Part shown: positions 1 through 64,000 of the stretch, piece by piece | Layout of the letters: every line of letters begins with the position of its first letter | Position numbering within the stretch: the first letter of the stretch is position 1 | NCBI RefSeq assembly: GCF_013358405.1 | Contig: NZ_CP054836.1 | Span: 124,001 to 188,000 of the forward strand | Reading direction: 5' to 3' | DNA: 64,000 nucleotides | Source: Oricola thermophila | Lineage (GTDB): Bacteria > Pseudomonadota > Alphaproteobacteria > Rhizobiales > Rhizobiaceae | Position numbers and translations under genes: made by a program | The notes under the pieces: generated by a model | Seen by the model: the letters and a program-made list of their open reading frames with translations, nothing else | Told to the model about the DNA's origin: nothing | Database searches by the model: none

Positions 1-1621
1 GTCGGGTAGAGTAGAGCGTGACATCCTTTCGCTCGATCTTGAGAACCTTCTTGAGGTATTGCCAGCTTTTCGTGATCGGTTGCCCCCACCTCAACGCGCC
101 ATTGGGTTTCACATACGGTTCCCATTCGGGAAACAGATATGGGCATCCGATTTCTCTGAGTTCTTCAATCCGCTCCAACAGACCAAGATCCAGGATGAGC
201 GGATGGAGCGGGACGACACGTTGTGAAGAGGGTGTCTTGAACCGCTTCAAATCCTTTTTCGCAATGCGTCCCTTGGATGGGTTAAAGCCGCGAAGATACA
301 GGTAGTAAATGCCGTCCCGTTCTTGGATGTCGTTCAGTTCGAGCTGACCGAGTTCTCCCGGACGAAGGCCCGTCAAGAGAAGCAGCACGTATGCCCAATA
401 GATGTGAGACTGGACGAAATAATTGCCCGGTTTCCAGATGTGCCGTGCGCTCTCGCAGCCAACGAAAAGCGGCTGCGAGAAAATGTGAGCGACTTCGGCG
501 TCATCGAATGAGTCACGGGGAAGGGAAACGAGATTCTCGCCACTCACATGGCTGAATACAGGTTTGTCGTAGGGGTAATAGCCTTTCCCGATGAGCCATC
601 CAAAAAATTTCGACAGAGAATTGTGATATCCGTTGCGCAACCGGGCTTCGGTAAGGCGCTCCAGACCTTCCCATCCGTGGAGTTTCGCATAGTTGTATCT
701 ACCGGAAAGCGTGCGGGCATAGGGTTTCGGGATATTCCGTCGGTTGGGAATGTCAGGCAGCATCCTGTCGAGCTCCTCGACCCGAGCTTTGTCAAAGTCG
801 GACACGACCGGATCTCCCATCTGATCGATGATGAATTGGACGACCAGTTGGACATCGGCTCTCGCGTCAGCATTGCCGCCGTTTTCGGTATCCTCACGAA
901 CAAACTCCTCAAGGGCATCGGAAAACTTTTCGCAGTATCGGGAGTGGTTTGCTGCCGCGTATGTTTCGGTTTGTTTCGTCAAGTCCGAGCCAGAGGGCAT
1001 TTTCGTAACCGGGACCGACATCGGGGGGAGGGGCGGCTCCGAAGGTCGTATCGGATATTGGCCGGGGCTATCGGAGTTCCCTTTGAGCGCCGAGAGGGCG
1101 CTATGGTGGTGCCGGAAACTCGCCGGTACGGCACCGACCTGGAGCGCCGCCTGCATGTCCGCCCTGCCTCGCTCATAAGCTTGGACCTTCTCGGCCTGGC
1201 GTAGATAGGCTTCGGCATCCACATTCTGAGCGACGAATGCCTTGAACAGATCAAGGTAATCGGGCTCAAGCATGGTCGGATCGCACCCGGCGGCCTTGGC
1301 TCGACGCGTCAGGTTTTTCAGCAGTTCCTCGTAGTTTCGTCGGGCTTGTAGCCGTTCTTCGGAGAGGGGCCAGGCGTCTTGCAGGTAATTGCGCAGTTCC
1401 CGGACATTTTTCTGGAAGAGGGATACGAAGTCCGTGCTGTCATTCATTCGATGAACCCAGCCAATCGTCTCGGCAAGCCTGATACGGGCCTGACGATAAT
1501 CGGTGGTTCTTAACGAGACTCTATAAAGCTGCTTGCCGAGAAGACGAGCTACGGTCGGGTTGAGCCGGACTTGAAGATAATAGCGTCCCTCGCGCCGTGA
1601 CAGATAGGAAGCACAGGCCAT
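1..1621 (-). CDS. tyrosine recombinase/integrase with DUF6538-like N-terminus (partial, runs off the left edge)
   Basis: Reading leftward from ATG at 1621 the frame is open for 540 codons to base 1, so the 3' end lies outside the window. A GGAG sits about 5 bases before the ATG. The N-terminus (MACASYLSRREGRYYLQVRL) resembles the DUF6538 module of large site-specific integrases. A core-binding-like helical region follows at about residues 250-400. The catalytic domain begins near residue 405 with TGLRPGELGQL, whose Arg (about R420) is the first catalytic arginine. KTPSSQRVVPLHPLI supplies the beta-strand Lys. The window ends at YSTR, just before the expected HxxR box, so the second Arg, the His and the Tyr nucleophile cannot be checked. 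Base composition is visibly lower in GC than the flanking core genes. It lies 90 bases from a tRNA-Met 3' end, the usual place for an integrase of an integrative element. The family assignment is secure; activity is not shown. Confidence 0.9.
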   Translation of the reverse strand, partial: MACASYLSRREGRYYLQVRLNPTVARLLGKQLYRVSLRTTDYRQARIRLAETIGWVHRMNDSTDFVSLFQKNVRELRNYLQDAWPLSEERLQARRNYEELLKNLTRRAKAAGCDPTMLEPDYLDLFKAFVAQNVDAEAYLRQAEKVQAYERGRADMQAALQVGAVPASFRHHHSALSALKGNSDSPGQYPIRPSEPPLPPMSVPVTKMPSGSDLTKQTETYAAANHSRYCEKFSDALEEFVREDTENGGNADARADVQLVVQFIIDQMGDPVVSDFDKARVEELDRMLPDIPNRRNIPKPYARTLSGRYNYAKLHGWEGLERLTEARLRNGYHNSLSKFFGWLIGKGYYPYDKPVFSHVSGENLVSLPRDSFDDAEVAHIFSQPLFVGCESARHIWKPGNYFVQSHIYWAYVLLLLTGLRPGELGQLELNDIQERDGIYYLYLRGFNPSKGRIAKKDLKRFKTPSSQRVVPLHPLILDLGLLERIEELREIGCPYLFPEWEPYVKPNGALRWGQPITKSWQYLKKVLKIERKDVTLYSTR

Positions 1622-1745
1622 GGCATCTCCGCGTACATTGGTGCGAGATGTCTCACAGTCTCCGGAACCCCTGTTCCGTGTAACTGCTTGATTTCATTGC
1701 CTGGAAATCAATGGTAGCGGAGGAGGGACTTGAACCCCCGACACG
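1..1745. mobile_element. end of a tRNA-Met-targeted integrative element (other end outside the window)
   Basis: The integrase at 1-1621 lies on the 3' side of the tRNA-Met gene (1712-1788, minus strand), with only a short non-coding gap between. That is the classic arrangement of an island integrated into a tRNA 3' end. The att core would be expected inside about 1712-1745, the 3' part of the tRNA. The element extends leftward out of the window, so its cargo and second att copy are not visible. The boundary is inferred from context; no direct repeat can be tested here. Confidence 0.65.
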
Positions 1746-1788
1746 CGGATTATGATTCCGCTGCTCTAACCAACTGAGCTACTCCGCC
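1712..1788 (-). tRNA. tRNA-Met (anticodon CAU)
   Basis: The reverse complement folds as a full cloverleaf of 77 nt including the encoded CCA. The acceptor stem is GGCGGAG with CTCCGCT, the D arm is GCTC/GAGC, and the anticodon stem GCGGA/TCCGC encloses loop ATCATAA, giving anticodon CAT. The T arm contains GGTTCAA. The alphaproteobacterial elongator tRNA-Met has this form. A CAU tRNA can also be the lysidine-modified tRNA-Ile2, but the stem sequences favour Met. Its 3' half is the likely attachment site for the adjacent integrase. Confidence 0.95.
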
Positions 1789-1940
1789 ACGGCGGCGAGG
1801 CGTGCTGCCCGCCGGGTCGCGCGGATATAAGGGGCACCCATCGGAACTGTCAAGCGCACAATCGCAGCTTGCCGCCTTGTTTTGAATGTGCAAACGCGCT
1901 TAAAACGCGTCCATCCATCAAAACCATTCCGGACATTGTC

Positions 1941-2897
1941 ATGCCCAGCAAAAACGGTCCCAGGCTCGCCGTCATCGGTTGCGGTTACTGGGGGGCGAAC
2001 CACGTGCGCACGCTTGGCGAGATGGGCGCCCTCCATTCCGTGTCGGACATCCATCTCGATCGCGCGGAAATGCTCGCCCAGCCCTTCGGCGCACGGGCCT
2101 GCAAGCCGGACGAGATTTTCGCTGACAACGATGTCGATGCCGTCGTCCTCGCGTTGCCCGCGCATGTGCACGCGGAATATGCCCTGCGCGCGATTGCCGA
2201 CGGCAAGCACGTATTCGTCGAGAAGCCGCTGTCCCTGTCATCGACCGACGGCGCCAAGGTCGTCGAGGAGGCGGCGACCGCGGGCAGGGTTCTGATGACG
2301 GGGCATATCCTGCGTTATCACAACGCGTTCGTGGCGCTTGCCGAACGCATCGCCGCCGGCGATCTCGGCGAGATTCGCTATGTTCAGAGCCATCGGCTCG
2401 GTTTCGGCAAGTTCCATGCCCGGTTCGACGCGTTGTGGGACCTTGCGCCGCACGATCTTTCGCTGATGCTCACGCTGGCCGGCGGCGAGCCGGAGCGGGT
2501 GCGGGGCGTCCATCGCGGCGTATCGATAGGTACGACGGATATCGCCCATGTTCATCTCGATTTCGCCGGCGGCATGGGCGCACATGTGCATGTGTCCCGC
2601 CACAGCCCCTACCGGGAGCGCCGGTTCACGGTCATCGGGTCCGAGGGCATGGCGGTGTGGGACGATCTCGAGGACTGGCCGCGCAAGCTGGCGCTGTATC
2701 GCCACTCGATCGACCCGAAGGGAACGAACTGGGATTTCTCGCTGAGCGAGCCGGAATACGTGCCGCTTGAACCGAACATGGCCCTTACCGACGAACTGGC
2801 GCATTTCATCGACTGTATCGAAAGCGGAAAGACGCCGCTGACCGACGGTCGGCAGGGCGTTGCCGTCCTGCGGATACTGGAGGAGGCCGGGAGCTAG
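1941..2897 (+). CDS. Gfo/Idh/MocA family oxidoreductase
   Basis: A 318-residue NAD(P)-dependent sugar-type dehydrogenase. The N-terminal Rossmann fold shows LAVIGCGYWGANHVR with the GxGxxG turn at residues 13-18, and the family's EKP motif is at about 94-96 (VFVEKPLSLS). A C-terminal alpha/beta domain typical of Gfo/Idh follows. The ATG at 1941 was chosen because the Rossmann strand starts seven residues in; the frame stays open upstream to 1869 but adds nothing recognisable. The next gene is a DegT/DnrJ aminotransferase on the same strand, about 150 bases downstream. Such pairs usually oxidise and then transaminate a nucleotide sugar for surface polysaccharide, but the substrate cannot be read from sequence and no glycosyltransferase is in view. 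Confidence 0.85.
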   Translation: MPSKNGPRLAVIGCGYWGANHVRTLGEMGALHSVSDIHLDRAEMLAQPFGARACKPDEIFADNDVDAVVLALPAHVHAEYALRAIADGKHVFVEKPLSLSSTDGAKVVEEAATAGRVLMTGHILRYHNAFVALAERIAAGDLGEIRYVQSHRLGFGKFHARFDALWDLAPHDLSLMLTLAGGEPERVRGVHRGVSIGTTDIAHVHLDFAGGMGAHVHVSRHSPYRERRFTVIGSEGMAVWDDLEDWPRKLALYRHSIDPKGTNWDFSLSEPEYVPLEPNMALTDELAHFIDCIESGKTPLTDGRQGVAVLRILEEAGS

Positions 2898-3047
2898 CGC
2901 CCCGCCTGTTCACCGCAGGTTACAAAGGCGCAAACGGATTGATGCATGTCCCCTTTACGTCCGGCGCGCATCCGCGATAAGCGGCGGGCGGGCGACGAGG
3001 AAATGAGGGCCGCCGCACTGCTGCGGGCCCGGAAACTGGGGTAGTTC

Positions 3048-4193
3048 ATGCAATTCATCGATCTCGGCGCGCAGCGGACGCGCATTGAGCACAAGATCAC
3101 TGCCGCCGTCGACGCGGTCGTCAAGAGCGGGGCATACATTCTCGGACCCCAGGTCGGTGAATTCGAACGACGGCTGGCGGAATATGTCGGCGTGAAGCAT
3201 GTCGTAGGCTGCGCCAGCGGAACCGATGCCCTGCTCATTCCCCTGATGGCGAAGGGAATCGGGCGAGGGGATGCCGTGTTCGTGCCGGGCTTCACCTTCG
3301 CGGCCACAGCGGAAGTCGTCGCGCTGGCGGGCGCAGAACCCGTGTTCGTCGATATCGATCCGGACACCTACAACATGGATCCGCGTTCGCTCGAGGAGGC
3401 GATCGCCATGATCGAGACCGAAGGCCGGTTGCAGCCGAAGGCTGTCATCCCGGTCGATCTGTTCGGTCTCGCTGCCGACTATACCGCCATCGGCAGGATT
3501 GCCGCCCGGCACGGCCTGATGGTCATTTCCGACGCGGCGCAATCGATCGGCGGCGAAGCCGACAACAAGCGATGCGGAAGCTTCGGCAATGTCGCATCCA
3601 CGAGCTTCTATCCGGCAAAGCCGCTTGGGTGCTACGGAGACGGCGGCGCGGTGATGACCGACGATGACGAACTTGCCGAAGTCATGCGTTCCATCGCGTT
3701 CCACGGAATGGGCACCAGCCAGTACGACAATGTCCGGATCGGCCTGACTTCGCGCCTGGACACGATCCAGGCGGCGATTCTGATCGAGAAGCTCGCCATT
3801 CTCGAGGAAGAGATGGAAGCGCGCCAGCGCGTCGCGGCGCGATACCACGAAGGGCTTTCGGACCTCGTCAAGGCGGCGTCGAACCCTCCCGGATGCCGGT
3901 CGGCCTGGGCCCAGTATGCGATCGAGCTGCCGGAGCGCGACGCGTTGCAGGCGCATCTGAAGTCGCGGGATATCCCGTCGGTGATCTACTATGTGAAGCC
4001 ACTGCACAAGCAGGTCGCCTACGAGCGGTTCCCCGTTGCGCCGAACGGCTTGCCTGTTTCGGAGGCAAAGCCGAAAACCATCCTTTGTCTCCCGATGCAC
4101 GCCTATCTTTCGGAAGAGGGCCAGGAACGGGTGATCGGGGAAATACGCTCATTCGTTACGGCAAACCCCGAACGGATCCCGGCGGCCGAATGA
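3048..4193 (+). CDS. DegT/DnrJ/EryC1/StrS family PLP aminotransferase
   Basis: A 381-residue fold-type I PLP enzyme of the sugar aminotransferase family. Family landmarks are GCASGTDALLIPL near residue 60, DAAQSIGGE near 165 for the cofactor ring Asp, and SFYPAKPLGCYGDGGA with the Schiff-base Lys at about K191. Length is normal. It probably transaminates a keto-sugar nucleotide made by the oxidoreductase just upstream; that pathway role is inferred from adjacency alone. The gene ends 3 bases before the convergent mnmA stop codon, so there is no room for a separate terminator. Confidence 0.88.
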   Translation: MQFIDLGAQRTRIEHKITAAVDAVVKSGAYILGPQVGEFERRLAEYVGVKHVVGCASGTDALLIPLMAKGIGRGDAVFVPGFTFAATAEVVALAGAEPVFVDIDPDTYNMDPRSLEEAIAMIETEGRLQPKAVIPVDLFGLAADYTAIGRIAARHGLMVISDAAQSIGGEADNKRCGSFGNVASTSFYPAKPLGCYGDGGAVMTDDDELAEVMRSIAFHGMGTSQYDNVRIGLTSRLDTIQAAILIEKLAILEEEMEARQRVAARYHEGLSDLVKAASNPPGCRSAWAQYAIELPERDALQAHLKSRDIPSVIYYVKPLHKQVAYERFPVAPNGLPVSEAKPKTILCLPMHAYLSEEGQERVIGEIRSFVTANPERIPAAE

Positions 4194-4196
4194 GTC

Positions 4197-5381
4197 TCAG
4201 CCGGCCTCGGCCATGGCCGCATCGAGCCGGGCCAGCATGGCCTCGGTTTCCGGCGAGCGCTCGGTGCGGTCGATGAAACCGCCGCCGAGAACGCGGGCGC
4301 CGGCACCTTCGCCGTCATAGAGAACGCAGGCCTGTCCGGGCGCGACGCCACCTTCTCCCGACGAGAGACGGACCCAGGTGTTGCCGGCCTCGTGGAAAAT
4401 CCGTGCCGGCGCAGGCGGCCTCGTGGAGCGAACCCGCGCCATCACTTCGCGTCCTTCAGCGGGAATGTCGTCGAGCGCGCCGTCCCCGATCCAGTTCGTC
4501 TCGCGCAAATGCACGATGCGTGTGTCGAGCGCTTCACGCGGGCCCACGATGACCCGGCGCGACCGGGCATCGAGCCTGACCACGTATAGCGGCTCCCCGG
4601 TGGCAACGCCGAGACCCTTTCTCTGGCCAACCGTGTAGCGAAGAATGCCGTCATGACGCCCCAGAATCCGGCCATCGACGTGGACGATGTCCCCGGAAAG
4701 AGCGGCATCTGGGCGCAGTCGGGCGATCACGTCGGCATAGTTGCCGTTCGGAACGAAACAGATGTCCTGGCTGTCCGGCTTGTCGGCTACCAGGAGACCC
4801 ATTTCCGTCGCGTGCCGGCGGGTCTCGTCCTTTGTCATTTCACCCAGCGGAAAACGCAGGAAGTCGATCTGCGGCTGGGTCGTCGCGAACAGGAAATAGC
4901 TCTGGTCGCGATCTGCGTCGACCGGACGGAAGAGTGCGCGATGCTCGCCGACCTTGCGGGACCGGATATAATGTCCCGTTGCGAGCGCGTCGGCATCCAG
5001 GTCGCGAGCCGTCTTGAGCAGGTCGGCGAACTTGACCGTCTGGTTGCACGCAACGCATGGAATGGGGGTTTCTCCCGCCAGGTAGGAATCCGCAAAGTTG
5101 TCGATCACCGCCTCGCGGAACCGGCTCTCGTAGTCGAGAACATAGTGAGGAATGCCGAGCGTCTCGCAGACGAGACGTGCATCGTCGATATCCTGGCCGG
5201 CACAGCACGACCCGGTCTTGCGGACGGCTTCCCCGTGATCGTAGAGCTGCAGGGTGATGCCGATCACCTCGTAACCCTCGGCGTGAAGCAGACCGGCAAC
5301 GACCGAGGAATCGACGCCGCCGGACATGGCGACGACGACACGGGTCTTTTCCGGCGGCTTGTCGATATCGAGCGAATTCAT
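4197..5381 (-). CDS. mnmA: tRNA-specific 2-thiouridylase MnmA
   Basis: MnmA thiolates U34 of tRNA-Lys, -Glu and -Gln using ATP and a persulfide relayed to its own cysteine. The PP-loop SGGVDSS is at residues 20-26. The two functional cysteines align with C112 (in ACNQTVKF) and C208 (in QDICFV), and GHYIRS follows the first. The protein has 394 residues. ATG at 5381 was chosen because rhizobial homologs begin MNSLDL; the open frame reaches 5444 but the extra 21 residues are not conserved in type. It converges with the DegT gene and is divergent from sciP. Confidence 0.96.
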
Positions 5382-5575
5382 CGTGTCGCCTGGTTGTTGC
5401 GTACCGGGCGGATATAGCTTCGTGGAGCCGCCAGTACCAGACATGGAAACGAGATTCCGGCGCGGCGGCTGCCTGCCGCAGGCATTACCAAATGCCTACC
5501 GTTGCCTTAGGTGTTTTTTAAAGCTGTGGCCGTAATGTGGCATCGTTAATGGTCTTTGAGTGTGTAGTGAGTGCA

Positions 5576-5851
5576 ATGACCGACCAGATTCGACCGCGCG
5601 TCAAATATGTGATTGGGCCGGATGGCAGCCCCTTGACAATCAACGATCTGCCGCCTGCTTCAACCCGGCGTTGGGTGATCCGCAGAAAGGCCGAAGTCGT
5701 GGCCGCCGTTCGCGGCGGACTCCTGAGCCTTGAGGAGGCATGCCAGCGCTACGCGCTGACGGTCGAGGAGTACCTGTCCTGGCAGGCTTCCATCGACGAG
5801 CACGGCCTTGCCGGGCTGCGCACCACGCGTATTCAGCAATACCGCCACTGA
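5576..5851 (+). CDS. sciP: CtrA inhibitor SciP (DUF1153)
   Basis: A 91-residue DUF1153 protein with the family core VKYVIGPDGSPLT, RRWVIRRKAEVVAAVRGG, LSLEEACQRYALTVEEYLSWQ and a C-terminal GLAGLRTTRIQQYR. In Caulobacter SciP binds CtrA and blocks transcription activation during G1, and the helix-turn-helix-like core is almost invariant across alphaproteobacteria. ATG at 5576 gives the usual length; the frame runs back to 5537 with non-family residues. A GANTC site lies upstream at 5453-5457. It lies in the same cell-cycle locus as ctrA and chpT, which supports the name. Confidence 0.93.
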   Translation: MTDQIRPRVKYVIGPDGSPLTINDLPPASTRRWVIRRKAEVVAAVRGGLLSLEEACQRYALTVEEYLSWQASIDEHGLAGLRTTRIQQYRH

Positions 5852-5920
5852 ACCTGCGTCGTCCAGGCAGCAGCGTCATCCACGACACGCCATCTCGAAA
5901 ACCTTGGGGGCCGTTCGCGG

Positions 5921-6394
5921 TCAGCGGAGCATCATCGTTGCTGCTGCTGCCGTGACGACGGAGGTGGCGTAAAACCACAGGCCCGGTTGGGTGAACGCAT
6001 CGGCAAGTCCGGATGTCTTGGCGGCGAATATCACCAGCGCGACAAGCAGAACGTCCATCATCGACCATCTCGATATGGCGTTGAGCAGACGATGCATGCG
6101 CTCGCGGGCAGACGAATCCCGGTTTGCGGAAAGCAGCAGGGCTTGGGTGGCAAGGATCTTCCCGGCAGGGAACAGGACGGAAAACGCCGCTATCAGAAGT
6201 GCCAGGAACGCGTCATCGGACAACCACAGTTCGCGGATCATCTCGATCAGCGATGGCGTGCGACTGAAAAAGACAAGGTGCTCGAACCGGAGCAATGGCT
6301 GGGTGATCCCCAGCGCGAGGCTGAAGGCGGATATTGTCAGGAGCAGCCCGGTGACGACACGCATGCAGCGCTCGTAGTCGGCCCCGGTCGACAA
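5921..6394 (-). CDS. PqiA-like (paraquat-inducible protein A) inner-membrane protein
   Basis: A 157-residue protein with four predicted membrane segments, at about residues 12-34, 62-88, 112-134 and 137-156. It resembles a single PqiA half-module: FSRTPSLIEMIRELW, then LIAAFSVLFPAGK, then WSMMDVLLVALVIFAAK match the pattern of that family. PqiA proteins are linked to envelope lipid transport with MCE-domain PqiB, but no MCE gene is nearby, so the partner is unknown. An alternative start at Met11 (6364) would place the first membrane helix close to the N-terminus. It lies 30 bases downstream of fliJ on the same strand. Confidence 0.75.
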   Translation of the reverse strand: MSTGADYERCMRVVTGLLLTISAFSLALGITQPLLRFEHLVFFSRTPSLIEMIRELWLSDDAFLALLIAAFSVLFPAGKILATQALLLSANRDSSARERMHRLLNAISRWSMMDVLLVALVIFAAKTSGLADAFTQPGLWFYATSVVTAAAATMMLR

Positions 6395-6424
6395 GGCAAG
6401 CGCGCAGAGGGACGGATGCGCGAC

Positions 6425-6808
6425 CTAGCCGATCATCTCCTTGCGCTGATCGTCGGCGCCGGAGGAGCTTCCGGCACGTGCTTCGCGCACCTCGAGGCGT
6501 TCCGCTTTCTGCAGTTCCGCCTCGGCCTCGAGCAATTCCGCCTCGGCAGCTTCCTTTTGCTGCTTGAGATCGCGGATCGAGGTCATCAGGTTGTCGCGGC
6601 GCGTGCGTGCGGCCTTGGCAAAGGTCGGATAGGCAAAATGGTTCTGATCCGTAATGCCGGATTTCTTTTCCTCCGCCACGATCTGCGCGTCCAGCTCGCT
6701 GGCCATCCGTTCGAATTCGGAAATCATACTCTCAAGCTGCATGACCTGGCGATGCTTCTCCGCAACCTTGAACTGGCGGAGACGAATCATGTTGTCCCTC
6801 GGTTTCAT
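6425..6808 (-). CDS. fliJ: flagellar export protein FliJ family
   Basis: A 127-residue, almost wholly helical, charged protein beginning MKPRDNMIRLRQFKVAEKHR and continuing as one long coiled coil to about residue 115. This is the size and pattern of rhizobial FliJ, the stalk-like component that links the FliI ATPase ring to the export gate. ATG at 6808 was chosen over 6829 because AGGAG lies 8 bases upstream. No other flagellar gene is in the window; the gene is divergent from ctrA and shares its upstream region, as in several rhizobia. Sequence identity in this family is low, so the name rests on pattern and neighbourhood. Confidence 0.78.
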   Translation of the reverse strand: MKPRDNMIRLRQFKVAEKHRQVMQLESMISEFERMASELDAQIVAEEKKSGITDQNHFAYPTFAKAARTRRDNLMTSIRDLKQQKEAAEAELLEAEAELQKAERLEVREARAGSSSGADDQRKEMIG

Positions 6809-6936
6809 ACGCAAAACTCCTAGAACCAAACGCTAGCGGTCACTCGAATTCGACGGACGCGGATCGTATCCGCAAGCCATAACCGGCTTTTGGTAACACT
6901 TCGTTTACGTCCTCCGTTAATGATAGGCCGCAACCT

Positions 6937-6951
6937 TTAAGGCAGAGTAAA
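6937..6951. promoter_or_regulatory. degenerate CtrA box TTAA-N7-TAAA
   Basis: TTAA ggcagag TAAA differs in one position from the consensus TTAA-N7-TTAA. It lies between fliJ and ctrA, where autoregulation by CtrA is expected. The same degenerate form occurs between chpT and eipA. Confidence 0.5.
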
Positions 6952-7118
6952 TCCAAACTGCCATCCGGGGTGAAAGTTTGGTGAGTCAATTGAATCGCTT
7001 AGAGACGTTTTTTCATGCGGAAAGTCCGGTAACGCCGTTGAAAAAATCTAGCGATTTCAGGTGCCTGAGAGAATGGATTAATAGAGAATGAAGTCTTGCG
7101 GAACCGGAATATGTTTTG

Positions 7119-7127
7119 TTAACCATT
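7119..7127 (+). promoter_or_regulatory. CtrA half-site TTAACCATT upstream of ctrA
   Basis: TTAACCATT matches the known CtrA half-site form TTAACCAT. It sits about 85 bases before the ctrA ATG. Binding is inferred from the motif only. Confidence 0.5.
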
Positions 7128-7210
7128 CCATGGCAGCCTAGACGCGGGCCAATGTGATTCTGCCTCAGGATCGGACGGACGCGATCATCGGGCAGGAGAA
7201 GGGGAAAGAA

Positions 7211-7912
7211 ATGCGAGTTTTGCTCATCGAGGACGACAGCGCGATCGCACAGAGCATCGAACTGATGCTGAAGTCGGAGAACTTCAACGTCTATTCGACG
7301 GATCTTGGAGAAGAGGGTGTCGACCTTGGAAAGCTCTATGACTACGATATCATCCTCCTGGATCTGAATCTGCCTGACATGTCCGGCTACGAGGTGCTTC
7401 GCACGTTGCGCCTCTCCAAGATCAAGACCCCCATTCTCATCCTGTCCGGCATGGCCGGTATCGAGGACAAGGTGCGCGGTCTCGGGTTCGGTGCGGACGA
7501 TTACATGACCAAGCCGTTCCACAAGGACGAGCTGGTCGCGCGCATTCACGCCATTGTCCGGCGGTCGAAAGGGCACGCGCAGTCGATCATCACGACCGGC
7601 GACCTCGTGGTCAATCTCGACGCCAAGACGGTGGAAGTCGGCGGCCAGCGTGTGCATCTGACCGGCAAGGAATACCAGATGCTCGAGCTGCTTTCCCTGC
7701 GCAAGGGCACGACCCTGACCAAGGAAATGTTCCTCAACCATCTCTATGGCGGCATGGACGAGCCGGAACTGAAGATCATCGACGTCTTCATCTGCAAGCT
7801 GCGCAAGAAACTCGACGCGGCGTCCGGCGGGGTCAATTACATCGAGACTGTATGGGGGCGCGGCTACGTGCTGCGCGAGCCGGAGCAGGTTTCGATGGCC
7901 GAAAGTGCCTGA
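7211..7912 (+). CDS. ctrA: cell-cycle master response regulator CtrA
   Basis: A 233-residue OmpR/PhoB-type regulator. The receiver (1-120) has acidic pocket E7-D8-D9, phosphoacceptor D51 in [15 protein letters not shown], and K in MTKPF. The winged-helix DNA-binding domain spans about 125-230 and carries the highly conserved CtrA stretch [18 protein letters not shown] and [14 protein letters not shown]. CtrA activates and represses cell-cycle, division, flagellar and envelope genes and silences the origin in Caulobacter. ATG at 7211 follows a purine-rich GGAGAAGGGG. The C-terminus is Glu-Ser-Ala, where Caulobacter CtrA ends in an Ala-Ala ClpXP signal. Context with sciP, chpT and eipA is that of Hyphomicrobiales. 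Confidence 0.98.
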
Positions 7913-7938
7913 TCGGCCCTATTCTCTCTCATCCTGAT

Positions 7939-7976
7939 CGAACAAGGCCCGGCCTGGATTGGCCGGGCCTTGTTCG
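7939..7976. terminator. strong hairpin between convergent ctrA and receiver gene
   Basis: A perfect 16-bp stem (CGAACAAGGCCCGGCC with its complement) encloses the loop TGGATT. It starts 27 bases after the ctrA stop and ends just before the convergent receiver gene's 3' end, so it probably terminates both. The stem's own TTGTT stretch is the only U-rich part. Confidence 0.8.
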
Positions 7977-8014
7977 TTTCGGCGTTGCCCATCCCCCGCG
8001 CGAGGACAGGCGGT

Positions 8015-8383
8015 TCAAGCCGCGTGCTTGACGGTCTGAAGACGGCTGATGAGCTGGTTGCGATCGAACGGCTTCATGAGATAGTCGTTCGCGCCGGCTC
8101 GTTTCGCCCGCGTCATCTGCGCCAGGTTCATCTCGGTCATCATCACGAAGATGGTCGGCTGCTGAACGGCGTGCATGGCGCGAATGTGGCGAATGAAATC
8201 GGTCACGTCCATGTCGGCCAGATCGTTCTCGACGATAACGACTTCGGGCGAATAGGATGAAAATGCGGACAGTCCGGAACTGCCGGTTTCGGCGTCGTAA
8301 ACCTCATCCCCCGAGGTCGTCAGTATCCGTTTTGCCACCTTGCGAACAACGCCGGACCCATCGACTATCAAATAACGAGTCAT
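8015..8383 (-). CDS. degenerate single-domain receiver protein (Glu in place of the phosphoacceptor Asp)
   Basis: A 122-residue protein that is only a CheY-like receiver. Strand 1 reads LIVDGSG, so the usual Asp-Asp pair is D8-G9. The phosphorylation-site strand reads VVIVENDLADMD, putting E52 where Asp is expected. The conserved Thr (MMTE) and Lys (YLMKPF) are kept. Glu at this position often mimics phosphorylation, so it is likely a signalling-state-locked or phosphorylation-independent output protein; that is inference. It sits between ctrA and chpT, two parts of one phosphorelay, with a CtrA half-site in its upstream gap (8384-8533). Function not known to me. Confidence 0.85.
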   Translation of the reverse strand: MTRYLIVDGSGVVRKVAKRILTTSGDEVYDAETGSSGLSAFSSYSPEVVIVENDLADMDVTDFIRHIRAMHAVQQPTIFVMMTEMNLAQMTRAKRAGANDYLMKPFDRNQLISRLQTVKHAA

Positions 8384-8511
8384 TTGATACCATCCTTTCC
8401 ATTCCTCCGCTCACGCGGAAAGTCCCCACAATCGCGAAGGACCATATCCGAAAAAATTGAAGGAAGCCGAAAGTCGCTATCCGGCAATTTCACCTTTGCC
8501 GAAACGATCGG

Positions 8512-8520
8512 TTAACCATG
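8512..8520 (+). promoter_or_regulatory. CtrA half-site TTAACCATG upstream of the receiver gene
   Basis: TTAACCATG lies in the 150-base gap between the chpT stop (8534) and the receiver start (8383). It matches the CtrA half-site form and could put the receiver gene under CtrA control independently of chpT. Motif evidence only. Confidence 0.45.
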
Positions 8521-8533
8521 GTCCGATGGCCGA

Positions 8534-9175
8534 TCAGGCCGCCGTGAAGACGATTTTCTCGTCGTCCGAGGCGATGTCGATCTTCATGCCCGCATCCGAT
8601 GCCAGCAGCAGCGTGTAGTAGGCCTGTACGGAATGCGCATCCACCGGCTCGTCGAGCGGCGCGCCATATTGCATGGCGGTATGAAGTTCGTCGAACTTCG
8701 TGGGAACGCGAAGAAGCCTGCCGGCGGCCGTGACCGTGAATTTCAGCGAATCCGGCAGACCCTCCAGCACGATATCGAGATTGCCGCCGCGGGGTATCGC
8801 GGCATTGCCGATCAGGACGAGGTTCAAGAGCAACTTGACCTTGTTCTTCGGAAGGTAGCCGCGATCGCCTGTCCATGTGAACTCGGGCTTCTCGCCCTTC
8901 ATGAACTCTTCGGCCACGGCCTGAGCGTCGCCCGTGTCTATTTCCACGCCGGCAGAACCGGCCGCGCCAAAGGCGATGCGCGCAAATTGCAGCCTGGCCG
9001 ACGCGTTGCGTGCACTGGTCCGGATCAGGTCCATCGCCGCCTCGTCCGTGCCACCCTCGTCCAGCAGTTCGAGGCCATTGTTTATGGCCCCTACAGGCGA
9101 GATGATGTCATGGCAGACCTTGCTGCACAGCAGCGCTGCGAGATCCGACGGCGACAGCGTGAAAATCGACGGCAT
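8534..9175 (-). CDS. chpT: histidine phosphotransferase ChpT
   Basis: A 213-residue ChpT. It relays phosphate from the hybrid kinase CckA to CtrA and CpdR. The dimerisation/phosphotransfer helix carries LCSKVCHDIISPVGAINNGLE with the phospho-accepting H22. A degenerate histidine-kinase-like ATPase fold that does not bind ATP follows. ATG at 9175 puts the helix near the N-terminus as in homologs and has GGAG 7 bases upstream; the frame runs to 9244 without family similarity. In Brucella the chpT and ctrA genes are also neighbours, next to eipA. Here a receiver gene lies between them. Confidence 0.95.
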   Translation of the reverse strand: MPSIFTLSPSDLAALLCSKVCHDIISPVGAINNGLELLDEGGTDEAAMDLIRTSARNASARLQFARIAFGAAGSAGVEIDTGDAQAVAEEFMKGEKPEFTWTGDRGYLPKNKVKLLLNLVLIGNAAIPRGGNLDIVLEGLPDSLKFTVTAAGRLLRVPTKFDELHTAMQYGAPLDEPVDAHSVQAYYTLLLASDAGMKIDIASDDEKIVFTAA

Positions 9176-9313
9176 GGTCAGGCTCCGGTTTGCCGCTTCG
9201 CGGCGAATCAGTGTTTCGTCCATCGACTGGCGTAACATCGGCACTTTCGGACAGGCAAGAAAGCCGGGTTTTCACCATCGGTAGCGGGTGTCCCCGTTTT
9301 CCGCGGAAAAGCA

Positions 9314-9328
9314 TTAATGATGCGTAAA
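9314..9328. promoter_or_regulatory. degenerate CtrA box TTAA-N7-TAAA between chpT and eipA
   Basis: TTAA tgatgcg TAAA lies in the 285-base divergent gap, 146 bases before the eipA start. EipA of Brucella is known to be directly controlled by CtrA, which makes this the best candidate site. One mismatch to the consensus. Confidence 0.55.
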
Positions 9329-9362
9329 CTCTGGAGGCGTAAAACCAAGCCTGAAGAAAAGA

Positions 9363-9377
9363 GTCCGTTAAACGGAC
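9363..9377. promoter_or_regulatory. perfect 15-base palindrome upstream of eipA
   Basis: GTCCGTT-A-AACGGAC is a perfect inverted repeat with a single central base. It starts within a GANTC site (9361-9365) and lies 84 bases before eipA. It looks like a dimeric-repressor operator; the binding protein is unknown. Confidence 0.5.
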
Positions 9378-9460
9378 CGGGCATTCGCATTGCAGCGGCA
9401 GGCGGCTGACAAGGACGGCAGGAAGGGACAAGATTTTCCCGAGCGTTGGAAGGAACCCCC

Positions 9461-10075
9461 ATGATCCAGCTTAGCAAATCCGCGCCAAATGTCCGCGTCG
9501 CCAGGGTCCCGAGATTCGTACCCCTTCTGCTGGCGATCGCGGTTTCCGTCATGGTCGCCGCGATGCCGATGAAGGCGCGTGCCCAGGCCGCGGACACCTA
9601 CACGGTCCAGGAAATCATCGATGCCGGGCACACGTTCTTCGGCGCGACATCGGGCGGCCTTGCGTCGGTGATCGAGAAGATTTTCGCCAGCTACGGCCTG
9701 CCCAACGGCTACATCCTGGGACAGGAGGGCTCCGGGGCTTTCGTCGGCGGCCTGACCTACGGAGAGGGCACGCTCTATACGAAGAATGCCGGCGATCACA
9801 CCGTCTTCTGGCAGGGGCCGTCGGTGGGCTGGGATTTCGGCGCCGACGGCAACCGGACGATGATGCTGGTCTACGACCTGCAGAGCGTCGACGGGCTCTA
9901 TGGCCGTTATGGCGGCGTTTCCGGATCTGCCTATCTCGTGGCCGGAGTTGGGTTCCACGTGCTGAAGCGCGGCAATGTGTTGCTTGTGCCGGTGCGGACC
10001 GGCGTCGGCGCACGCCTCGGCGTGTCGGTCGGCTATCTCAAGGTGACGCCCATGCCGACCTGGAATCCGTTCTGA
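9461..10075 (+). CDS. eipA: envelope integrity protein EipA (DUF1134)
   Basis: A 204-residue periplasmic protein. The signal peptide runs from an Arg-rich start through FVPLLLAIAVSVMVAA to a probable cut after KARAQA (about residue 40). The mature DUF1134 domain is glycine- and beta-rich (YILGQEGSGAFVGGLTYGEG, GRYGGVSGSAYLVAGVG), consistent with the small beta-barrel of Brucella EipA, which maintains envelope integrity and virulence. ATG at 9461 follows GGAAGGAA; a TTG at 9446 is also in frame but less likely. Adjacent to chpT as in Brucella. Confidence 0.92.
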   Translation: MIQLSKSAPNVRVARVPRFVPLLLAIAVSVMVAAMPMKARAQAADTYTVQEIIDAGHTFFGATSGGLASVIEKIFASYGLPNGYILGQEGSGAFVGGLTYGEGTLYTKNAGDHTVFWQGPSVGWDFGADGNRTMMLVYDLQSVDGLYGRYGGVSGSAYLVAGVGFHVLKRGNVLLVPVRTGVGARLGVSVGYLKVTPMPTWNPF

Positions 10076-10202
10076 GTAGAGTTTCCCCGGATCAGGCCCG
10101 GCCAGCGAGAAAGGAATTCGCCGGCTCTCGCGGTGTACCTTTGCACTGGATTGTTGGCCCTTTCCGTGGCAGATGCTAGCCTGCCGCCCAAGGAAACAGG
10201 CC

Positions 10203-11477
10203 TTGATCCAATCGGTACTCATATTTTCGCTCGGCTTTCTTGCAGCCGTATTGCTGGCGCTCCTCGTCGCGCCGGCAATATGGCGTCGTGCTGTCTTTCT
10301 GACGCGCAAGCGCATTGAGTCGGCATTACCACTGTCCATCAACGAACTGAACGCCGAGAAGGACATGTTACGCGCTCAAAACGCAATCGCGTTGCGGCGC
10401 GTGGAGATGCAGGTCAAGTCACTGCGCGAGGAAAATGTCGCCCGGAAGGCGTTGACCGAGGAGCAGAATGCAAAAATCCATGACCTTGAGAAGAAACTCG
10501 CCGGCAGCGAGGCCGAGGGCGAGCGTCTGAAGGGCGAGGTCGCATCGCTTGTCCAACGGGTACATGAACTGACCACGGAACTCTCGGATGTTTCGGTCGC
10601 GCTGGAATCGACGCGTACCGAACTGGAAATTCGCACGGACGAGTTGAAGAGCGCCAAGGGCGAAACAGCAGACCGCGAGCGCGAACTGGAGGCGAGGAGC
10701 CAGGACATCAGCAATCTCGAATTGCGGATCAGTGCGCTTCAGGCGGAGATCGCCGAACGGGATATCCGCATAGGCGAGTTGAACGAGGACGTGGCAGGGC
10801 TGAAGGAGGTGCGCAGGGACCTGCAGCGGGAGATTCGCGAACTGGGCGCCGAAGGCCGGGCTACCGGCAGCACGTTGGCCGCCGAGCGCAAGCGGTTCGC
10901 ACAGATCGAAGCGAAACTGGAACAGTCCATATCGCAGGTATCCACGCTGGAAGAGAAACTCGAACGGCGCAGCAAGGAGTTGCAACGTTCGCGCGAGGAA
11001 AATGATTCGCTGCGCATCGCTCTGCGCGATCTTGAGCAGAGGGCAGAGGCGGCAGAGCGCCAGAACGAGGCGCATGAAAGCCAGATCGCCGAGATGACAA
11101 TACGCATCGACCGGTTGATGTCCGCATCGGAGGAGGAAAACGGGAACGAGGATTCGATGGGAGAATTGCAGCTGAAGTTGGCCCAGCAGTCGGTCGCGAT
11201 CCGCTCCCTTGAACTGGAACGGGACCAGTTGAAGCGCGAACTGGCCGCGGCCAAAGCCGATGGTGACTCCGGAAACGGCGATACCGTCCTGCGCGACAAG
11301 CTCAACCAACTGGCGGCGGAGGTCGTTGCGATGGCGGCGCGGCTCGAGGGGCCGCAATCCAGGATCAATGCGCTGCTCGCCGAGGACGATTCGACATCTG
11401 CCGGTGAAGTCGTCAGCCTGGCGGATCGCATCAAGGCATTGCAGCGCGCGGTCGATGTTCAGCGCAACAGCGCATGA
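10203..11477 (+). CDS. membrane-anchored long coiled-coil protein
   Basis: About 424 residues from a TTG start. One N-terminal membrane helix (IQSVLIFSLGFLAAVLLALL) is followed by a short basic stretch and then almost continuous heptad-rich coiled coil to about residue 380, very rich in Glu, Arg and Leu. TTG at 10203 was preferred because AAGGA lies about 8 bases upstream and it places the membrane helix at the extreme N-terminus; the open frame extends to 10173. Similar single-anchor coiled-coil proteins are common in rhizobia but unassigned. The cytoplasmic coiled coil suggests a scaffold or envelope-spacing role; no enzymatic motif is visible. The next gene converges 7 bases after its stop. 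Confidence 0.8.
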   Translation: MIQSVLIFSLGFLAAVLLALLVAPAIWRRAVFLTRKRIESALPLSINELNAEKDMLRAQNAIALRRVEMQVKSLREENVARKALTEEQNAKIHDLEKKLAGSEAEGERLKGEVASLVQRVHELTTELSDVSVALESTRTELEIRTDELKSAKGETADRERELEARSQDISNLELRISALQAEIAERDIRIGELNEDVAGLKEVRRDLQREIRELGAEGRATGSTLAAERKRFAQIEAKLEQSISQVSTLEEKLERRSKELQRSREENDSLRIALRDLEQRAEAAERQNEAHESQIAEMTIRIDRLMSASEEENGNEDSMGELQLKLAQQSVAIRSLELERDQLKRELAAAKADGDSGNGDTVLRDKLNQLAAEVVAMAARLEGPQSRINALLAEDDSTSAGEVVSLADRIKALQRAVDVQRNSA

Positions 11478-11484
11478 GTCCCGG

Positions 11485-12303
11485 TCAATCTCCCCGCGCC
11501 GTTCTCAGCTGATGAAGCGCGACGGCTCCGGCCGTGGCCACGTTCAGGCTGTCGAAGCCCGGCGCCATCCCGATCGACAACGTTTCCAGGCGGGTGAGCC
11601 ATTCCGGCGCGAGTCCGTGGCCTTCGCTGCCGAGGACAAGAGCCTGGCGGCTGGCTGGTTTCCAGTTCGCGATGTCGATCCGGCCGGCAGGTGAAAGGGC
11701 GGCGACAGCGACGCCATTCCGACCGAGCCGTTCAACCGCGTCCTGCATCGATGCAGTCCGGAAGAACGGGACGCGCAACACGCCGCCGACCGATACGCGT
11801 ACCGCCTTTCTGTACAGCGGGTCGCAACATTGCGGATCGAGAAGTACGGCATCGACACCGAATGCGGCGGCATTTCGGAATATGCCACCCATGTTGTCGT
11901 GGTTGGAAATGCCGGAGAGCAGCAGAACGGTTCTCCAGCTCGCGGGCAGCGGTTCCGGGGGGATGGCGATGTTGTCGGGAATGCGTGCGATGGCGAGTAT
12001 GCCGCGATGAATGTGGAAGCCGGCAATCGCATCCATGACATCCTGCGCCGCGCAATAGACCGGCACGCTTTCGGGCATGGCCCCGATCAGGTCAGCGATC
12101 CCGCCAACACGGTTTTCGAGTACGAGCAGGGAATGGACAGGAAAGCGGTCCTGGGCGACGAGGACCTGCAGAACGGTCTTGCCTTCGGCAATGAAATGGC
12201 CGTGACGGCGCACGAGATCGCGTTCGCGGATATCGCGATAGGCCTCAATGCGCGGATCGGCGGGGTCGGTTATCCGCGTCAGGCGACTTTCGGAAACAGT
12301 CAT
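11485..12303 (-). CDS. SpoU/TrmH family RNA 2'-O-methyltransferase
   Basis: A 272-residue SPOUT methyltransferase. An N-terminal substrate-binding region (to about residue 100) precedes the knotted domain with motif 1 NHDNMGGIFRNAAAFGVDAVL, motif 2 LVLGSEGHGLAPEWL and motif 3 DSLNVATAGAVALHQL. These motifs bind SAM in the RlmB/TrmH family. Its rRNA or tRNA target is not determinable. It starts with ATG overlapping the stop of the upstream HugZ-like gene by 4 bases, so the two are translationally coupled. Confidence 0.9.
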   Translation of the reverse strand: MTVSESRLTRITDPADPRIEAYRDIRERDLVRRHGHFIAEGKTVLQVLVAQDRFPVHSLLVLENRVGGIADLIGAMPESVPVYCAAQDVMDAIAGFHIHRGILAIARIPDNIAIPPEPLPASWRTVLLLSGISNHDNMGGIFRNAAAFGVDAVLLDPQCCDPLYRKAVRVSVGGVLRVPFFRTASMQDAVERLGRNGVAVAALSPAGRIDIANWKPASRQALVLGSEGHGLAPEWLTRLETLSIGMAPGFDSLNVATAGAVALHQLRTARGD

Positions 12304-13091
12304 GCGGAGGCGCCGGTTTTCTCGCGGGCTTCCCGTGCCATCGCGGCCAGGACGCTGCGCAGGTCCTCGGCCCTTTGCAGCGGGCTCGGAAACCAGATGC
12401 GGGCAATCCGATCGCCGTCGACGAGTTCCATGCCTTCGGCGTCGAGCGTGGCCAGCTTCCAGCGGCCGGCATCGGCTTTCGCGAAGACCCTGGCGTACAG
12501 GTCAATCGCTTCCCCGTGATCCTCGTTCATGTGGTTTATCGCACTTTCCTCGATCCCGGCGATGCCGGCGATATCGCCGCGTGGTGCAAGGTCTTCCGCT
12601 GTCAGCTCGTAGGCCTTGCCGAAACCGCCGTTCATACTGGCCCTGGAGATGGTAAGCCGGAAGAAGGCAAAGTCGCCGAAGTCTGCATAGAGTGCAGCTT
12701 TCGGATGACGCGCCAGATAACGGCGGCGAATCCGGTCGTGATCGGCCGTGCCGCGTTCGACCGGACGGGCACGCAGGAACAGCGATATGCGGGGATGGGC
12801 AAGCGGGTCGCCCTTGCCGACCTCGCCAACGAGGAGTGAGCAGTCCGGCGCCTCGACAATGGCGCGGGTGTGCCATGCCAGCGACGAGACGAGAATGACC
12901 GGGGTTCCGTCGAAGTCGGTCGCAAGCGCAACGCGGCTCGCTCCCGGAATGCCTTTCTCGCCCGGCATCATGACGGCAAGCGCGCCGTGACGAGCAGTCG
13001 CAACGAGCGTGCGAGCGAGCCGTATCGCCTCTTCGTCGGTTTCGCGGACGAGCTTCTGCTGTTTGTCGGGGCCGTTCTCGCTGGCACTCAT
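12300..13091 (-). CDS. HugZ-like FMN-binding split-barrel protein with DUF2470 domain
   Basis: 263 residues. The N-terminal two-thirds is a pyridoxamine-phosphate-oxidase-like split barrel (ARTLVATARHGALAVMM, GTPVILVSSLAWHTRAI, HPRISLFLRA). The C-terminal third begins IEESAINHMNEDHGEAIDLYA, the DUF2470 signature whose HMNxDH histidines bind heme in HugZ-type proteins. Known relatives degrade heme or bind FMN. The gene overlaps the SpoU methyltransferase by 4 bases and is divergent from tdk. Exact activity is uncertain. Confidence 0.85.
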   Translation of the reverse strand: MSASENGPDKQQKLVRETDEEAIRLARTLVATARHGALAVMMPGEKGIPGASRVALATDFDGTPVILVSSLAWHTRAIVEAPDCSLLVGEVGKGDPLAHPRISLFLRARPVERGTADHDRIRRRYLARHPKAALYADFGDFAFFRLTISRASMNGGFGKAYELTAEDLAPRGDIAGIAGIEESAINHMNEDHGEAIDLYARVFAKADAGRWKLATLDAEGMELVDGDRIARIWFPSPLQRAEDLRSVLAAMAREAREKTGASA

Positions 13092-13204
13092 GACATTAGA
13101 TCTTTCTATCTGTTGATGTCGTGGTCCGGCGCATGGCCGCTTGCGCCGGGAGGGGTTATGTCATCCAAATCTGGATAGCGAAAGGCAAGCCGGAAACACA
13201 TCCG

Positions 13205-13819
13205 ATGGCGAAGCTCTATTTCCACTACGCGACAATGAACGCCGGCAAGTCGACCATGTTGTTGCAGGCGTCGTACAACTACCGCGAGCGCGGAATGCAT
13301 ACCTTGCTCTTCGTTGCCGGCCATTACCGCAAGGAGGAGGATCTCGGCTACATTTCCTCTCGCGTGGGGCTGGAATCGGATGCCGAGATGTTTCGTTCGG
13401 GCGACGATCTGTTCGAGCGGATCCGCGAGCACCACCAGTCGAAGACGACGCACTGTGTCTTCGTCGACGAGGCGCAATTCCTCGAGGAAGAGCAGGTCTG
13501 GCAACTGGCACGTGTCGCCGACCGTCTCGGCATTCCTGTCATGTGCTACGGACTCCGGACGGATTTCCAAGGCAATCTCTTTTCCGGGTCCCGGGCATTG
13601 CTGGCAATCGCCGACGAACTGCGCGAGGTTCGAACGATCTGCCGGTGCGGGCGCAAGGCCACAATGGTCGTTCGCCTGGGGCCGGACGGCAAGGTTGCCA
13701 AGGACGGCGACCAGGTGGTGATCGGCAAGGATGCCTATGTGTCGCTGTGCCGTCGTCACTGGGAAGAGGAGATGGGGCACATTCCGGCCGAAGACATGAT
13801 CGGTTTTTCCAAGCCCTGA
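13205..13819 (+). CDS. tdk: thymidine kinase
   Basis: A 204-residue type II thymidine kinase that phosphorylates thymidine for salvage. The P-loop is in YATMNAGKSTMLLQ (near residue 10) and the Walker B/catalytic motif is VFVDEAQFLEEEQVW. The zinc-binding ligands are in the paired ICRCGRKA and SLCRRHW, as in the E. coli enzyme. ATG at 13205 gives the canonical MAKLYF start; the frame is open back to 13121 without family similarity. Confidence 0.96.
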   Translation: MAKLYFHYATMNAGKSTMLLQASYNYRERGMHTLLFVAGHYRKEEDLGYISSRVGLESDAEMFRSGDDLFERIREHHQSKTTHCVFVDEAQFLEEEQVWQLARVADRLGIPVMCYGLRTDFQGNLFSGSRALLAIADELREVRTICRCGRKATMVVRLGPDGKVAKDGDQVVIGKDAYVSLCRRHWEEEMGHIPAEDMIGFSKP

Positions 13820-13919
13820 CCTCGTCCCGCTTGAAACTTCCAGAGTCGGTCGCCACAGTCTATACCCGTATGACCTGAGGGAATCCGGCCGAACCGGCCG
13901 GGAAACGGAGACCGTGTAC

Positions 13920-15008
13920 ATGGCGACCTTGCAGAATTTTGATGCCGAGATCGAGAAGACCAAGCAGGTCGTCGAGGACATGCGCTCCAAGATCGAACAG
14001 TCGGGCGTTGTGCTCGACAAGTTCGCGAAGGCCGACAAGGCCATAGGCGACGCCGAATTCGATATCGAGAATGCCCGCATCCAGGACGTGCTGAAGCAGC
14101 AGAAGGTCATGGAGGCGAACATTGCCGACCTGATCATCGGCCTGGAGGACGCCACCAACGTATTCGGGACCGAATTCGAATCGATGAAATCCTATACCGG
14201 CTTCGAAAAGCTGGTCGGCCTGTTTTCCAAGCAGCGCATGCAGCGGATGCGTTCGGAACGCGTGCGCAACATGTCATTGGCCGGAAACCTGCAGGAACTG
14301 CTCGCGAAATCGGACACCATCGTCGGCATACTGACAGATCAGAAGAACATCCTCGATACCCGGTATGCCACGTCGGAGGACAGCCTCAGGACTGTCATCG
14401 AACGTCGCAAGAAGACCATGGAAGAACTCGAGACGACACAGAAACGGATTGAGGAACTGAATCCGCTGTTGCTCGATCTCGAAAACCGAATTGCGGCAAC
14501 GACCAACCAGAAGGACCGGACGGAACTGGAAGGCGAACGCTCGAAGCTGGCAACCGAGTACAACGAGAAGCAGGCGCTGGAGCAGACGTTGCTGGCAGAG
14601 AGCCAGACACTTGAACGCTATACCTCGATGTTCCAGACCTTTGTCGATTCCCTGAACAACCAGATCGCGGCCCAGCAGACGCTGATCAACAAGCTGACCA
14701 TCGATACCGAACAACGCATCGTCCTCTACAAGGCGCTGGAAGACTCGCTGAAGACGGCGGCGCAGCAGGATGTCGCGCACAAGATCAACACGCTTGGCAG
14801 CCAGGTCGATACCGCGGCCGAAACGACGATGGCCGGCATCGGCGCCGCGGCACAGAAGCATATCGGCGACCTGCTCGAGATGCACGAGAAGAACATGGTC
14901 GCGACGCAGGACATCCAGAGGCGCAAGAAGCTGGCCGACGACGCATTCGCCCGTCGCTTCGACGATGTCATGAAGAAGCACAACGCCGCGGACTATGTGC
15001 GCCAGTAG
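13920..15008 (+). CDS. coiled-coil protein, first gene of the five-gene AAA+ operon
   Basis: 362 residues with no signal peptide or membrane helix. Long amphipathic helices and heptads occupy about residues 5-75 and 130-250, with a more globular helical stretch between (FGTEFESMKSYTGFEKLVGLFSKQ) and a charged C-terminal tail. ATG at 13920 has GGAG 9 bases upstream; GTG at 13914 is possible. I do not recognise a characterised family; a remote similarity to PspA-like or TelA-like helical proteins is conceivable but untested. Its stop is 33 bases before the next gene, all in the same direction. The abundance of coiled coil and lack of catalytic motifs suggest a structural or adaptor role for the downstream ATPase. 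Confidence 0.8.
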   Translation: MATLQNFDAEIEKTKQVVEDMRSKIEQSGVVLDKFAKADKAIGDAEFDIENARIQDVLKQQKVMEANIADLIIGLEDATNVFGTEFESMKSYTGFEKLVGLFSKQRMQRMRSERVRNMSLAGNLQELLAKSDTIVGILTDQKNILDTRYATSEDSLRTVIERRKKTMEELETTQKRIEELNPLLLDLENRIAATTNQKDRTELEGERSKLATEYNEKQALEQTLLAESQTLERYTSMFQTFVDSLNNQIAAQQTLINKLTIDTEQRIVLYKALEDSLKTAAQQDVAHKINTLGSQVDTAAETTMAGIGAAAQKHIGDLLEMHEKNMVATQDIQRRKKLADDAFARRFDDVMKKHNAADYVRQ

Positions 15009-15041
15009 GGGCACGAGTTTGCCGCGGGAGGCATTCGAACC

Positions 15042-16196
15042 GTGAAAGCGCAACGATCCGCGTCGACGCCGGTCGACCGCTATTTCGCCTCCATCGGGGC
15101 GGCACTGGACGGGCTCGGCGTATTCCTGCGTGACGATTCTTCGCCGCTCTACAAGCACGGCCTCATCGCGAGAATCGTGACGGAATACGTCCAGCGACTG
15201 GCCACATCCTTCGACTGTTGGCAGCATCATCTCGACTACGCGAAATCCTTTCGGATCTCGCGCGCGGAAAGCGGGTTCCCGGTGTTCCAGAACGTGTTGG
15301 AGCTGGAGAACGACCGACGCACGGCCAAGGCGCGGCTCGGCGAGATTGCGGATCCCGCCACGCTGCGTGAAGAGATGGCGGACTTCATCCTGCGTCACAA
15401 GGCGTTTCCCGCGGAGTTGCAGCAATTGATGGCCGAGCGGCTCTACCTGGAAAAGGTCCAGGAGGGACACGTCTTCTCGCCGCTGGTGTTGCCGGAAACG
15501 GTGAAGGTCTCAGTCAATCCGAAGACAATGCGGCCATACTATCTCGTCCACTGGGGCGCTTTCGACGGCACGTCGAACCTTCCGCTGGTCTACAGCGTCA
15601 TGGTCGAGGATTCTTCCACCGACCTGGTGAAACTTCTGGTCACGAAGGATGGCAAGCTCGATAGCTCGGTAGACATACCGCTTCCCGTAGGCGGGCTGCT
15701 CAACCCGGAGCTGGCGCGCGAGTTCGATGCCTTCGTGGAACGCAATTCCGCCTATTCGCTTTCGCCGTCGACAATCGCCACCAATCTGGACACGGATTTC
15801 GACGTGCTGCACCCGAAGCAGTTGCGGCGCATCGTGCTCGGGCCCTTCTACTCGGCCGGCATCACAGCGCACAACCAGCGGGTCAATCACATCCTCGAAC
15901 AGGTTGCAGACCCGTTGAACGCCTGGCTGCTGACATGGACGATACAGGACGTCTATTCAAAGGCCGAGAAGCCGGCGCGCAAGGGGCTGTGGTCATCGGA
16001 ACCGGCGCGGGAAGAGTTCCACATAGAGACGAGCGATCTCGAAGCTGCGCGGATGGGCGTATCTGCATACGAGAAGCACGCCCTGATTCCGCATGAGGCG
16101 TACCAGGCGCTCTATGCAGCAGGGGAGACCGAGAGCGTCTTCAAGGGCTACCAGACGCATATCATTTCAGGCGGGCAGGTGATTACCGATGTGTGA
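15042..16196 (+). CDS. uncharacterised protein, second gene of the five-gene AAA+ operon
   Basis: 384 residues from a GTG start with GGGAGG about 9 bases upstream. It is soluble by composition: no signal peptide and no membrane helix. The N-terminal part (1-150) is helical; the middle (about 160-260) has beta-rich stretches such as MRPYYLVHWGAFDGTSNLPLVYSVMVEDSS, and the C-terminal part is mixed. No catalytic motif known to me is visible. It lies between a coiled-coil gene and an AAA+ ATPase with 33- and 36-base gaps, so co-transcription is likely. Function unknown. Confidence 0.78.
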   Translation: MKAQRSASTPVDRYFASIGAALDGLGVFLRDDSSPLYKHGLIARIVTEYVQRLATSFDCWQHHLDYAKSFRISRAESGFPVFQNVLELENDRRTAKARLGEIADPATLREEMADFILRHKAFPAELQQLMAERLYLEKVQEGHVFSPLVLPETVKVSVNPKTMRPYYLVHWGAFDGTSNLPLVYSVMVEDSSTDLVKLLVTKDGKLDSSVDIPLPVGGLLNPELAREFDAFVERNSAYSLSPSTIATNLDTDFDVLHPKQLRRIVLGPFYSAGITAHNQRVNHILEQVADPLNAWLLTWTIQDVYSKAEKPARKGLWSSEPAREEFHIETSDLEAARMGVSAYEKHALIPHEAYQALYAAGETESVFKGYQTHIISGGQVITDV

Positions 16197-16232
16197 CCGC
16201 AGCATGTCCGGAAAGCGAGCGGGAGAACCGGA

Positions 16233-18146
16233 ATGGATATCGGCCTGACGCGGATCGACGAGGACGACATTGCGAAACATCGCGCGGTCGCGCAGTCGTT
16301 CGTCACGCGCATCGTCGTGATGGAGGAGAGCGGAGGCAAGTCCGACACGGCGCTTGCGGGAACCGGTCGGCGTTTCGTCTCCACGGTTTCCACCGGTGGC
16401 GTGCGGCGCACCCGCGAGGTGGAACTGGCCAGGCAGATCGCCGGGGTCAGGCCCGATGATCCGATGTTGTCGCCGGTGCAGCACGGCCTGCTCTACCGGA
16501 CGCGACGCGGTATCGCGATCGCGCTTGCAGTCGCGGAGCTGTTCGCACGCCAGACGGAGCTGGAAAGCCTGCAGGCGCGCAACCTGTCGTCTCCGCTGCA
16601 GGGCGATGACGCGGAGCGGTTCAAGACGCTGGTCAATGCCTCGGCCTATATCGCGGCCTTCACGCTTTCGGCCTATCTCCTGCAGATGCTCGACGGAGGC
16701 ACGGAGCCGGTCAACGATCCCGACGAGCCGGACTTCCTGTTCGACACGGCCCAGGATGCGCTGAAGTCGCTGGTCGCGGGACTGGCCAACGCCATCGACG
16801 GCGCGGCTGACGAGATGACCATGCTGCAGCGGGCGAAGGCATTTGCGCGGGTCTCCGTCGACGGACTGCTCGGACGGCGCGGTCGCTTCACCGGACTCGG
16901 TTCATTCGAGGACAGCCATATACGCATCGAGGCGGACGATTTCACCATCAACGGGTTCGACGTGGCGCCCGGCCAGCGCCGCAAGCCGCTGGCGATGCAG
17001 TTCAAGAAGCCGAACGAGATCATCGGCAACCATATTGCCAAATACCAGGCGACGCGGCTGGCCAAGATGCTGATGGCCTATGATTTCGAGCGGCAGCTCA
17101 ATCCCTTCGTGGAACTGGGCGGTTTCCTGTTCACCTTCATCGGTGACGGCGCGCCGGGAACCGGCAAGACTATCCTGATCCAGATGATCGCCGGGCTGAT
17201 CAACGACTACTGCGAGGTTGCGGGCTATCCCTTCCACTACGAGAATTTCGGCGTCGACCAGATCTCGTCCTACCAGGGCAAGTCGGGCCAGAACTGCAAG
17301 GAGTTCGTCAACACGATCGTCAACCCGAAGGCGATCGGTTTCGGCACGATCGACGATATCGACCAGGTCGCGGCGCGTCGCTCAGACGACCGGGCCTCGG
17401 CCGGGCAGCACGAAGTGACCGCGGTGCTGATGGAAAGCTTTGCCGGCGCGACAACAGTGGTGCGCGGCAACTGCTCCTTCGGCATGTTTTCCAACTACCC
17501 CGAGAACGTCGACGATGCGTTGCGCCAGCGGGCTGGCGCGCGCTGGCTGGTGGACGGGCCGCAGACGCTTGACGACTATATCGACATCTTCGTGCTGCTG
17601 GCCGGCAAGAACCATTCTATCCCGCTCGGCGATCACGACCTCTACGCGGCGCAGGTCATCAAGAAGGCGGTGGCGGAAGCCTATGAAGGCCATGACAGGC
17701 CAAAGGAGGAGGGGCTTCTGGCCGTCTACGAGCGCTTCATGGAGGAGCGCGGCGAACCGAAGACGATGGCCGATGTTGGCGACTACCTGCATCGCATCAA
17801 GCAGGCCGAGCCGCGCTTTACCGGCCGCGCGATCAAGAACATCACCGACGCGATCAAGATGCGGGCGATGGATTTCGACCTGCCGGACGAGTGGTTCGAG
17901 ACGCCGGAGGCATTCATGCACAAGTCCTACGACGAGAAGAAGGCGATGATCGAGGAACTGCGCGGCCCGTTCACGATGAAGATGGTCATGCAGGAGATCA
18001 ACCGCTACGCCGATTCCGAGTTCCGCTACACCGACAAGTCGGACGCGGCGGCCGTAGAGGCCATGATCCGTAATGAACGGCTGCGCGAGCGCGCAGCAAG
18101 GGAGATCGCGGACCTGAAGTCCAAGGGGCTGTGGAACGGCGCATGA
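16233..18146 (+). CDS. AAA+ ATPase, central gene of the five-gene operon
   Basis: 637 residues. An N-terminal helical region of about 280 residues precedes one AAA+ module. Walker A is GAPGTGKT (about 306-313), Walker B-like IGFGTIDDIDQ has D374-D375, and NVDDALRQRAGARWLV resembles the sensor/arginine-finger region of AAA proteins (D-A-L-R-Q-R). A C-terminal helical domain of about 130 residues follows. No protease, nuclease or membrane part is visible, so it is probably a remodelling ATPase acting on a partner protein. It is not MoxR-like. The next gene starts within its stop codon (ATGA), a sign of coupled translation. The substrate and process are unknown. Confidence 0.85.
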   Translation: MDIGLTRIDEDDIAKHRAVAQSFVTRIVVMEESGGKSDTALAGTGRRFVSTVSTGGVRRTREVELARQIAGVRPDDPMLSPVQHGLLYRTRRGIAIALAVAELFARQTELESLQARNLSSPLQGDDAERFKTLVNASAYIAAFTLSAYLLQMLDGGTEPVNDPDEPDFLFDTAQDALKSLVAGLANAIDGAADEMTMLQRAKAFARVSVDGLLGRRGRFTGLGSFEDSHIRIEADDFTINGFDVAPGQRRKPLAMQFKKPNEIIGNHIAKYQATRLAKMLMAYDFERQLNPFVELGGFLFTFIGDGAPGTGKTILIQMIAGLINDYCEVAGYPFHYENFGVDQISSYQGKSGQNCKEFVNTIVNPKAIGFGTIDDIDQVAARRSDDRASAGQHEVTAVLMESFAGATTVVRGNCSFGMFSNYPENVDDALRQRAGARWLVDGPQTLDDYIDIFVLLAGKNHSIPLGDHDLYAAQVIKKAVAEAYEGHDRPKEEGLLAVYERFMEERGEPKTMADVGDYLHRIKQAEPRFTGRAIKNITDAIKMRAMDFDLPDEWFETPEAFMHKSYDEKKAMIEELRGPFTMKMVMQEINRYADSEFRYTDKSDAAAVEAMIRNERLRERAAREIADLKSKGLWNGA

Positions 18147-19423
18147 AACGCCTCTACGACAACGACCTGATCTATGGCCGGCTGCTGAAAGTCAGCCAGC
18201 CGCACCTGATCGAGCGCTACAACAAGGCGTTGAAGGCGTTCGGCCTGCCGGAGACGAAGCTGGAGGTCTTCGACATCGACAAGACCGGTTTCTCGCCGCA
18301 GGTGGCAGACGAGCTGGGCGATCCGGACTACCTCGATCCGAACGGGATCAACCGGCGTTTCATCATCCTGACGCCGTCGCAATCGACGTTTCCGGTGGTG
18401 CATACGCATTTTTCCAACACCGAAGCGCTGATATACGAGTTCTTCACCGCGAACGCCCGTGCGATCAATGCGCTGACGATCAAGGACGTGATCTATGGCG
18501 AGATCGACGACAATGTCTCGCGGGTCAACGACATCGAGGACCTGCTGGGAATCGAGCAGGTCGAGTTCAACGTCCTGTCGGCCGACGACGTGCTCGGCAA
18601 GGCTGCAGAGCTGCGCACGCTGGTGGACCGGCTGAAAGGCGAGCCGGACGCCTGGCGCAACGACGCCATGCTGGAACGCATGGTCGAACTGGCGAGGATC
18701 GCCGGCGACATACGCGAAAACACGCTGGTGCCCGACCAGGTCGTGTTCCGGCACGACGCCTTCTGGACCAGCCATTTCGGTGGCTGCTACGTCTTCGTCG
18801 ACGAGAAGATGACGACGGTGATCGCCGATCCGTCGGCGCCGGGCTTCCGCCGCTCCCGGCCGTGGCAGGTCGCCTATATTCCGATCCGGGACATGGCGCG
18901 GGTCCATGCCTTTCTGGCCGATACCGGCCGGCTCGACCCGCCGCGCGCCTCTTGGCTGGAACCGTCGGGTTTTCTCGAGCACCGTGCCGAGATGGCGATA
19001 CGCGCGCTGTTGCGAAGGGCGGAGCCGGATGCCGACCTTGGGCGGATGGACGCGGTCTGGCTGCAGACGTGGATGCACAGAAATGCCGGGCTCATCAACG
19101 AGGATGGCGTCTATCCCTTCCTGAATGCGGTCAAACGCGACATTGCGCGGTCCGGTCATGTCGACATCCGAGATGTCGACAACCGATTCCGGTTTCTGCT
19201 GGCACGCGCGAAACCCGACCACAAGGACGCCTGGCTGGTGAACCGCCTTGTCACCGAATATGTCCCGAGCGACTTCGTTGCGCGTTATGTTTTCAACAAG
19301 CAGGGCTTCTACAAGGACTACGAAAGTTACGGTGATGCCTTCCGCCAGCACGTTGTGGAGATGCTGAAGACCACCTATCTGTCCGACAAGGCCGCGTTCC
19401 GCAAGCGGCTCTACGGCCTTTGA
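18143..19423 (+). CDS. uncharacterised protein, fourth gene of the five-gene operon (possibly DUF6638)
   Basis: 426 residues, soluble, start ATG at 18143 overlapping the AAA+ stop by 4 bases. Visible stretches include LYDNDLIYGRLLKVSQPHLIERYN at the N-terminus, then PSQSTFPVVHTHFSNTEALIYEFF, HFGGCYVFVDEKM and a helical C-terminus ending KAAFRKRLYGL. I know no catalytic motif in it; I recall similar proteins labelled DUF6638, but that name is from memory only. The 4-base overlap with the ATPase suggests stoichiometric production and direct partnership. Confidence 0.8.
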   Translation: MKRLYDNDLIYGRLLKVSQPHLIERYNKALKAFGLPETKLEVFDIDKTGFSPQVADELGDPDYLDPNGINRRFIILTPSQSTFPVVHTHFSNTEALIYEFFTANARAINALTIKDVIYGEIDDNVSRVNDIEDLLGIEQVEFNVLSADDVLGKAAELRTLVDRLKGEPDAWRNDAMLERMVELARIAGDIRENTLVPDQVVFRHDAFWTSHFGGCYVFVDEKMTTVIADPSAPGFRRSRPWQVAYIPIRDMARVHAFLADTGRLDPPRASWLEPSGFLEHRAEMAIRALLRRAEPDADLGRMDAVWLQTWMHRNAGLINEDGVYPFLNAVKRDIARSGHVDIRDVDNRFRFLLARAKPDHKDAWLVNRLVTEYVPSDFVARYVFNKQGFYKDYESYGDAFRQHVVEMLKTTYLSDKAAFRKRLYGL

Positions 19424-19441
19424 CCCTTCCGGAGCGACACC

Positions 19442-20545
19442 ATGCTTGACCCGATCATCGCCTTTTTCACCCGCCTCTTCGAGGTCATCGGCCGGGCGAT
19501 CGGCACATTCGTGGCGTGGCTGGCGTGGCCGTTCATCGCGTTCAGGAACTGGCTGCGCGGGCGCGGCTGGTTCGTGAAGATCCCGGTCTTCGTCATACTG
19601 ATCGCGATTGTCGCATCCTATGGCTATCTAATCTACATCACCCAGTTCTGGTCGATCGGCGATCCCGACTATCCGGAGCGCTATGCGTTCGAGACGGAAT
19701 ACGGAGCGGCGGGATCGCAGGCCGGCGACGGTGCCTGCTATCCGTCCGCGATGGTACAGGTGGCTGCGGACCTCATAGACAAGAACGTCAATCAGGAATA
19801 CTGGGTTCCCTCGAACCCGCTGTCGAAGGCCGGGTTCCTGTTCATCATCGACTGGAAGGATACCCCGTTCTTCGACAACAAGGCCGCGTTCCAGCTTGGC
19901 ATCAACCAGGCCGTCCGCAGAACGGCCGTCGAGCTGGTCGACCGGCTCGGACGCGTGCGCGGGACGTCTTCGATAAATCAGAATCTCCAGGATGCGCGCG
20001 AAGCCGCCAACTACCGGGAAGATGCCTGGTTCTTCACGCTGAGCCCGCCCTTCCTGCAGCCGTCGACACAGGCGCGGCTGCGCGATGCCCGCGACAGCCT
20101 GTTGGCGTTCAATCTGGAACTGCAGGAATGTCGGGCCGACTTCGATGCCCGCGCCGACAACCTGATGCAGTTCTTCGATCGTGTAACGGCCGATATCGGC
20201 TCGACCTCGGAAATTCTTCAGCGCCGGATGGAGCAGAGCAATTTCATGGGGTTCGACAGGCGCGCCGACGACCGGTTCTGGTTCACCTTCGGGCAGCTCT
20301 ACGGCTATTACGGCATTCTCTCTGCGGCGCGCAGCGATTTCCGCGAGGTCGTCGCGCAGCGGAACCTGGACGCGATATGGGATCGGGTCGACGAGCAGAT
20401 GCAGGACGCGTTGAACATGCGCCCGCCCTTCGTAGCCAACGGCAGCGCATCGAGTCTCATAAAGTCGCACCTGGAATCGATCGGTTTCGACCTTCTTCGT
20501 GTTCGCTCGAACCTAGTGGAAATGCGTGACGTGCTCGAGCGCTAG
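19442..20545 (+). CDS. DUF2333 family membrane-anchored protein, last gene of the five-gene operon
   Basis: 367 residues. One strong transmembrane helix lies at about 44-66 (WFVKIPVFVILIAIVASYGYLIYI) after an amphipathic N-terminus (LDPIIAFFTRLFEVIG). The rest (about 300 residues) should face the periplasm and matches the DUF2333 pattern, for example DLIDKNVNQEYWVPSNPLS and a GxFIIDWKDTPFFDNKAAFQLG-like block. A GGAG lies 7 bases before the ATG. As the only membrane member it probably anchors the operon's soluble proteins and ATPase to the inner membrane. DUF2333 has no established function. Confidence 0.85.
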   Translation: MLDPIIAFFTRLFEVIGRAIGTFVAWLAWPFIAFRNWLRGRGWFVKIPVFVILIAIVASYGYLIYITQFWSIGDPDYPERYAFETEYGAAGSQAGDGACYPSAMVQVAADLIDKNVNQEYWVPSNPLSKAGFLFIIDWKDTPFFDNKAAFQLGINQAVRRTAVELVDRLGRVRGTSSINQNLQDAREAANYREDAWFFTLSPPFLQPSTQARLRDARDSLLAFNLELQECRADFDARADNLMQFFDRVTADIGSTSEILQRRMEQSNFMGFDRRADDRFWFTFGQLYGYYGILSAARSDFREVVAQRNLDAIWDRVDEQMQDALNMRPPFVANGSASSLIKSHLESIGFDLLRVRSNLVEMRDVLER

Positions 20546-20978
20546 GGCGCGGTTGATACGCAGAATGTATTCATTCTCGTCGGATTGTGTATCTGTTTCC
20601 TAGCCGGCGGAGCGTTGTACCGGTAGGTGGGAGATCGACAGGCAGGCATTGCTGCGGACGCTGCGGTTGCATGCGCCGGCCGCCTGCGAATGCATTTTCG
20701 CGTCGTTGCCTACGCCCGCAGCAGACGGAAGCATGTTCCGAAGCAGGCTGAAATTCCCCTGAAATAGCGTTTCCATGTCAGGTTGCGACGGGTCTTGTCG
20801 CGTGTCGAACCGGGCGGAGGGAAGCGAAAGCATAGGCTCGCGAAAGCAAATCGGATTGCCTCGATGGCGTGTCTCTCGCGATTGGACGCTTCTCGGGATT
20901 GCTTTCCGAAATCATTTGTCGTGTATACATTTTTCGTCGGCAGCGTGATCCTGCCGGTGGGGCTACACGGAGGAGATC
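20546..20978. promoter_or_regulatory. 433-base gap upstream of fhs
   Basis: No supported gene. A minus-strand frame at 20600-20776 (58 codons from ATG 20776) is open but has no ribosome site and no recognisable family. The fhs-proximal part is AT-rich and contains a palindrome at 20922-20929. The fhs ribosome site is GGAGGA just before 20979. Confidence 0.5.
20922..20929. promoter_or_regulatory. TGTATACA palindrome upstream of fhs
   Basis: An 8-base perfect palindrome in an AT-rich patch 50 bases before fhs. The identical palindrome occurs upstream of dctP at 54822-54829. The form resembles operators of FadR-type GntR regulators; no such regulator gene is in the window. Confidence 0.35.
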
Positions 20979-22658
20979 ATGGCCGAATTCAAGACAGACA
21001 TCGAAATTGCGCGTGCGGCAAACAAGAAGCCCATCCAGGATATCGGCGCAAAGCTCGGAATACCCTCCGAACATCTTCTGCCCTACGGGCACGACAAGGC
21101 GAAGGTATCGGCCGATTTCATCAAGTCGTTGCGGGACCGCCCTGAAGGCAAGCTGGTCCTCGTCACGGCCATCAACCCGACGCCAGCGGGCGAGGGCAAG
21201 ACAACAACAACAGTCGGGCTCGGCGACGGGCTGAACCGCATTGGGAAGAAAGCGGCGATCTGCATCCGCGAGGCTTCGCTCGGACCGAATTTCGGCATGA
21301 AGGGCGGCGCGGCAGGAGGCGGCCATGCGCAGGTGGTGCCGATGGAGGACATGAACCTCCATTTCACCGGGGACTTCCACGCCATCACCTCGGCGCACAA
21401 CCTGCTTTCGGCGATGATCGACAATCACATCTACTGGGGCAACGAGCTCGGGATCGACGAGCGGCGCGTGACCTGGCGGCGCGTGATGGACATGAACGAC
21501 CGCGCGCTGCGCGACATCGTCGTGTCGCTCGGCGGCGTCGCCAACGGCTTTCCGCGCCAGACCGGCTTCGACATCACGGTGGCTTCCGAGGTGATGGCGA
21601 TCCTGTGTCTCGCGAAGGACCTGGATGACCTGCAGAAGCGACTGGGCGACATCGTCGTCGCCTATCGTCGCGACAAGTCGCCGGTCTACTGCCGGGACAT
21701 CAAGGCCGACGGGGCGATGACCGTCCTGCTGAAGGACGCGATGCAGCCGAACCTGGTACAGACTCTCGAAAACAACCCGGCCTTCGTGCATGGCGGGCCG
21801 TTCGCCAATATCGCGCATGGCTGCAACTCGGTGATCGCGACGACGACCGCGCTGAAGCTCGCGGACTACGTCGTCACCGAGGCGGGCTTCGGCGCCGATC
21901 TCGGCGCGGAGAAGTTCTTCGACATCAAGTGCCGCAAGGCCGGGCTCAAGCCGGCGGCGGCCGTGATCGTCGCGACGGTGCGCGCGATGAAGATGAATGG
22001 CGGCGTCAAGAAGGAAGACCTCGGCAGCGAGAATGTCGAGGCGGTGAAGAAGGGCTGCCCCAATCTCGGGCGCCACATCGCCAACACCAAGGGCTTCGGC
22101 GTGCCGGTCGTGGTGGCGATCAACCATTTCGTCTCCGACACGGAAGCCGAGATCCAGGCGGTCAAGGACTATGTCGCGGAGCAGGGCGCCGAGGCGATCG
22201 TGTGCAGGCACTGGGCGGACGGCTCCGCCGGCATCGAGGACCTGGCGCGCAAGGTCGTCGAGATGGCGGAAAGCGACGCGTCGAACTTCTCGCCGCTCTA
22301 CCCGGACGACATGCCCCTGTTCCAGAAGATCGAGACCATCGCCAAGCGGATCTACCATGCCGACGAGGTCATCGCGGACAAGAGCGTGCGCGCGCAGCTG
22401 AGGCAGTGGGAGGAGGCCGGCTACGGACATCTGCCGGTGTGCATGGCGAAAACGCAGTACTCGTTCTCGACCGACCCGAACCTGCGCGGCGCGCCGACGG
22501 GCCACTCGGTGCCGGTGCGCGAGGTGCGGCTGTCGGCTGGCGCCGGTTTCATCGTGGCGATCTGCGGCGAGATCATGACCATGCCCGGCCTGCCGCGCAA
22601 GCCTTCCGCCGAGGTGATCGGGCTCAACGACGAGGGAAATGTCGAGGGACTGTTCTGA
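20979..22658 (+). CDS. fhs: formate-tetrahydrofolate ligase
   Basis: A 559-residue enzyme that joins formate to tetrahydrofolate with ATP, making 10-formyl-THF for one-carbon metabolism. The ATP-binding P-loop is [14 protein letters not shown] near residue 68-81, followed by [23 protein letters not shown], and the C-terminal region carries [13 protein letters not shown] and [15 protein letters not shown], all family hallmarks. Full normal length. ATG at 20979 follows a strong GGAGGAGATC. Transcribed alone; a GC-rich hairpin follows its stop. Confidence 0.98.
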
Positions 22659-22664
22659 CCGCGG

Positions 22665-22689
22665 GGCGGGCGCCCGGCCGGCGCCCGCC
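22665..22689 (+). terminator. GC-rich hairpin after fhs
   Basis: A perfect 10-bp stem GGCGGGCGCC with its complement around the loop CGGCC begins 6 bases after the fhs stop. Only a weak pyrimidine tract (TCCTTCCC) follows, so termination strength is uncertain. Confidence 0.5.
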
Positions 22690-22787
22690 TCCTTCCCGCA
22701 GCCGGACGGTCGCCGGCTTCCGGTCCGAACACGGCCGGTGAAAATTTCCCGTTGCGCGGCACCCGCCGACGTTCTATTTTCCCGGCC

Positions 22788-22838
22788 ATGGACATTCGCA
22801 GCGCAGTCAAGACTCTCTGGTGGTGGCCCCGCTTCTAG
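22788..22838 (+). CDS. trpL: trpE(G) leader peptide
   Basis: A 16-codon ORF encoding MDIRSAVKTLWWWPRF. Three consecutive TGG codons are placed exactly as in the S. meliloti trpE(G) leader, where ribosome stalling at Trp codons under tryptophan starvation disrupts the terminator downstream. It is too short for automatic calling but its position, 104 bases before trpE(G) and directly ahead of a terminator hairpin, makes it convincing. Confidence 0.93.
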   Translation: MDIRSAVKTLWWWPRF

Positions 22839-22874
22839 GCGGTGCTGACCCATGACTGCGCGTCAAGTTTCGGA

Positions 22875-22910
22875 ACCGCCAAGTGCATCACGGCGCTTAG
22901 GCGGTTTTTT
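22875..22910 (+). terminator. trp attenuator terminator
   Basis: ACCGCC-AAGTGC pairs with GCGCTT-(A)-GGCGGT around the loop ATCACG, giving 12 base pairs with one bulged A, followed by six T. The upstream arm ACCGCC (22875-22880) can alternatively pair with GGCGGT at 22838-22843, right after the leader stop, forming a mutually exclusive antiterminator. This is the arrangement expected for Trp attenuation. Confidence 0.92.
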
Positions 22911-22942
22911 GCTGTCCGGCGCCGAATGAAAGGACAGGAAGA

Positions 22943-25165
22943 ATGACCGGGAACAGGAAAGACGAAATCGAGATGGCGACGGACAAGGCAGACCTGACAT
23001 ACGTGACGCGCGGCGGCGTGACCGTGAGGCGCTATCGCCGCGACGCGGACTACGCGACGGCGATCGCCGACTACACCGAGCTGCTGGACAGCCAGCCGGG
23101 CGTGATCCTGTCGTCCAACTACGAATATCCCGGCCGATACACGCGATGGGACACGGCGATCGCGAACCCGCCGGTGCTGATCTCCGCGCACCAGCGGACC
23201 ATGACCGTCGAGGCGCTTTCGGAACGCGGCCGTCCGATCCTGAAAATGATCGAGAAGGCGCTGACCGGCGCCGAGCACATCGCCGGGCTGGAGCCGGGCG
23301 ACGGCGTGCTGACCGTGCGGATCGCCGAGCCGGCGGCGGTGGTCATGGAGGAGGACCGGACGCGGGCGGCCAGCGTTTTCTCCGCGCTGCGGGCCATCGT
23401 CGACCACTTCCATTCGCCGGAGGAAAACGATCTCGCGCTCTACGGCGCCTTCGGCTACGACATCGCCTTCCAGTTCGACCCGATCCAGCAGAAGCTGGAG
23501 CGCGATCCGGCGCAGCGGGACCTCGCGCTGTTCTTCCCCGACGAGATCCTGGTCGTCGACAACCACGCGGCCAAGGCCTGGATCGACCGCTACGAGTTCT
23601 CCGACGGCGAGACGACAACCGAGGGCCTGGACGGGACGGTGGCGCCGCAGCCCTTCGTCAAGACCGACACGATCCCGCCGCGCGGCGACCACGTGCCGGG
23701 CGAATATGCGAAGCTGGTCGAGAAGGCCAAGGAGAGCTTCGCGCGCGGCGACCTGTTCGAGGTGGTGCCGGGACAGGTGTTCCACGAGCGCTGCGACTCG
23801 AAACCGTCGGCGATCTCGCGCAGGCTCAAGGAGACGAACCCCGCGCCCTATTCCTTCTTCATGAATCTCTGCCGAAACGAGTTCCTCGTCGGCGCGTCGC
23901 CGGAAATGTTCGTTCGGGTGACGGGCCGGCGGATCGAGACCTGCCCGATCTCCGGCACCATCCGGCGCGGCGAGGACGCGATCGAGGACTCGGAACAGAT
24001 CCTCAAGCTGCTCAATTCCAAGAAGGACGAGTCGGAACTGACCATGTGCTCCGACGTCGACCGCAACGACAAGAGCCGGGTCTGCGAGCCGGGCTCGGTG
24101 CGGGTGATCGGCCGGCGCCAGATCGAGATGTATTCGCGCCTGATCCACACGGTGGACCATGTCGAGGGCAGGCTGCGCGACGGCATGGACGCCTTCGACG
24201 GATTCCTCAGCCACGCCTGGGCCGTGACCGTGACCGGCGCGCCGAAACTGTGGGCGATGCGCTTCATCGAGAACCACGAGAAGAGCCCGCGGGCCTGGTA
24301 TGGCGGCGCCATCGGCATGGTGAAGTTCGACGGCGACATGAATACCGGGCTGACGCTGCGCACCATCCACGTGCGCGACGGGGTGGCCTCGGTCAGGGCC
24401 GGGGCGACGCTGCTGTTCGACTCGGTGCCCGAGGACGAGGAGGCCGAGACCGAGCTGAAGGCCTCGGCCATGCTGGCGGCAATCCGCGAGGCGAAGCAGG
24501 GCAATGCCGGAACCGCCAAGCGGGAGACCGCGCAGGTGGGCCTCGGGGTCAGGATCCTGCTGGTCGACCACGAGGACAGCTTCGTCCACACGCTGGCGAA
24601 CTACTTCCGCCAGACCGGGGCGGAGGTGCGCACGGTGCGCTCGCCGGTGCCCGAACAGGTGCTGGACGACTACCGTCCCGACCTGGTGGTGCTGTCGCCC
24701 GGGCCGGGCACGCCGGCGGATTTCGACTGCAAGGCGACGATCCGCAAGGCGCGCGACCGCGACATGCCGATCTTCGGCGTCTGCCTCGGCCTGCAGGCGC
24801 TGACGGAGGCCTACGGCGGAAACCTGCGCCAGCTCTCGCTGCCGATGCACGGCAAGCCCTCGCGCATCCGCATCAACCATCCGGGCCGGGTGTTCTCCGG
24901 CCTGCCGAAGACCGTCACCGTCGGCCGCTACCACTCGATCTTCGCCGACCCGTCGCGCCTGCCGGACGATTTCACGGTCACGGCGGAAACCGAGGACGGC
25001 GTGGTGATGGGCATCGAGCACCGCCACGAGCCGGTGGCGGCGGTGCAGTTCCACCCGGAATCGATCATGACGCTGGGCCACAATGCCGGCATGCGGATGA
25101 TCGAGAACGTGGTGGCGCACCTGGCCGGCGACCGGGCACGCCGGGGCAAGGACGCCGCCGCCTGA
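22943..25165 (+). CDS. trpE(G): fused anthranilate synthase TrpE(G)
   Basis: A 740-residue fusion of the chorismate-using TrpE subunit (about 1-520) and the glutamine amidotransferase TrpG (about 535-735), the first committed step of tryptophan synthesis. The TrpE part contains [43 protein letters not shown] and [21 protein letters not shown]. TrpG shows [18 protein letters not shown], the nucleophile Cys in [12 protein letters not shown], and the catalytic His-Glu in [12 protein letters not shown]. This fusion is typical of rhizobia and their relatives. It is preceded by a leader peptide and attenuator and has no other trp gene nearby. Confidence 0.98.
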
Positions 25166-25196
25166 GGCGGCAGGCGGTGACAGGCAGGGGACCGGC

Positions 25197-26102
25197 ATGG
25201 CGGGCACGGCTCAACCGATTGTCAAGCGTCTCGCCACGGGGTCGATCGCGGTCGCCTTCGGCGTGATGGCGCTGAAGCTGGCCGCCTGGCACGTCACCGG
25301 CTCGGTGGCGCTGCTGTCGGACGCGCTGGAATCCACTGTCAACGTGATCGCCGCGCTGATTGCCTATTTCGCGGTCTCCTATGCCCAGAAGCCGGCCGAT
25401 GCCGAGCATCCCTTCGGCCATTCCAAGGCGGAGTATTTCTCCGCCGTGATCGAGGGCGTGCTGATCGTCGTGGCGGCGCTGCTGATCGCCCACGAGGCTT
25501 TTGCCGCACTCTTCGCCCCGGTTCTGCCCGAGGCGCCGGCGCTCGGCCTCGGCATCAACATGGTCGCCGCGGCGATCAACGGGATGTGGGCCTTCCTGCT
25601 GATCCGCGCCGGGCGCGAGCACCGCTCGCCGGCGCTCGTTGCCGACGGGCGCCACCTGTTCACCGACGTGGTGACGTCGCTGGGCGTGTTCGCCGGGCTG
25701 CTGGCGGCGCTGGCGACGGGATACGCGATCCTCGACCCGCTGCTGGCCATCGGCGTTGCCTGCAACATATTGTGGGAAGGCTGGAAGGTGATCGCGTCCT
25801 CGGTCGACGGGCTGATGGACCGGGCGGCCGCGCCCGCCGACGAAAGCGCGATCCGCGCGGCGATCGCCGGCAATGCCGGCGGCTCGGTCGACGTGCACGA
25901 CCTGAAGACCCGCCAGGCCGGCCGCATGACCTTCGTCGACTTCCACATGGTGGTGCCGGCCGAGATGACGGTCGCCGCCAGCCACGACATCTGCGACCGG
26001 ATGGAGGAGGCGATCCGCGCCGCCATTCCCGGTGCGCGGGTGACCATCCACGTCGAGCCGGAAGGCGTGCGCGCGCACGGCGCCAGGGTCACCATCGACT
26101 GA
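25197..26102 (+). CDS. cation diffusion facilitator (CDF) family transporter
   Basis: A 301-residue CDF antiporter that exports divalent metal in exchange for protons. Membrane helices cover about 15-200: TM2 holds SDALESTVNVIAALIAY, and TM5 holds DGRHLFTDVVTSLGV with the metal-site HxxxD. The loop HPFGHSKAEYFSAV is characteristic. The C-terminal cytoplasmic domain (210-295) includes VDVHDLKTRQAGRMTFVDFHMVVP. The metal (Zn, Fe, Mn, Co) is not determinable. It starts 31 bases after trpE(G). Confidence 0.93.
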   Translation: MAGTAQPIVKRLATGSIAVAFGVMALKLAAWHVTGSVALLSDALESTVNVIAALIAYFAVSYAQKPADAEHPFGHSKAEYFSAVIEGVLIVVAALLIAHEAFAALFAPVLPEAPALGLGINMVAAAINGMWAFLLIRAGREHRSPALVADGRHLFTDVVTSLGVFAGLLAALATGYAILDPLLAIGVACNILWEGWKVIASSVDGLMDRAAAPADESAIRAAIAGNAGGSVDVHDLKTRQAGRMTFVDFHMVVPAEMTVAASHDICDRMEEAIRAAIPGARVTIHVEPEGVRAHGARVTID

Positions 26103-26151
26103 GGCGAGCCGGACGGCGGGGGACTCCCGGCAAAAGGGACATTGGCAGGGA

Positions 26152-26937
26152 TCAGGACGTGTCGGGCCGCATCGCCGCAAGCGCGAGGCGGTGGCACTCC
26201 GCCAGCACGCGGTCCACCTCGCCGGTGCCGTCGCGCGGCCGGCGCCGCCAGCCGGGCGGCGGGCCGTAGCGCAGGGGAAAGCGGTAGAGCGAGGGCACCT
26301 TGCATCGCTCCCTGCCGACCGCCCGCGCGGCCTCGCGGCGGGCGCGCAGCCGGGCGAGCCTCTTCGCCTGGGCGGGAAGATCCTCCAGCGCCGCTTTCAG
26401 CGCCATGACGCGGTTGCACAGCGCCCGCGCCGGCACCTCCTCGATCTCGCGGGCAAGCGCCTCGTCCGGCGGCAGCTCGGCGAAGGCGAGGCGGGCGCGT
26501 CCCGGGCGGGCCCAGAAATCGAAACGGCGGTGCGGATCGGCCAGCCGGAAGGCGGGCACGCGGCCGGAACCGGGCTCGGGCTCCTCGGGTGCCGGCGTCT
26601 CCGGCACCCAGCGGCGGGCAAGGCCGAGAAAGACCGGGCCGTGGCTGACCAGCAGGCCCCGGGCGCGCAGCAGCTCGACGGGCGAGGGCGCGGGCGGCGG
26701 GGCGACACGCGGGGGCGGGACCGCGATGCCGCGGGCAGCGGCGAGGATCAGGCGGCGGGCCGCCGACTCCGCCGGGCGCAGGAAGCGCAACAGGCGGCGC
26801 CTCGCGCGGCGCGGCACGGTCTCGGGAACGCCTCCCCCGAGCCCCAGCATGGCGAACAGCATCGCCGCGATGCGCCGCAGCGCCGCGCAATTGCGCTCGA
26901 TCGCCCTTTCCCAGTCCCTTTTCGCGTCATCGTTCAT
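26152..26937 (-). CDS. hypothetical Arg/Pro/Ala-rich protein
   Basis: A 261-residue basic protein, unrecognised by me. It begins MNDDAKRDWERAIERNCAALRRI, has a hydrophobic but short stretch (AAMLFAMLGLGG), a Pro-rich linker near residues 75-90 (VPPPRVAPPPAPSPVELLRA), and a basic helical C-terminus with SLYRFPLRYGPPPGWRRRPRD. The GC content matches the core genome and the third-position bias supports it as real. It converges on the CDF gene. Conserved hypothetical proteins of this kind occur in rhizobia. Confidence 0.65.
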   Translation of the reverse strand: MNDDAKRDWERAIERNCAALRRIAAMLFAMLGLGGGVPETVPRRARRRLLRFLRPAESAARRLILAAARGIAVPPPRVAPPPAPSPVELLRARGLLVSHGPVFLGLARRWVPETPAPEEPEPGSGRVPAFRLADPHRRFDFWARPGRARLAFAELPPDEALAREIEEVPARALCNRVMALKAALEDLPAQAKRLARLRARREAARAVGRERCKVPSLYRFPLRYGPPPGWRRRPRDGTGEVDRVLAECHRLALAAMRPDTS

Positions 26938-27295
26938 GCGGACATGATGGCGCAGGCGGCGGGGAGGTGGATTACATTTTCATTTTGAAAGCGTTTCGGG
27001 CCGGTTCCCCGGCCTGGAATGAATGAAGCATCAAGGCGGCCGCCCTGATGCTTCGGGCTGCAGACGGGACAGCGGTGGATGGGCCTCTTGCGACGGCCGA
27101 AGCGGAGGCACGTTGCCATGGCATCTGGGAGGAGCCCGCCATGGCGGCGTCACTCAACCGAAACGGTTTCCGGCAAATCCGGCACGGTTCACTCGCTCCT
27201 GCACGGGATGCATATTTAGCTCGTTTGACTTGGTGGAGTTTCCTGTATGTGCGTAGGAGGCGGAGACTGATGGCACTGATTTTGGTAGTTTTTTG
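26938..27295. other. non-coding gap at the left side of the low-GC insertion
   Basis: No supported gene. It holds the inverted repeat at 27025-27054. From about 27190 rightward the base composition turns visibly AT-richer, marking the entry into the foreign segment that runs to about 28260. Confidence 0.5.
27025..27054. repeat. 30-base perfect-arm inverted repeat
   Basis: GAAGCATCA and TGATGCTTC (9-base arms) flank A-GGCGGCCGCC-C, itself a 10-base palindrome. The whole could form a 19-20 bp extended hairpin. No T tract follows on either strand. It sits at the edge of the low-GC insertion and could be a terminator, a protein site or an integration scar. Confidence 0.6.
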
Positions 27296-28078
27296 TTATT
27301 TCTTGTTTGCATGTCGTTGTCCATTCTGATCCTTCAAAATGGCTTTTCCAAACCAGTCCGGCACGGTCTTTATTTGTGACTCAAAGACGTCCTCCGGGAC
27401 ATCTTGCCAGAACGCTACGATAGCGTCAGAGAATCCCTGAAACTGCTTTTCGCTCACCTTGAGGTTGGTGTGATCGGGATATTTCGGTCCTGTAAAGACA
27501 CTACCAGTACCTTTGAGCGGATCATCCAGATATTCAGGGTAGTTCTGTCTCAAATCAGTGAGGGATTTTCCCTCCCCGTGCTTGTAGACGTTGACAACCA
27601 AGCGGCACGCATCAAGGGCGCGGAAATAGGTGGTGGCGCGGATTTTCCAGCCAAAGCTCTCCAACAAGTCGGCTATTTGGTTGAAGTCGGCCGACCAGAC
27701 CTTCAACCTAGTGTTATCACCGCTGTGCCAATGTTCAATTTCCCGCACGAGCCAATCTCGCAACTGCTTGTCCCACTCGTGGAACATACCTGCGGTAATG
27801 TTCAAACGGGTTTGCTCCCGCATATCACTTAGAAGTTCGTAGAACTCGATTCCCGCGTCGTTGGCCGCCTCGTAGAAGTCTTCTGGATTGTGATGATCAG
27901 GGTCAAACCGCGCATGGTTTTGTTCAAGCCATACCTTAGCGGCCTTGTTGGCGTCCGCCTCGATGTCTTCAAATTGCGAGAGCAGGCGCTTTCGGGCCTG
28001 CTCGACATAAAAGTGATGTCTCTTAATCAGCGACTTCCGGAATGGTTTCCACATCTGAAACAACACATAGTCACTCAT
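27296..28078 (-). CDS. hypothetical HEPN-like protein of foreign origin
   Basis: 260 residues from ATG at 28078 (MSDYVLFQMWKPFRKSLIKR). It is mostly helical and charged, with no membrane helix. Near residue 185 it reads ALDACRLVVNVYKHGEGKSL. The N-x3-H and KHGxG pattern resembles the C-terminal helix of HEPN-type domains, many of which are RNases in toxin or defence systems, although the usual Arg before Asn is replaced by Val. The codon use and roughly 50% GC differ sharply from its neighbours. The start overlaps the stop of an upstream truncated reading frame by 4 bases (ATGA). Start 28078 was chosen over 28387 because of this coupling. The function is inferred only weakly. Confidence 0.75.
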   Translation of the reverse strand: MSDYVLFQMWKPFRKSLIKRHHFYVEQARKRLLSQFEDIEADANKAAKVWLEQNHARFDPDHHNPEDFYEAANDAGIEFYELLSDMREQTRLNITAGMFHEWDKQLRDWLVREIEHWHSGDNTRLKVWSADFNQIADLLESFGWKIRATTYFRALDACRLVVNVYKHGEGKSLTDLRQNYPEYLDDPLKGTGSVFTGPKYPDHTNLKVSEKQFQGFSDAIVAFWQDVPEDVFESQIKTVPDWFGKAILKDQNGQRHANKK

Positions 28079-28191
28079 GTCGTCGCTCCCGCCTTTTCTT
28101 TGGAGACCTTGCGTGGCGCGGATGTCATCTTGGTGCAGAAATCGAACAGCTTTTTCAGGCGCTCGGTATCGTTCCGAAACTGCCTGCCGAT
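28075..28191 (-). pseudogene. 3' stub of a lost gene upstream of the HEPN-like gene
   Basis: In-frame codons from 28191 to the TGA at 28075-28077 encode 38 residues rich in charge (NDTERLKKLFDFCTKMTS and a Lys-rich tail). The frame is closed upstream by TAA at 28192-28194 and has no start, so only the C-terminal end of a former gene seems left. Its TGA overlaps the ATG of the downstream 260-residue gene, the usual mark of a translationally coupled partner. I do not recognise the family. Confidence 0.55.
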
Positions 28192-28280
28192 TTAGATACG
28201 CTCTAGCACCTCCTCGTTGCGGTAATGAGCTGTGCGAAGGTGGTCCGGCATATTTCGGGATCTTATAGATTGGCAATCCC

Positions 28281-30290
28281 CTACGCCCTGCGGGGGGCGA
28301 GGGCGTCGGTTTCGTGCGCGCGGGACAGGTGCTTCTCCACGCTCGCCGGGCGGCCGACGAGGTAGCCCTGGACGAGATCGACGCCAAGGTTCTCCAGTAT
28401 CCGCAGCTGGTTGGCCGTCTCCACGCCCTCCACCAGAACGCGGATGCCGCGGTGGTGGACGAGGCCGATCATGTCCTCCAGCATCAGCAGCCCGACCTCC
28501 GACTGGCTGTCCTGCAGGAAGCCCTTGTCGATCTTGATCAGGTCGAACTCGTATTCGCGCAGGCAGGCAAGGCCCGCATAGCCGGTGCCGAAATCGTCCA
28601 GCCAGATCTGAAGGCCGAAGGAGCGCAGCTCCTCCACCGCCTTCAGCGCCTGCGGCTCCAGGAAGATGTCCATGCCCTCGGTGATCTCCAGCGCAAGCTG
28701 CGACGCGGGCATGCCCTCGCGCGACACGATCTCCGTCACCCGCAGCGGGAAGCCCGGCGCGCGCAGCTGCACGCCCGAGACATTGACCGAGACCGTTGCC
28801 TGCGGGTCCAGCCGCTTCATGTCGCGGATGGCGCGCTCGATGGCCCAGTAGCCCAGCTCGACAATGGCGCCCGAACGCTCTGCCTCGGGAATGAAGACCT
28901 GCGGGCTGATCAGGCTGCCGTCGAAATCGTGCAGGCGCATCAGGGTCTCGTAGCCGACCGTGCGGCCCGAAGGCAGGTCCCGGATCGGCTGGTAGGCGGT
29001 CGAGACCAGGTCCTCCGTGCGCGCCGTCTTGAGCAGATCCACCAGGTTCTGGCCGGACATGTCGTCGTCGGCGGCCTCGGGATCGAAAATCGTCCAGGTG
29101 GCGCGGCCGGAGAACTTGGAGGTGTAGAGCGCGCGGTCCGCCTCCTGCAGCAGGGCGTCGAGATCCATGCCCTGGTCGCGACGGCTCAGCGACGCGCCCG
29201 CGCTGATGGTGATGACATGCAGGCCGTCGCCGCGATCCGGGTGCTCGATGCCCAGCGACTTGACCGCGTGGCAGAGATCGGCGGCGACTCGGGCCAGCTC
29301 GTCGGTGTCGTTCACCTCGCACAGGAAGACGAATTCCTCGCCGCCATGGCGACCGACCACCGCGCCGTTGGCCTCCGCCGTGCGGGTGAACACGTCCGCC
29401 AGGCGGGTCAGGCAGTCGTCGCCCGCCTGGTGGCCCAGCCGGTCGTTGTATTTCTTGAAATAGTCCACGTCGGCGAGGATGACGCCGATCCGGCGGCCGT
29501 CCGCCGCGCGCGCCCGGCGCATCTCCTGGAACTCGCGCGCGATGGCGCGGCGGTTCCAAAGGCCGGTCAGGTGGTCGGTGTTGGCGATCTCGTGCAGCTT
29601 CTCGCCATACTCGATCGCCGCCTTCTCCTGGATGTGCGCCTGCTGGGAGTGCAGGAAGGCATGGTAGCGCTCCAGCGCAAGGCGCCAGGACAGGTAGAGC
29701 GACAGGGCCAGGCTACTGGCGAAGAACACCATGAGCGCCAGCTTGCCGCCCGGCGGGGCCACGAGGCCGCGCATGATGACGGTGCCGTAGGTGACGGCGA
29801 TGATCGCCGACGCGATGGCCGAGACATGCAGCTTGAAATTGAAGAACAGGTTCGAGCCCAGGATGAATATGGTGCCGCAGACGATGTAGTAGGACAGGTT
29901 CGCCTGGTGGGTCGTGCCGATCGCCGCGAGAATCCAGGCCACGCCGCCGGCGACGATCGCCGACGCCGCGGCCAGGTGCAGGACAGACCGGCTGACGCGG
30001 CGCACGAGGCAGATCTCGAGTATGGCGAGAAAGAGCGCACCCGTGCCGATCCGCGAAGCCACGGCAAGGGGGGCAACGTCGGGGATCAGGAGGACGTCGA
30101 GAAGGCTGAAGGCGATGTGCGACAGAACGGCCGCCCAGATGCCCCAGCGCACGATACGGCGATTGCCCGCCGACTCGCGGTCGAAGAGCATGTCCCGAAG
30201 GACCGGATCAACAGGTTTCCACCAGGGTTGCCCGATCGCGGCCCCGACCCGCCGGGCGAAATCGGTGTCGGGAGGAGGGACGGCCGTCAT
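28281..30290 (-). CDS. membrane GGDEF-EAL protein (cyclic-di-GMP metabolism)
   Basis: 669 residues. Six or so membrane helices lie between about 46 and 215. The GGDEF domain follows; its active-site motif is GGEEF (316-320), so diguanylate cyclase activity is plausible. The EAL domain (about 425-655) has ETL at 448-450 in YETLMR instead of EAL, but keeps LALEITEG, WLDDFGTGYAGL, LIKIDKGFL and VLVEGVETANQ, so phosphodiesterase activity may be retained. Such hybrids tune c-di-GMP in response to a membrane signal. It is transcribed toward the foreign insertion and is divergent from the methyltransferase gene. No RxxD product-inhibition site was positively identified. Confidence 0.93.
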   Translation of the reverse strand: MTAVPPPDTDFARRVGAAIGQPWWKPVDPVLRDMLFDRESAGNRRIVRWGIWAAVLSHIAFSLLDVLLIPDVAPLAVASRIGTGALFLAILEICLVRRVSRSVLHLAAASAIVAGGVAWILAAIGTTHQANLSYYIVCGTIFILGSNLFFNFKLHVSAIASAIIAVTYGTVIMRGLVAPPGGKLALMVFFASSLALSLYLSWRLALERYHAFLHSQQAHIQEKAAIEYGEKLHEIANTDHLTGLWNRRAIAREFQEMRRARAADGRRIGVILADVDYFKKYNDRLGHQAGDDCLTRLADVFTRTAEANGAVVGRHGGEEFVFLCEVNDTDELARVAADLCHAVKSLGIEHPDRGDGLHVITISAGASLSRRDQGMDLDALLQEADRALYTSKFSGRATWTIFDPEAADDDMSGQNLVDLLKTARTEDLVSTAYQPIRDLPSGRTVGYETLMRLHDFDGSLISPQVFIPEAERSGAIVELGYWAIERAIRDMKRLDPQATVSVNVSGVQLRAPGFPLRVTEIVSREGMPASQLALEITEGMDIFLEPQALKAVEELRSFGLQIWLDDFGTGYAGLACLREYEFDLIKIDKGFLQDSQSEVGLLMLEDMIGLVHHRGIRVLVEGVETANQLRILENLGVDLVQGYLVGRPASVEKHLSRAHETDALAPRRA

Positions 30291-30491
30291 TCACGGCCGC
30301 CGGAGGCGCGGGGGGTCATTTCGGGTCATCTTCCTGCGTCCGAGCGCAAAGATTGCCAGATTCATTCCAAAATCTTGCATGGCGCCTGCTAACCTAAGGT
30401 AAACAGCGCGCAAACAATGCCCCTTTCCGGGCGCGAGAATCGCCCGCCGAAGCGCCGTTGCGAGACATTGAGTCGCATGCGGGGCTTTTTG

Positions 30492-30506
30492 TTAACCATA
30501 CGTTAA
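30492..30506. promoter_or_regulatory. perfect CtrA box TTAA-N7-TTAA
   Basis: TTAACCATACGTTAA contains two TTAA half-sites 7 bases apart and also the TTAACCAT half-site form. It lies 67 bases before the methyltransferase start at 30573. Two GANTC sites are just upstream (30437-30441 and 30470-30474), so both CtrA and CcrM control are plausible. Confidence 0.75.
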
Positions 30507-30572
30507 CCAAGTTGTATCGCCGCCGCCCGCCCATCCCTATAGTCGGCCTGTCTCCCTCGGACAGGACCACCC

Positions 30573-31616
30573 ATGGGCAAGTTTGCATTCGACCCCGACG
30601 CGCACAGCCTCATCACCCCGGAGGCGATCCGGCGTCACAATGCCGACGAGGCGGCCGGCGGGGACGCCGCGGAACTTGCCGCGAGGCGGACACAGCTGGC
30701 GCTGATGCTGGAATTCGCCCGGCAGGGCTTCGCCAAGGGCGAGGCGGCGGCATCCGTGGTGCGGCGGCTGGCCGCCCAGCTGCACGAGCTGCGCGGGCAG
30801 GCGGCCCCGGCGGTTTGGGAGGACCTCATACCCGCCGCCCAGCAGCATCCCGTCTCCGAATACCTCCTGCAGGACCCGTTCACCGCGTGGTCGTTCCGCA
30901 AGCCGCGCGGCTATGCGGGCGATGCCGGCCTGATCGACCTGATCTACAGGCATCCGAGCGTCGGCCACGTGGTCGAATCGGCGAGCGAGCTGGGCCGGGA
31001 GATCTATGCCTATACATGCGCCGTGGACAGCTCGGAGGCCGTGCGCGAGCGCCGGACGATCCTGGCGCGGAGCGTGGACGAGACGGCCGCCCGCGCGCCC
31101 GGCGCGGACGTGCTGGCGATCGCCTGCGGCCACATGCGCGAAACCGAGCTCTCGCAGGCCGAAAGCGACGGCACGCTCGGCCGATGGACCGGTCTCGACC
31201 AGGACCCGATCTCGGTCGCCACCGTCAATGCCAACAGGGCCGACAGCGCCGTCTCGGCCGTCGAGGGATCGGTGCGGGGCCTGCTGCGCGACGCCTACGA
31301 TCTCGGGAGCTTCGACCTCGTCTACGCCGCCGGACTGTACGACTACCTGACGACGCGGATCGCCGTGCGGCTGACGGAAAAGGCGCTGGCGCTGCTGAAA
31401 CCGGGCGGGAGCTTCCTGTTCGCGAACTTCAGCGACGAGCTGGCCACCGACGGCTACATGGAGACCTTCATGGACTGGCCGCTGATCCTGCGCACGGGCG
31501 ACGACATGGCGGCCATCATGCGCGCGGCGGCGGACGGGAGCCGGTACGATCTCGACGTCTTCTTCGGCGAGAACCGCAACATCGTCTACGGCAGGATAAC
31601 GCGGCCCGCCGAATAG
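30573..31616 (+). CDS. class I SAM-dependent methyltransferase (PhcB-like pattern)
   Basis: 347 residues. The N-terminal 110 residues are helical; FRKPRGYAGDAGLIDLIY resembles the conserved block of proteins annotated as 3-hydroxypalmitate methyl ester (PhcB-type) methyltransferases. The Rossmann SAM-binding part follows with DVLAIACGHMRETELS, where the usual GxGxG is replaced by ACGHM, then LDQDPISVATVN, FDLVYAAGLYDYL and ALLKPGGSFLFANF. The substrate is unknown; a fatty acid or quorum-signal role is only inferred from pattern. A perfect CtrA box and two GANTC sites precede it, suggesting cell-cycle expression. Confidence 0.82.
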   Translation: MGKFAFDPDAHSLITPEAIRRHNADEAAGGDAAELAARRTQLALMLEFARQGFAKGEAAASVVRRLAAQLHELRGQAAPAVWEDLIPAAQQHPVSEYLLQDPFTAWSFRKPRGYAGDAGLIDLIYRHPSVGHVVESASELGREIYAYTCAVDSSEAVRERRTILARSVDETAARAPGADVLAIACGHMRETELSQAESDGTLGRWTGLDQDPISVATVNANRADSAVSAVEGSVRGLLRDAYDLGSFDLVYAAGLYDYLTTRIAVRLTEKALALLKPGGSFLFANFSDELATDGYMETFMDWPLILRTGDDMAAIMRAAADGSRYDLDVFFGENRNIVYGRITRPAE

Positions 31617-31690
31617 GGCAGGGCGCCGGCGCAGCCACGCGTCGCGCGCCCCCTTGACCTGCGCTCCCGCCTGACGCTATCTCTGGCGAC

Positions 31691-31798
31691 ATGAACACGA
31701 CCCGCGCGCATATCCGCCTCGCTCCCGCCGTTCCGGCCGGGACGCTTTCGCGCGCGCTTCTTCCGCTCCTTCTTATCGGCGGCTGCCGGGTCCGTTGA
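31691..31798 (+). CDS. leuL: leuA leader peptide (Leu-rich)
   Basis: A 35-codon ORF ending in RALLPLLLIGGCRVR. Six of its seven Leu codons lie in its last half and five are CTT, a codon avoided elsewhere in this GC-rich sequence; the run CTT-CTT-CCG-CTC-CTT-CTT gives a Leu-starvation stall site. It lies 140 bases before leuA, and a hairpin (31797-31842) begins at its stop. This is the layout of an amino-acid leader peptide. It is too short for most callers. Confidence 0.8.
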   Translation: MNTTRAHIRLAPAVPAGTLSRALLPLLLIGGCRVR

Positions 31799-31842
31799 GG
31801 AGCGCCCGGCGGTCGGTTCGGCCCCGTCGGCGCCAGCTCCTC
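31797..31842 (+). promoter_or_regulatory. hairpin downstream of the Leu leader
   Basis: GAGGAGC (31797-31803) pairs perfectly with GCTCCTC (31836-31842), enclosing a GC-rich region that can fold further. It starts at the leader stop codon. The lack of a T tract means it may be an antiterminator or a Rho-type element rather than a classic terminator. Confidence 0.5.
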
Positions 31843-31938
31843 GCACGCTTTACATCCATTTTCGAATGACCGTATGAGGTCACAGCCGTTCGAGCCCGTG
31901 CCCGGTGCAGGACGGCCCACAGGACGAGAGACAAGCCA

Positions 31939-33639
31939 ATGACCGTTCACACCCGTTCCGCCGCAGCCGGAATGCCGGAAGCAGCCGAGAAATACCGACC
32001 CTATCCGCCCGTGAACCTGCCCGACCGCACCTGGCCGTCGAAGATCATCGACAAGGCGCCGGTCTGGTGTTCCGTGGATCTGCGCGACGGCAACCAGGCG
32101 CTGATCGACCCGATGGGGCCCGAGCGCAAGTCGCGCATGTTCCGCCTGCTGCTCGAAATGGGCTTCAAGGAAATCGAGATCGGCTTCCCCTCGGCCTCGC
32201 AGACCGATTTCGACTTCGCGCGCTGGTGCGTGGAGGAGGGCGAGGTGCCCGACGACGTGTCGCTGCAGGTGCTCGTCCAGTGCCGGCCCGAGCTGATCTC
32301 GCGCACATTCGAGGCGCTCGAGGGCGCAAAGAACCCGATCGTGCATTTCTACAATTCCACCAGCGAGCTGCAGCGGCGCGTGGTGTTCCGCAAGGATGTC
32401 GAGGGCGTCAAGCAGATCGCCGTGGACGCGGCCAAGCTGATCACCGACATGGCGGCCAAGGCCGGCGGCGGGTACCGCTTCGAATATTCGCCCGAAAGCT
32501 TCACCGGCACCGAGCTGGAAGTGGCGCTGGAAGTCTGCAACGCGGTCATAGAGGTCGTGCAGCCGACGCCTGACAACAAGCTCATCATCAACCTGCCGGC
32601 GACCGTCGAGATGAGCACGCCGAACATCTATGCCGACCAGATCGAATGGATGTGCCGCAATCTCGACAACCGGGAGAACCTGATCATCTCGCTGCATCCG
32701 CACAACGACCGCGGCACGGGCATCGCGGCCACGGAACTGGGCCTGATGGCCGGCGCCGACCGCGTGGAGGGCACGCTGTTCGGCAACGGCGAGCGCACCG
32801 GCAACGTGGACGTGGTGACGCTGGCGCTCAACATGTTCACCCAGGGGCTGGACCCGAAGCTGGACGTGCACGACATCAACCGCATCCGCGACGTCTATGA
32901 GCATTGCAACCAGCTCGCCATCCCGGAGCGGCACCCCTATGTCGGCGAACTGGTCTACACGGCATTCTCCGGCTCGCACCAGGACGCGATCAACAAGGGC
33001 ATGAAGGCGCTCAAGGAATCCGGCTCGCGGTTGTGGGAGGTGCCCTACCTGCCGATCGATCCGCAGGACGTCGGCCGCACCTACGAGGCGATCATCCGCA
33101 TCAATTCGCAGTCGGGCAAGGGCGGCATCGCCTACGTGCTGGAGGCCGACTACGGGCTGCACCTGCCGCGCAACCTGCAGGTCGAGTTCCGCGACGTGAT
33201 CCAGAGGATCACCGACCGCGAGGGCAAGGAACTCTCGTCCGAACGCATCCACCAGGAATTCCTGGCCACCTATGTCGACATTCCGAACCGGCGGCTGCGC
33301 TTCGTCAACCACACCACCGCGGCCGAGGGCGAGGAAGGCGGCATGCGCAAGGTCGAGGCGACCATCGTGGACGGTAACGAGAAGGTTACCATTCACGGCC
33401 GCGGCACCGGTCCCATCGACGGGTTCCTCGACGCGCTGTCGCGGCACCTGGGCCGGACGGTCACCGTCATCGACTATGCCGAGCACTCGTTGCAGCGCGG
33501 TTCCGACGCGGCGGCGATCTGCTACATGGAAATCGACATCGACGGAGAGCGCGTCTTCGGCGCGGCGATCAACAAGAACATTGTCGCCGCATCGCTGGAG
33601 GCCATAATCGCCGCCGTGAACCGGAAGATCGCGGGGTAA
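31939..33639 (+). CDS. leuA: 2-isopropylmalate synthase
   Basis: A 566-residue long-form LeuA, the committed step of leucine synthesis from 2-ketoisovalerate and acetyl-CoA. The HMGL-like TIM barrel has WCSVDLRDGNQALIDPM near residue 43 with the metal-binding Asp, and the metal-binding HxH in LIISLHPHNDRGTG near residue 250. The C-terminal part (about 430-560) is the LeuA dimer regulatory domain for leucine feedback. Length and N-terminus match the alphaproteobacterial/actinobacterial LeuA type 2. The Leu-rich leader upstream implies attenuation control. Confidence 0.97.
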   Translation: MTVHTRSAAAGMPEAAEKYRPYPPVNLPDRTWPSKIIDKAPVWCSVDLRDGNQALIDPMGPERKSRMFRLLLEMGFKEIEIGFPSASQTDFDFARWCVEEGEVPDDVSLQVLVQCRPELISRTFEALEGAKNPIVHFYNSTSELQRRVVFRKDVEGVKQIAVDAAKLITDMAAKAGGGYRFEYSPESFTGTELEVALEVCNAVIEVVQPTPDNKLIINLPATVEMSTPNIYADQIEWMCRNLDNRENLIISLHPHNDRGTGIAATELGLMAGADRVEGTLFGNGERTGNVDVVTLALNMFTQGLDPKLDVHDINRIRDVYEHCNQLAIPERHPYVGELVYTAFSGSHQDAINKGMKALKESGSRLWEVPYLPIDPQDVGRTYEAIIRINSQSGKGGIAYVLEADYGLHLPRNLQVEFRDVIQRITDREGKELSSERIHQEFLATYVDIPNRRLRFVNHTTAAEGEEGGMRKVEATIVDGNEKVTIHGRGTGPIDGFLDALSRHLGRTVTVIDYAEHSLQRGSDAAAICYMEIDIDGERVFGAAINKNIVAASLEAIIAAVNRKIAG

Positions 33640-33731
33640 ACCGCAGCGCCGTCATTGCAGTAGGTGTCGCCCTTACGTAAGATGCGCCCGAGCAATGAAA
33701 CGATAACAACAACTAGCCGGGAATTGCGGCA

Positions 33732-35498
33732 TTGGGGGACGCATCACGAAGCAAGGGTATCGACCCCGGGGCCATAAGGGCTGCGCTTGACGACATCCTG
33801 CGAAGCGCGACGTTCTCGCGATCCGAAAGGTCGCGGGAACTGCTCAGATATATCGTCGAGCGCGACCTGGAAGGCGAAGCCGACCGGCTGAAGGGCTTTG
33901 CCATCGCGCTCGACGTTTTCGACCGCGAGGACAATTTCGATCCCTCCACCGATGCCGTGGTGCGCGTGCAGGCCGGACGCCTGCGCGACCTTCTCGAAAC
34001 ATACTATTCCGGAGAAGGCGCCGACGCCCGGATACGCATAACGATTCCGCGCGGCACCTATGTGCCCGTCTACAACATGATGCTCCGCGTCCCGCCGCTG
34101 TCGCGCAGCGCGGACAAAGGGAGTGAACCGCCGCCGGTGCAGCAGCCCGAGAAGGAGCCGCTTCCGCAGATCGCGCTGGCGGAGCCCAGGAGCGGGCGCA
34201 GGATGTCCGCCGATCCGGATGGCATGATCCATGTCAGCACGCGGCTGTTCTGGGGCGCGACGGCGACGATCGTGGGCCTGCTGGTCGTGATCCTCGTCCT
34301 GCTGGGCAGCATCTTTCTCGGCGAGGTGAAGCCGCTTCCCGCCGCGGCATCGCGCCTGGCATCGTCGGATGCGGCCATGCTGCGGGACGCGACGCTGCCC
34401 TCCGTCGCGGTCGCTGCCGACACTGACGGCGAATTGCGCCTCATGCTGGAGGATGCCATTCCCCGCTTCGGCAGCGTGGTCTATCGAAACGACAGATCGG
34501 TCACGCTCGACCATCCGCTGGCCGACTTCTACATCAAGACGGTTCAATCGGGCCGCCGTTCGCTCAACGTCCAGTTCTTCCACCGCGAAAGCGGAATCAT
34601 GATCGGGACGGATCACATTCCCGGCGGGCAGAGCGAAAGCGAGATGGCCGATCATGTCTCGCGGATATTGAGCCGCTTCCTGCCGGTCGGCGGCGCGATC
34701 TATGCCTTCCTCGAATCGGAGGGCGGGCTCAATCCGCTGACCAGTTGCCTTGCGACCAGCTCCGCCTATTTCAACAGCCAGTCCGCCGAGCGCCACCGCG
34801 CGGCGCAGGACTGCAACGCGAAGTTGCTGGAAGATGGCGTGAATTCCGCCCTGGTCTATGCCAATCTCGCCTCGCTGGCCGTGGAATCGGTGACCGACGG
34901 CTACGATTATCCCGAGGGCACGACGCTCGACGACGCCCTGAGGCTTGGACGCCGGGCGGTCGAACTGGCACCGCTTTCGGCCACGGCGCACCGGTCACTG
35001 GCCTGGGTGCTGCAGGCTTCCGGCGAACATGCGGCGGCCCTGCAGGAAATCAGCAATGCACATGCCTTCAACAGCTACGATCTCGGCATTGCGGCAAGCT
35101 ATGGCTACACGCTGGTCGCGGTGGGTGATTTCCCGACGGCGGTCTCGGTGCTGGAGCGGGCGACCGAGGCCGCGCCGGTGCATCCCAGCTGGTGGGACTA
35201 TGCCCTGTTCCTGGCGGCATTCCAGACCGGGCGGAATGATCTCGTTTCCTACAGCGCGCGCAAACTGGCGGTCAGCGACCGGTCCCATTACTGCGCCGCC
35301 CGGCTGATTGCCGCCTATATCGAGGGCGACGAGGTGCTCCGCAAGAAGATGCTGAGCGAACTGGCCACCGAGGACAGCATCATCACGCGCGATCCGCTGG
35401 CCTATTATTCGCGCCTGATGCCTCGGCAGGCGGCGGAGAAATTCGTCGCCGTGCTGGCCAAGGCCGGCCTGCAGGTACGGTCCAGCGATGAAGGGTGA
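33732..35498 (+). CDS. membrane protein with N-terminal DNA-binding-like domain and TPR-like C-terminus
   Basis: 588 residues from a TTG start with a weak ribosome site. Residues 15-115 match the N-terminal domain of TolB/adenylate-cyclase-like regulators: ILRSATFSRSERSRELLRYIVE, LKGFAIALDVFDREDNFDPSTDAVVRVQAGRLRDLL and ITIPRGTYVPVY. A Pro-rich linker leads to a membrane helix at about 174-196. The remainder has a non-TPR globular part (200-330) and then TPR-like helices (about 365-570, for example YANLASLAVESV and HRSLAWVLQASGEHAAALQEIS). It looks like a membrane-tethered regulator, with the N-terminus in the cytoplasm. The signal is unknown. Its stop overlaps the next gene's start by 11 bases. 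Confidence 0.82.
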   Translation: MGDASRSKGIDPGAIRAALDDILRSATFSRSERSRELLRYIVERDLEGEADRLKGFAIALDVFDREDNFDPSTDAVVRVQAGRLRDLLETYYSGEGADARIRITIPRGTYVPVYNMMLRVPPLSRSADKGSEPPPVQQPEKEPLPQIALAEPRSGRRMSADPDGMIHVSTRLFWGATATIVGLLVVILVLLGSIFLGEVKPLPAAASRLASSDAAMLRDATLPSVAVAADTDGELRLMLEDAIPRFGSVVYRNDRSVTLDHPLADFYIKTVQSGRRSLNVQFFHRESGIMIGTDHIPGGQSESEMADHVSRILSRFLPVGGAIYAFLESEGGLNPLTSCLATSSAYFNSQSAERHRAAQDCNAKLLEDGVNSALVYANLASLAVESVTDGYDYPEGTTLDDALRLGRRAVELAPLSATAHRSLAWVLQASGEHAAALQEISNAHAFNSYDLGIAASYGYTLVAVGDFPTAVSVLERATEAAPVHPSWWDYALFLAAFQTGRNDLVSYSARKLAVSDRSHYCAARLIAAYIEGDEVLRKKMLSELATEDSIITRDPLAYYSRLMPRQAAEKFVAVLAKAGLQVRSSDEG

Positions 35499-36261
35499 GC
35501 CCGTTCCGGTGCTTTCCTTCCGCGAGGCGGGGGCGGCCGGCGGACCGGATTTCATGCTGCTGCACGGCTTCGGCGGTTCGGGGGCGCATTTCAGGCCGGT
35601 TGCCGAGGACCTGGCGGCGCGGGCACGCGTGACAATGCCTGACCTGCCGGGCCACGGGGCATCCTTCGACGTGGCCGGGTCGCGCCATCCGCGCGCGGCG
35701 GCCGAAGCGGTGCTGGCGACTGCCGACGCGGCCGGCATCGGGCGGTTCCACCTCGCAGGTTTCTCGATGGGCGGTGCGGTGGCCTGCCTGATCGCCCTGG
35801 CCGCGCCGGAACGGGTTCTTTCCCTCACATTGCTCGCACCCGGCGGGTTCGGAACGGAGATCGCCGCCGGCACGCTGCGCGAATTCGGCATCGCACGCGA
35901 AGCCGATGCCGTGCGCCGCGCGCTCGCGAAAATGATGGCGCCGGGCGCGACGCCGCCGGAGCGCGAGGTCGCGCTGATTGCCGCGGAGCGGGAAAACGAA
36001 AGGCTCGCCGGCGAGATCGCGGCGATAGCGGAGGCGATTACCCGCGACGGCAAGCAGGGCGAGATCCCGCGGGCGATGCTGGCGGGAATCCGTTGCCCGG
36101 TGCGCGTGGTGTGGGGCACGGCCGATCCGGTCCTGCCCGTCTCCCAGTGCCGCGACCTGCCGGAAAACTTTCGCGTCGATCTGGTCGAGGGGGCCGGGCA
36201 CATGCTGGTGGCGGAGGCGCCGGAGGCCGTGCGCGCGGCGCTGGCGGCGCAACTCGCCTGA
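35488..36261 (+). CDS. alpha/beta hydrolase
   Basis: 257 residues. The oxyanion-hole turn is LLHGFGG (near 27), the nucleophile elbow is AGFSMGGAVA (Ser about 93), the acid is probably D in WGTADPVLP, and the His is in VEGAGHMLV. The fold matches lipase/esterase or acyl-hydrolase alpha/beta hydrolases; a MenH or acyl-carrier role is possible but untested. It starts 11 bases before the stop of the TPR-like gene and may be co-expressed with it. Confidence 0.88.
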   Translation: MKGEPVPVLSFREAGAAGGPDFMLLHGFGGSGAHFRPVAEDLAARARVTMPDLPGHGASFDVAGSRHPRAAAEAVLATADAAGIGRFHLAGFSMGGAVACLIALAAPERVLSLTLLAPGGFGTEIAAGTLREFGIAREADAVRRALAKMMAPGATPPEREVALIAAERENERLAGEIAAIAEAITRDGKQGEIPRAMLAGIRCPVRVVWGTADPVLPVSQCRDLPENFRVDLVEGAGHMLVAEAPEAVRAALAAQLA

Positions 36262-36356
36262 TCGCGAAACCGCGTTTCCAGGCGGCGCAAAAAGAGTCGC
36301 TTCGGCCCGCGTTTATTGTTAACAAAACATGAACGCGACGCGAACGGGAACTGCCC

Positions 36357-37091
36357 ATGAGCATGGATAACAGCAAACCAGGTGAACCGGCGACAGGCCG
36401 GCTTGTCGATGCCGTTCGCAAGGTGCGTATCGCCTCTGCGGACAAGTCGGACGTGGTCGTCGAGATGCGCGATGCCACGCTGACGCGGCTGGAACTGCTG
36501 GCGCAGGACCTGCAGCCGGTCATCGACGAGGTGCCGGAGGACGACGACCGTTTCGACTTCGCCCTGTCTTCCGGCCTGCAGCCCCGCTTCTGGATCGATG
36601 CCACCGCGCATGTGGCCATGGCACCGGACCGGCGGACCTATCGCTTCGTGCGCGACACCCGGCTCGGCCGGATCGTGCTGGCCGAGTCCGCCGACCGCGC
36701 GGCGATCGTCGATGCGGTGATCGATCATGTCGCCATGCGTATCCACGAGCGCGAACTGGTGCTGGCCGGCGAGACCGTCTCCTATCGCGGACTGCGGACC
36801 GGGCGGGAAAGCCCGGCGAAGGCGGCAGACGCGGAATTGCCCCCGGACGAACAGGTCAGCCGCATAGAGAGGGCCGTCGAAGCGCTCCACAAGGACGAAG
36901 ACGGATCGACGGAGACGGTGCACGGATCGGCCGCGCAGCAGGATGGGACGCACGCCGCATCCGCAATACGGCCGCGCCGGCGCGGCATCGCCCGGACGAT
37001 CGCCGGCGGGTTGGCCTGGATCCTGTTTGGCGCGGCGGCCGGCGGCGCGATCGTTCTCTATCTCTACCGCCAGTTCCCGTTTCAGCCGTAG
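36357..37091 (+). CDS. hypothetical protein with C-terminal membrane anchor
   Basis: 244 residues, family not recognised. The N-terminal 130 residues form a mixed alpha/beta domain (LVDAVRKVRIASADKSDVVVEMRDATLTRLELL, RFWIDATAHVAM, RTYRFVRDTRLG). An Arg-rich stretch near 205 precedes a single TM helix (GGLAWILFGAAAGGAIVLYLY, about 215-236), so most of the protein is cytoplasmic. It ends 10 bases inside the convergent metallophosphoesterase frame. The AT-rich upstream region contains GTTAAC at 36318-36326, but not a full CtrA box. Confidence 0.75.
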   Translation: MSMDNSKPGEPATGRLVDAVRKVRIASADKSDVVVEMRDATLTRLELLAQDLQPVIDEVPEDDDRFDFALSSGLQPRFWIDATAHVAMAPDRRTYRFVRDTRLGRIVLAESADRAAIVDAVIDHVAMRIHERELVLAGETVSYRGLRTGRESPAKAADAELPPDEQVSRIERAVEALHKDEDGSTETVHGSAAQQDGTHAASAIRPRRRGIARTIAGGLAWILFGAAAGGAIVLYLYRQFPFQP

Positions 37092-37990
37092 AGGACGCGG
37101 CGGTCCGTCACCGCGACGGTGCCCGTTCTCCCGGTCAGCGAATGCGCTTCCAGGCTGCATTGCCAGCGACCGGGCTCTCCCGCGATCGCGAACAGGTTGA
37201 ACGCTGCGGCGGGGCGCCTGCCGCCCGGCTCCTCGCCGGCGGCCGGAACGCCGATGACCGGAACCGCAAGATCGCCGGGGCCGGGGATCTCGTTGCGCTG
37301 GGCCAGATGGGTATGGCCGTGCAGGACCAGTTCCGCGCCGTGCTTGCGGATGGTTTCCTGGAACAGGCCGATACCGTAGAGGCGCTTGTGCGCCGCTGCC
37401 GCGCGGCGCACCGGCGGGTGGTGGATCAGGACGACGCGGAACAGGCCCTTTTGCCGCGCGTCTTCCAGGACCTGCGAGAGACCGTCCGCCTGCCTTCGCG
37501 TGAACACGCCAGAAGCCATGAAGGGGCCGGTCGCCACCGCACTGTTGACGCCGATGATCGCGGCCGGTCCGCGCTCGCGCAGGAAGGGGAAACCGTGACG
37601 CGTCAGCGGGATGGCGGCCGCATCGGATGTCATGTTGGCGTGCCAGGCGGCGACCGCGCGGGCGAGCGCGCCCGGCACATAGGCATCGTGGTTGCCCGGC
37701 ACGACGCTGACGGCTGCGGGGTCGCCGAGACCCCGCAGCCAGGCGGCGGCATTGGCTATCTCTGCATCGAGGGCGAGATTCGTCAGGTCGCCCGTGACGG
37801 CGACATGGTCGGGCGCGCTGCCCTTCATGGCGGCGACAAGGCGGTCCAGCGCGTCGCCGGCCATGTGGCGGGCGCGGTTGCGCTTCCAGTTGATGTAGCC
37901 GGTGATGCGCTTCGAGAAGAGCTCGCGCCGGCGCACGGGCGGCAGCGGCGCGAGGTGGGCGTCGGATATATGTGCGAGACGAAACGTCAT
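37082..37990 (-). CDS. metallophosphoesterase
   Basis: 302 residues of the calcineurin-like phosphoesterase superfamily. Metal-binding motifs appear in order: AHISDAHL (near 6-13), VTGDLTNL, VPGNHDAY, then HHPPVRRA and HGHTHLAQR. These supply the dinuclear metal site. Similar enzymes include UDP-diacylglucosamine pyrophosphatase and cyclic nucleotide phosphodiesterases; the substrate is not determined. ATG at 37990 was chosen because the motif begins six residues in; the frame extends to 38065. Confidence 0.9.
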   Translation of the reverse strand: MTFRLAHISDAHLAPLPPVRRRELFSKRITGYINWKRNRARHMAGDALDRLVAAMKGSAPDHVAVTGDLTNLALDAEIANAAAWLRGLGDPAAVSVVPGNHDAYVPGALARAVAAWHANMTSDAAAIPLTRHGFPFLRERGPAAIIGVNSAVATGPFMASGVFTRRQADGLSQVLEDARQKGLFRVVLIHHPPVRRAAAAHKRLYGIGLFQETIRKHGAELVLHGHTHLAQRNEIPGPGDLAVPVIGVPAAGEEPGGRRPAAAFNLFAIAGEPGRWQCSLEAHSLTGRTGTVAVTDRRVLYG

Positions 37991-38037
37991 CACCCTTTCG
38001 TAAGGCAGCGCGGGCGGATTACAAGCGGGGAAACGCC

Positions 38038-38526
38038 ATGTTCCCAACCCAGGAAGCGACCGCACCCATGAAACCCGATCTTCGCACGAGGCTCTTCCAT
38101 GCCTGGTTCCTGCTGACGCGGCCGATGACGCTGGGCGTGCGCGCCCTTGCGCTGGACGAGGGCGGCCGCGTGCTGCTGGTCAGGCATACCTATGTCGACG
38201 GCTGGCACCTGCCCGGCGGCGGCGTGGAGACCGGCGAGACGGTCCACGATGCGCTGGAGAAGGAACTGCGGGAGGAGGCCAATGCCGAACTCGGCGCGCC
38301 GCCGCGGCTGCATTCGATCCACTTCAACCGGCAGGCAACGCGGCGCGACCACGTGGTGCTTTTCCATTGCGACAAGGTGCGCCAGTTCGCGCCGAAAAGC
38401 CGGGATCGCGAGATCATCGCGGCAGAGTTCTTCGATCCCGATGCCCTGCCGGAGGGGGTGACGCGCTCAACCGCGGCGCGCATCCGGGAATTCAGGGAGG
38501 GCATCGCCCCCGATCCCTACTGGTGA
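38038..38526 (+). CDS. Nudix hydrolase with a Lys variant of the Nudix box
   Basis: 162 residues. A short hydrophobic N-terminus (LFHAWFLLTRPMTLGVRALAL) leads to LLVRHTYVDGWHLPGGGVETGETVHDALEKELREEANAEL. This is the Nudix helix, but Arg of the REUxEE core is Lys (KELREE) and the following Gly is Asn. The catalytic glutamates are kept, so activity on a nucleotide diphosphate is likely. Start ATG 38038 or Met at 38068 are both possible. It converges on the hydroquinone reductase with a 10-base overlap. Confidence 0.82.
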   Translation: MFPTQEATAPMKPDLRTRLFHAWFLLTRPMTLGVRALALDEGGRVLLVRHTYVDGWHLPGGGVETGETVHDALEKELREEANAELGAPPRLHSIHFNRQATRRDHVVLFHCDKVRQFAPKSRDREIIAAEFFDPDALPEGVTRSTAARIREFREGIAPDPYW

Positions 38527-39506
38527 GCCGGGAAGCGGTCGCGGTCGTGCGGCGCGGCATAGTCGATGTCCGGACCGGCGGGCACGATGCGCGTCGGGTT
38601 GATGGTCTCGTGGCTGCGGTAATAATGCTTCTTGATGTGCTCGAGATCCACGGTTTCCGCGACGCCGGGCACCTGGTACAGGTCGCGGGTGTAGCTCGAC
38701 AGGTTCGGATAGTCGGCAATGCGGCGGATGTTGCACTTGAAGTGACCGACATAGACCGGGTCGAAGCGCACCAGCGTGGTGAACAGGCGCCAGTCGGCCT
38801 CGGTGAGGCGGTCGCCGACCAGGTAGCGTTGGCGCGACAGGCGGTCCTCGAGGCGGTCGAGCGCGTCGAAAACATCGGCAACGGCCTCGTCATAGGCCTC
38901 CTGCGTGGTGGCGAAACCGGCGCGATAGACGCCGTTGTTGACGTTCGGATAGACGAGGTCGTTGATGGCGTCGATCTCGGCGCGCAGGCCCTCCGGGTAG
39001 AAGTCCGCGTCGTCGCCGGTCAGGCCGTCGAAGGCCGAGTTGAACATGCGGATGATCTCGGAGGACTCGTTGGAGACGATGGTCTCGCGCTTCCTGTCCC
39101 AGAGAACCGGCACGGTGACGCGGCCCGAATAGTCCAGCCTGGCCCTGATATAGAGATCGCGCAGGAACTCGAGGCCGTAGAGATGATCGCCGGTCGAGCC
39201 TTCCTCCGTGTCGAAGGTCCAGCCGTCATCGGCCATGAAGTGGGAGACGACGGAGACGGAGACGAGATCCTCGAGCCTTTTCAGCCTGCGGAAGATCAGG
39301 GTGCGGTGCGCCCAGGGGCAGGCGAGCGAGACATAGAGATGATACCGGCCCGCCTCGGCCGGAAAGCCGCCCTCCCCGGAGGGGCCGGCGCTGCCGTCAG
39401 GCGTCACCCAGTTGCGGAACTGCGAATCCGTGCGCACGAAGCGGCCGCCGGATTTCTCCGTGTCGTACCACTGGCTGCTCCATTTGCCGTCGATCAGAAG
39501 TCCCAT
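38517..39506 (-). CDS. glutathionyl-hydroquinone reductase (omega-class GST, YqjG/PcpF type)
   Basis: 329 residues. The N-terminal thioredoxin-like domain contains YVSLACPWAHRTLI with the catalytic Cys (about residue 63), and the C-terminal helical domain has YLVGDRLTEADWRLFTTLVRFDPVYVGHFKCN and YPNLSSYTRDLYQVPGVAETV. These are the signatures of S-glutathionyl-hydroquinone reductases, which remove glutathione from conjugated quinones. Length is typical. No clear neighbour in the same pathway. Confidence 0.93.
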   Translation of the reverse strand: MGLLIDGKWSSQWYDTEKSGGRFVRTDSQFRNWVTPDGSAGPSGEGGFPAEAGRYHLYVSLACPWAHRTLIFRRLKRLEDLVSVSVVSHFMADDGWTFDTEEGSTGDHLYGLEFLRDLYIRARLDYSGRVTVPVLWDRKRETIVSNESSEIIRMFNSAFDGLTGDDADFYPEGLRAEIDAINDLVYPNVNNGVYRAGFATTQEAYDEAVADVFDALDRLEDRLSRQRYLVGDRLTEADWRLFTTLVRFDPVYVGHFKCNIRRIADYPNLSSYTRDLYQVPGVAETVDLEHIKKHYYRSHETINPTRIVPAGPDIDYAAPHDRDRFPAHQ

Positions 39507-39766
39507 TCCCGCATCCTTTCCGTTCCACCGTTCACCTAGTTGCTGCAGGGCGTCCCGTCAGGTGGCAAAATGTCGAACGATGCGTCACCACGCAGGAATC
39601 TCGCCTCGCGGCTGCAAAAAAAGGTTGGACCGCCGGCCCGTGCTTTGCTAGGCGGAAAACATGAGCACCGCGATCAGGGCAATTTCCCTCCGACGATGAA
39701 CCGGGACGGCTTCGCCGCCACCGGACATTCCTGCCGTTTTCATCGTCGTTCCAGCCTGGTGCCAAC

Positions 39767-40279
39767 ATGACCGCCTTCACCATCCTGCCCGAAACGGGCG
39801 AATTCGACCCTGCCATCGAGCAACTTCACGCCGAGGCCTTCGGACCGGGACGCTATGCGCGCGCCGCGTTTCGCGTGCGCGAGCAGGGGCCGCACGACCG
39901 GGCGCTGTCCTTCGTGGCGGTGGCCGAAAACGGGGGTACGCTTCTCGGCTCGGTGCGGCAGACCCGCATCGAGACGTCGGGGACGGGCGCACGCGGCCTG
40001 CTGCTCGGCCCGCTGGCGGTGCGCGAGGGGCTGAAGGGCAGGGGCATCGGCAAGGCGCTGATGCGCAGGGCGGTGGACGCCGCGCGCGAGGCGAAGGCGC
40101 CCTTCATCCTGCTGGTCGGCGACAGACCCTATTACTGGCCGTTCGGCTTCGAGGCCGTGCCGGCCGGCAAGGTGCAGATGCCCGGCCCGGTGGACCCGGC
40201 GCGGCTTCTGGTTTGCGAACTGGTGCCGGAGGCTGCCGAGACGCTGGGCGGGATGGTCCGGTGGCGGGGCGGAAGCTGA
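39767..40279 (+). CDS. GNAT family N-acetyltransferase (YhbS-like)
   Basis: 170 residues. The CoA-binding motif is LAVREGLKGRGIGKALMRRAVDAAR (Q/RxxGxG/A near residue 90), preceded by the substrate-side TRIETSGTGARGLLLGPLAV and followed by ILLVGDRPYYWPFGFE. These match YhbS-like acetyltransferases. The acceptor is unknown. The 260 bases before it (39507-39766) hold no supported gene. Confidence 0.9.
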   Translation: MTAFTILPETGEFDPAIEQLHAEAFGPGRYARAAFRVREQGPHDRALSFVAVAENGGTLLGSVRQTRIETSGTGARGLLLGPLAVREGLKGRGIGKALMRRAVDAAREAKAPFILLVGDRPYYWPFGFEAVPAGKVQMPGPVDPARLLVCELVPEAAETLGGMVRWRGGS

Positions 40280-40286
40280 CCGGCCG

Positions 40287-42371
40287 CTACCTTCCTTCTC
40301 TCACCCACGTCCCGGCGAGGACGAGCAGCAGCAACGCCAGCCCGAGGAAACCCGAGAAGAGCGAGTAACGGCTGACGCCGAGCAACTCGGTCTCCTCCGT
40401 CGCGCGCAGGCCGATCCAGTTGCCGCCGGCGGCACTGGCAGTGGCGCGGACGGGGAGTATTCCCGGCACGTCCAGCGATCCGGAATCGTCGAGCAGGCGG
40501 CGGATCGAGCCGCCGCTGGCCTCCGCCACCGGGCGCAACACGTCGAGGGTGGAAATCATGGAGCTGAACTCCGGCGCGTCGACCGGGCCGGCATGGGCCA
40601 GCGTCGAGAACTCGCCCTGGGAAATTTCGTAGAGGCCAACCTCGCCGACCTCGACCTGTGCCGAGAATATGCCGTTGCCGTTGTTCTCAAGCGCCACTTC
40701 CATTTCCTCGCCGGATGGCGAGCGGATGATCGCGGGCGCTGCCTCGTCGGCCATGGTCTGGCGGCGGATGGAAAGGGTCTGGCCGTCCGTCGAGGCGGTC
40801 AAAGCCTCCTCCTCCAGTTCCGGCTCCTTCATCAGCCAGTGGGCCATGCGGCGATAGAGCCCGACATGGGGCCCGCCGCCCTCGAAGCCGCGGGCCCACA
40901 GCCAGCCGTGATCCGACAGGATCATGCCGACGCGGCCCTCGCCGAAGCGGTTGAGGACCAGCAGGGGCTGCTCGTCGGGACCCTGCATGGCGACGATGCC
41001 ATCCGGGGTGTCGACGTCGATGGCGCGGAACCAGCGTCCCCAGTTCGGCGGTTCGCTGGTACCGCCTTCCAGATCGCGGGTGACCGGGTGGCGCCGTCCT
41101 TCCTCGGAAATGCGCGGGAAATAGCCCCTGGCCGTGACGACACCGGTCGGCGTGGCGGGCAGGGCACTGACCAAGGGCGTGTTGGCGATGGAGGTCTCGC
41201 CGGCATATTCGGGACCGGCCGCGACCAGCAGCGCCCCGCCGCCGCGCACATATTCGGCGATGTAGTCGTAATAGAGCGACGGCAGCACGTTGCGATACTG
41301 GTAGCGGTCGAAGATGATGAGGTCGAAATCCTCGATCTTCTCCACGAAAAGCTCGCGCGTCGGGAAGGCGATCAGCGAAAGCTGGTTGATGGGCGTTCCG
41401 TCCTGCTTCTCCGGCGGGCGAAGGATGGTGAAGTGGACGAGATCCACCGAGGCGTCCGACTTCAGCAGGTTGCGCCAGGTGCGCTCGCCCGAATGGGGCT
41501 CGCCGGAGACCAGCAGGACGCGCAGGTTCTCTCGGATGCCCTGCAACTCGGCGACGGCTCGGTTGTTGGACAGCGTCAGCTCGCCGTCCAGCCCGTCGAC
41601 CGCGAGCTCGACGATATTGGTGCCGGCGCGGTCGAGCTCCAGTTCCAGCGGCGTCTCGACGCCGGGAATGGCGGTTTCGGTCGCGACGAGTTCGCCATTG
41701 AGGAATATCTGCACCCGGGCAGCACCGGATTCGTCCACATTGGTGTCGGTGATGCGGTAGGTCATGGCGACCGGCTTGCCGGTGATGGCGAAACGCGGCG
41801 CCTGGGCGAACCCGATCTTGCGGTCGAACTCGTCCGGGCGGCCGGTGGCCAGAACGTGAAGCGGCGCACCCGCCGGAAGGCCGGTCTCGTCGCCGGACGG
41901 CACGTCGTGAACCTGCCCGTCGGTGATCATGATCGCGCCACCGAGCCGCGATGGCGGCACGTCGCGGATGGCGGCGGACAGGGCCTCGAAAAGCCGCGTC
42001 TCGGCGCCGGCGCCGGCACCCTCCGTCACGCCCGCATCGACCTCGCGCAGCTCGAATTGCGGGAAGCGGGCAAGCCGGTCCTTCAGCATGTCCAGCGCGC
42101 GGTCGGTGGTTTCGGGCCGGCCGTCGAGCTTCTGGCTCTGGCTGCGGTCGACGACCAGCGGAACGACGGTGGAAAGCGGCGCGCGCTCTTCCTCGTTGAT
42201 CACGGGATTGGCGATGGCGAGCGCCAGCGCGGTGGCCGCGCCGGCGCGCAGCGCGGCGCCGCGGGTGCGCGAGACCAGCGCCCAGACGACCAGTGCCGCG
42301 ACAGGCAGGCAGACGATCGCGAGCAGCCACCAGGCGGCTAGCGGAGCGAAGTCGAGCGAAAGCGTCACCAT
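40287..42371 (-). CDS. large membrane protein with VWA/glutamine-amidotransferase-like core
   Basis: 694 residues, last gene of the MoxR operon. Two N-terminal membrane helices (about 11-30 and 38-55) are followed by a large extracytoplasmic region and one C-terminal helix (SLFSGFLGLALLLLVLAGTWV). The periplasmic region contains VVPLVVDRSQSQK and GGAIMITDGQVHD, a von Willebrand-A-like strand pattern, and a class-I-glutamine-amidotransferase-like fold near IIFDRYQYRNVLPSLYYDYIAEYVRGGGALLVAAGPEY. Such proteins always accompany MoxR/DUF58 genes; catalysis is unlikely. One base separates its start from the previous stop, so they are one operon. Confidence 0.85.
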   Translation of the reverse strand: MVTLSLDFAPLAAWWLLAIVCLPVAALVVWALVSRTRGAALRAGAATALALAIANPVINEEERAPLSTVVPLVVDRSQSQKLDGRPETTDRALDMLKDRLARFPQFELREVDAGVTEGAGAGAETRLFEALSAAIRDVPPSRLGGAIMITDGQVHDVPSGDETGLPAGAPLHVLATGRPDEFDRKIGFAQAPRFAITGKPVAMTYRITDTNVDESGAARVQIFLNGELVATETAIPGVETPLELELDRAGTNIVELAVDGLDGELTLSNNRAVAELQGIRENLRVLLVSGEPHSGERTWRNLLKSDASVDLVHFTILRPPEKQDGTPINQLSLIAFPTRELFVEKIEDFDLIIFDRYQYRNVLPSLYYDYIAEYVRGGGALLVAAGPEYAGETSIANTPLVSALPATPTGVVTARGYFPRISEEGRRHPVTRDLEGGTSEPPNWGRWFRAIDVDTPDGIVAMQGPDEQPLLVLNRFGEGRVGMILSDHGWLWARGFEGGGPHVGLYRRMAHWLMKEPELEEEALTASTDGQTLSIRRQTMADEAAPAIIRSPSGEEMEVALENNGNGIFSAQVEVGEVGLYEISQGEFSTLAHAGPVDAPEFSSMISTLDVLRPVAEASGGSIRRLLDDSGSLDVPGILPVRATASAAGGNWIGLRATEETELLGVSRYSLFSGFLGLALLLLVLAGTWVREGR

Positions 42372-42372
42372 G

Positions 42373-45204
42373 CTATTGTCCCAGCCTTTCGAGCAGCGCG
42401 GGCACGTGGACCTGGTCCGCCTTGTAGTTGCCGGTGAGCATGTACATCACGATGTTCACGCCGGCGCGGAAGGCATAGATGCGTTGCATCGGGTCGGACG
42501 AGATGGTCGGGAAGACCGGCCGGCCCGTCTCGTCGAGCGCCCAAGCGGCGACGAAATCGTTGCCCGTGATCATGATCGGCGTCACGCCGTCGCCGGAGCG
42601 CACCGGGCGGTCCGCCGCCTCGTCGCCGGTCACCGAGGCCTCGACCCAGAGCGGCGAACCGTCATAGCGGCCCGGGAAGTGATCGAGGATGTAGAACGCC
42701 TTGGTCAGGACATGGTCCGGCGGCACCGGCTCCAGCGGCGGGATGTTGAGGCCGCGCAATATGTCACGCAGGCGCTGGTTCTCCGGCGAGGACGCGCTGC
42801 CGGAAAAGGAAGCGGTAAGCTGGTCGCGGGTATCGAACAGCACCGTGCCGCCGCCCTGCATGTAGGCATCAAGACGCGAGATGGCCTGCTCGCTCGGCAT
42901 CGGGCCGGTGGCGTCGATCGGGTAATAGATCAGGGCATAGAAGGCCAGCTCGTCGGTCTCCAGGTCGAGGCCGACCGGCTCCGCCGGCTCGAGCGCGGTG
43001 CGGCTCTGCAGGAAACGGCTCAGCCCCCACAGGCCGGCGGCGCTGATCTCGTCCACCTGCGGGTTGCCGGTTACCACATAGGCCAGCCGCGTTGTCTCCA
43101 GTATCTCGATGATCTCGTCGTCGCCGGGGCGCTCGTCGGATTGCTGTGCCAGCGCGGCCACGGGCGACAGCATGGCCGCGACGGCGAACAGGGCCATTGC
43201 CGTGGCCGTCGCCCGGCCGATTGCACCGCGTCCGGGCGGACGCAGCCGGCCATTGATCCAGAGAACGGCCAGCGTATCCAGTGCAAGAAGCGCCAGCGCG
43301 AGCAGGAAGAGCGGGCCGCGCAGGTCGCTCTCCTCGCCGGAACCGTATCCGAAGGTCGCGCTGCCGGCGTCGAATTCCGGCGTTCCGATCGGCGTGAGCG
43401 TGTCCCCTTCGCCGAGAACGTTGCGGGCGATGAAGCCGTCCGCGGTGCCGTAGAGGCCGGCGGGGTGATCGTAGCCGGCGGGCGCCTGCAGGGCGGCCTC
43501 GTCGAGCGGGCGGACATGGGCGGGCGGTGAGGCCAGCTCGCCGTCGGCGCCGAGGATGCGCCAGGGCGGAAGCGACTCGACGACGGTGCTGGCGTTGCCG
43601 GACCGGATCGTTCCGGTGTTGCGCGACAGGTTGGCGATGCGGCGCAGCATCTCCACGAAACTGCCGGAGATCGGCAGGTTGGACCAGGTCGCCTCGGCGG
43701 TGACATGGAACAGGACGATGGTGCCGCGGCCGCGCGCCGTGCCGGTGACCAGCGGCGTGCCGTCTGCGAGATTGGCCCAGGTCCGGCTTGCGAGATCGAG
43801 ATCCGGCTCGGCGAGAACCTGGCGGCTGACGGATACGTCCTGCGGTGCGGCAAGGCCCCCGAAGGGCCCGTTCTCCGGGAAGGGAGCGACCGGCTGCGGC
43901 TCGGTCCAGGACAGGGAGCCGCCGAGCGTGCGCTCGCCGAGCCGAAGCCTGACGGGCAGAAGCGGATCGTCGCCGGCGGTCGCGGCAAGGCGCGGCCCGG
44001 CGAAGCGGACCAGCGTGCCACCCTTCCCGACCCATTCGTCCAGCTCCTCCAGGGCGGCATCGGGCAGAACGCCGATATCGGCCATGACGATCATTGCCGG
44101 GCCCTGTTCGATGAGCGCGGGGATGTCGACGGCGAGATCGCCGGTGCGGCCCTCGACGAGATCGGCGAAGGGCTGCAGGGCACGGCGTATGTAGAACAGC
44201 GGCGACAGCAACGGCTGGTCGAGATCGCCGGACTGGCCGCTGACGAGGCCGACGCGGCGGCGGCGCGTGTTCTCGTCGATCAGCCAGACGCCGCCGGCAT
44301 GTTTCTGGCCGGCGATCCTGACCGCGGCGAAATCGTTGCGCAGCTCGAAGGGCACGTCGAAGCGGGCGACGGCCTCGCTGCTGCCGGCCTCGAACAGGGC
44401 CGCGGTCTCGGCAAGCAGGCGGCCCTTCTCGTCATAGGCGGCGAGGGAAACCGGATCCGGCGTGCCGTCACCCTCGGGCGCGACAACGCGGACATCGAAG
44501 CTGGCGGGCGTGTTGCTTATGCCGCGAATGGCGCGCAGCGCCGCAATGCCGCCGTCGAACAGCAGCACGCGCGAAGGCGCGAGCCCGTCAATGGCCGCGA
44601 CGACTTCCTCCGCGTCGGGGCCGGCAATGCCGTCGCTCAGCCATGCGACGGTTGGCGAACCGGCATCCGCGAGCGCATCCGCCAGGCGGTCGAGCGCGGC
44701 CATGCGGTCCGGCCGGGCGGCGAGAGGCCGCGCGGCGGCCAGGGCGGGAAGCACGTCCTCCGCGGCGGCGAGCGCGACATTCGCGTTGGCCGGGGCGACG
44801 GTGAAGGCCACGACCACCGGCCGGCCGGCCTCGCCGGCGTCGCGCACCAGCCGCGTGGCCAGGGCCATGCGGTCGTCCCAGTCGGCGCCGGTCGACCAGG
44901 TGTTGTCGACCAGGAGTGCCAGCGGTCCGTCGCCGGAGGCCACGTCGGCGACCGGATTGAGCACCGGGCGAGCGAGGGCGAGGATGACCAGGGCCGCCAT
45001 GAGGAGACGAAGCAGGGTCAGCCACCACGGGCTGCGGGCCGGGGTCTCCTCGTGCTTCATCACCTCGGCGAGAAGGCGCAGCGGCGGGAACAGCTCGGTG
45101 CGCGGCTTGGGCGGGGTCAGCCGCAGCAGCCACCAGATCACCGGCAGCGCCGCAAGGCCGAACAGCAGCGCCGGAGCCGCAAAGCTGAGGGGCAGTCCGA
45201 GCAT
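42373..45204 (-). CDS. BatA-like plus DUF4159 membrane protein
   Basis: 943 residues. Residues 1-80 form the BatA N-terminal module with two membrane helices (FAAPALLFGLAALPVIWWLLRLTPPKPR and LLRLLMAALVILALARPVLNPV). A VWA-like domain follows (PLALLVDNTWSTGADWDDRMALATRLV), then more membrane helices near 640-720 (LFLLALALLALDTLAVLWI, ATAMALFAVAAMLSPVAAL). The last 220 residues match DUF4159 (ILETTRLAYVVTGNPQVDEISAAGLWGLSRFL, GGTVLFDTRDQL). ATG at 45204 shares one base with the DUF58 stop. Probably forms an envelope assembly with its operon partners. Confidence 0.88.
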   Translation of the reverse strand: MLGLPLSFAAPALLFGLAALPVIWWLLRLTPPKPRTELFPPLRLLAEVMKHEETPARSPWWLTLLRLLMAALVILALARPVLNPVADVASGDGPLALLVDNTWSTGADWDDRMALATRLVRDAGEAGRPVVVAFTVAPANANVALAAAEDVLPALAAARPLAARPDRMAALDRLADALADAGSPTVAWLSDGIAGPDAEEVVAAIDGLAPSRVLLFDGGIAALRAIRGISNTPASFDVRVVAPEGDGTPDPVSLAAYDEKGRLLAETAALFEAGSSEAVARFDVPFELRNDFAAVRIAGQKHAGGVWLIDENTRRRRVGLVSGQSGDLDQPLLSPLFYIRRALQPFADLVEGRTGDLAVDIPALIEQGPAMIVMADIGVLPDAALEELDEWVGKGGTLVRFAGPRLAATAGDDPLLPVRLRLGERTLGGSLSWTEPQPVAPFPENGPFGGLAAPQDVSVSRQVLAEPDLDLASRTWANLADGTPLVTGTARGRGTIVLFHVTAEATWSNLPISGSFVEMLRRIANLSRNTGTIRSGNASTVVESLPPWRILGADGELASPPAHVRPLDEAALQAPAGYDHPAGLYGTADGFIARNVLGEGDTLTPIGTPEFDAGSATFGYGSGEESDLRGPLFLLALALLALDTLAVLWINGRLRPPGRGAIGRATATAMALFAVAAMLSPVAALAQQSDERPGDDEIIEILETTRLAYVVTGNPQVDEISAAGLWGLSRFLQSRTALEPAEPVGLDLETDELAFYALIYYPIDATGPMPSEQAISRLDAYMQGGGTVLFDTRDQLTASFSGSASSPENQRLRDILRGLNIPPLEPVPPDHVLTKAFYILDHFPGRYDGSPLWVEASVTGDEAADRPVRSGDGVTPIMITGNDFVAAWALDETGRPVFPTISSDPMQRIYAFRAGVNIVMYMLTGNYKADQVHVPALLERLGQ

Positions 45205-46139
45205 CAGGCTGCTCCTCGCCGGGCCGGCATCGCGCCGGGCTGGCCGGTCAGGCGGCCGTGCAGCGCCACGAGTGCCTCGGAAGCCAGCCGGTCGGTACGG
45301 TTTACGGTGTAGCTCCAGTCGAGCCTGCGGCAATAGTCGCGCAACGCATCGCGGCGGGCATGGTAGATCGTCTTGTAGGCGGCGCCCCAGGCCTCGGCAC
45401 GCCCCGCGGTCAGGCGAACGCCCGTTTCGGGGTCCTCGAACTCGGTGCGTCCGGCATAGGGAAATTCCTCCTCGGCCGGATCGGCGACCTCCAGCAGGTG
45501 GGCGCGCGCACCGCGACCGGCGATTCTTTCAAGAAATTCGATGGTCTCTTCCGGCGGGTCGAGAAAGTCGCTTACCAGCACGATGTCGCTGTGACGCTGG
45601 ATCGAGTCGATCCGCGGACGCGCGGGAAGGGCAAGGGCCGCCGGGCTCGCAAGGGCAATGGCAAGGCGCTCGGCGCCGTTGTGGGCGGCCACCGGCTTCA
45701 TAAGTCCGGGATAGCCGACGCGCTCGCCGGAGCGCGCCAGCAACTCGGCGAGCGCGAATGTCAGCACGAGGGCGCGCGATTCCTTGGACACCTTCGCCGC
45801 GCGCGACCTGAACAACATGGACAAGCTGGGATCCGCCCATAGCCAGACAGTGTGCGCGGCTTCCCACTCCATGTCGCGGACATAGGTGTGGTCGTCGCGG
45901 GCGGAACGGCGCCAGTCGATGCGCGCGAGCGTCTCGCCCGGCACGTAGGGACGGAACTGCCAGAACGTCTCGCCGATGCCGCGCTTTCGCCGGCCATGCC
46001 AGCCGGCGATCACGGTCGAGACGATGCGGCGCGCGTCGATCAGGAGGTCGGGAACGAGCGCGGCGCGCAGACGGGCGCGCGTCAGCGCATCGGTGCGGTC
46101 CTCGCGATCCTGCCGCGTGCCGATCGTCGCCATCGGCAT
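45204..46139 (-). CDS. DUF58 domain protein
   Basis: 311 residues of the DUF58 family, a VWA-related protein found next to MoxR ATPases. The hallmark is GETFWQFRPYVPGETLARIDWRRSARDDHTYVRDMEWE at about residues 58-95. The following VWA-like part contains HTVWLWADPSLSML and SDIVLVSDFLDPPEETIEFL. Together with MoxR it is thought to assist insertion or activation of metallo- or envelope complexes. Start ATG at 46139 shares a base with the MoxR stop (TGATG). Confidence 0.93.
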   Translation of the reverse strand: MPMATIGTRQDREDRTDALTRARLRAALVPDLLIDARRIVSTVIAGWHGRRKRGIGETFWQFRPYVPGETLARIDWRRSARDDHTYVRDMEWEAAHTVWLWADPSLSMLFRSRAAKVSKESRALVLTFALAELLARSGERVGYPGLMKPVAAHNGAERLAIALASPAALALPARPRIDSIQRHSDIVLVSDFLDPPEETIEFLERIAGRGARAHLLEVADPAEEEFPYAGRTEFEDPETGVRLTAGRAEAWGAAYKTIYHARRDALRDYCRRLDWSYTVNRTDRLASEALVALHGRLTGQPGAMPARRGAA

Positions 46140-47152
46140 CAGCTCCTGTCCAGGGTGTTCACGATGTCGGAAATGACGTCGCGCACGCTGATACCCTCGG
46201 CCCTCGCGGCGAAGGTGAGCGCCATGCGGTGCTGCAGCACCGGCTCGGCCAGTGCCTTCACGTCGTCGATGGAGGGCGCGAAGCGGCCGTCATAGAGCGC
46301 GCGTGCGCGCGAGCAGAGCATCAGCGCCTGGCTGGCGCGCGGGCCGGGACCCCAGGCCACGTGGGCGTCGGTCGTGGCGTGGCCGGTGCCGGGACGGGCG
46401 GAACGGACGAGTTCGAGGATCGCGGTGACGACGCTTTCGGGCACCGGCATCCGGCGGACCAGCTTCTGGAGCTCCAGCAGCCTGTCGCCGGTGAACACGG
46501 CGCTCGCGTGCTGTTCGCTCATGCCGGTCGTCTCCAGCAGGATGCGGCGCTCGGCCTCCAGGGAGGGGTAGTCGACGTCGATCTGCAGCAGGAAACGGTC
46601 AAGCTGCGCCTCGGGCAGCGGGTATGTGCCTTCCTGCTCCAGCGGGTTCTGGGTCGCCAGCACGTGGAAGGGAGCGGGCAGGTCGTGCCGCTCGCCGCCG
46701 AAGGTGACGTGATATTCCTGCATTGCCTGAAGCAGTGCCGACTGGGTGCGCGGGCTGGCGCGGTTGATCTCGTCGGCCATCAGGAGCTGGGTGAAGATCG
46801 GTCCCTTGACGAAGCGGAAGGAGCGGCGGCCGTCCTCGGACTGCTCGAGAACTTCCGATCCAAGGATGTCCGAGGGCATGAGGTCCGGCGTGAACTGGAT
46901 GCGGCCCGCCGATATGCCCAGAACGGTGCCGAGCGTCTCCACCAGCTTGGTCTTGGCAAGGCCCGGCACGCCGACCAGGAGCGCGTGACCGCCGGACAGG
47001 ATGGCCACGATGGCGTTCTCGACGACCTCTTCCTGACCGAAGATGACCTTGCCGATCTCGGCGCGCATGGCCTCGATTCCGGCCAGCGCCGCTTCGGCTT
47101 CGGCGACCACCTCGCTTTCGTTGAGTGTATCGGCGGGGTTGGTGGTGCTCAT
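46139..47152 (-). CDS. MoxR family AAA+ ATPase
   Basis: 337 residues. The P-loop-containing AAA_3 module has GHALLVGVPGLAKTKLVETLGTVLG (Walker A near 72-79), Walker B TQLLMADEINRASPRTQSALLQAMQE, sensor 1 VLATQNPLEQEGTYPLPEAQLDRFLLQ and an AAA-lid near the C-terminus. MoxR proteins act as chaperones for VWA-protein substrates. First gene of a four-gene operon with DUF58, BatA/DUF4159 and the large membrane protein. ATG at 47152 was preferred to 47257 since the extra 35 residues lack family pattern. Confidence 0.95.
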   Translation of the reverse strand: MSTTNPADTLNESEVVAEAEAALAGIEAMRAEIGKVIFGQEEVVENAIVAILSGGHALLVGVPGLAKTKLVETLGTVLGISAGRIQFTPDLMPSDILGSEVLEQSEDGRRSFRFVKGPIFTQLLMADEINRASPRTQSALLQAMQEYHVTFGGERHDLPAPFHVLATQNPLEQEGTYPLPEAQLDRFLLQIDVDYPSLEAERRILLETTGMSEQHASAVFTGDRLLELQKLVRRMPVPESVVTAILELVRSARPGTGHATTDAHVAWGPGPRASQALMLCSRARALYDGRFAPSIDDVKALAEPVLQHRMALTFAARAEGISVRDVISDIVNTLDRS

Positions 47153-47281
47153 GCGCGCTCTCCGTTCAGATGCCGTATAGAGAAGGTAATTCAGTGTGGG
47201 GTACTGACAAGCCGATGACGACTGACTAATTCGTGAGGGTAACAGATTTATCCACACCGATTTGCCGGCAGGACAAAAAGA

Positions 47282-47908
47282 ATGACCAAATCAGGCGAGG
47301 AGAAGGCACCGGGCGCCCCGGGCGACGACATTTCGGGCCTGCAGGCCCTGCTGTCGCGGGCGACGCAGGGCGCGAAGGGCCTCCCGCCGGTGGAAAAATG
47401 GAATCCGCCGGATTGCGGCGCCATCGACATGGTGATCCGCGCCGACGGCACGTGGCACTATCTCGGCACGCCGATCGGCCGGCAGCCGCTGGTGCGGCTG
47501 TTTTCCACGGTGCTGCGCAAGGACGAGGACGGCAAGACCTATCTCGTCACCCCGGTGGAGAAGATCGAGATCACCGTCGAGGACGCGCCCTTCGTGGCGG
47601 TGGAACTGCATGTCTCCGATCCGGGCCCCGACCAGGTGCTGACCTTCCGCACCAATGTCGGCGACGTGGTCGAGGCCGGGCCGGACCATCCGCTGCGCTT
47701 CGAGACCGAGGAGGGCAGCGGCGGTCTGAAGCCTTACGTGCACGTGCGCGGGAGGCTGGAGGCCCTGGTCAGCCGGGCAGTGATGTACGAACTGGTCGAA
47801 CTGGGCGATACGGTCGAGATCGACGGGGAAGAGGTGTTCGCGATCCGCTCCGGCGGCACGGCGTTCACCGTCATGCCGGTGGACGAACTGGAAAAGGCGG
47901 TGAAGTGA
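47282..47908 (+). CDS. DUF1285 family protein
   Basis: 208 residues. After a variable N-terminus the DUF1285 core reads PPVEKWNPPDCGAIDMVIRADGTWHYLGTPIGRQPLVRLFSTVLRKDEDGKTYLVTPVEKIEITVEDAPFVAVEL in conserved order, though I give it here only as landmarks: Trp-His-Tyr near 60 and PVEKI near 92. Known structures show two small beta domains without assigned activity. Its stop overlaps the next gene's GTG start by 4 bases, so it forms an operon with the Nudix and CCA genes. Confidence 0.9.
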   Translation: MTKSGEEKAPGAPGDDISGLQALLSRATQGAKGLPPVEKWNPPDCGAIDMVIRADGTWHYLGTPIGRQPLVRLFSTVLRKDEDGKTYLVTPVEKIEITVEDAPFVAVELHVSDPGPDQVLTFRTNVGDVVEAGPDHPLRFETEEGSGGLKPYVHVRGRLEALVSRAVMYELVELGDTVEIDGEEVFAIRSGGTAFTVMPVDELEKAVK

Positions 47909-48546
47909 ACCAGGCGGGAACGAGGATCTCACGGCGTCTCACGGTGGACGATTTCCGGGTCCGGGCGACGGAACGCGCCAATCCGCAACGCAATGGCGAT
48001 TTCGGCGACCACCGGCTCAATCCGGAGGCCGCAAAGGAGTTCGCGCGGTTCAAGTGGCGGGACGCGGCGGTGCTGATACCGGTCATCGACCGGCCGGAAG
48101 CGCCCTCGGTCCTGCTCACCCAGCGCGCAGCGCATCTGCGCACCCATTCCGGCCAGATCGCCTTTCCCGGCGGGCGGATCGACCCGGAGGACCGCGATGC
48201 CGAGACGGCGGCGTTGCGCGAATGCGAGGAGGAGACCGGCATCGCGGCGGAGCATGTCGAGATCGTCGGGCGGCTGCCCCACTACATGGCGGGTTCCGGG
48301 TTCCGGATCGCGCCGATCCTGTCGGTGGTGCGGCCCGGGTTCTCCCTGGCGCCCAATCCCGAGGAAGTGGAAGCGGTGTTCGAGGTGCCGCTGGCCTTCC
48401 TGATGGACGAGGCGAACCATGCGCGCGGCAGCCGCATCGTCGGCGGGCACCTGCGCCACTATTTCGAGATGCCCTACGGCGACTGGTATATCTGGGGCGT
48501 GACCGCCGGAATCATCCGGGCGATGTATGAAAGGCTCTACTCGTGA
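47905..48546 (+). CDS. Nudix hydrolase, probable CoA pyrophosphatase
   Basis: 213 residues from a GTG start that overlaps the DUF1285 stop. The Nudix box is GGRIDPEDRDAETAALRECEEETGI, with a preceding LTQRAAHLRTHSGQIAFPGG that matches the UPF0035/CoA pyrophosphatase (NudL) signature (LRxxxGQxxFPGG). NudL-type enzymes hydrolyse CoA. The conserved downstream PYGDWYIWGVTAGI also fits. The gene overlaps the CCA gene by 4 bases at its own stop. Confidence 0.93.
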   Translation: MNQAGTRISRRLTVDDFRVRATERANPQRNGDFGDHRLNPEAAKEFARFKWRDAAVLIPVIDRPEAPSVLLTQRAAHLRTHSGQIAFPGGRIDPEDRDAETAALRECEEETGIAAEHVEIVGRLPHYMAGSGFRIAPILSVVRPGFSLAPNPEEVEAVFEVPLAFLMDEANHARGSRIVGGHLRHYFEMPYGDWYIWGVTAGIIRAMYERLYS

Positions 48547-49805
48547 GTGACAGGACGATCGACGCCGACTGGCTGCGCGGCGAGGCGCTCCAGGGAATTC
48601 TTTCCGCGCTGTCGGAGGGCGGCGAGGAGGCCCGCGTTGTCGGGGGCGCGGTGCGCAATCACCTGCTGGGACAGGAGATCGGCGACATCGACATCGCGAC
48701 GACGTGCCTGCCCGAGGAGACCGTGCGTCGCGCCGAGGCCGCAGGCTACAGGACGGTGCCATCCGGCATCGAGCACGGGACCGTCATCATCGTCGCCGAC
48801 CACCGCGGCTACGAGACGACGACGCTGCGCCAGGACGTGGAGACCGACGGGCGGCGCGCGAAGGTGCAATTCGGCCGCGACTGGGAGGCGGACGCAAGGC
48901 GGCGCGACTTCACCGTCAACGCGCTGTATTGCGAGGCCGACGGGCGGATCGTCGATCCCGTCGGCGGGCTGGCCGACATCGAGACGCGGACCATACGGTT
49001 CATAGGCGATCCGGAACACAGGATCCGCGAGGACTATCTGCGCATATTGCGGTTCTTCCGCTTCTTCGCCTGGTATGGCGACGGGCGGCCGGACGCCAAG
49101 GGGTTGCTGGCCTGCGCGCGGCTGAAGGACGGGCTGGCCGGGTTGTCGGCGGAACGGGTGTGGGCCGAGATGCGCCGCCTGCTGGAAGCGCCGGATCCGG
49201 GCAGGGCGCTCCTGTGGATGCGGCAGACCGGCGTGCTGTCGGCAGTGCTGCCGGAATCCGAGAAATGGGGCATCGACGCCATCGCGCCGCTGGTGGCTGC
49301 GGAAAAGGCTTTCCGCTGGCCGCCCCGGGCCATGCTCAGGCTGGCTGCGATGATCCCCCGCACCGAGGAACACGCGCGGGCCGTCGCAGGGCGCTGGAAA
49401 CTGTCGAATGCGGAACGCGACAGGCTGATCGACTGGGCACAGGCCCCGGAGGTGACGGCGGAGACGAGCGAGGCCGCACTGGCGAAACTGCTCTACCGGT
49501 CGAAATCGCACGCGGTCGCCGACCGGCTCCGGCTGGCGCTTGCATCCGCCCGGGCAAAGGCGGAGAGCAATCCCGAATGGCTCGAGACCGTGGCCGCCCT
49601 CGTCCGGCTGGTGCGTTTCGCGGAGGAATGGAAGCGGCCCAAATTTCCCCTCACGGGCGCGGACATGATCGCAGCCGGACACCGGAGCGGCCCGGCGGTG
49701 GGCGAGACCCTGCGCGCGCTCGAGGAGAGCTGGATCGACAGCGGCTTCACGCTGACGCGCGAGGCGCTGCTCGAAAGGATTCCCGACCCGGCGAAATCAG
49801 GATGA
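48543..49805 (+). CDS. cca: CCA tRNA nucleotidyltransferase
   Basis: 420 residues, class II polymerase-beta-type enzyme that adds or repairs the 3' CCA of tRNAs. The head domain shows ARVVGGAVRNHLLGQEIGDIDIATT with the catalytic DxD, then RRDFTVNAL and YLRILRFFRFFAWYG for the neck. The rest is the body/tail helical domain. The GTG start overlaps the Nudix stop (GTGA). Together with the two genes upstream it forms a small housekeeping operon. Confidence 0.96.
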   Translation: MSDRTIDADWLRGEALQGILSALSEGGEEARVVGGAVRNHLLGQEIGDIDIATTCLPEETVRRAEAAGYRTVPSGIEHGTVIIVADHRGYETTTLRQDVETDGRRAKVQFGRDWEADARRRDFTVNALYCEADGRIVDPVGGLADIETRTIRFIGDPEHRIREDYLRILRFFRFFAWYGDGRPDAKGLLACARLKDGLAGLSAERVWAEMRRLLEAPDPGRALLWMRQTGVLSAVLPESEKWGIDAIAPLVAAEKAFRWPPRAMLRLAAMIPRTEEHARAVAGRWKLSNAERDRLIDWAQAPEVTAETSEAALAKLLYRSKSHAVADRLRLALASARAKAESNPEWLETVAALVRLVRFAEEWKRPKFPLTGADMIAAGHRSGPAVGETLRALEESWIDSGFTLTREALLERIPDPAKSG

Positions 49806-49979
49806 GGCCTTGTCCGCCTCGCAGATGCGGGCCTTGATCTGCTCGACCATGCTAGGCCGGATCGTCGTCTCCTGGTGCGCGACGCGCATGTGTTCCGACG
49901 CGCGGCGAACGATCTCGGCTTCGTCGTCTGCATGGGTTTTCCAGCTGCAGCCGGGAACAAAACATTCGTACTGTTTCAT
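49797..49979 (-). CDS. small DUF1059 protein
   Basis: 60 residues beginning MKQYECFVPGCSWKTHADDE. The two cysteines (C6, C11) and later HMRVAH give a C2H2-like zinc-finger-shaped pattern of DUF1059. It overlaps the 3' end of cca by 9 bases on the opposite strand. ATG at 49979 is the natural family start; the frame runs on to 50072. Small-protein function unknown. Confidence 0.88.
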   Translation of the reverse strand: MKQYECFVPGCSWKTHADDEAEIVRRASEHMRVAHQETTIRPSMVEQIKARICEADKASS

Positions 49980-50062
49980 GGTGTCAAACCCTCCGTTGCC
50001 GATGACCGGATCATCGCCCGGAAAGTTGACCTCAATGTGCCGGGCCGGCGCATTGACGCATG

Positions 50063-50977
50063 TCAAGGCCACTTAACGGCCGGTGGCATGGAGGAGAGTA
50101 TGGAATCGACATTGCCTCCGGTCTTCAGGCCGAAAAGCGTGCCGCGGTCGTAGAGCAGGTTGAATTCCACGTAGCGGCCGCGCCGCACGAGCTGTTCCTC
50201 GCGCTCGGCGTCCGACCAGGGCGTGTTGAAGTTCCGGCGCACGAGGTGCGGATAGACGATCATGAAGGCGCGGCCGACATCCTTGGTGAAGGCAAAATCG
50301 GCATCCCAGCCGCCGGCCTCGTCCGACGAATGCTGCCAGTCGTAGAAGATACCGCCGATGCCGCGCGGCTCGTTGCGGTGCGGCAGGAAGAAATAGTCGT
50401 CGCACCATTTCCTGTATTTCGCGTAGTCGGCGACCGGATGCTTGGAGCAAACCAGTTCCATGGACTTGTGGAAGGAAACCGCGTCCGGATCCTCCTGTGT
50501 GCGCCGGCTGTCGAGAACCGGGGTGAGGTCGGCGCCGCCGCCGAACCACCAGCTGGTGGTGACCACCATGCGGGTGTTCATGTGGACGGCCGGCACGTTG
50601 GGGTTCTGCGGGTGGGCGATCAGCGAGATGCCCGAGGCCCAGAAGCGCGGATCCTCCTCGGCGCCGGGAATGCTGGACCGGAATTCCGGCGAGAACTCGC
50701 CATAGACGGTCGAGGTGTGGACGCCGACCTTCTCGAACACGCGGCCGTAGAGCATCGACATGACGCCGCCGCCGCCCTTGCCGCCGTCGCGCTGCCAGGG
50801 CGTGCGCTCGAACCGACCGGGCGCATAGTCGGCGAAGGGGCCGGTGACGTCGTCCTCCAGCTTCTCGAAGGCGGCGCAGATCTGGTCGCGCAACGTCTCG
50901 AACCACCGACTCGCGGCGGCTTTCTTGTCCTCGATGTCCGGCGGCAGACCGGCGGGCAGGTTCGGGCGCTGTTGCAT
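50063..50977 (-). CDS. hemF: aerobic coproporphyrinogen III oxidase
   Basis: 304 residues from ATG 50977 (or TTG 50998). The enzyme oxidatively decarboxylates coproporphyrinogen III in heme synthesis. Signatures: [62 protein letters not shown] and [18 protein letters not shown]. Rhizobial homologs begin near MQQRPxLP, favouring ATG. A perfect CtrA box lies 32 bases upstream, an unexpected regulator for heme synthesis. Confidence 0.96.
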
Positions 50978-51008
50978 GACGGCAAATTTCTCCGGCAAAA
51001 AGACGGTG

Positions 51009-51023
51009 TTAACTAGCGGTTAA
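51009..51023. promoter_or_regulatory. perfect CtrA box TTAA-N7-TTAAC upstream of hemF
   Basis: TTAACTAGCGGTTAA then C has two TTAA half-sites separated by exactly 7 bases. It is 32 bases upstream of the hemF ATG and between hemF and the divergent gene at 51127. GANTC sites lie at 51038-51042 and 51122-51126, the second directly before the ATG at 51127. Position near the start suggests repression of hemF or activation of the divergent gene. Confidence 0.7.
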
Positions 51024-51126
51024 CGCTTCGCGCGCGGGATTCCAAGCCCGTCCTGCGTCATCCACGGCCCGATTGACACGGCGAGTGCACGATCTAAACT
51101 CGTCCGCACTGCGGGGGTAAAGAATC

Positions 51127-51378
51127 ATGCTTCCACCCAAGCCGCCACGGTCGACCGTCGGTCGACAGCTCCAGAAGAGCCGCCAGATCGCGAAATTGCG
51201 AACCGACAGCTTCGTGCGCGAAACCTACCGGCTCGAGCGGCGGGACGCGCGCAGGAAGGCGCGCGAGTGGTTCGACCGCTATCCAAAAGCCGCCTACTGG
51301 ACCCAGGTGGAAAGCTGGCGGGTCCTCGACGGCGACGTTATCGAGTTCACCATGCGGCGATTGCCCACAGCCGACTGA
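51127..51378 (+). CDS. small conserved hypothetical protein
   Basis: 83 residues, basic (MLPPKPPRSTVGRQLQKSRQ, LERRDARRKAREWFDRYPKAAYWTQVESWRVLDGDVIEFTMRRLP). It is a short helix-rich N-terminus then a small beta part. I do not know the family, though similar small proteins occur in rhizobia. ATG at 51127 follows GGGGTAAAGA. Divergent from hemF, so it may share the CtrA box. The next GNAT gene starts 11 bases after its stop, suggesting an operon. Confidence 0.72.
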   Translation: MLPPKPPRSTVGRQLQKSRQIAKLRTDSFVRETYRLERRDARRKAREWFDRYPKAAYWTQVESWRVLDGDVIEFTMRRLPTAD

Positions 51379-51388
51379 AAGTTCTTCC

Positions 51389-51841
51389 ATGCCCTTTGAA
51401 ACGCCTGTTTGCCGGCGCGTCGCGACGCGCGAGGAAATGGATGCCTGTTTCGCGATCCGCGAAACGGTGTTCATCGCGGAGCAGAATGTCGATCCGGCCA
51501 TCGAGCGCGACGGGCTGGACGAGCAGTGCATCCATTACATCGCGGAGAGCGGCGGTCTGCCGGTGGCAACGGCGCGGGCGCGCTTTCTCGGCGACAAGAT
51601 CAAGATCGAGCGCGTCGCCGTGCTGAAAGAGGCGCGGGGCACCGGGACGGGGGCGGCGCTGATGCGTTTCCTGATGGTCGATCTCGCCGCGGACGAGGGG
51701 GCGGCGGGACGGAACTTCTTCCTGTCCAGCCAGAGCCCGGCGATCCGGTTCTACGAGCGGCTGGGCTTTTCCGTCTGCTCGGAGGAATACATGGAAGCCG
51801 GCATCCCGCATCGCGACATGCGGGCGGAGATCTCGGACTAG
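51389..51841 (+). CDS. GNAT family N-acetyltransferase
   Basis: 150 residues. Typical GNAT order: N-terminal CRRVATREEMDACFAIRETVF, IERVAVLKEARGTGTGAALMRFLMVDLA (motif A, acetyl-CoA binding), and FFLSSQSPAIRFYERLGFSVCSEEYMEAGIPHRDM. The last block resembles ElaA-like acetyltransferases. The acceptor is unknown. Probably co-transcribed with the small gene 11 bases upstream. Confidence 0.9.
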   Translation: MPFETPVCRRVATREEMDACFAIRETVFIAEQNVDPAIERDGLDEQCIHYIAESGGLPVATARARFLGDKIKIERVAVLKEARGTGTGAALMRFLMVDLAADEGAAGRNFFLSSQSPAIRFYERLGFSVCSEEYMEAGIPHRDMRAEISD

Positions 51842-51887
51842 CCGCCCGGCGCGCCCATGGGGTCGTCGCGAAGCCGAACCGCGGGGA

Positions 51888-53180
51888 TCACATCGAGTTC
51901 GGCAGGAACAGCACCAGTCCGGGCAGCAGGATCAGGATCGCCAGCCGCAGGAGGTCGGTCACCACGAAGGGCAGGACGCCGCGGAAAATGCTGCCGAGGC
52001 TGACATCGCGCGCAATCGTGTTGATGACGAAGACATTCATGCCGATCGGCGGCGTGATCAGCCCCAGTTCCACCGTCATCACGATGATGACGCCGAACCA
52101 GATCGGGTCGAAACCAAGCTCCAAAATGACCGGAAAGACGATGGGCACCATCAGGATGATCATCGCCATCGCGTCAAGGAAGCATCCCATCACGATGAAC
52201 AGGCCCATGATGAGGAACAGGGTACCGTAGCTGCCGAAACCGAGATCGATCAGGAACTTCGTCAGGTTCTGCGGTACCTGGGTGACGGCGAGGAAGTAGC
52301 CGAACAGGATTGCCCCGATGAGGATGGTGTAGATCGCAACGGAAGTCCTGAGCGCCTCGACGAGGCTGTCGAGCAGCGAGACCAGGCCGAGCCGCCGGCG
52401 TGCCAGCCCGATCAGCGCGGTCAACACGGCGCCGACGGCGGCTGCCTCGGTCGCGGTGGCGATGCCGAAATAAATCGTCACGATAACCGCCACGAAGAGC
52501 AGGGCAACGGCCCAGACGCCGCGCAACGCCGAAAACGCCTCGCGCAGGCTGAAGGGCGCGCCGGCCGGAAGCTTCGAGCCGAACCACAGCCGAACCGTCG
52601 CCATGTACATGAGGACGGCGAGAATGCCGGGAACGATGCCGGCGATGAACAGCGTGCCGATATCCTGCTCGGTGATGTAGCCGTAGACGGCGAGCACCAC
52701 CGACGGAGGAATGAGGATGCCCAGCGTCCCGCCGGCGGCGATCACGCCGGTCGCGACCTCGTCGCGGTAGCCGGCGCGCTTCATTTCCGGATAGGCTATG
52801 TCGGTCATGGTGGCGGCGGTTGCCACGGAGGAGCCGCAAATCGCCGAAAAGCCGGCGCAGGCGCCGACGGTGGCGATGCCCAGCCCGCCCCTGAAGGAGC
52901 CCAGCGTGGCGTCGGCGGCCCTGAACAGTTCCCGGCTCATGCCCGAGCGCGTGGCCAGCACACCCATCAGGATGAAGAACGGAATCAGCGTCAGGTTGAA
53001 GTCGGTCACGGTGCGAATCGGCGAGGTTGCCAGCAGGTTGAGCGCCGGCGTCCAGCCGACGACCATGCCGAAACCGCCGACGCCGACAATGCCCATCGCG
53101 ATGCCGATCGGCACGCGTATCAGCATGAGAAGAAACAGCACGACGAAACCGCCTGCCGCGATCAGGTCTCGCTCACTCAT
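51888..53180 (-). CDS. dctM: TRAP transporter large permease (DctM)
   Basis: 430 residues, about 12 membrane helices, with DctM landmarks RVPIGIAMGIVGVGGF, TPALNLLATSPIRTVTDFNLTLIPFFILMGVLA, AGFSAICGSSVATAATM (the substrate/Na+ region) and IAAGGTLGILIPPSVVLAVYGYITEQDIG. It imports an organic acid with a Na+ gradient together with DctQ and the periplasmic DctP. ATG at 53180 overlaps the dctQ end by 8 bases. The substrate is unknown; the gene order is dctP-dctQ-dctM. Confidence 0.95.
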   Translation of the reverse strand: MSERDLIAAGGFVVLFLLMLIRVPIGIAMGIVGVGGFGMVVGWTPALNLLATSPIRTVTDFNLTLIPFFILMGVLATRSGMSRELFRAADATLGSFRGGLGIATVGACAGFSAICGSSVATAATMTDIAYPEMKRAGYRDEVATGVIAAGGTLGILIPPSVVLAVYGYITEQDIGTLFIAGIVPGILAVLMYMATVRLWFGSKLPAGAPFSLREAFSALRGVWAVALLFVAVIVTIYFGIATATEAAAVGAVLTALIGLARRRLGLVSLLDSLVEALRTSVAIYTILIGAILFGYFLAVTQVPQNLTKFLIDLGFGSYGTLFLIMGLFIVMGCFLDAMAMIILMVPIVFPVILELGFDPIWFGVIIVMTVELGLITPPIGMNVFVINTIARDVSLGSIFRGVLPFVVTDLLRLAILILLPGLVLFLPNSM

Positions 53181-53706
53181 TCGGCGTGTCCTCGGGCGGG
53201 AGTGCATCGAAGGATTCGAGATCCTCGCGGTGACGCCAGATGCGCCAGATGCGGATCGATGTCATTGCAAGCGCGGCGACCAGGCCCAGCACGATGGCGC
53301 CGAGAAACGGCCAGTGCGGCAGGCGAAGATCCATCGTCACCTCGCCGCCGGGAAACTGCGCCAGTACCCGTTCGCCGATCTTCCAGACCAGACCGGCGGT
53401 GAACAGCAGCAGCACCGTCCATGCGGCCAGGTCCATCCAGCGCCGCAACTCCGGGCGGACGGCATGGGCAAGCAGGTCCACCTTGATATGGCTGCCGCGG
53501 TAGGCAACGGAGGCAAAGCCCCAGATGATGGCGACCGCGAGTGTCAGCCGCGATATGTCGAAGGCATCGGGCAGGGGGGCGGCGAAGAGATAACGGCCGA
53601 TTGCCGAGACGAAAATGACTACCGTCACAAGTCCGAGCATGACGGCCGCGATCCGTTCGATCCACAGTGCCGCACGGCCGGGCGGCTTCGGGCGCCTTGT
53701 TTGCAT
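53173..53706 (-). CDS. dctQ: TRAP transporter small permease (DctQ)
   Basis: 177 residues with four membrane helices at about 14-36, 49-68, 88-110 and 130-155. Features ALWIERIAAVMLGLVTVVIFVSAIGRYLF and YRGSHIKVDLL match the DctQ family. ATG at 53706 was chosen because upstream in-frame residues are Arg/Gly-rich and unlike the family. Partner of dctM, whose start overlaps its end. A strong hairpin separates it from dctP. Confidence 0.92.
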   Translation of the reverse strand: MQTRRPKPPGRAALWIERIAAVMLGLVTVVIFVSAIGRYLFAAPLPDAFDISRLTLAVAIIWGFASVAYRGSHIKVDLLAHAVRPELRRWMDLAAWTVLLLFTAGLVWKIGERVLAQFPGGEVTMDLRLPHWPFLGAIVLGLVAALAMTSIRIWRIWRHREDLESFDALPPEDTPNE

Positions 53707-53731
53707 GATACCACAGTCCCCGTTGCGGTGA

Positions 53732-53753
53732 GGGAGGGGCTGTCGCCCCTCCC
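53732..53753 (-). promoter_or_regulatory. stem-loop between dctP and dctQ
   Basis: GGGAGGGGC pairs perfectly with GCCCCTCCC around the loop TGTC. It lies in the 56-base dctP-dctQ gap, with no T tract. Such structures commonly protect the periplasmic-binding-protein transcript and lower permease expression. Confidence 0.7.
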
Positions 53754-53762
53754 AACCCATGC

Positions 53763-54776
53763 TTACTGGTAGAGCGTGCCGTTTGCCTCGAAGGAGGAAA
53801 GCAGCCCCTCGAGCACGGCCTCCGGATCGTAGCCCGCAGCCTTCGCGTCGGCCTTCCAGGCGTCGAGCGTCGGCTTGGCGGCTTCGCGCCACATCGCCAC
53901 TTCTTCCTCGCTCGGCGTGTAGACGGTGTGTTCCGGGTCATTCATGATCTCTTCCCGGACGCCGGTGTCGTATTCCGTCCAGCCGGCGGAGAAGCGCTTG
54001 GACCAATCCGGCGTGCAGTGATCGTCGATCACCTTGCGCTGGTCGTCGCTCATTCCCTCGTAGCGGGCCTTGTTGAAGAGCAGGACCTGCGCCGAGAGAT
54101 AGAGCGGCATGTCGTTGTGGAACTTGGTTTCCTCGCCGATGGAGAAAATCTTCATCGCCTCGTAGGGGAAGGTCACCGCATCGGCGTTGCCGCGGGCGAG
54201 CGCCTCGCGCGCCTCGGGTGCTGCAACCTGCACCGACGAGCCGCCGAGCGAGTTGACGAAACGCGCCATGGTCGAATGGGCAGGGCGCACGCTCAGGCCC
54301 TTCACGTCTGCCGGGACCTTGATCTCGGTCTTGCCGTGAAACCGTCCCGGCTCATGCGGATTGACCAGGCAGAAATAGACGTCGCTCATCTCCTTGTCCG
54401 CGTAGTCGAGATACCACTCGTGGATGGCTTTCGACGCGTTGAGGCCATCCTTGGCGAGGAACGGAACGCCGATGAGTTCGAATATCGGGAAGCGACCGGC
54501 GGTGTAGCCGGGATTGACATATCCGATATCGGCGATGCCGTCCCGGGTCATGTCGTAGTGGTCGGGTGCGGCGCCGAGCTGCTGGGCCGGGAACACCTCG
54601 AAGGTGATCGATCCGCCGGAAGCCTCGGTGATGGATTCCATCCACTCCTTCATGCCGGTTTGCGGCACGGCGTGCTGCGGGGGCAGCCAGTGCGCCAGGC
54701 GCAGCGTGACGTCCTGCGCTTGTGCCGCGCTCGTGCCGAGAGCCAGAGCAGCCAGAATGCACAGCGATCTTTTCAT
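53763..54776 (-). CDS. dctP: TRAP transporter substrate-binding protein (DctP)
   Basis: 337 residues with a clean signal peptide (MKRSLCILAALALGTSAAQA, cut about residue 20) and a mature DctP fold beginning QDVTLRLAHWLPPQHAVPQ. Family features follow: GGSITFEVFPAQQLG, DIGYVNPGYTAGRFPIFE and a central GLSVRPAHSTMARFVNSLGGSSVQVAAPEAREALARGNADAVTFPYE. The Arg that binds the ligand carboxylate is probably in SVRPAH. The ligand is not determinable. The highest-expressed member of dctPQM; a TGTATACA palindrome lies 46 bases upstream. Confidence 0.95.
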   Translation of the reverse strand: MKRSLCILAALALGTSAAQAQDVTLRLAHWLPPQHAVPQTGMKEWMESITEASGGSITFEVFPAQQLGAAPDHYDMTRDGIADIGYVNPGYTAGRFPIFELIGVPFLAKDGLNASKAIHEWYLDYADKEMSDVYFCLVNPHEPGRFHGKTEIKVPADVKGLSVRPAHSTMARFVNSLGGSSVQVAAPEAREALARGNADAVTFPYEAMKIFSIGEETKFHNDMPLYLSAQVLLFNKARYEGMSDDQRKVIDDHCTPDWSKRFSAGWTEYDTGVREEIMNDPEHTVYTPSEEEVAMWREAAKPTLDAWKADAKAAGYDPEAVLEGLLSSFEANGTLYQ

Positions 54777-54821
54777 TTTTCACTCCTCCCTAGGATTATC
54801 CGGGTAGCCGGATATGGCATT

Positions 54822-54829
54822 TGTATACA
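54822..54829. promoter_or_regulatory. TGTATACA palindrome upstream of dctP
   Basis: The wider ATTTGTATACATAT is nearly symmetric. It is identical in core to the site upstream of fhs (20922-20929). Location 46 bases before the dctP start fits an operator of a GntR/FadR-type repressor, common for TRAP operons; no regulator gene is in the window. Confidence 0.5.
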
Positions 54830-55068
54830 TATTCCGCCCTTTGCAAAGGGGGCATCCCGATAAAGGGCTTGCAGGAGATCGTGCCGCGAAGGGATAATCT
54901 CCAGCGATTGCTCCGGCAGATGCAGCCCATGACGCGGTTCGCGGATTTCACCGGGTATCGGAGACAACAGCCCGGCCCAAGCCACATCGCGGCGTCAGCA
55001 TCGCTGAGCGTCGCATCGTTTTGGGCCAGCATCAACGACCAATCACAATCGACCGCATCGGAACAGCC

Positions 55069-55539
55069 ATGACAAACATCCTGCCGGAACCGAAACTCGA
55101 ACATGTATGCGATCTCACCGTCGAGCTCGATCCGATCCGTGAAATGGGCGCGGGACGCGCCGGCAAACGCCGCATCATCCCGATTGTCGGCGGAACGGTT
55201 CGCGGGCCGCTGCTGAACGGCCGCATTCTCGATCTCGGTGCCGACTGGCAGACCATCTTCGCCGACGGACTCGCCGAACTCGATACACGCTATGCCGTCG
55301 AAACCGACGACGGCGCGACGATCGAGATCATAAACTACGGCTATCGGCACGGTCCGCCGGAGGTGATCGCGGCGATCGCAAGGGGCGAGGCGGTTGACGC
55401 GGGAGCCTACTACATGCGGACCCATGCGCGCCTAGAGACGGGCGATCCGCGCTACGAATGGGTCAACCGGACCTTGTTCGTCGGATCGGGGGCCCGGTTC
55501 GCGGAGAAGGTGGTCGTCAGCCTGTTTGCGATCCGTTGA
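55069..55539 (+). CDS. DUF3237 family protein
   Basis: 156 residues, mostly beta. Landmarks are KLEHVCDLTVELDPIREMGAGRAGKRRIIPI, VGGTVRGPLLNGRILDLGADWQ and AYYMRTHARLETGDPRYEWVNRTLFVGSGAR, the DUF3237 signature. Function is unknown; the family is a single beta-barrel-like domain. ATG at 55069 was chosen from family length; the frame is open upstream to 55021. It is divergent from the TRAP operon with a 292-base gap that holds the dctP promoter. Confidence 0.9.
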   Translation: MTNILPEPKLEHVCDLTVELDPIREMGAGRAGKRRIIPIVGGTVRGPLLNGRILDLGADWQTIFADGLAELDTRYAVETDDGATIEIINYGYRHGPPEVIAAIARGEAVDAGAYYMRTHARLETGDPRYEWVNRTLFVGSGARFAEKVVVSLFAIR

Positions 55540-55568
55540 CCGCATGAGCCGGTCGTTGCCGCGGGAAC

Positions 55569-56039
55569 CTAGCGCCAGGCGAGCTGCCGCATGGCCTCTC
55601 CGGCGACCATGGCCACGGACATCGCGAGGTTGATCGAGCGGGCGCCTTCGGCCATCGGGATCGCAAGGCGCGCATCCGCAGCCTCGTGGACATGGTCCGG
55701 CACGCCGGCACTCTCGCGGCCGAACAGCAGGATGTCGTCAGCCGCGAAGTCATGGGCGACATAGGGCATGTCGGCCTTCGTCGTCAGGAGGACGAGACGT
55801 TTCCGCTCCGCCGCCCGCCAGGCATCGAATTCGGTCCAGTTCACGTGCCGGTGCAGGACCGCCATTTCCAGGTAGTCCATGCCGGCACGCTTCAGGGCGC
55901 GGTCGGAGAGATCGAAGCCCTCCGGTCCGATGACATGCACCGCCGCGCCGAGGCAGGCAGCGAGACGCAGGATCGTGCCGGTATTGCCGGGAATGTCGGG
56001 CTGGAAGAGGGCAATATGGATCGTCGGGGCAATGGTCAT
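55569..56039 (-). CDS. trmL: tRNA (cytidine(34)-2'-O)-methyltransferase TrmL
   Basis: 156 residues, the minimal SPOUT methyltransferase that modifies C34/U34 of leucine tRNAs. Landmarks are IHIALFQPDIPGNTGTILRLAACLGAAVHVIGP (motif 1), DILLFGRESAGVPDHVHEAA (motif 2) and RLAIPMAEGARSINLAMSVAMVAGEAMRQL (motif 3, trefoil knot). ATG at 56039 gives normal length. It is convergent with the DUF3237 gene. Confidence 0.95.
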   Translation of the reverse strand: MTIAPTIHIALFQPDIPGNTGTILRLAACLGAAVHVIGPEGFDLSDRALKRAGMDYLEMAVLHRHVNWTEFDAWRAAERKRLVLLTTKADMPYVAHDFAADDILLFGRESAGVPDHVHEAADARLAIPMAEGARSINLAMSVAMVAGEAMRQLAWR

Positions 56040-56147
56040 CGGGTGTCGGTTTCTGGCAGGAGAGATCGACTGTGGCCATTCGGCACTAGTCCTGACGGCC
56101 CGGTCGGTATAAGAAGCCATCGTCAACCGCAAGCCAAGGAGGCGACA

Positions 56148-56234
56148 ATGGATATCATTTGCATTCCGATGCGCGTCGCGCTCCCCGCGGGAAAATTGCT
56201 GCGCCTCCGGGCCAACAGCGCCTCCCGCGCCTGA
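56148..56234 (+). CDS. 28-codon ORF with a strong ribosome site upstream of the ABC pair
   Basis: It encodes MDIICIPMRVALPAGKLLRL then eight more residues. A near-perfect AAGGAGGCGACA precedes the ATG by 5 bases after the SD core, the strongest ribosome site in this region. It lies 226 bases before the ABC exporter gene. It could be a regulatory leader peptide or a small protein. It has no characteristic repeated codon and I know no family. Confidence 0.5.
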   Translation: MDIICIPMRVALPAGKLLRLRANSASRA

Positions 56235-56459
56235 TCAGCCAGCGGTTCGAATACAGCCAAGAGATTTCGTCGTGACCGCCGGTTTTGGTTTCACCAGAAC
56301 GGATTTCGGTCATGACCCATTGCTCTGAGCTTCCTGTTTCCGCCTCCGCACATACGGCCTTGCCGGATGTGCGAACGCCACGCCCTTTTGCGCTTCGCGG
56401 CGCGCCATCCTCTCGCCGATCCCGAATCGGACACCATATTGCCCCCCAAGAGGTCCGCC

Positions 56460-58307
56460 ATGTTCTCGTGGTTTGAAAAACGCATCGATCCCTTTCCCGC
56501 CGAGCCGCCGGAGCAGCCGCCGGCGACCCTGCTTGCGTTCTGCTGGCACTACACCAAGGGAATCTGGCCGTGGCTGGCGGTGACGTCGGTGCTGATCGCC
56601 CTGATTTCGGGACTGCAGGTCACCCTGTTCGGCTTCCTGGGCAATGTCGTCGACTGGCTGGCCAATGCCGACCGGGCGACGTTCCTGCGCGACGAGGGCT
56701 GGACGCTGGCAGGCATGGGCGCAGTGATCCTTGTCCTGCTGCCGGGGCTGAGCCTCCTGCACACGATGGTCATGCACCAGACAATCTTCGGAAACTATCC
56801 GATGATCATCCGCTGGAAGGCACATCGTTACCTGCTCGGCCAGAGCTTCGCCTTCTACCAGGACGAGTTCGCCGGGCGCGTCGCGACCAAGATGATGCAG
56901 GCGGCGCTCGGCGTGCGCGAGAGTGTGGTCAAGATCCTCGACGTCTTCATCTATGTCTCGGTCTATTTTGCGGGCACGCTGATCCTCGTCGGCTCGCTCG
57001 ACCTGTGGATGATGCTGCCCTTCGTCGTCTGGCTGGTCTTCTATGTCGGCCTGCTGCGCTACTTCCTGCCGAAGATGCGGAAGATTTCCGAGGTGCAGTC
57101 GAACGCGCGCTCGACCATGACCGGCCGCGTCGTCGACAGCTACACCAACATCATGACGGTGAAGCTGTTTGCCCATTCCGGCCGCGAGGAAATCTATGCG
57201 CGCGAGGCGATGGACGACTTCCTGCAGACCGTGCATCCGCAGATGCGCTACGTCACCATGCTGAACACCGGTCTCGACATGTCGAACTCGCTGCTGCTGT
57301 TCGCCGTCGGCGCGGTCGGTATTGCCTCGTGGCTTGCCGGGGCGGCCTCGGTCGGCGCGCTTGCCGTCGGTGTCGGCCTCGTGCTTCGGCTGGAAGGCAT
57401 GTCCCACTGGGTGATGTGGGAACTGGCCGGACTGTTCGAGAATATCGGCATGGCCGAGGACGGAATGGGCACCATCGCGCAGCCGCGCGCCGTGCAGGAC
57501 AAGCCGGACGCGAAAGTGCTGACCGTCAGCGAAGGGCGGATCGAGTTCGATCACATACGCTTCCACTACGGCAAGGATGACGGCGTGATCGAGGATCTGA
57601 GCCTGGCGGTGGCGCCGGGCGAGAAGGTCGGCCTCGTCGGCCGTTCGGGTGCCGGCAAGTCGACGCTGATGAACCTGCTGCTGCGGCTTTACGACCTGGA
57701 GGGCGGGCAAATCCTGATCGACGGCCAGAACATCGCCGACGTGACGCAGGACTCGCTGCGCTCGCAGATCGGCGTCGTCACGCAGGACACCTCGCTGTTG
57801 CACCGCTCGGTGCGCGACAACATCGCCTATGGCAAGCCGGATGCGACCGAAGAGGAGATCATCGCGGCCGCAAAGAGGGCCAATGCGCATGACTACATCG
57901 TCGACCTGGTCGATATGCAGGGGCGCACCGGCTATGATGCGCATGTCGGCGAGCGCGGCGTGAAGCTGTCCGGCGGCCAGCGCCAGCGTATCGCGATCGC
58001 GCGCGTGTTCCTCAAGAATGCCCCGATCCTGGTGCTGGACGAGGCGACATCGGCACTGGACTCGGAGGTCGAGTCGGCGATCCAGGAGAACCTGTACGCG
58101 CTGATGGAAGGCAAGACGGTGATCGCCATAGCGCACCGGCTTTCCACCATTTCCAGCCTGGACCGACTGGTGGTGCTCGACAAGGGCAGGATCGTGGAGG
58201 AAGGAACGCATGAGGAACTGGCGCAGTCGGACGGCCTCTATGCCCAGTTGTGGGCACGTCAGTCCGGCGGTTTCATCGACACCGGGGAGACGGTAGCCGC
58301 AGAATGA
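56460..58307 (+). CDS. ABC exporter half-transporter (permease-ATPase fusion)
   Basis: 615 residues: six membrane helices over about 30-330 then an ATP-binding domain. Walker A GRSGAGKST, Q-loop GVVTQDTSLL, signature VKLSGGQRQRIAIARVF, Walker B ILVLDEATSALDSE and H-loop IAHRLSTI are intact. ATG at 56460 was chosen over 56367 because the preceding 31 residues are not membrane-proximal family sequence. The next gene is a similar half-transporter and overlaps by 4 bases (ATGA), so they very probably form one heterodimeric exporter. The substrate is unknown. Confidence 0.95.
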   Translation: MFSWFEKRIDPFPAEPPEQPPATLLAFCWHYTKGIWPWLAVTSVLIALISGLQVTLFGFLGNVVDWLANADRATFLRDEGWTLAGMGAVILVLLPGLSLLHTMVMHQTIFGNYPMIIRWKAHRYLLGQSFAFYQDEFAGRVATKMMQAALGVRESVVKILDVFIYVSVYFAGTLILVGSLDLWMMLPFVVWLVFYVGLLRYFLPKMRKISEVQSNARSTMTGRVVDSYTNIMTVKLFAHSGREEIYAREAMDDFLQTVHPQMRYVTMLNTGLDMSNSLLLFAVGAVGIASWLAGAASVGALAVGVGLVLRLEGMSHWVMWELAGLFENIGMAEDGMGTIAQPRAVQDKPDAKVLTVSEGRIEFDHIRFHYGKDDGVIEDLSLAVAPGEKVGLVGRSGAGKSTLMNLLLRLYDLEGGQILIDGQNIADVTQDSLRSQIGVVTQDTSLLHRSVRDNIAYGKPDATEEEIIAAAKRANAHDYIVDLVDMQGRTGYDAHVGERGVKLSGGQRQRIAIARVFLKNAPILVLDEATSALDSEVESAIQENLYALMEGKTVIAIAHRLSTISSLDRLVVLDKGRIVEEGTHEELAQSDGLYAQLWARQSGGFIDTGETVAAE

Positions 58308-60214
58308 GCAGACGCTTCAAGCCGGGCCAGGAACCGGAATCGCGATTTCGCAACATGGACCACCCGGTGTGGAACCGGGTGGAACGCTTCGTCGACCCGT
58401 TCCACGACACCGGGCGGGAATTGCTGCCGCAGACCGCATGGGGTTTCATACTCTATTTTGCCAACCAGGCGCGCTGGCCCTTCATCGTACTGCTTGTCGT
58501 CGGCGGGCTGGTCGGCGGCGTGGACGCGGCGCTCTACTGGTCGGTCGGCTGGCTGATCGACATTCTCGACAACTCCTCGCCGGAGACGTTGTGGCGCGAT
58601 CACTGGCACCAGCTGGTCGGTCTCGCGTTTCTGCTGCTGGTGGTGCGGGCGGTGGTGATGATTGGGGCGGCGATCATCGAGCAGCAGGTCATCGTGCCGC
58701 GCTTCTACACGATGATCCGCTGGCAGGCCTTCCGCCGCGTGATCCAGCAGCCCTATGCCTTCTACCAGAACGATTTCGCCGGGCGCATAGCCACAAAGAT
58801 CATGCAGGCGGGCGAATCGACGGGCGACTTCATCGTCACCTCGCTGCAGGCGCTGTGGTCGTTTCTGACCTTCGTTATCCTGGCCGGGACGATCCTGACG
58901 ACGCTGGACTGGCGCATGGGCGTCGTGGTGGCTACGTGGGGCTGCGGCTATGTGGCGATCATCCGCTTCCTGCTGCCGCGGCTGCGCAGGGCAGGACGCG
59001 AGAATGCCAACGAGCGCGCCGTTCTCAACGGGCGCATGGTGGACATCTTCACCAACATCCTCTCGGTGAAGCTGTTCGACAGCGGCCAACGCGAACATGG
59101 CGGCATCCGCCAGGCGCTGACGAACTACCTGAGCGCGGTCACGCACCTGACGCGGATGATCACGACCGTGCGCGCTTCCGTCGCCCTGCTCAACGGCATC
59201 CTGATGACGGCCGTGGGCACGCTGGCCGTGCTGTCCTGGATGGACGGGGCGATTTCGACCGGCTCCATCGCGGCGACTATGGGGCTCATCTTCCGCCTCA
59301 ACCAGATGTCGGGCTGGATGATGTTCAACATCAACGGCCTGATCCGGGCATATTCGACCGTTCAGGATGCCACCGAGACGATCTCCGTCGTGCCGGCGAT
59401 CCGCGACAAGCCCGGCGCGATCGAGATGCCGAGATCGTCCGGCCACATCCGTTTCGACAAGGTCGTGTTCCATTACGGCAAGGAGCATGGCGGGCTCTTC
59501 GACGGCCTCGACGTGGAGATCCGGCCCGGCGAGAAGGTCGGACTGGTCGGACCATCGGGCGCGGGCAAGTCCACCTTCGTCAACCTGCTCCTGCGGCTGT
59601 TCGACGTCGAGGGCGGGCGCATCCTGCTCGACGGCCACGACATCCGCGACGTGACCCAGGCATCGTTGCGCGACCAGTTCGGGGTTGTCAGCCAGGAGCC
59701 GTCGCTGATGCACCGCTCGCTGCGCGACAACATCGCCTATGGCCGCCCGGGCGCGACGGAAGAGCAGGTGATCGAGGCCGCGAGGCAGGCGCATGCCCAC
59801 GATTTCATAGTCGGCGTGGAGGACCAGAAGCGACGGCGCGGATACGACGCCCATGTAGGCGAGCGCGGCATCAAGCTTTCCGGCGGCCAGCGCCAGCGCG
59901 TCGCGATTGCCCGCGTCATGCTGAAGGATGCGCCGATCCTGATCCTCGACGAGGCGACCTCCGCTCTCGACTCCGACATCGAGGCGGCGATCCAGGAAAA
60001 CCTGCAGACGCTCATGGCCGGCAAGACGGTGGTGGCCATCGCGCACAGGCTTTCGACCATCGCCGCGATGGATCGGCTGATCGTGATGGAGAATGGCCGG
60101 ATCGTCGAGACGGGCACACATGCGGAGCTGATCAAGAAACAGGACGGGCTCTATGCCCGGTTGTGGGCACGGCAGTCCGGCGGTTTCATCGCGCTGGGCG
60201 AGGCGGCGGAATAA
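58304..60214 (+). CDS. second ABC exporter half-transporter (permease-ATPase fusion)
   Basis: 636 residues with six membrane helices over about 50-350 and the ATPase domain. Walker A GPSGAGKST, Q-loop GVVSQEPSLM, signature IKLSGGQRQRVAIARVM, Walker B ILILDEATSALDSD and H-loop IAHRLSTI are all intact, so both halves can hydrolyse ATP. The two genes share long colinear blocks, suggesting tandem duplication. ATG overlaps the previous stop (ATGA). Confidence 0.95.
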   Translation: MSRRFKPGQEPESRFRNMDHPVWNRVERFVDPFHDTGRELLPQTAWGFILYFANQARWPFIVLLVVGGLVGGVDAALYWSVGWLIDILDNSSPETLWRDHWHQLVGLAFLLLVVRAVVMIGAAIIEQQVIVPRFYTMIRWQAFRRVIQQPYAFYQNDFAGRIATKIMQAGESTGDFIVTSLQALWSFLTFVILAGTILTTLDWRMGVVVATWGCGYVAIIRFLLPRLRRAGRENANERAVLNGRMVDIFTNILSVKLFDSGQREHGGIRQALTNYLSAVTHLTRMITTVRASVALLNGILMTAVGTLAVLSWMDGAISTGSIAATMGLIFRLNQMSGWMMFNINGLIRAYSTVQDATETISVVPAIRDKPGAIEMPRSSGHIRFDKVVFHYGKEHGGLFDGLDVEIRPGEKVGLVGPSGAGKSTFVNLLLRLFDVEGGRILLDGHDIRDVTQASLRDQFGVVSQEPSLMHRSLRDNIAYGRPGATEEQVIEAARQAHAHDFIVGVEDQKRRRGYDAHVGERGIKLSGGQRQRVAIARVMLKDAPILILDEATSALDSDIEAAIQENLQTLMAGKTVVAIAHRLSTIAAMDRLIVMENGRIVETGTHAELIKKQDGLYARLWARQSGGFIALGEAAE

Positions 60215-60392
60215 ATCCGGGGATGCTCTGCGACAGATCGCCGCGCCGGGCCGGGAACATTCAACGGTCTAGGCTGGACAAGCGCCGGCATCCGAAATAA
60301 TGGATCGCGGGGACGCGGCTACGGCCAACGGCGATTCATGCGCTCGCCGACCGTTTGCCGTCACAGTGACTGTACCTGAAAGGAAGGCTCCT

Positions 60393-60956
60393 GTGAGCGA
60401 AGAAGCAATCACCTCCGACGAACCGACGCGCCGCGATTTCATCTATATCGCCACAGGCATGCTCGGCGTTGTCGGCGCGGCCGGCCTGGCCTGGCCCTTC
60501 ATCGACCAGATGCGTCCGGACGCCGCTGTCCGTGCCGCCGGCGAGCCGGTCGAGATCGACATTTCCAGCATCGAGCCCGGCGGCGTGATCATCGTGACCT
60601 GGCGCGGGAAACCCTATTTCGTCCGTCGCCTGACCGAGGACGAGATCGCCGCCGCAGGCGAACTCGGCGAAGGTGACATGAAGGACTGGCAGCCGGCCGA
60701 TGAGCGCATCGACTCCGTCGAGGGCGCCGACGATGCCGGCTGGATCGTCGTTTCGGCCAACTGCACCCACCTGGGCTGCATTCCCAAGACCGTTGAGAAT
60801 GCGCCGGAAGGCTGGGCCTGCCCGTGCCACGGCTCGGTGTTCGACATGACCGGTCGAATCCTGCGCGGTCCGGCCGCGATCAACCTGCCTCGTCCGCCGC
60901 ACGTGTTCGCCAACGAGACAACCCTAATCATCGGCACCGATACCGCAGAGGCCTGA
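60393..60956 (+). CDS. petA: Rieske iron-sulfur subunit of the cytochrome bc1 complex
   Basis: 187 residues from GTG at 60393 with AGGAAGG upstream. A twin-arginine-like [11 protein letters not shown] leads to one membrane anchor ([14 protein letters not shown]), with the Rieske domain in the periplasm. The 2Fe-2S ligands are in NCTHLGCIP and CPCHGSVFD. It takes electrons from ubiquinol and passes them to cytochrome c1. The upstream open frame to 60300 is not family sequence. First gene of petABC. Confidence 0.97.
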
Positions 60957-60958
60957 GC

Positions 60959-62263
60959 ATGAGCAAAATGGAACACCACGGCACCTACACGCCGACCTCC
61001 GGAATCGGCAAATGGATCGACGCGCGCATGCCGCTGCCGCGGCTGATGTACGATTCATTCGTCGCCTATCCGGTGCCGCGCAACCTGAACTACGCCTACA
61101 CCTTCGGCGGCATCCTCACCTTGATGCTCGTCGCCCAGATCCTGACGGGCGTCGTTCTGGCCATGCATTACGTCTCTTCCACGGAACTCGCCTTCGGCGC
61201 CGTGGAAAGCATCATGCGCGACGTGAATTCCGGCTGGCTGCTGCGCTACATGCACGCCAACGGCGCGTCCTTCTTCTTCATCGCGGTCTACCTGCATATC
61301 TTCCGCGGCATGTATTACGGCTCCTACAAGGCGCCGCGCGAGCTGCTGTGGATCCTCGGCTGCATCATCTACCTGCTCATGATGGCCACCGGCTTCATGG
61401 GTTACGTGCTTCCCTGGGGGCAGATGTCATACTGGGGCGCCCAGGTGATCACCGGCTTCTTCACCGCTTTCCCGCTGGTCGGCGAGTGGATCCAGCAGTT
61501 CCTGCTGGGCGGCTATGCCGTCGGCGAGCCGACGCTGAACCGGTTCTTCTCGCTGCACTACCTGCTGCCCTTCATGATCGCGGGCGTCGTTGTCCTGCAC
61601 GTCTGGGCGCTGCACGTGACCGGCCAGACGAACCCGACCGGCATCGAGGTGAAGTCGAAGACCGACACGGTGGCCTTCACGCCCTACGCGACCATCAAGG
61701 ACGCGTTCGCGATGATGGTGTTCTTCCTCGTCTTCGCCTACTTCATCTTCTACATCCCGAACTATCTCGGCCATCCGGACAACTACACCGAGGCCAACCC
61801 GCTGGTGACGCCGGCCCATATCGTGCCCGAATGGTACTTCCTGCCGTTCTACGCGATCCTGCGCGCCATCACCTTCAACATCGGCCCGATCGACTCCAAG
61901 CTCGGCGGCGTGCTCGCCATGTTCGGCTCGATCGCGGTGCTGTTCGTGATGCCCTGGCTGGATACATCGAAGGTCCGCTCGGCGGTCTACCGTCCCTGGT
62001 ACAAGCTGTTCTTCTGGATCTTCGTCGCGAACGCGATCCTGCTCGGCTGGCTCGGCTCCAAGCCGGCGGAAGGCGTCTACACGACGCTGGCACAGATCGG
62101 AACGGCCTACTACTTTGCCTTCTTCCTCATCATCCTGCCGCTTCTCGGCCTGATCGAGAAACCGCGCCGGATGCCGAACTCGATCACCGAGGCGGTCCTG
62201 GAGAAGAACGGGGCGCAGCAGGTGGCCGGCACCGCGGCGGCTTCGCCGGAAACAAGGGGTTGA
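60959..62263 (+). CDS. petB: cytochrome b subunit of the bc1 complex
   Basis: 434 residues with eight or nine membrane helices. Heme ligands appear as paired histidines in [11 protein letters not shown] plus [22 protein letters not shown], and in [19 protein letters not shown]. The quinol site motif [14 protein letters not shown] is present. Start ATG at 60959 follows the petA stop by only a few bases. Separate from cytochrome c1, unlike the fused form of Bradyrhizobium. Confidence 0.98.
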
Positions 62264-62295
62264 GGCGTTACGCCCAAACACACGGGAAACAAACA

Positions 62296-63153
62296 ATGAG
62301 AAACATCATTGCCAAGATCGGTGCCGCGGCCCTCGCCCTGACGCTCGCCGTGCCGGCGGCGTCCGCCGCGGAGGAAGAGGCGGAACACACGGTCCACTAT
62401 CCGATCAACAAGCCGGTCGAGCAGGACTGGAGCTTCGCCGGGCCGTTCGGCACCTATGACAAGGCGCAGCTGCAACGCGGCCTGAAAGTCTACGTGAACG
62501 TGTGCTCAGCCTGCCATTCGCTGAAGCGCGTGGCCTTTCGCAACCTCGAGGACCTCGGCTACTCGGAAGAGCAGATCAAGGCATTCGCGGCCAACTACGA
62601 GGTCGAGGACGGCCCGAACCAGGACGGCGACATGTTCACCCGTCCGGCGATCGCTTCGGATTACTTCCCGAGCCCCTACGAGAACGCGAACCAGGCGGCA
62701 GCCTCCAACAACGGCGCGGTGCCGCCGGACCTGTCGCTGATCGCCAAGGCGCGCGGCGTCGAACGCGGCTTCCCGCAGTTCATCTTCGACATCTTCACCC
62801 AGTACGCGGAAGGCGGCCCCGATTACATCTACTCGCTGCTGACCGGCTACACGGATGACGTTCCGGACCATATCGAGGTCCAGGACGGGCTCTACTACAA
62901 CCCGTATTTCGCCAATGGCGCGGCACTCGCGATGGCGCCGCCGCTCTATGGCGACGACGTCGAATTCGACGACGGCACCCCCGCCACCATCGAGCAGGAG
63001 GCGCGCGACGTTGCCGCCTTCCTGATGTGGGCTGCGGAGCCGCACCTCGTCGAGCGCAAGGAAATGGGCTTCCGGGTCATGATCTTCCTGGTGCTGTTCT
63101 CGGCATTGCTCTACATCGCCAAGAAGCAGGTGTGGTCGCGCGTCGAGCACTGA
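62296..63153 (+). CDS. petC: cytochrome c1 subunit of the bc1 complex
   Basis: 285 residues. A signal peptide (IGAAALALTLAVPAASA) is followed by VCSACHSLKRVAFRNL for covalent heme attachment (CxxCH), the Met ligand region ALAMAPPLYGDDV and a C-terminal membrane anchor (VMIFLVLFSALLYIAKKQVW). It accepts electrons from the Rieske cluster. It completes petABC; no cytochrome c gene follows. Confidence 0.98.
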   Translation: MRNIIAKIGAAALALTLAVPAASAAEEEAEHTVHYPINKPVEQDWSFAGPFGTYDKAQLQRGLKVYVNVCSACHSLKRVAFRNLEDLGYSEEQIKAFAANYEVEDGPNQDGDMFTRPAIASDYFPSPYENANQAAASNNGAVPPDLSLIAKARGVERGFPQFIFDIFTQYAEGGPDYIYSLLTGYTDDVPDHIEVQDGLYYNPYFANGAALAMAPPLYGDDVEFDDGTPATIEQEARDVAAFLMWAAEPHLVERKEMGFRVMIFLVLFSALLYIAKKQVWSRVEH

Positions 63154-63182
63154 CCCGCACCGAGAATACCCAACGAACACTG

Positions 63183-63205
63183 AAAGGGCGCGTCGGCGCC
63201 CTTTT
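63183..63205 (+). terminator. Rho-independent terminator of petABC
   Basis: AAAGGGCGC pairs with GCGCCCTTT around the loop GTCG, followed by T and then CTTTT. It starts 30 bases after the petC stop. A textbook terminator that separates petABC from apt. Confidence 0.88.
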
Positions 63206-63264
63206 CTTTTGAAGCGCGCGGGGACATGATCCGCGGCGTTTGCTGTACGGCAAGGAAAACACTG

Positions 63265-63804
<540 letters not shown>

Positions 63805-63816
63805 CGGACCGTGCCG

Positions 63817-64000
63817 ATGAGCTGGATCCTTTCCATTATCGGCCCGAGCGACATGGCGGCCCTGGCCTTCTTCGTTTGCGCCTGGCTCATGTTCGAGGCG
63901 GTGGTCGACTATTCGCCGCTACGGTTCCGCAGCCTCTCCGGCCTGATGGCCGAGCGCCGCCGCGAATGGATGCTGACGCTCGCTGACCGCGACCTGCGCA
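63817..64000 (+). CDS. DUF599 family membrane protein (partial, runs off the right edge)
   Basis: 61 codons from ATG at 63817, open to the window end. It begins MSWILSIIGPSDMAALAFF, then a membrane helix and MFEAVVDYSPLRFRSLSGLMAERRREWMLTLADRDLR, the N-terminal pattern of the DUF599 membrane family. Only the first third is visible. It starts 12 bases after the apt stop and may be co-transcribed. Confidence 0.75.
   Translation, partial: MSWILSIIGPSDMAALAFFVCAWLMFEAVVDYSPLRFRSLSGLMAERRREWMLTLADRDLR

Follow-up and report, generated by a model that had tools for sequence, protein, structure and literature searches.

Positions 13920-20545 of the window, by which we mean the whole 64,000-nucleotide stretch of Oricola thermophila DNA that was analysed, contain five genes on one strand with spacings of 33, 36, -4 and 18 bases (Table 1); an alternative, earlier start (GTG at 13914) is possible for g1. 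The reading-frame coordinates confirm what the original prediction had said of the strand, the spacings, the lengths of the coiled-coil protein g1 and of the unfamiliar g2, and the overlap of the g4 ATG with the ATPase stop. Its assignment of g5 to DUF2333 is likewise borne out (PF10095; E 1.2e-16, 61 bits against a cut-off of 22), as is the single membrane helix of that protein (residues 49-67), none being predicted in g1-g4. From the charges before this helix the large C-terminal part of g5 is predicted to lie outside. The 426-residue g4, which had been entered as an unknown, belongs to DUF6638 over nearly its full length (PF20343; E 1.7e-70, 238.6 bits against a cut-off of 27); both are Pfam families of unknown function. 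The promoter scan gave no sigma-70-like site and the terminator scan a number at chance level. Comparison of the 10 protein pairs among g1-g5 revealed no mutual kinship (top probability 1.2%).

Table 1. Genes of the module and its immediate neighbours, in positions of the window
Feature	Position	Strand	Description
thymidine kinase	13199-13819	+	upstream neighbour, outside the module
g1	13920-15008	+	362 aa coiled-coil protein; matches no Pfam family
g2	15042-16196	+	384 aa, GTG start; matches no Pfam family
g3	16233-18146	+	637 aa classical AAA ATPase (Pfam AAA)
g4	18143-19423	+	426 aa, DUF6638; ATG overlapping the ATPase stop
g5	19442-20545	+	367 aa, DUF2333, one predicted membrane helix
formate-tetrahydrofolate ligase	20979-22658	+	downstream neighbour, outside the module; read from the sequence and from annotated Sinorhizobium/Rhizobium loci

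The AAA domain of g3 (PF00004; E 2e-10, 41.6 bits against a cut-off of 21.2) carries a Walker A motif (GDGxPGTGKT), a pore loop (SYQGK), a Walker B motif (DDID) and a second region of homology (SNYPENVDDALRQRAGAR). Among 96 proteins compared, Walker A (GxPGTGKT) and the pore-loop YQGK, which aligns to YLG of AFG2 and YVG of i-AAA, are present in all, and the second region of homology (FSN..E..DDALRQR.xAR) in 93, the copies at L139, L142 and L192 differing at one or a few residues. The ATPase motifs had been predicted to be intact; this holds for Walker A and the second region of homology, but Walker B reads DD rather than DE in 96/96 (91 by pattern, five read), and likewise in a phage copy described below. 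This DD aligns to the D-E of i-AAA and AFG2; the catalytic glutamate is replaced by aspartate, a conserved change which suggests that ATP hydrolysis may be slow and tightly controlled. Up to about residue 280 g3 has no match in Pfam; for the protein as a whole Pfam lists AAA and a sub-threshold AAA_19, with MIT and Vps4-C absent.

All five genes keep their order and strand in 75 of the 80 close loci fetched, and the remaining five are cut by contig ends; the adjacency is therefore not due to chance. Three of the 75 complete loci have a shortened gene, namely g2 (L011), DUF6638 (L061) and DUF2333 (L068, where the gene reaches the end of the locus). Outside the family the order of the four-gene core (g1, g2, AAA, DUF6638) is kept in 11/11 loci, and it is also found in genome G490, on two Vibrio megaplasmids, on one Rhizobium plasmid and on a 359-kb contig of a putative jumbo phage (L223). 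In a survey of 299 genomes of the phylum a full-length g1 accompanied DUF6638 in 20/20 genomes (Fisher p 1.5e-27, relatedness ignored), and among 41 selected genomes AAA and g2 occurred in 21/21 with DUF6638 and 0/20 without it. The module is present in nine of the 14 same-family genomes surveyed. These comparisons of gene order and occurrence show that g1, g2, AAA and DUF6638 form an ordered unit, inherited and transferred together. Rare adjacency in relatives, or a known function for every gene, had been named as grounds for abandoning the proposal; the synteny and co-occurrence analysis rules out the former, and known functions were not found for each of the genes.

Homologues at E up to 0.001 numbered 4404 for g1, 3227 for g2 and at least 4054 for AAA (part of the candidates were scored), and include Sinorhizobium meliloti and Phaeobacter inhibens. 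A ChvI-binding fragment of S. meliloti is located in SMc02733 according to one report (PMC3687685). SMc02733 may be the S. meliloti AAA gene, a guess from locus-tag order.

The gene for the membrane protein varies. DUF2333 occurs in 64/240 genomes of the class, mostly without DUF6638 (4/240); it adjoins the 3' end of the core in Hyphomicrobiales loci and the 5' end in the phage, whose copy scores 304.9 bits. A DUF1523-type gene stands beside the core in 12/12 other loci (the 11 outside the family, three of them scanned with Pfam, and G490), accompanied in 10 of the 11 outside loci by a small two-helix protein. On the two Vibrio megaplasmids and pRlX5 the core was seen with no adjoining DUF2333 or DUF1523 gene. 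The core of G490 had also been taken to be without a membrane partner, a reading dropped because a DUF1523-type gene was found 16 bases after DUF6638. By this comparison the five genes of the original prediction do include one inherited unit, with DUF2333 as its lineage-specific membrane partner; the system proper is the four-gene core, and the membrane protein at its side can be exchanged.

A helical-hairpin structure is predicted for g1: its AlphaFold model, of moderate quality (mean pLDDT 67.5, below 50 in the C-terminal part), has helices at 2-37 and 52-117 and a long antiparallel hairpin (121-193/197-279). Foldseek returned a mixture of long-helix chains from the PDB, as expected for long helices and uninformative; a family missing from this mixture is not thereby ruled out. 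The Pfam scan assigned g1 to no family (best sub-threshold match at E 0.12) and did not bring up Snf7 even at E up to 1, remote homology being beyond the reach of this HMMER scan. Kinship of the coiled coil with PspA or TelA had been suggested as a check; none was detected, neither family being matched in Pfam at E up to 1. The hhalign probability was 4% for PspA (12 sequences) and 0.2% for TelA, the latter with a shallow profile of seq­uences numbering seven, one of them divergent and trimmed; g1 had been considered as TelA since a motif looked alike by eye, and this was rejected. When sequence profiles were compared with the PDB, g1 and g2 had no match below E 0.4, DUF6638 none at E up to 5 and AAA none at E up to 1e-5. 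g2 consists of N-terminal helices and a C-terminal beta-beta-alpha-alpha-beta-beta domain weakly resembling the T-fold (tunnelling fold); a structural search of BFVD with g2 gave nothing at E 0.001 or below.

Towards its C-terminus g1 carries a block (about 273-294) whose strict pattern is matched in 94/95 AAA-bearing loci, the phage copy being one residue off. The block is missing in 5/5 AAA-less loci (four genomes and one Rhizobium plasmid), which are without g2, AAA and DUF6638 and keep a diverged g1 adjoining DUF2333. The AAA-less g1 is under purifying selection (dN/dS 0.16-0.31 for six pairs of four copies, with saturated dS of about 1.2 in pairs involving the most distant copy); the canonical g1 gave 0.03-0.13 (21 pairs). 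Since the block-less genomes are related, being confined to two genera of the O. thermophila family (genus labels g2 and g5) plus pSK03, the loss represents one or two events, not five. A block that accompanies the ATPase and is gone where the ATPase is gone is likely to be its docking site.

From the unit, which is established by comparison, we infer a mechanism. Since the core usually adjoins a membrane protein, its task may be to remodel some component of the envelope. The reading that we prefer, at somewhat less than an even chance, is an AAA+ remodelling module of four proteins, in most cases partnered by an inner-membrane protein; the module would reset the coiled-coil g1. On this proposal g1 would assemble at the membrane, as helical filaments or as a scaffold. 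The AAA hexamer would dock on block 273-294 and pull g1 through its pore by means of the pore-loop tyrosine, and this threading would take the g1 assembly apart or reset it. g2 and DUF6638 would act as adaptors in loading or gating the motor, and DUF2333 or DUF1523 would connect the machine with the periplasm and the cell wall. The original prediction of a membrane-linked remodelling machine stands in so far as an inherited unit usually lies beside a membrane gene; that gene is variable, and the remodelling itself is an interpretation.

The module may operate like ESCRT-III and Vps4, represented by the archaeal Cdv and the eukaryotic ESCRT systems, although no kinship with them was detected. 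ESCRT-III docks on Vps4 through its C-terminus; here too the ATPase is of the classical AAA type, its pore loop is aromatic, and the neighbouring gene encodes a predicted helical hairpin with a conserved block towards the C-terminus that occurs along with the ATPase. In contrast, the operon is without Snf7, MIT and Vps4-C domains (Pfam), adds two universal partners (g2 and DUF6638) and has the DD form of Walker B. TelA proteins (PF05816) are helical and similar in length to g1, itself predicted to be helical, but besides the hhalign result the O. thermophila genome has no TelA, whereas in genome G067 TelA and the module coexist. The phage-shock systems likewise combine a coiled-coil effector (PspA) with a membrane partner and an AAA ATPase nearby, but the AAA protein described in one account carries two AAA domains (PMC11237479), against one, by Pfam, in g3. 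The presence of PspA is, moreover, independent of the module: the O. thermophila genome has no PspA, which had raised the idea that the module replaces it, but PspA occurs in 11/21 genomes with the module and 11/20 without it among the 41 chosen genomes. In one genome (G262) PspA is encoded about 730 bases downstream of DUF1523, in the same orientation.

An unlikely, though by no means negligible, explanation is that g3 is a soluble protein-quality-control unfoldase of the AFG2/PAN/Cdc48 type, with g1, g2 and DUF6638 as substrate adaptors and the membrane gene a mere neighbour. The closest solved AAA domains (single sequence against the PDB) are indeed those of the i-AAA protease, AFG2 and PAN, which share with g3 the AAA fold, Walker A, second region of homology and pore-loop aromatic; the similarity is, however, confined to g3 residues 283-470 or so, and excludes the catalytic glutamate. 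The Vibrio megaplasmids and pRlX5, with neither membrane gene beside the core, would fit an unfoldase, as would the ClpB-like and DnaJ genes near the phage copy. Against it, no further gene apart from the membrane genes is common to most of the 11 outside loci, which argues that there is no dedicated protease, and the survival of g1 beside DUF2333 in lineages without AAA links it with the membrane protein, not with proteolysis. The membrane partners are left unexplained if the module is a cytoskeletal, cell-division or chromosome-organising factor, in which an SMC-like or filamentous g1 would have its state set by a katanin- or fidgetin-like AAA. We consider this improbable: some g1 relatives are named in databases as CwlO-like, chromosome segregation ATPase or SMC, the best Foldseek match of the g1 model is a Smc coiled coil (E 0.01) and g3 is weakly similar to fidgetin-like proteins (E 0.07-0.34), but coiled-coil matches are non-specific and the 362-residue g1 has no SMC head domain.

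Carriage by megaplasmids, a Rhizobium plasmid and a putative jumbo phage, together with the toxin-antitoxin and endonuclease genes that some loci carry between AAA and DUF6638, could indicate an island module for defence, stress or host takeover. We hold this to be quite improbable, for this cargo changes while the core order is constant, the module is frequent within the family, its chromosomal site is recurrent (thymidine kinase lies upstream in 60/80 close loci, and in 0/11 outside the family) and PADLOC gave only weak similarities, of the AAA domain alone to TRIP13 (E 2.4e-4, 18.6 bits) and of g1 to LmuB (E 0.026). Least probable of all is a nucleotide- or pterin-sensing machine, in which g2 would be a ligand-binding T-fold; it would suit the proximity of thymidine kinase and formate-tetrahydrofolate ligase.

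The remodelling module can be extended, as a doubtful conjecture, to a mobile bacterial counterpart of ESCRT-III/Vps4, in which g1, as a helical scaffold at the membrane bearing a docking block towards its C-terminus, would be reset by its own AAA motor with two adaptors of its own and coupled to the cell wall via interchangeable membrane proteins (DUF2333 or DUF1523), and which a jumbo phage would have captured for managing the host envelope during infection. The original prediction held that none of the genes had a described function, and literature searches on DUF6638 and the family accession numbers found no description of the system, nor did papers mentioning DUF2333 or DUF1523 include a title about it. 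Should the module prove to be a motor that remodels the envelope, an element of envelope biology in alphaproteobacteria would have been overlooked. The 22-residue block of g1 provides a precise target for experiment, and the phage copy raises the question of what a giant phage gains from the module.

The original prediction of five genes on one strand was borne out in strand, lengths and spacings by the gene calls of the window. The products are a coiled-coil protein of 362 residues (g1), a 384-residue protein (g2), an AAA ATPase of 637 residues (g3) and proteins of 426 (g4) and 367 residues (g5). The naming of g3 as AAA and g5 as DUF2333 (PF10095) stands; g4, described as an unknown, is DUF6638 (PF20343) by Pfam, and g1 and g2 matched no family in the Pfam scan. 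A single membrane helix is predicted in g5 and none in g1 to g4. The genome is a single contig of 4.0 Mb, and the closest named relatives of its ATPase come from Oricola and one Ahrensia-labelled assembly (87–92% identity), which places the bacterium in the Hyphomicrobiales. Among the best 80 of 116 ATPase relatives from a scan of genome contigs (65–92% identity, all of them close kin), 75 loci have the five genes in one order on one strand, confirming the adjacency expected in relatives; the other five (L031, L042, L059, L060, L081) are interrupted by contig ends. Within the 75, g2 is short in L011, DUF6638 is short in L061, and the DUF2333 gene of L068 reaches the end of the locus.

Coordinates of the module and associated features
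Feature	Sequence	Coordinates	Strand	Position
Five-gene operon, g1 to g5	the window	13920-20545	same strand, all five	
Module on a viral contig	L223 (IMGVR_UViG_3300035698_035310)	130603-142513		
PspA gene and YiaAB-domain gene	L111 (genome G262)	6102-7115	module's strand	~730 bases beyond DUF1523

With start codons estimated, the median gaps in the close loci are 29 bases between g1 and g2 (n=78), 4 between g2 and AAA (n=79) and 7 between DUF6638 and DUF2333 (n=77). The AAA-DUF6638 gap is wide (median 212, n=78, maximum 6 kb, start codons again estimated), and measures at least 250 bases in 37 of 78 loci. It holds DUF559-type endonucleases (one protein cluster, drawn from 14 loci), Phd/YefM antitoxins in 16 loci and PIN toxins in 14, with one cargo protein of each kind confirmed by Pfam; an endonuclease with an insertion sequence is an alternative cargo. 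The operon order withstands repeated insertions between AAA and DUF6638. Cargo genes recur at one point within the otherwise conserved operon in many of the loci L002–L081 (e.g. L014, L019 and L071).

A sample of 299 genomes of the phylum includes 20 with DUF6638 and 24 with g1, and the predicted co-occurrence held, a full-length g1 being found in all 20 DUF6638 genomes (E <1e-171). A further comparison used 41 selected genomes, namely these 20, genome G490 and 20 others of the same family and order that lack DUF6638; in it AAA and g2 were each found in 21/21 bearers against 0/20 of the others. Outside the window's own family the order g1-g2-AAA-DUF6638 is kept at all 11 DUF6638 loci of the 299-genome set. 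Taxonomically, genome G262 falls in the window's own order. By its nearest named homologues G050 is Halomonas-like, its further close ones being Roseobacter-type; on this basis we infer that the nine f16 genomes are Roseobacter-type. The four-gene core, with its order kept, also occurs in G490, on plasmid pRlX5 of Rhizobium leguminosarum and on Vibrio megaplasmids, where it was found in two of the four matching records that were examined. By comparison across these replicons, the four genes form a unit. On the Vibrio megaplasmids (L139, L142) the core is immediately upstream of mfd, with LysM, SIMPL and DUF3592 genes nearby. A further record with the module locus, CP090106.1 (L138), is labelled S. 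meliloti plasmid pSymB; at 3.7 Mb, its replicon label may be wrong.

The membrane partner is more variable. DUF2333 occurs in 64/240 genomes of the class, against 4/240 for DUF6638, and is therefore not specific to the system. No core gene was found beside DUF2333 at 19 other loci (of the 64 genomes; 7–16 kb read at each). Genes near DUF2333 at these loci (L173–L191), named by eye, include those for a universal-stress protein (11), a NifU-like protein (10), murJ (9) and trpS (6). In Pseudomonas fluorescens MFE01, the parts covered of one report place a duf2333 gene next to a putative amidase gene at the hcp3 locus (PMC5256989). At all 11 loci outside the window's family a DUF1523-type gene replaces DUF2333 (Pfam E 6.5e-68 to 2.9e-60 in the three scanned); in 10 of them its product has two predicted helices, and in 10 it is accompanied by a small two-helix protein. 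In G490 the DUF1523-type gene lies immediately 3' of DUF6638. Neither DUF2333 nor DUF1523 was found at the two Vibrio loci or the pRlX5 locus. The comparison of loci demonstrates a swap of membrane partner between lineages.

Thymidine kinase, a diverged g1 and DUF2333 adjoin in four genomes of the window's family (G043, G107, G253, G265) and on R. leguminosarum pSK03. AAA, g2 and DUF6638 are absent from these five loci, and from anywhere in the four genomes. The reduced loci (L140, L218–L221) are in Rhizobium-type genomes. The diverged g1 lacks window residues ~273–294 (~287–300, with other gaps, in G265), which fall in a part of the protein that is among its best conserved. The pattern [SD]L[KR]TAxQQx[IV]AHx[IL]N is found in g1 at 94/95 AAA-bearing loci and 0/5 AAA-less loci, the remaining AAA-bearing locus being a phage copy with one substitution. 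Comparison thus links this block of g1 to the presence of the motor, and makes it the best candidate for a motor docking site. Since the AAA-less loci are related, its loss may represent one or two events. The dN/dS values of the diverged g1 (0.16–0.31; 6 pairs from 4 loci, without G265, dS being saturated in 3 pairs) and of canonical g1 (0.03–0.13; 21 pairs) indicate that the diverged form is still under selection, so that g1 and DUF2333 probably act, and have some role, without the motor.

As to the motor itself, the prediction of an intact Walker A motif and arginine-finger region was upheld, that of an intact Walker B was not. All 96 ATPases carry Walker A as GDGxPGTGKT and the pore loop [SE]YQGK, which aligns to YLG in AFG2 and to YVG in the i-AAA protease; 93 of 96 fit the pattern for the second region of homology. 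Walker B reads DD in 96/96 (91 by pattern, 5 by eye), against DE in the AAA proteins used for alignment. An aspartate throughout the family suggests that ATP is hydrolysed slowly or only under certain conditions. Residues 1 to ~280 of g3 matched no Pfam family.

One 359-kb viral contig, L223, carries DUF2333-g1-g2-AAA-DUF6638 consecutively (DUF2333, Pfam E 7.7e-91; AAA, 45% identity; DUF6638, E 5.9e-100); DUF2333 is the 5'-most gene here, and AAA is preceded by a gap of 895 bases. Its neighbours encode two topoisomerase II subunits, homing and HNH endonucleases, a ClpB-like ATPase, DnaJ, a cysteinyl-tRNA-synthetase-like protein, a DNA methyltransferase and a weak Rz-like spanin. With no structural protein among the 16 neighbour proteins scanned (~49 kb of 359 kb), the contig is called a putative "jumbo phage" on the strength of its IMG/VR entry and the genes just listed. 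L223 is the only module-bearing phage contig found in four viral-contig scans using a few peptide patterns each; the scan with DUF6638 gave no match. The 51-kb IMG/VR record L227 terminates in a bacterial g1 (85% identity), which is probably host sequence bordering a prophage. The window's ATPase matched none of 50,697 phage records, while the L223 ATPase had one partial match (26%, over an AAA stretch), and the L223 DUF2333 two (OQ572412.1 and MT835812.1), one being Pseudomonas phage Y11 at 44% identity.

A kinship of g1 with PspA or TelA was not supported: a profile comparison with PspA and TelA sequences from other genomes gave probabilities of 4% for PspA and 0.2% for TelA, and no Snf7, PspA or TelA model matched g1 in the Pfam scan. 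PspA is found in 11/21 module-bearing and 11/20 other genomes, and is thus independent of the module. The parts covered of a review of PSP systems give other AAA-PspA pairings, the pairing of this module being absent from them (PMC11237479). DUF6638, PF20343, PF10095, PF07509 and COG5345 are unmentioned in the main text of the open-licence PMC papers searched; DUF2333 is named in one paper of that literature and DUF1523 in four. The genes constitute a real, undescribed, modular AAA+ system, for which the likeliest proposed mechanism is the remodelling of a filament at the inner membrane. It may work as ESCRT-III/Vps4 does, a possible likeness of function that does not by itself imply membership.
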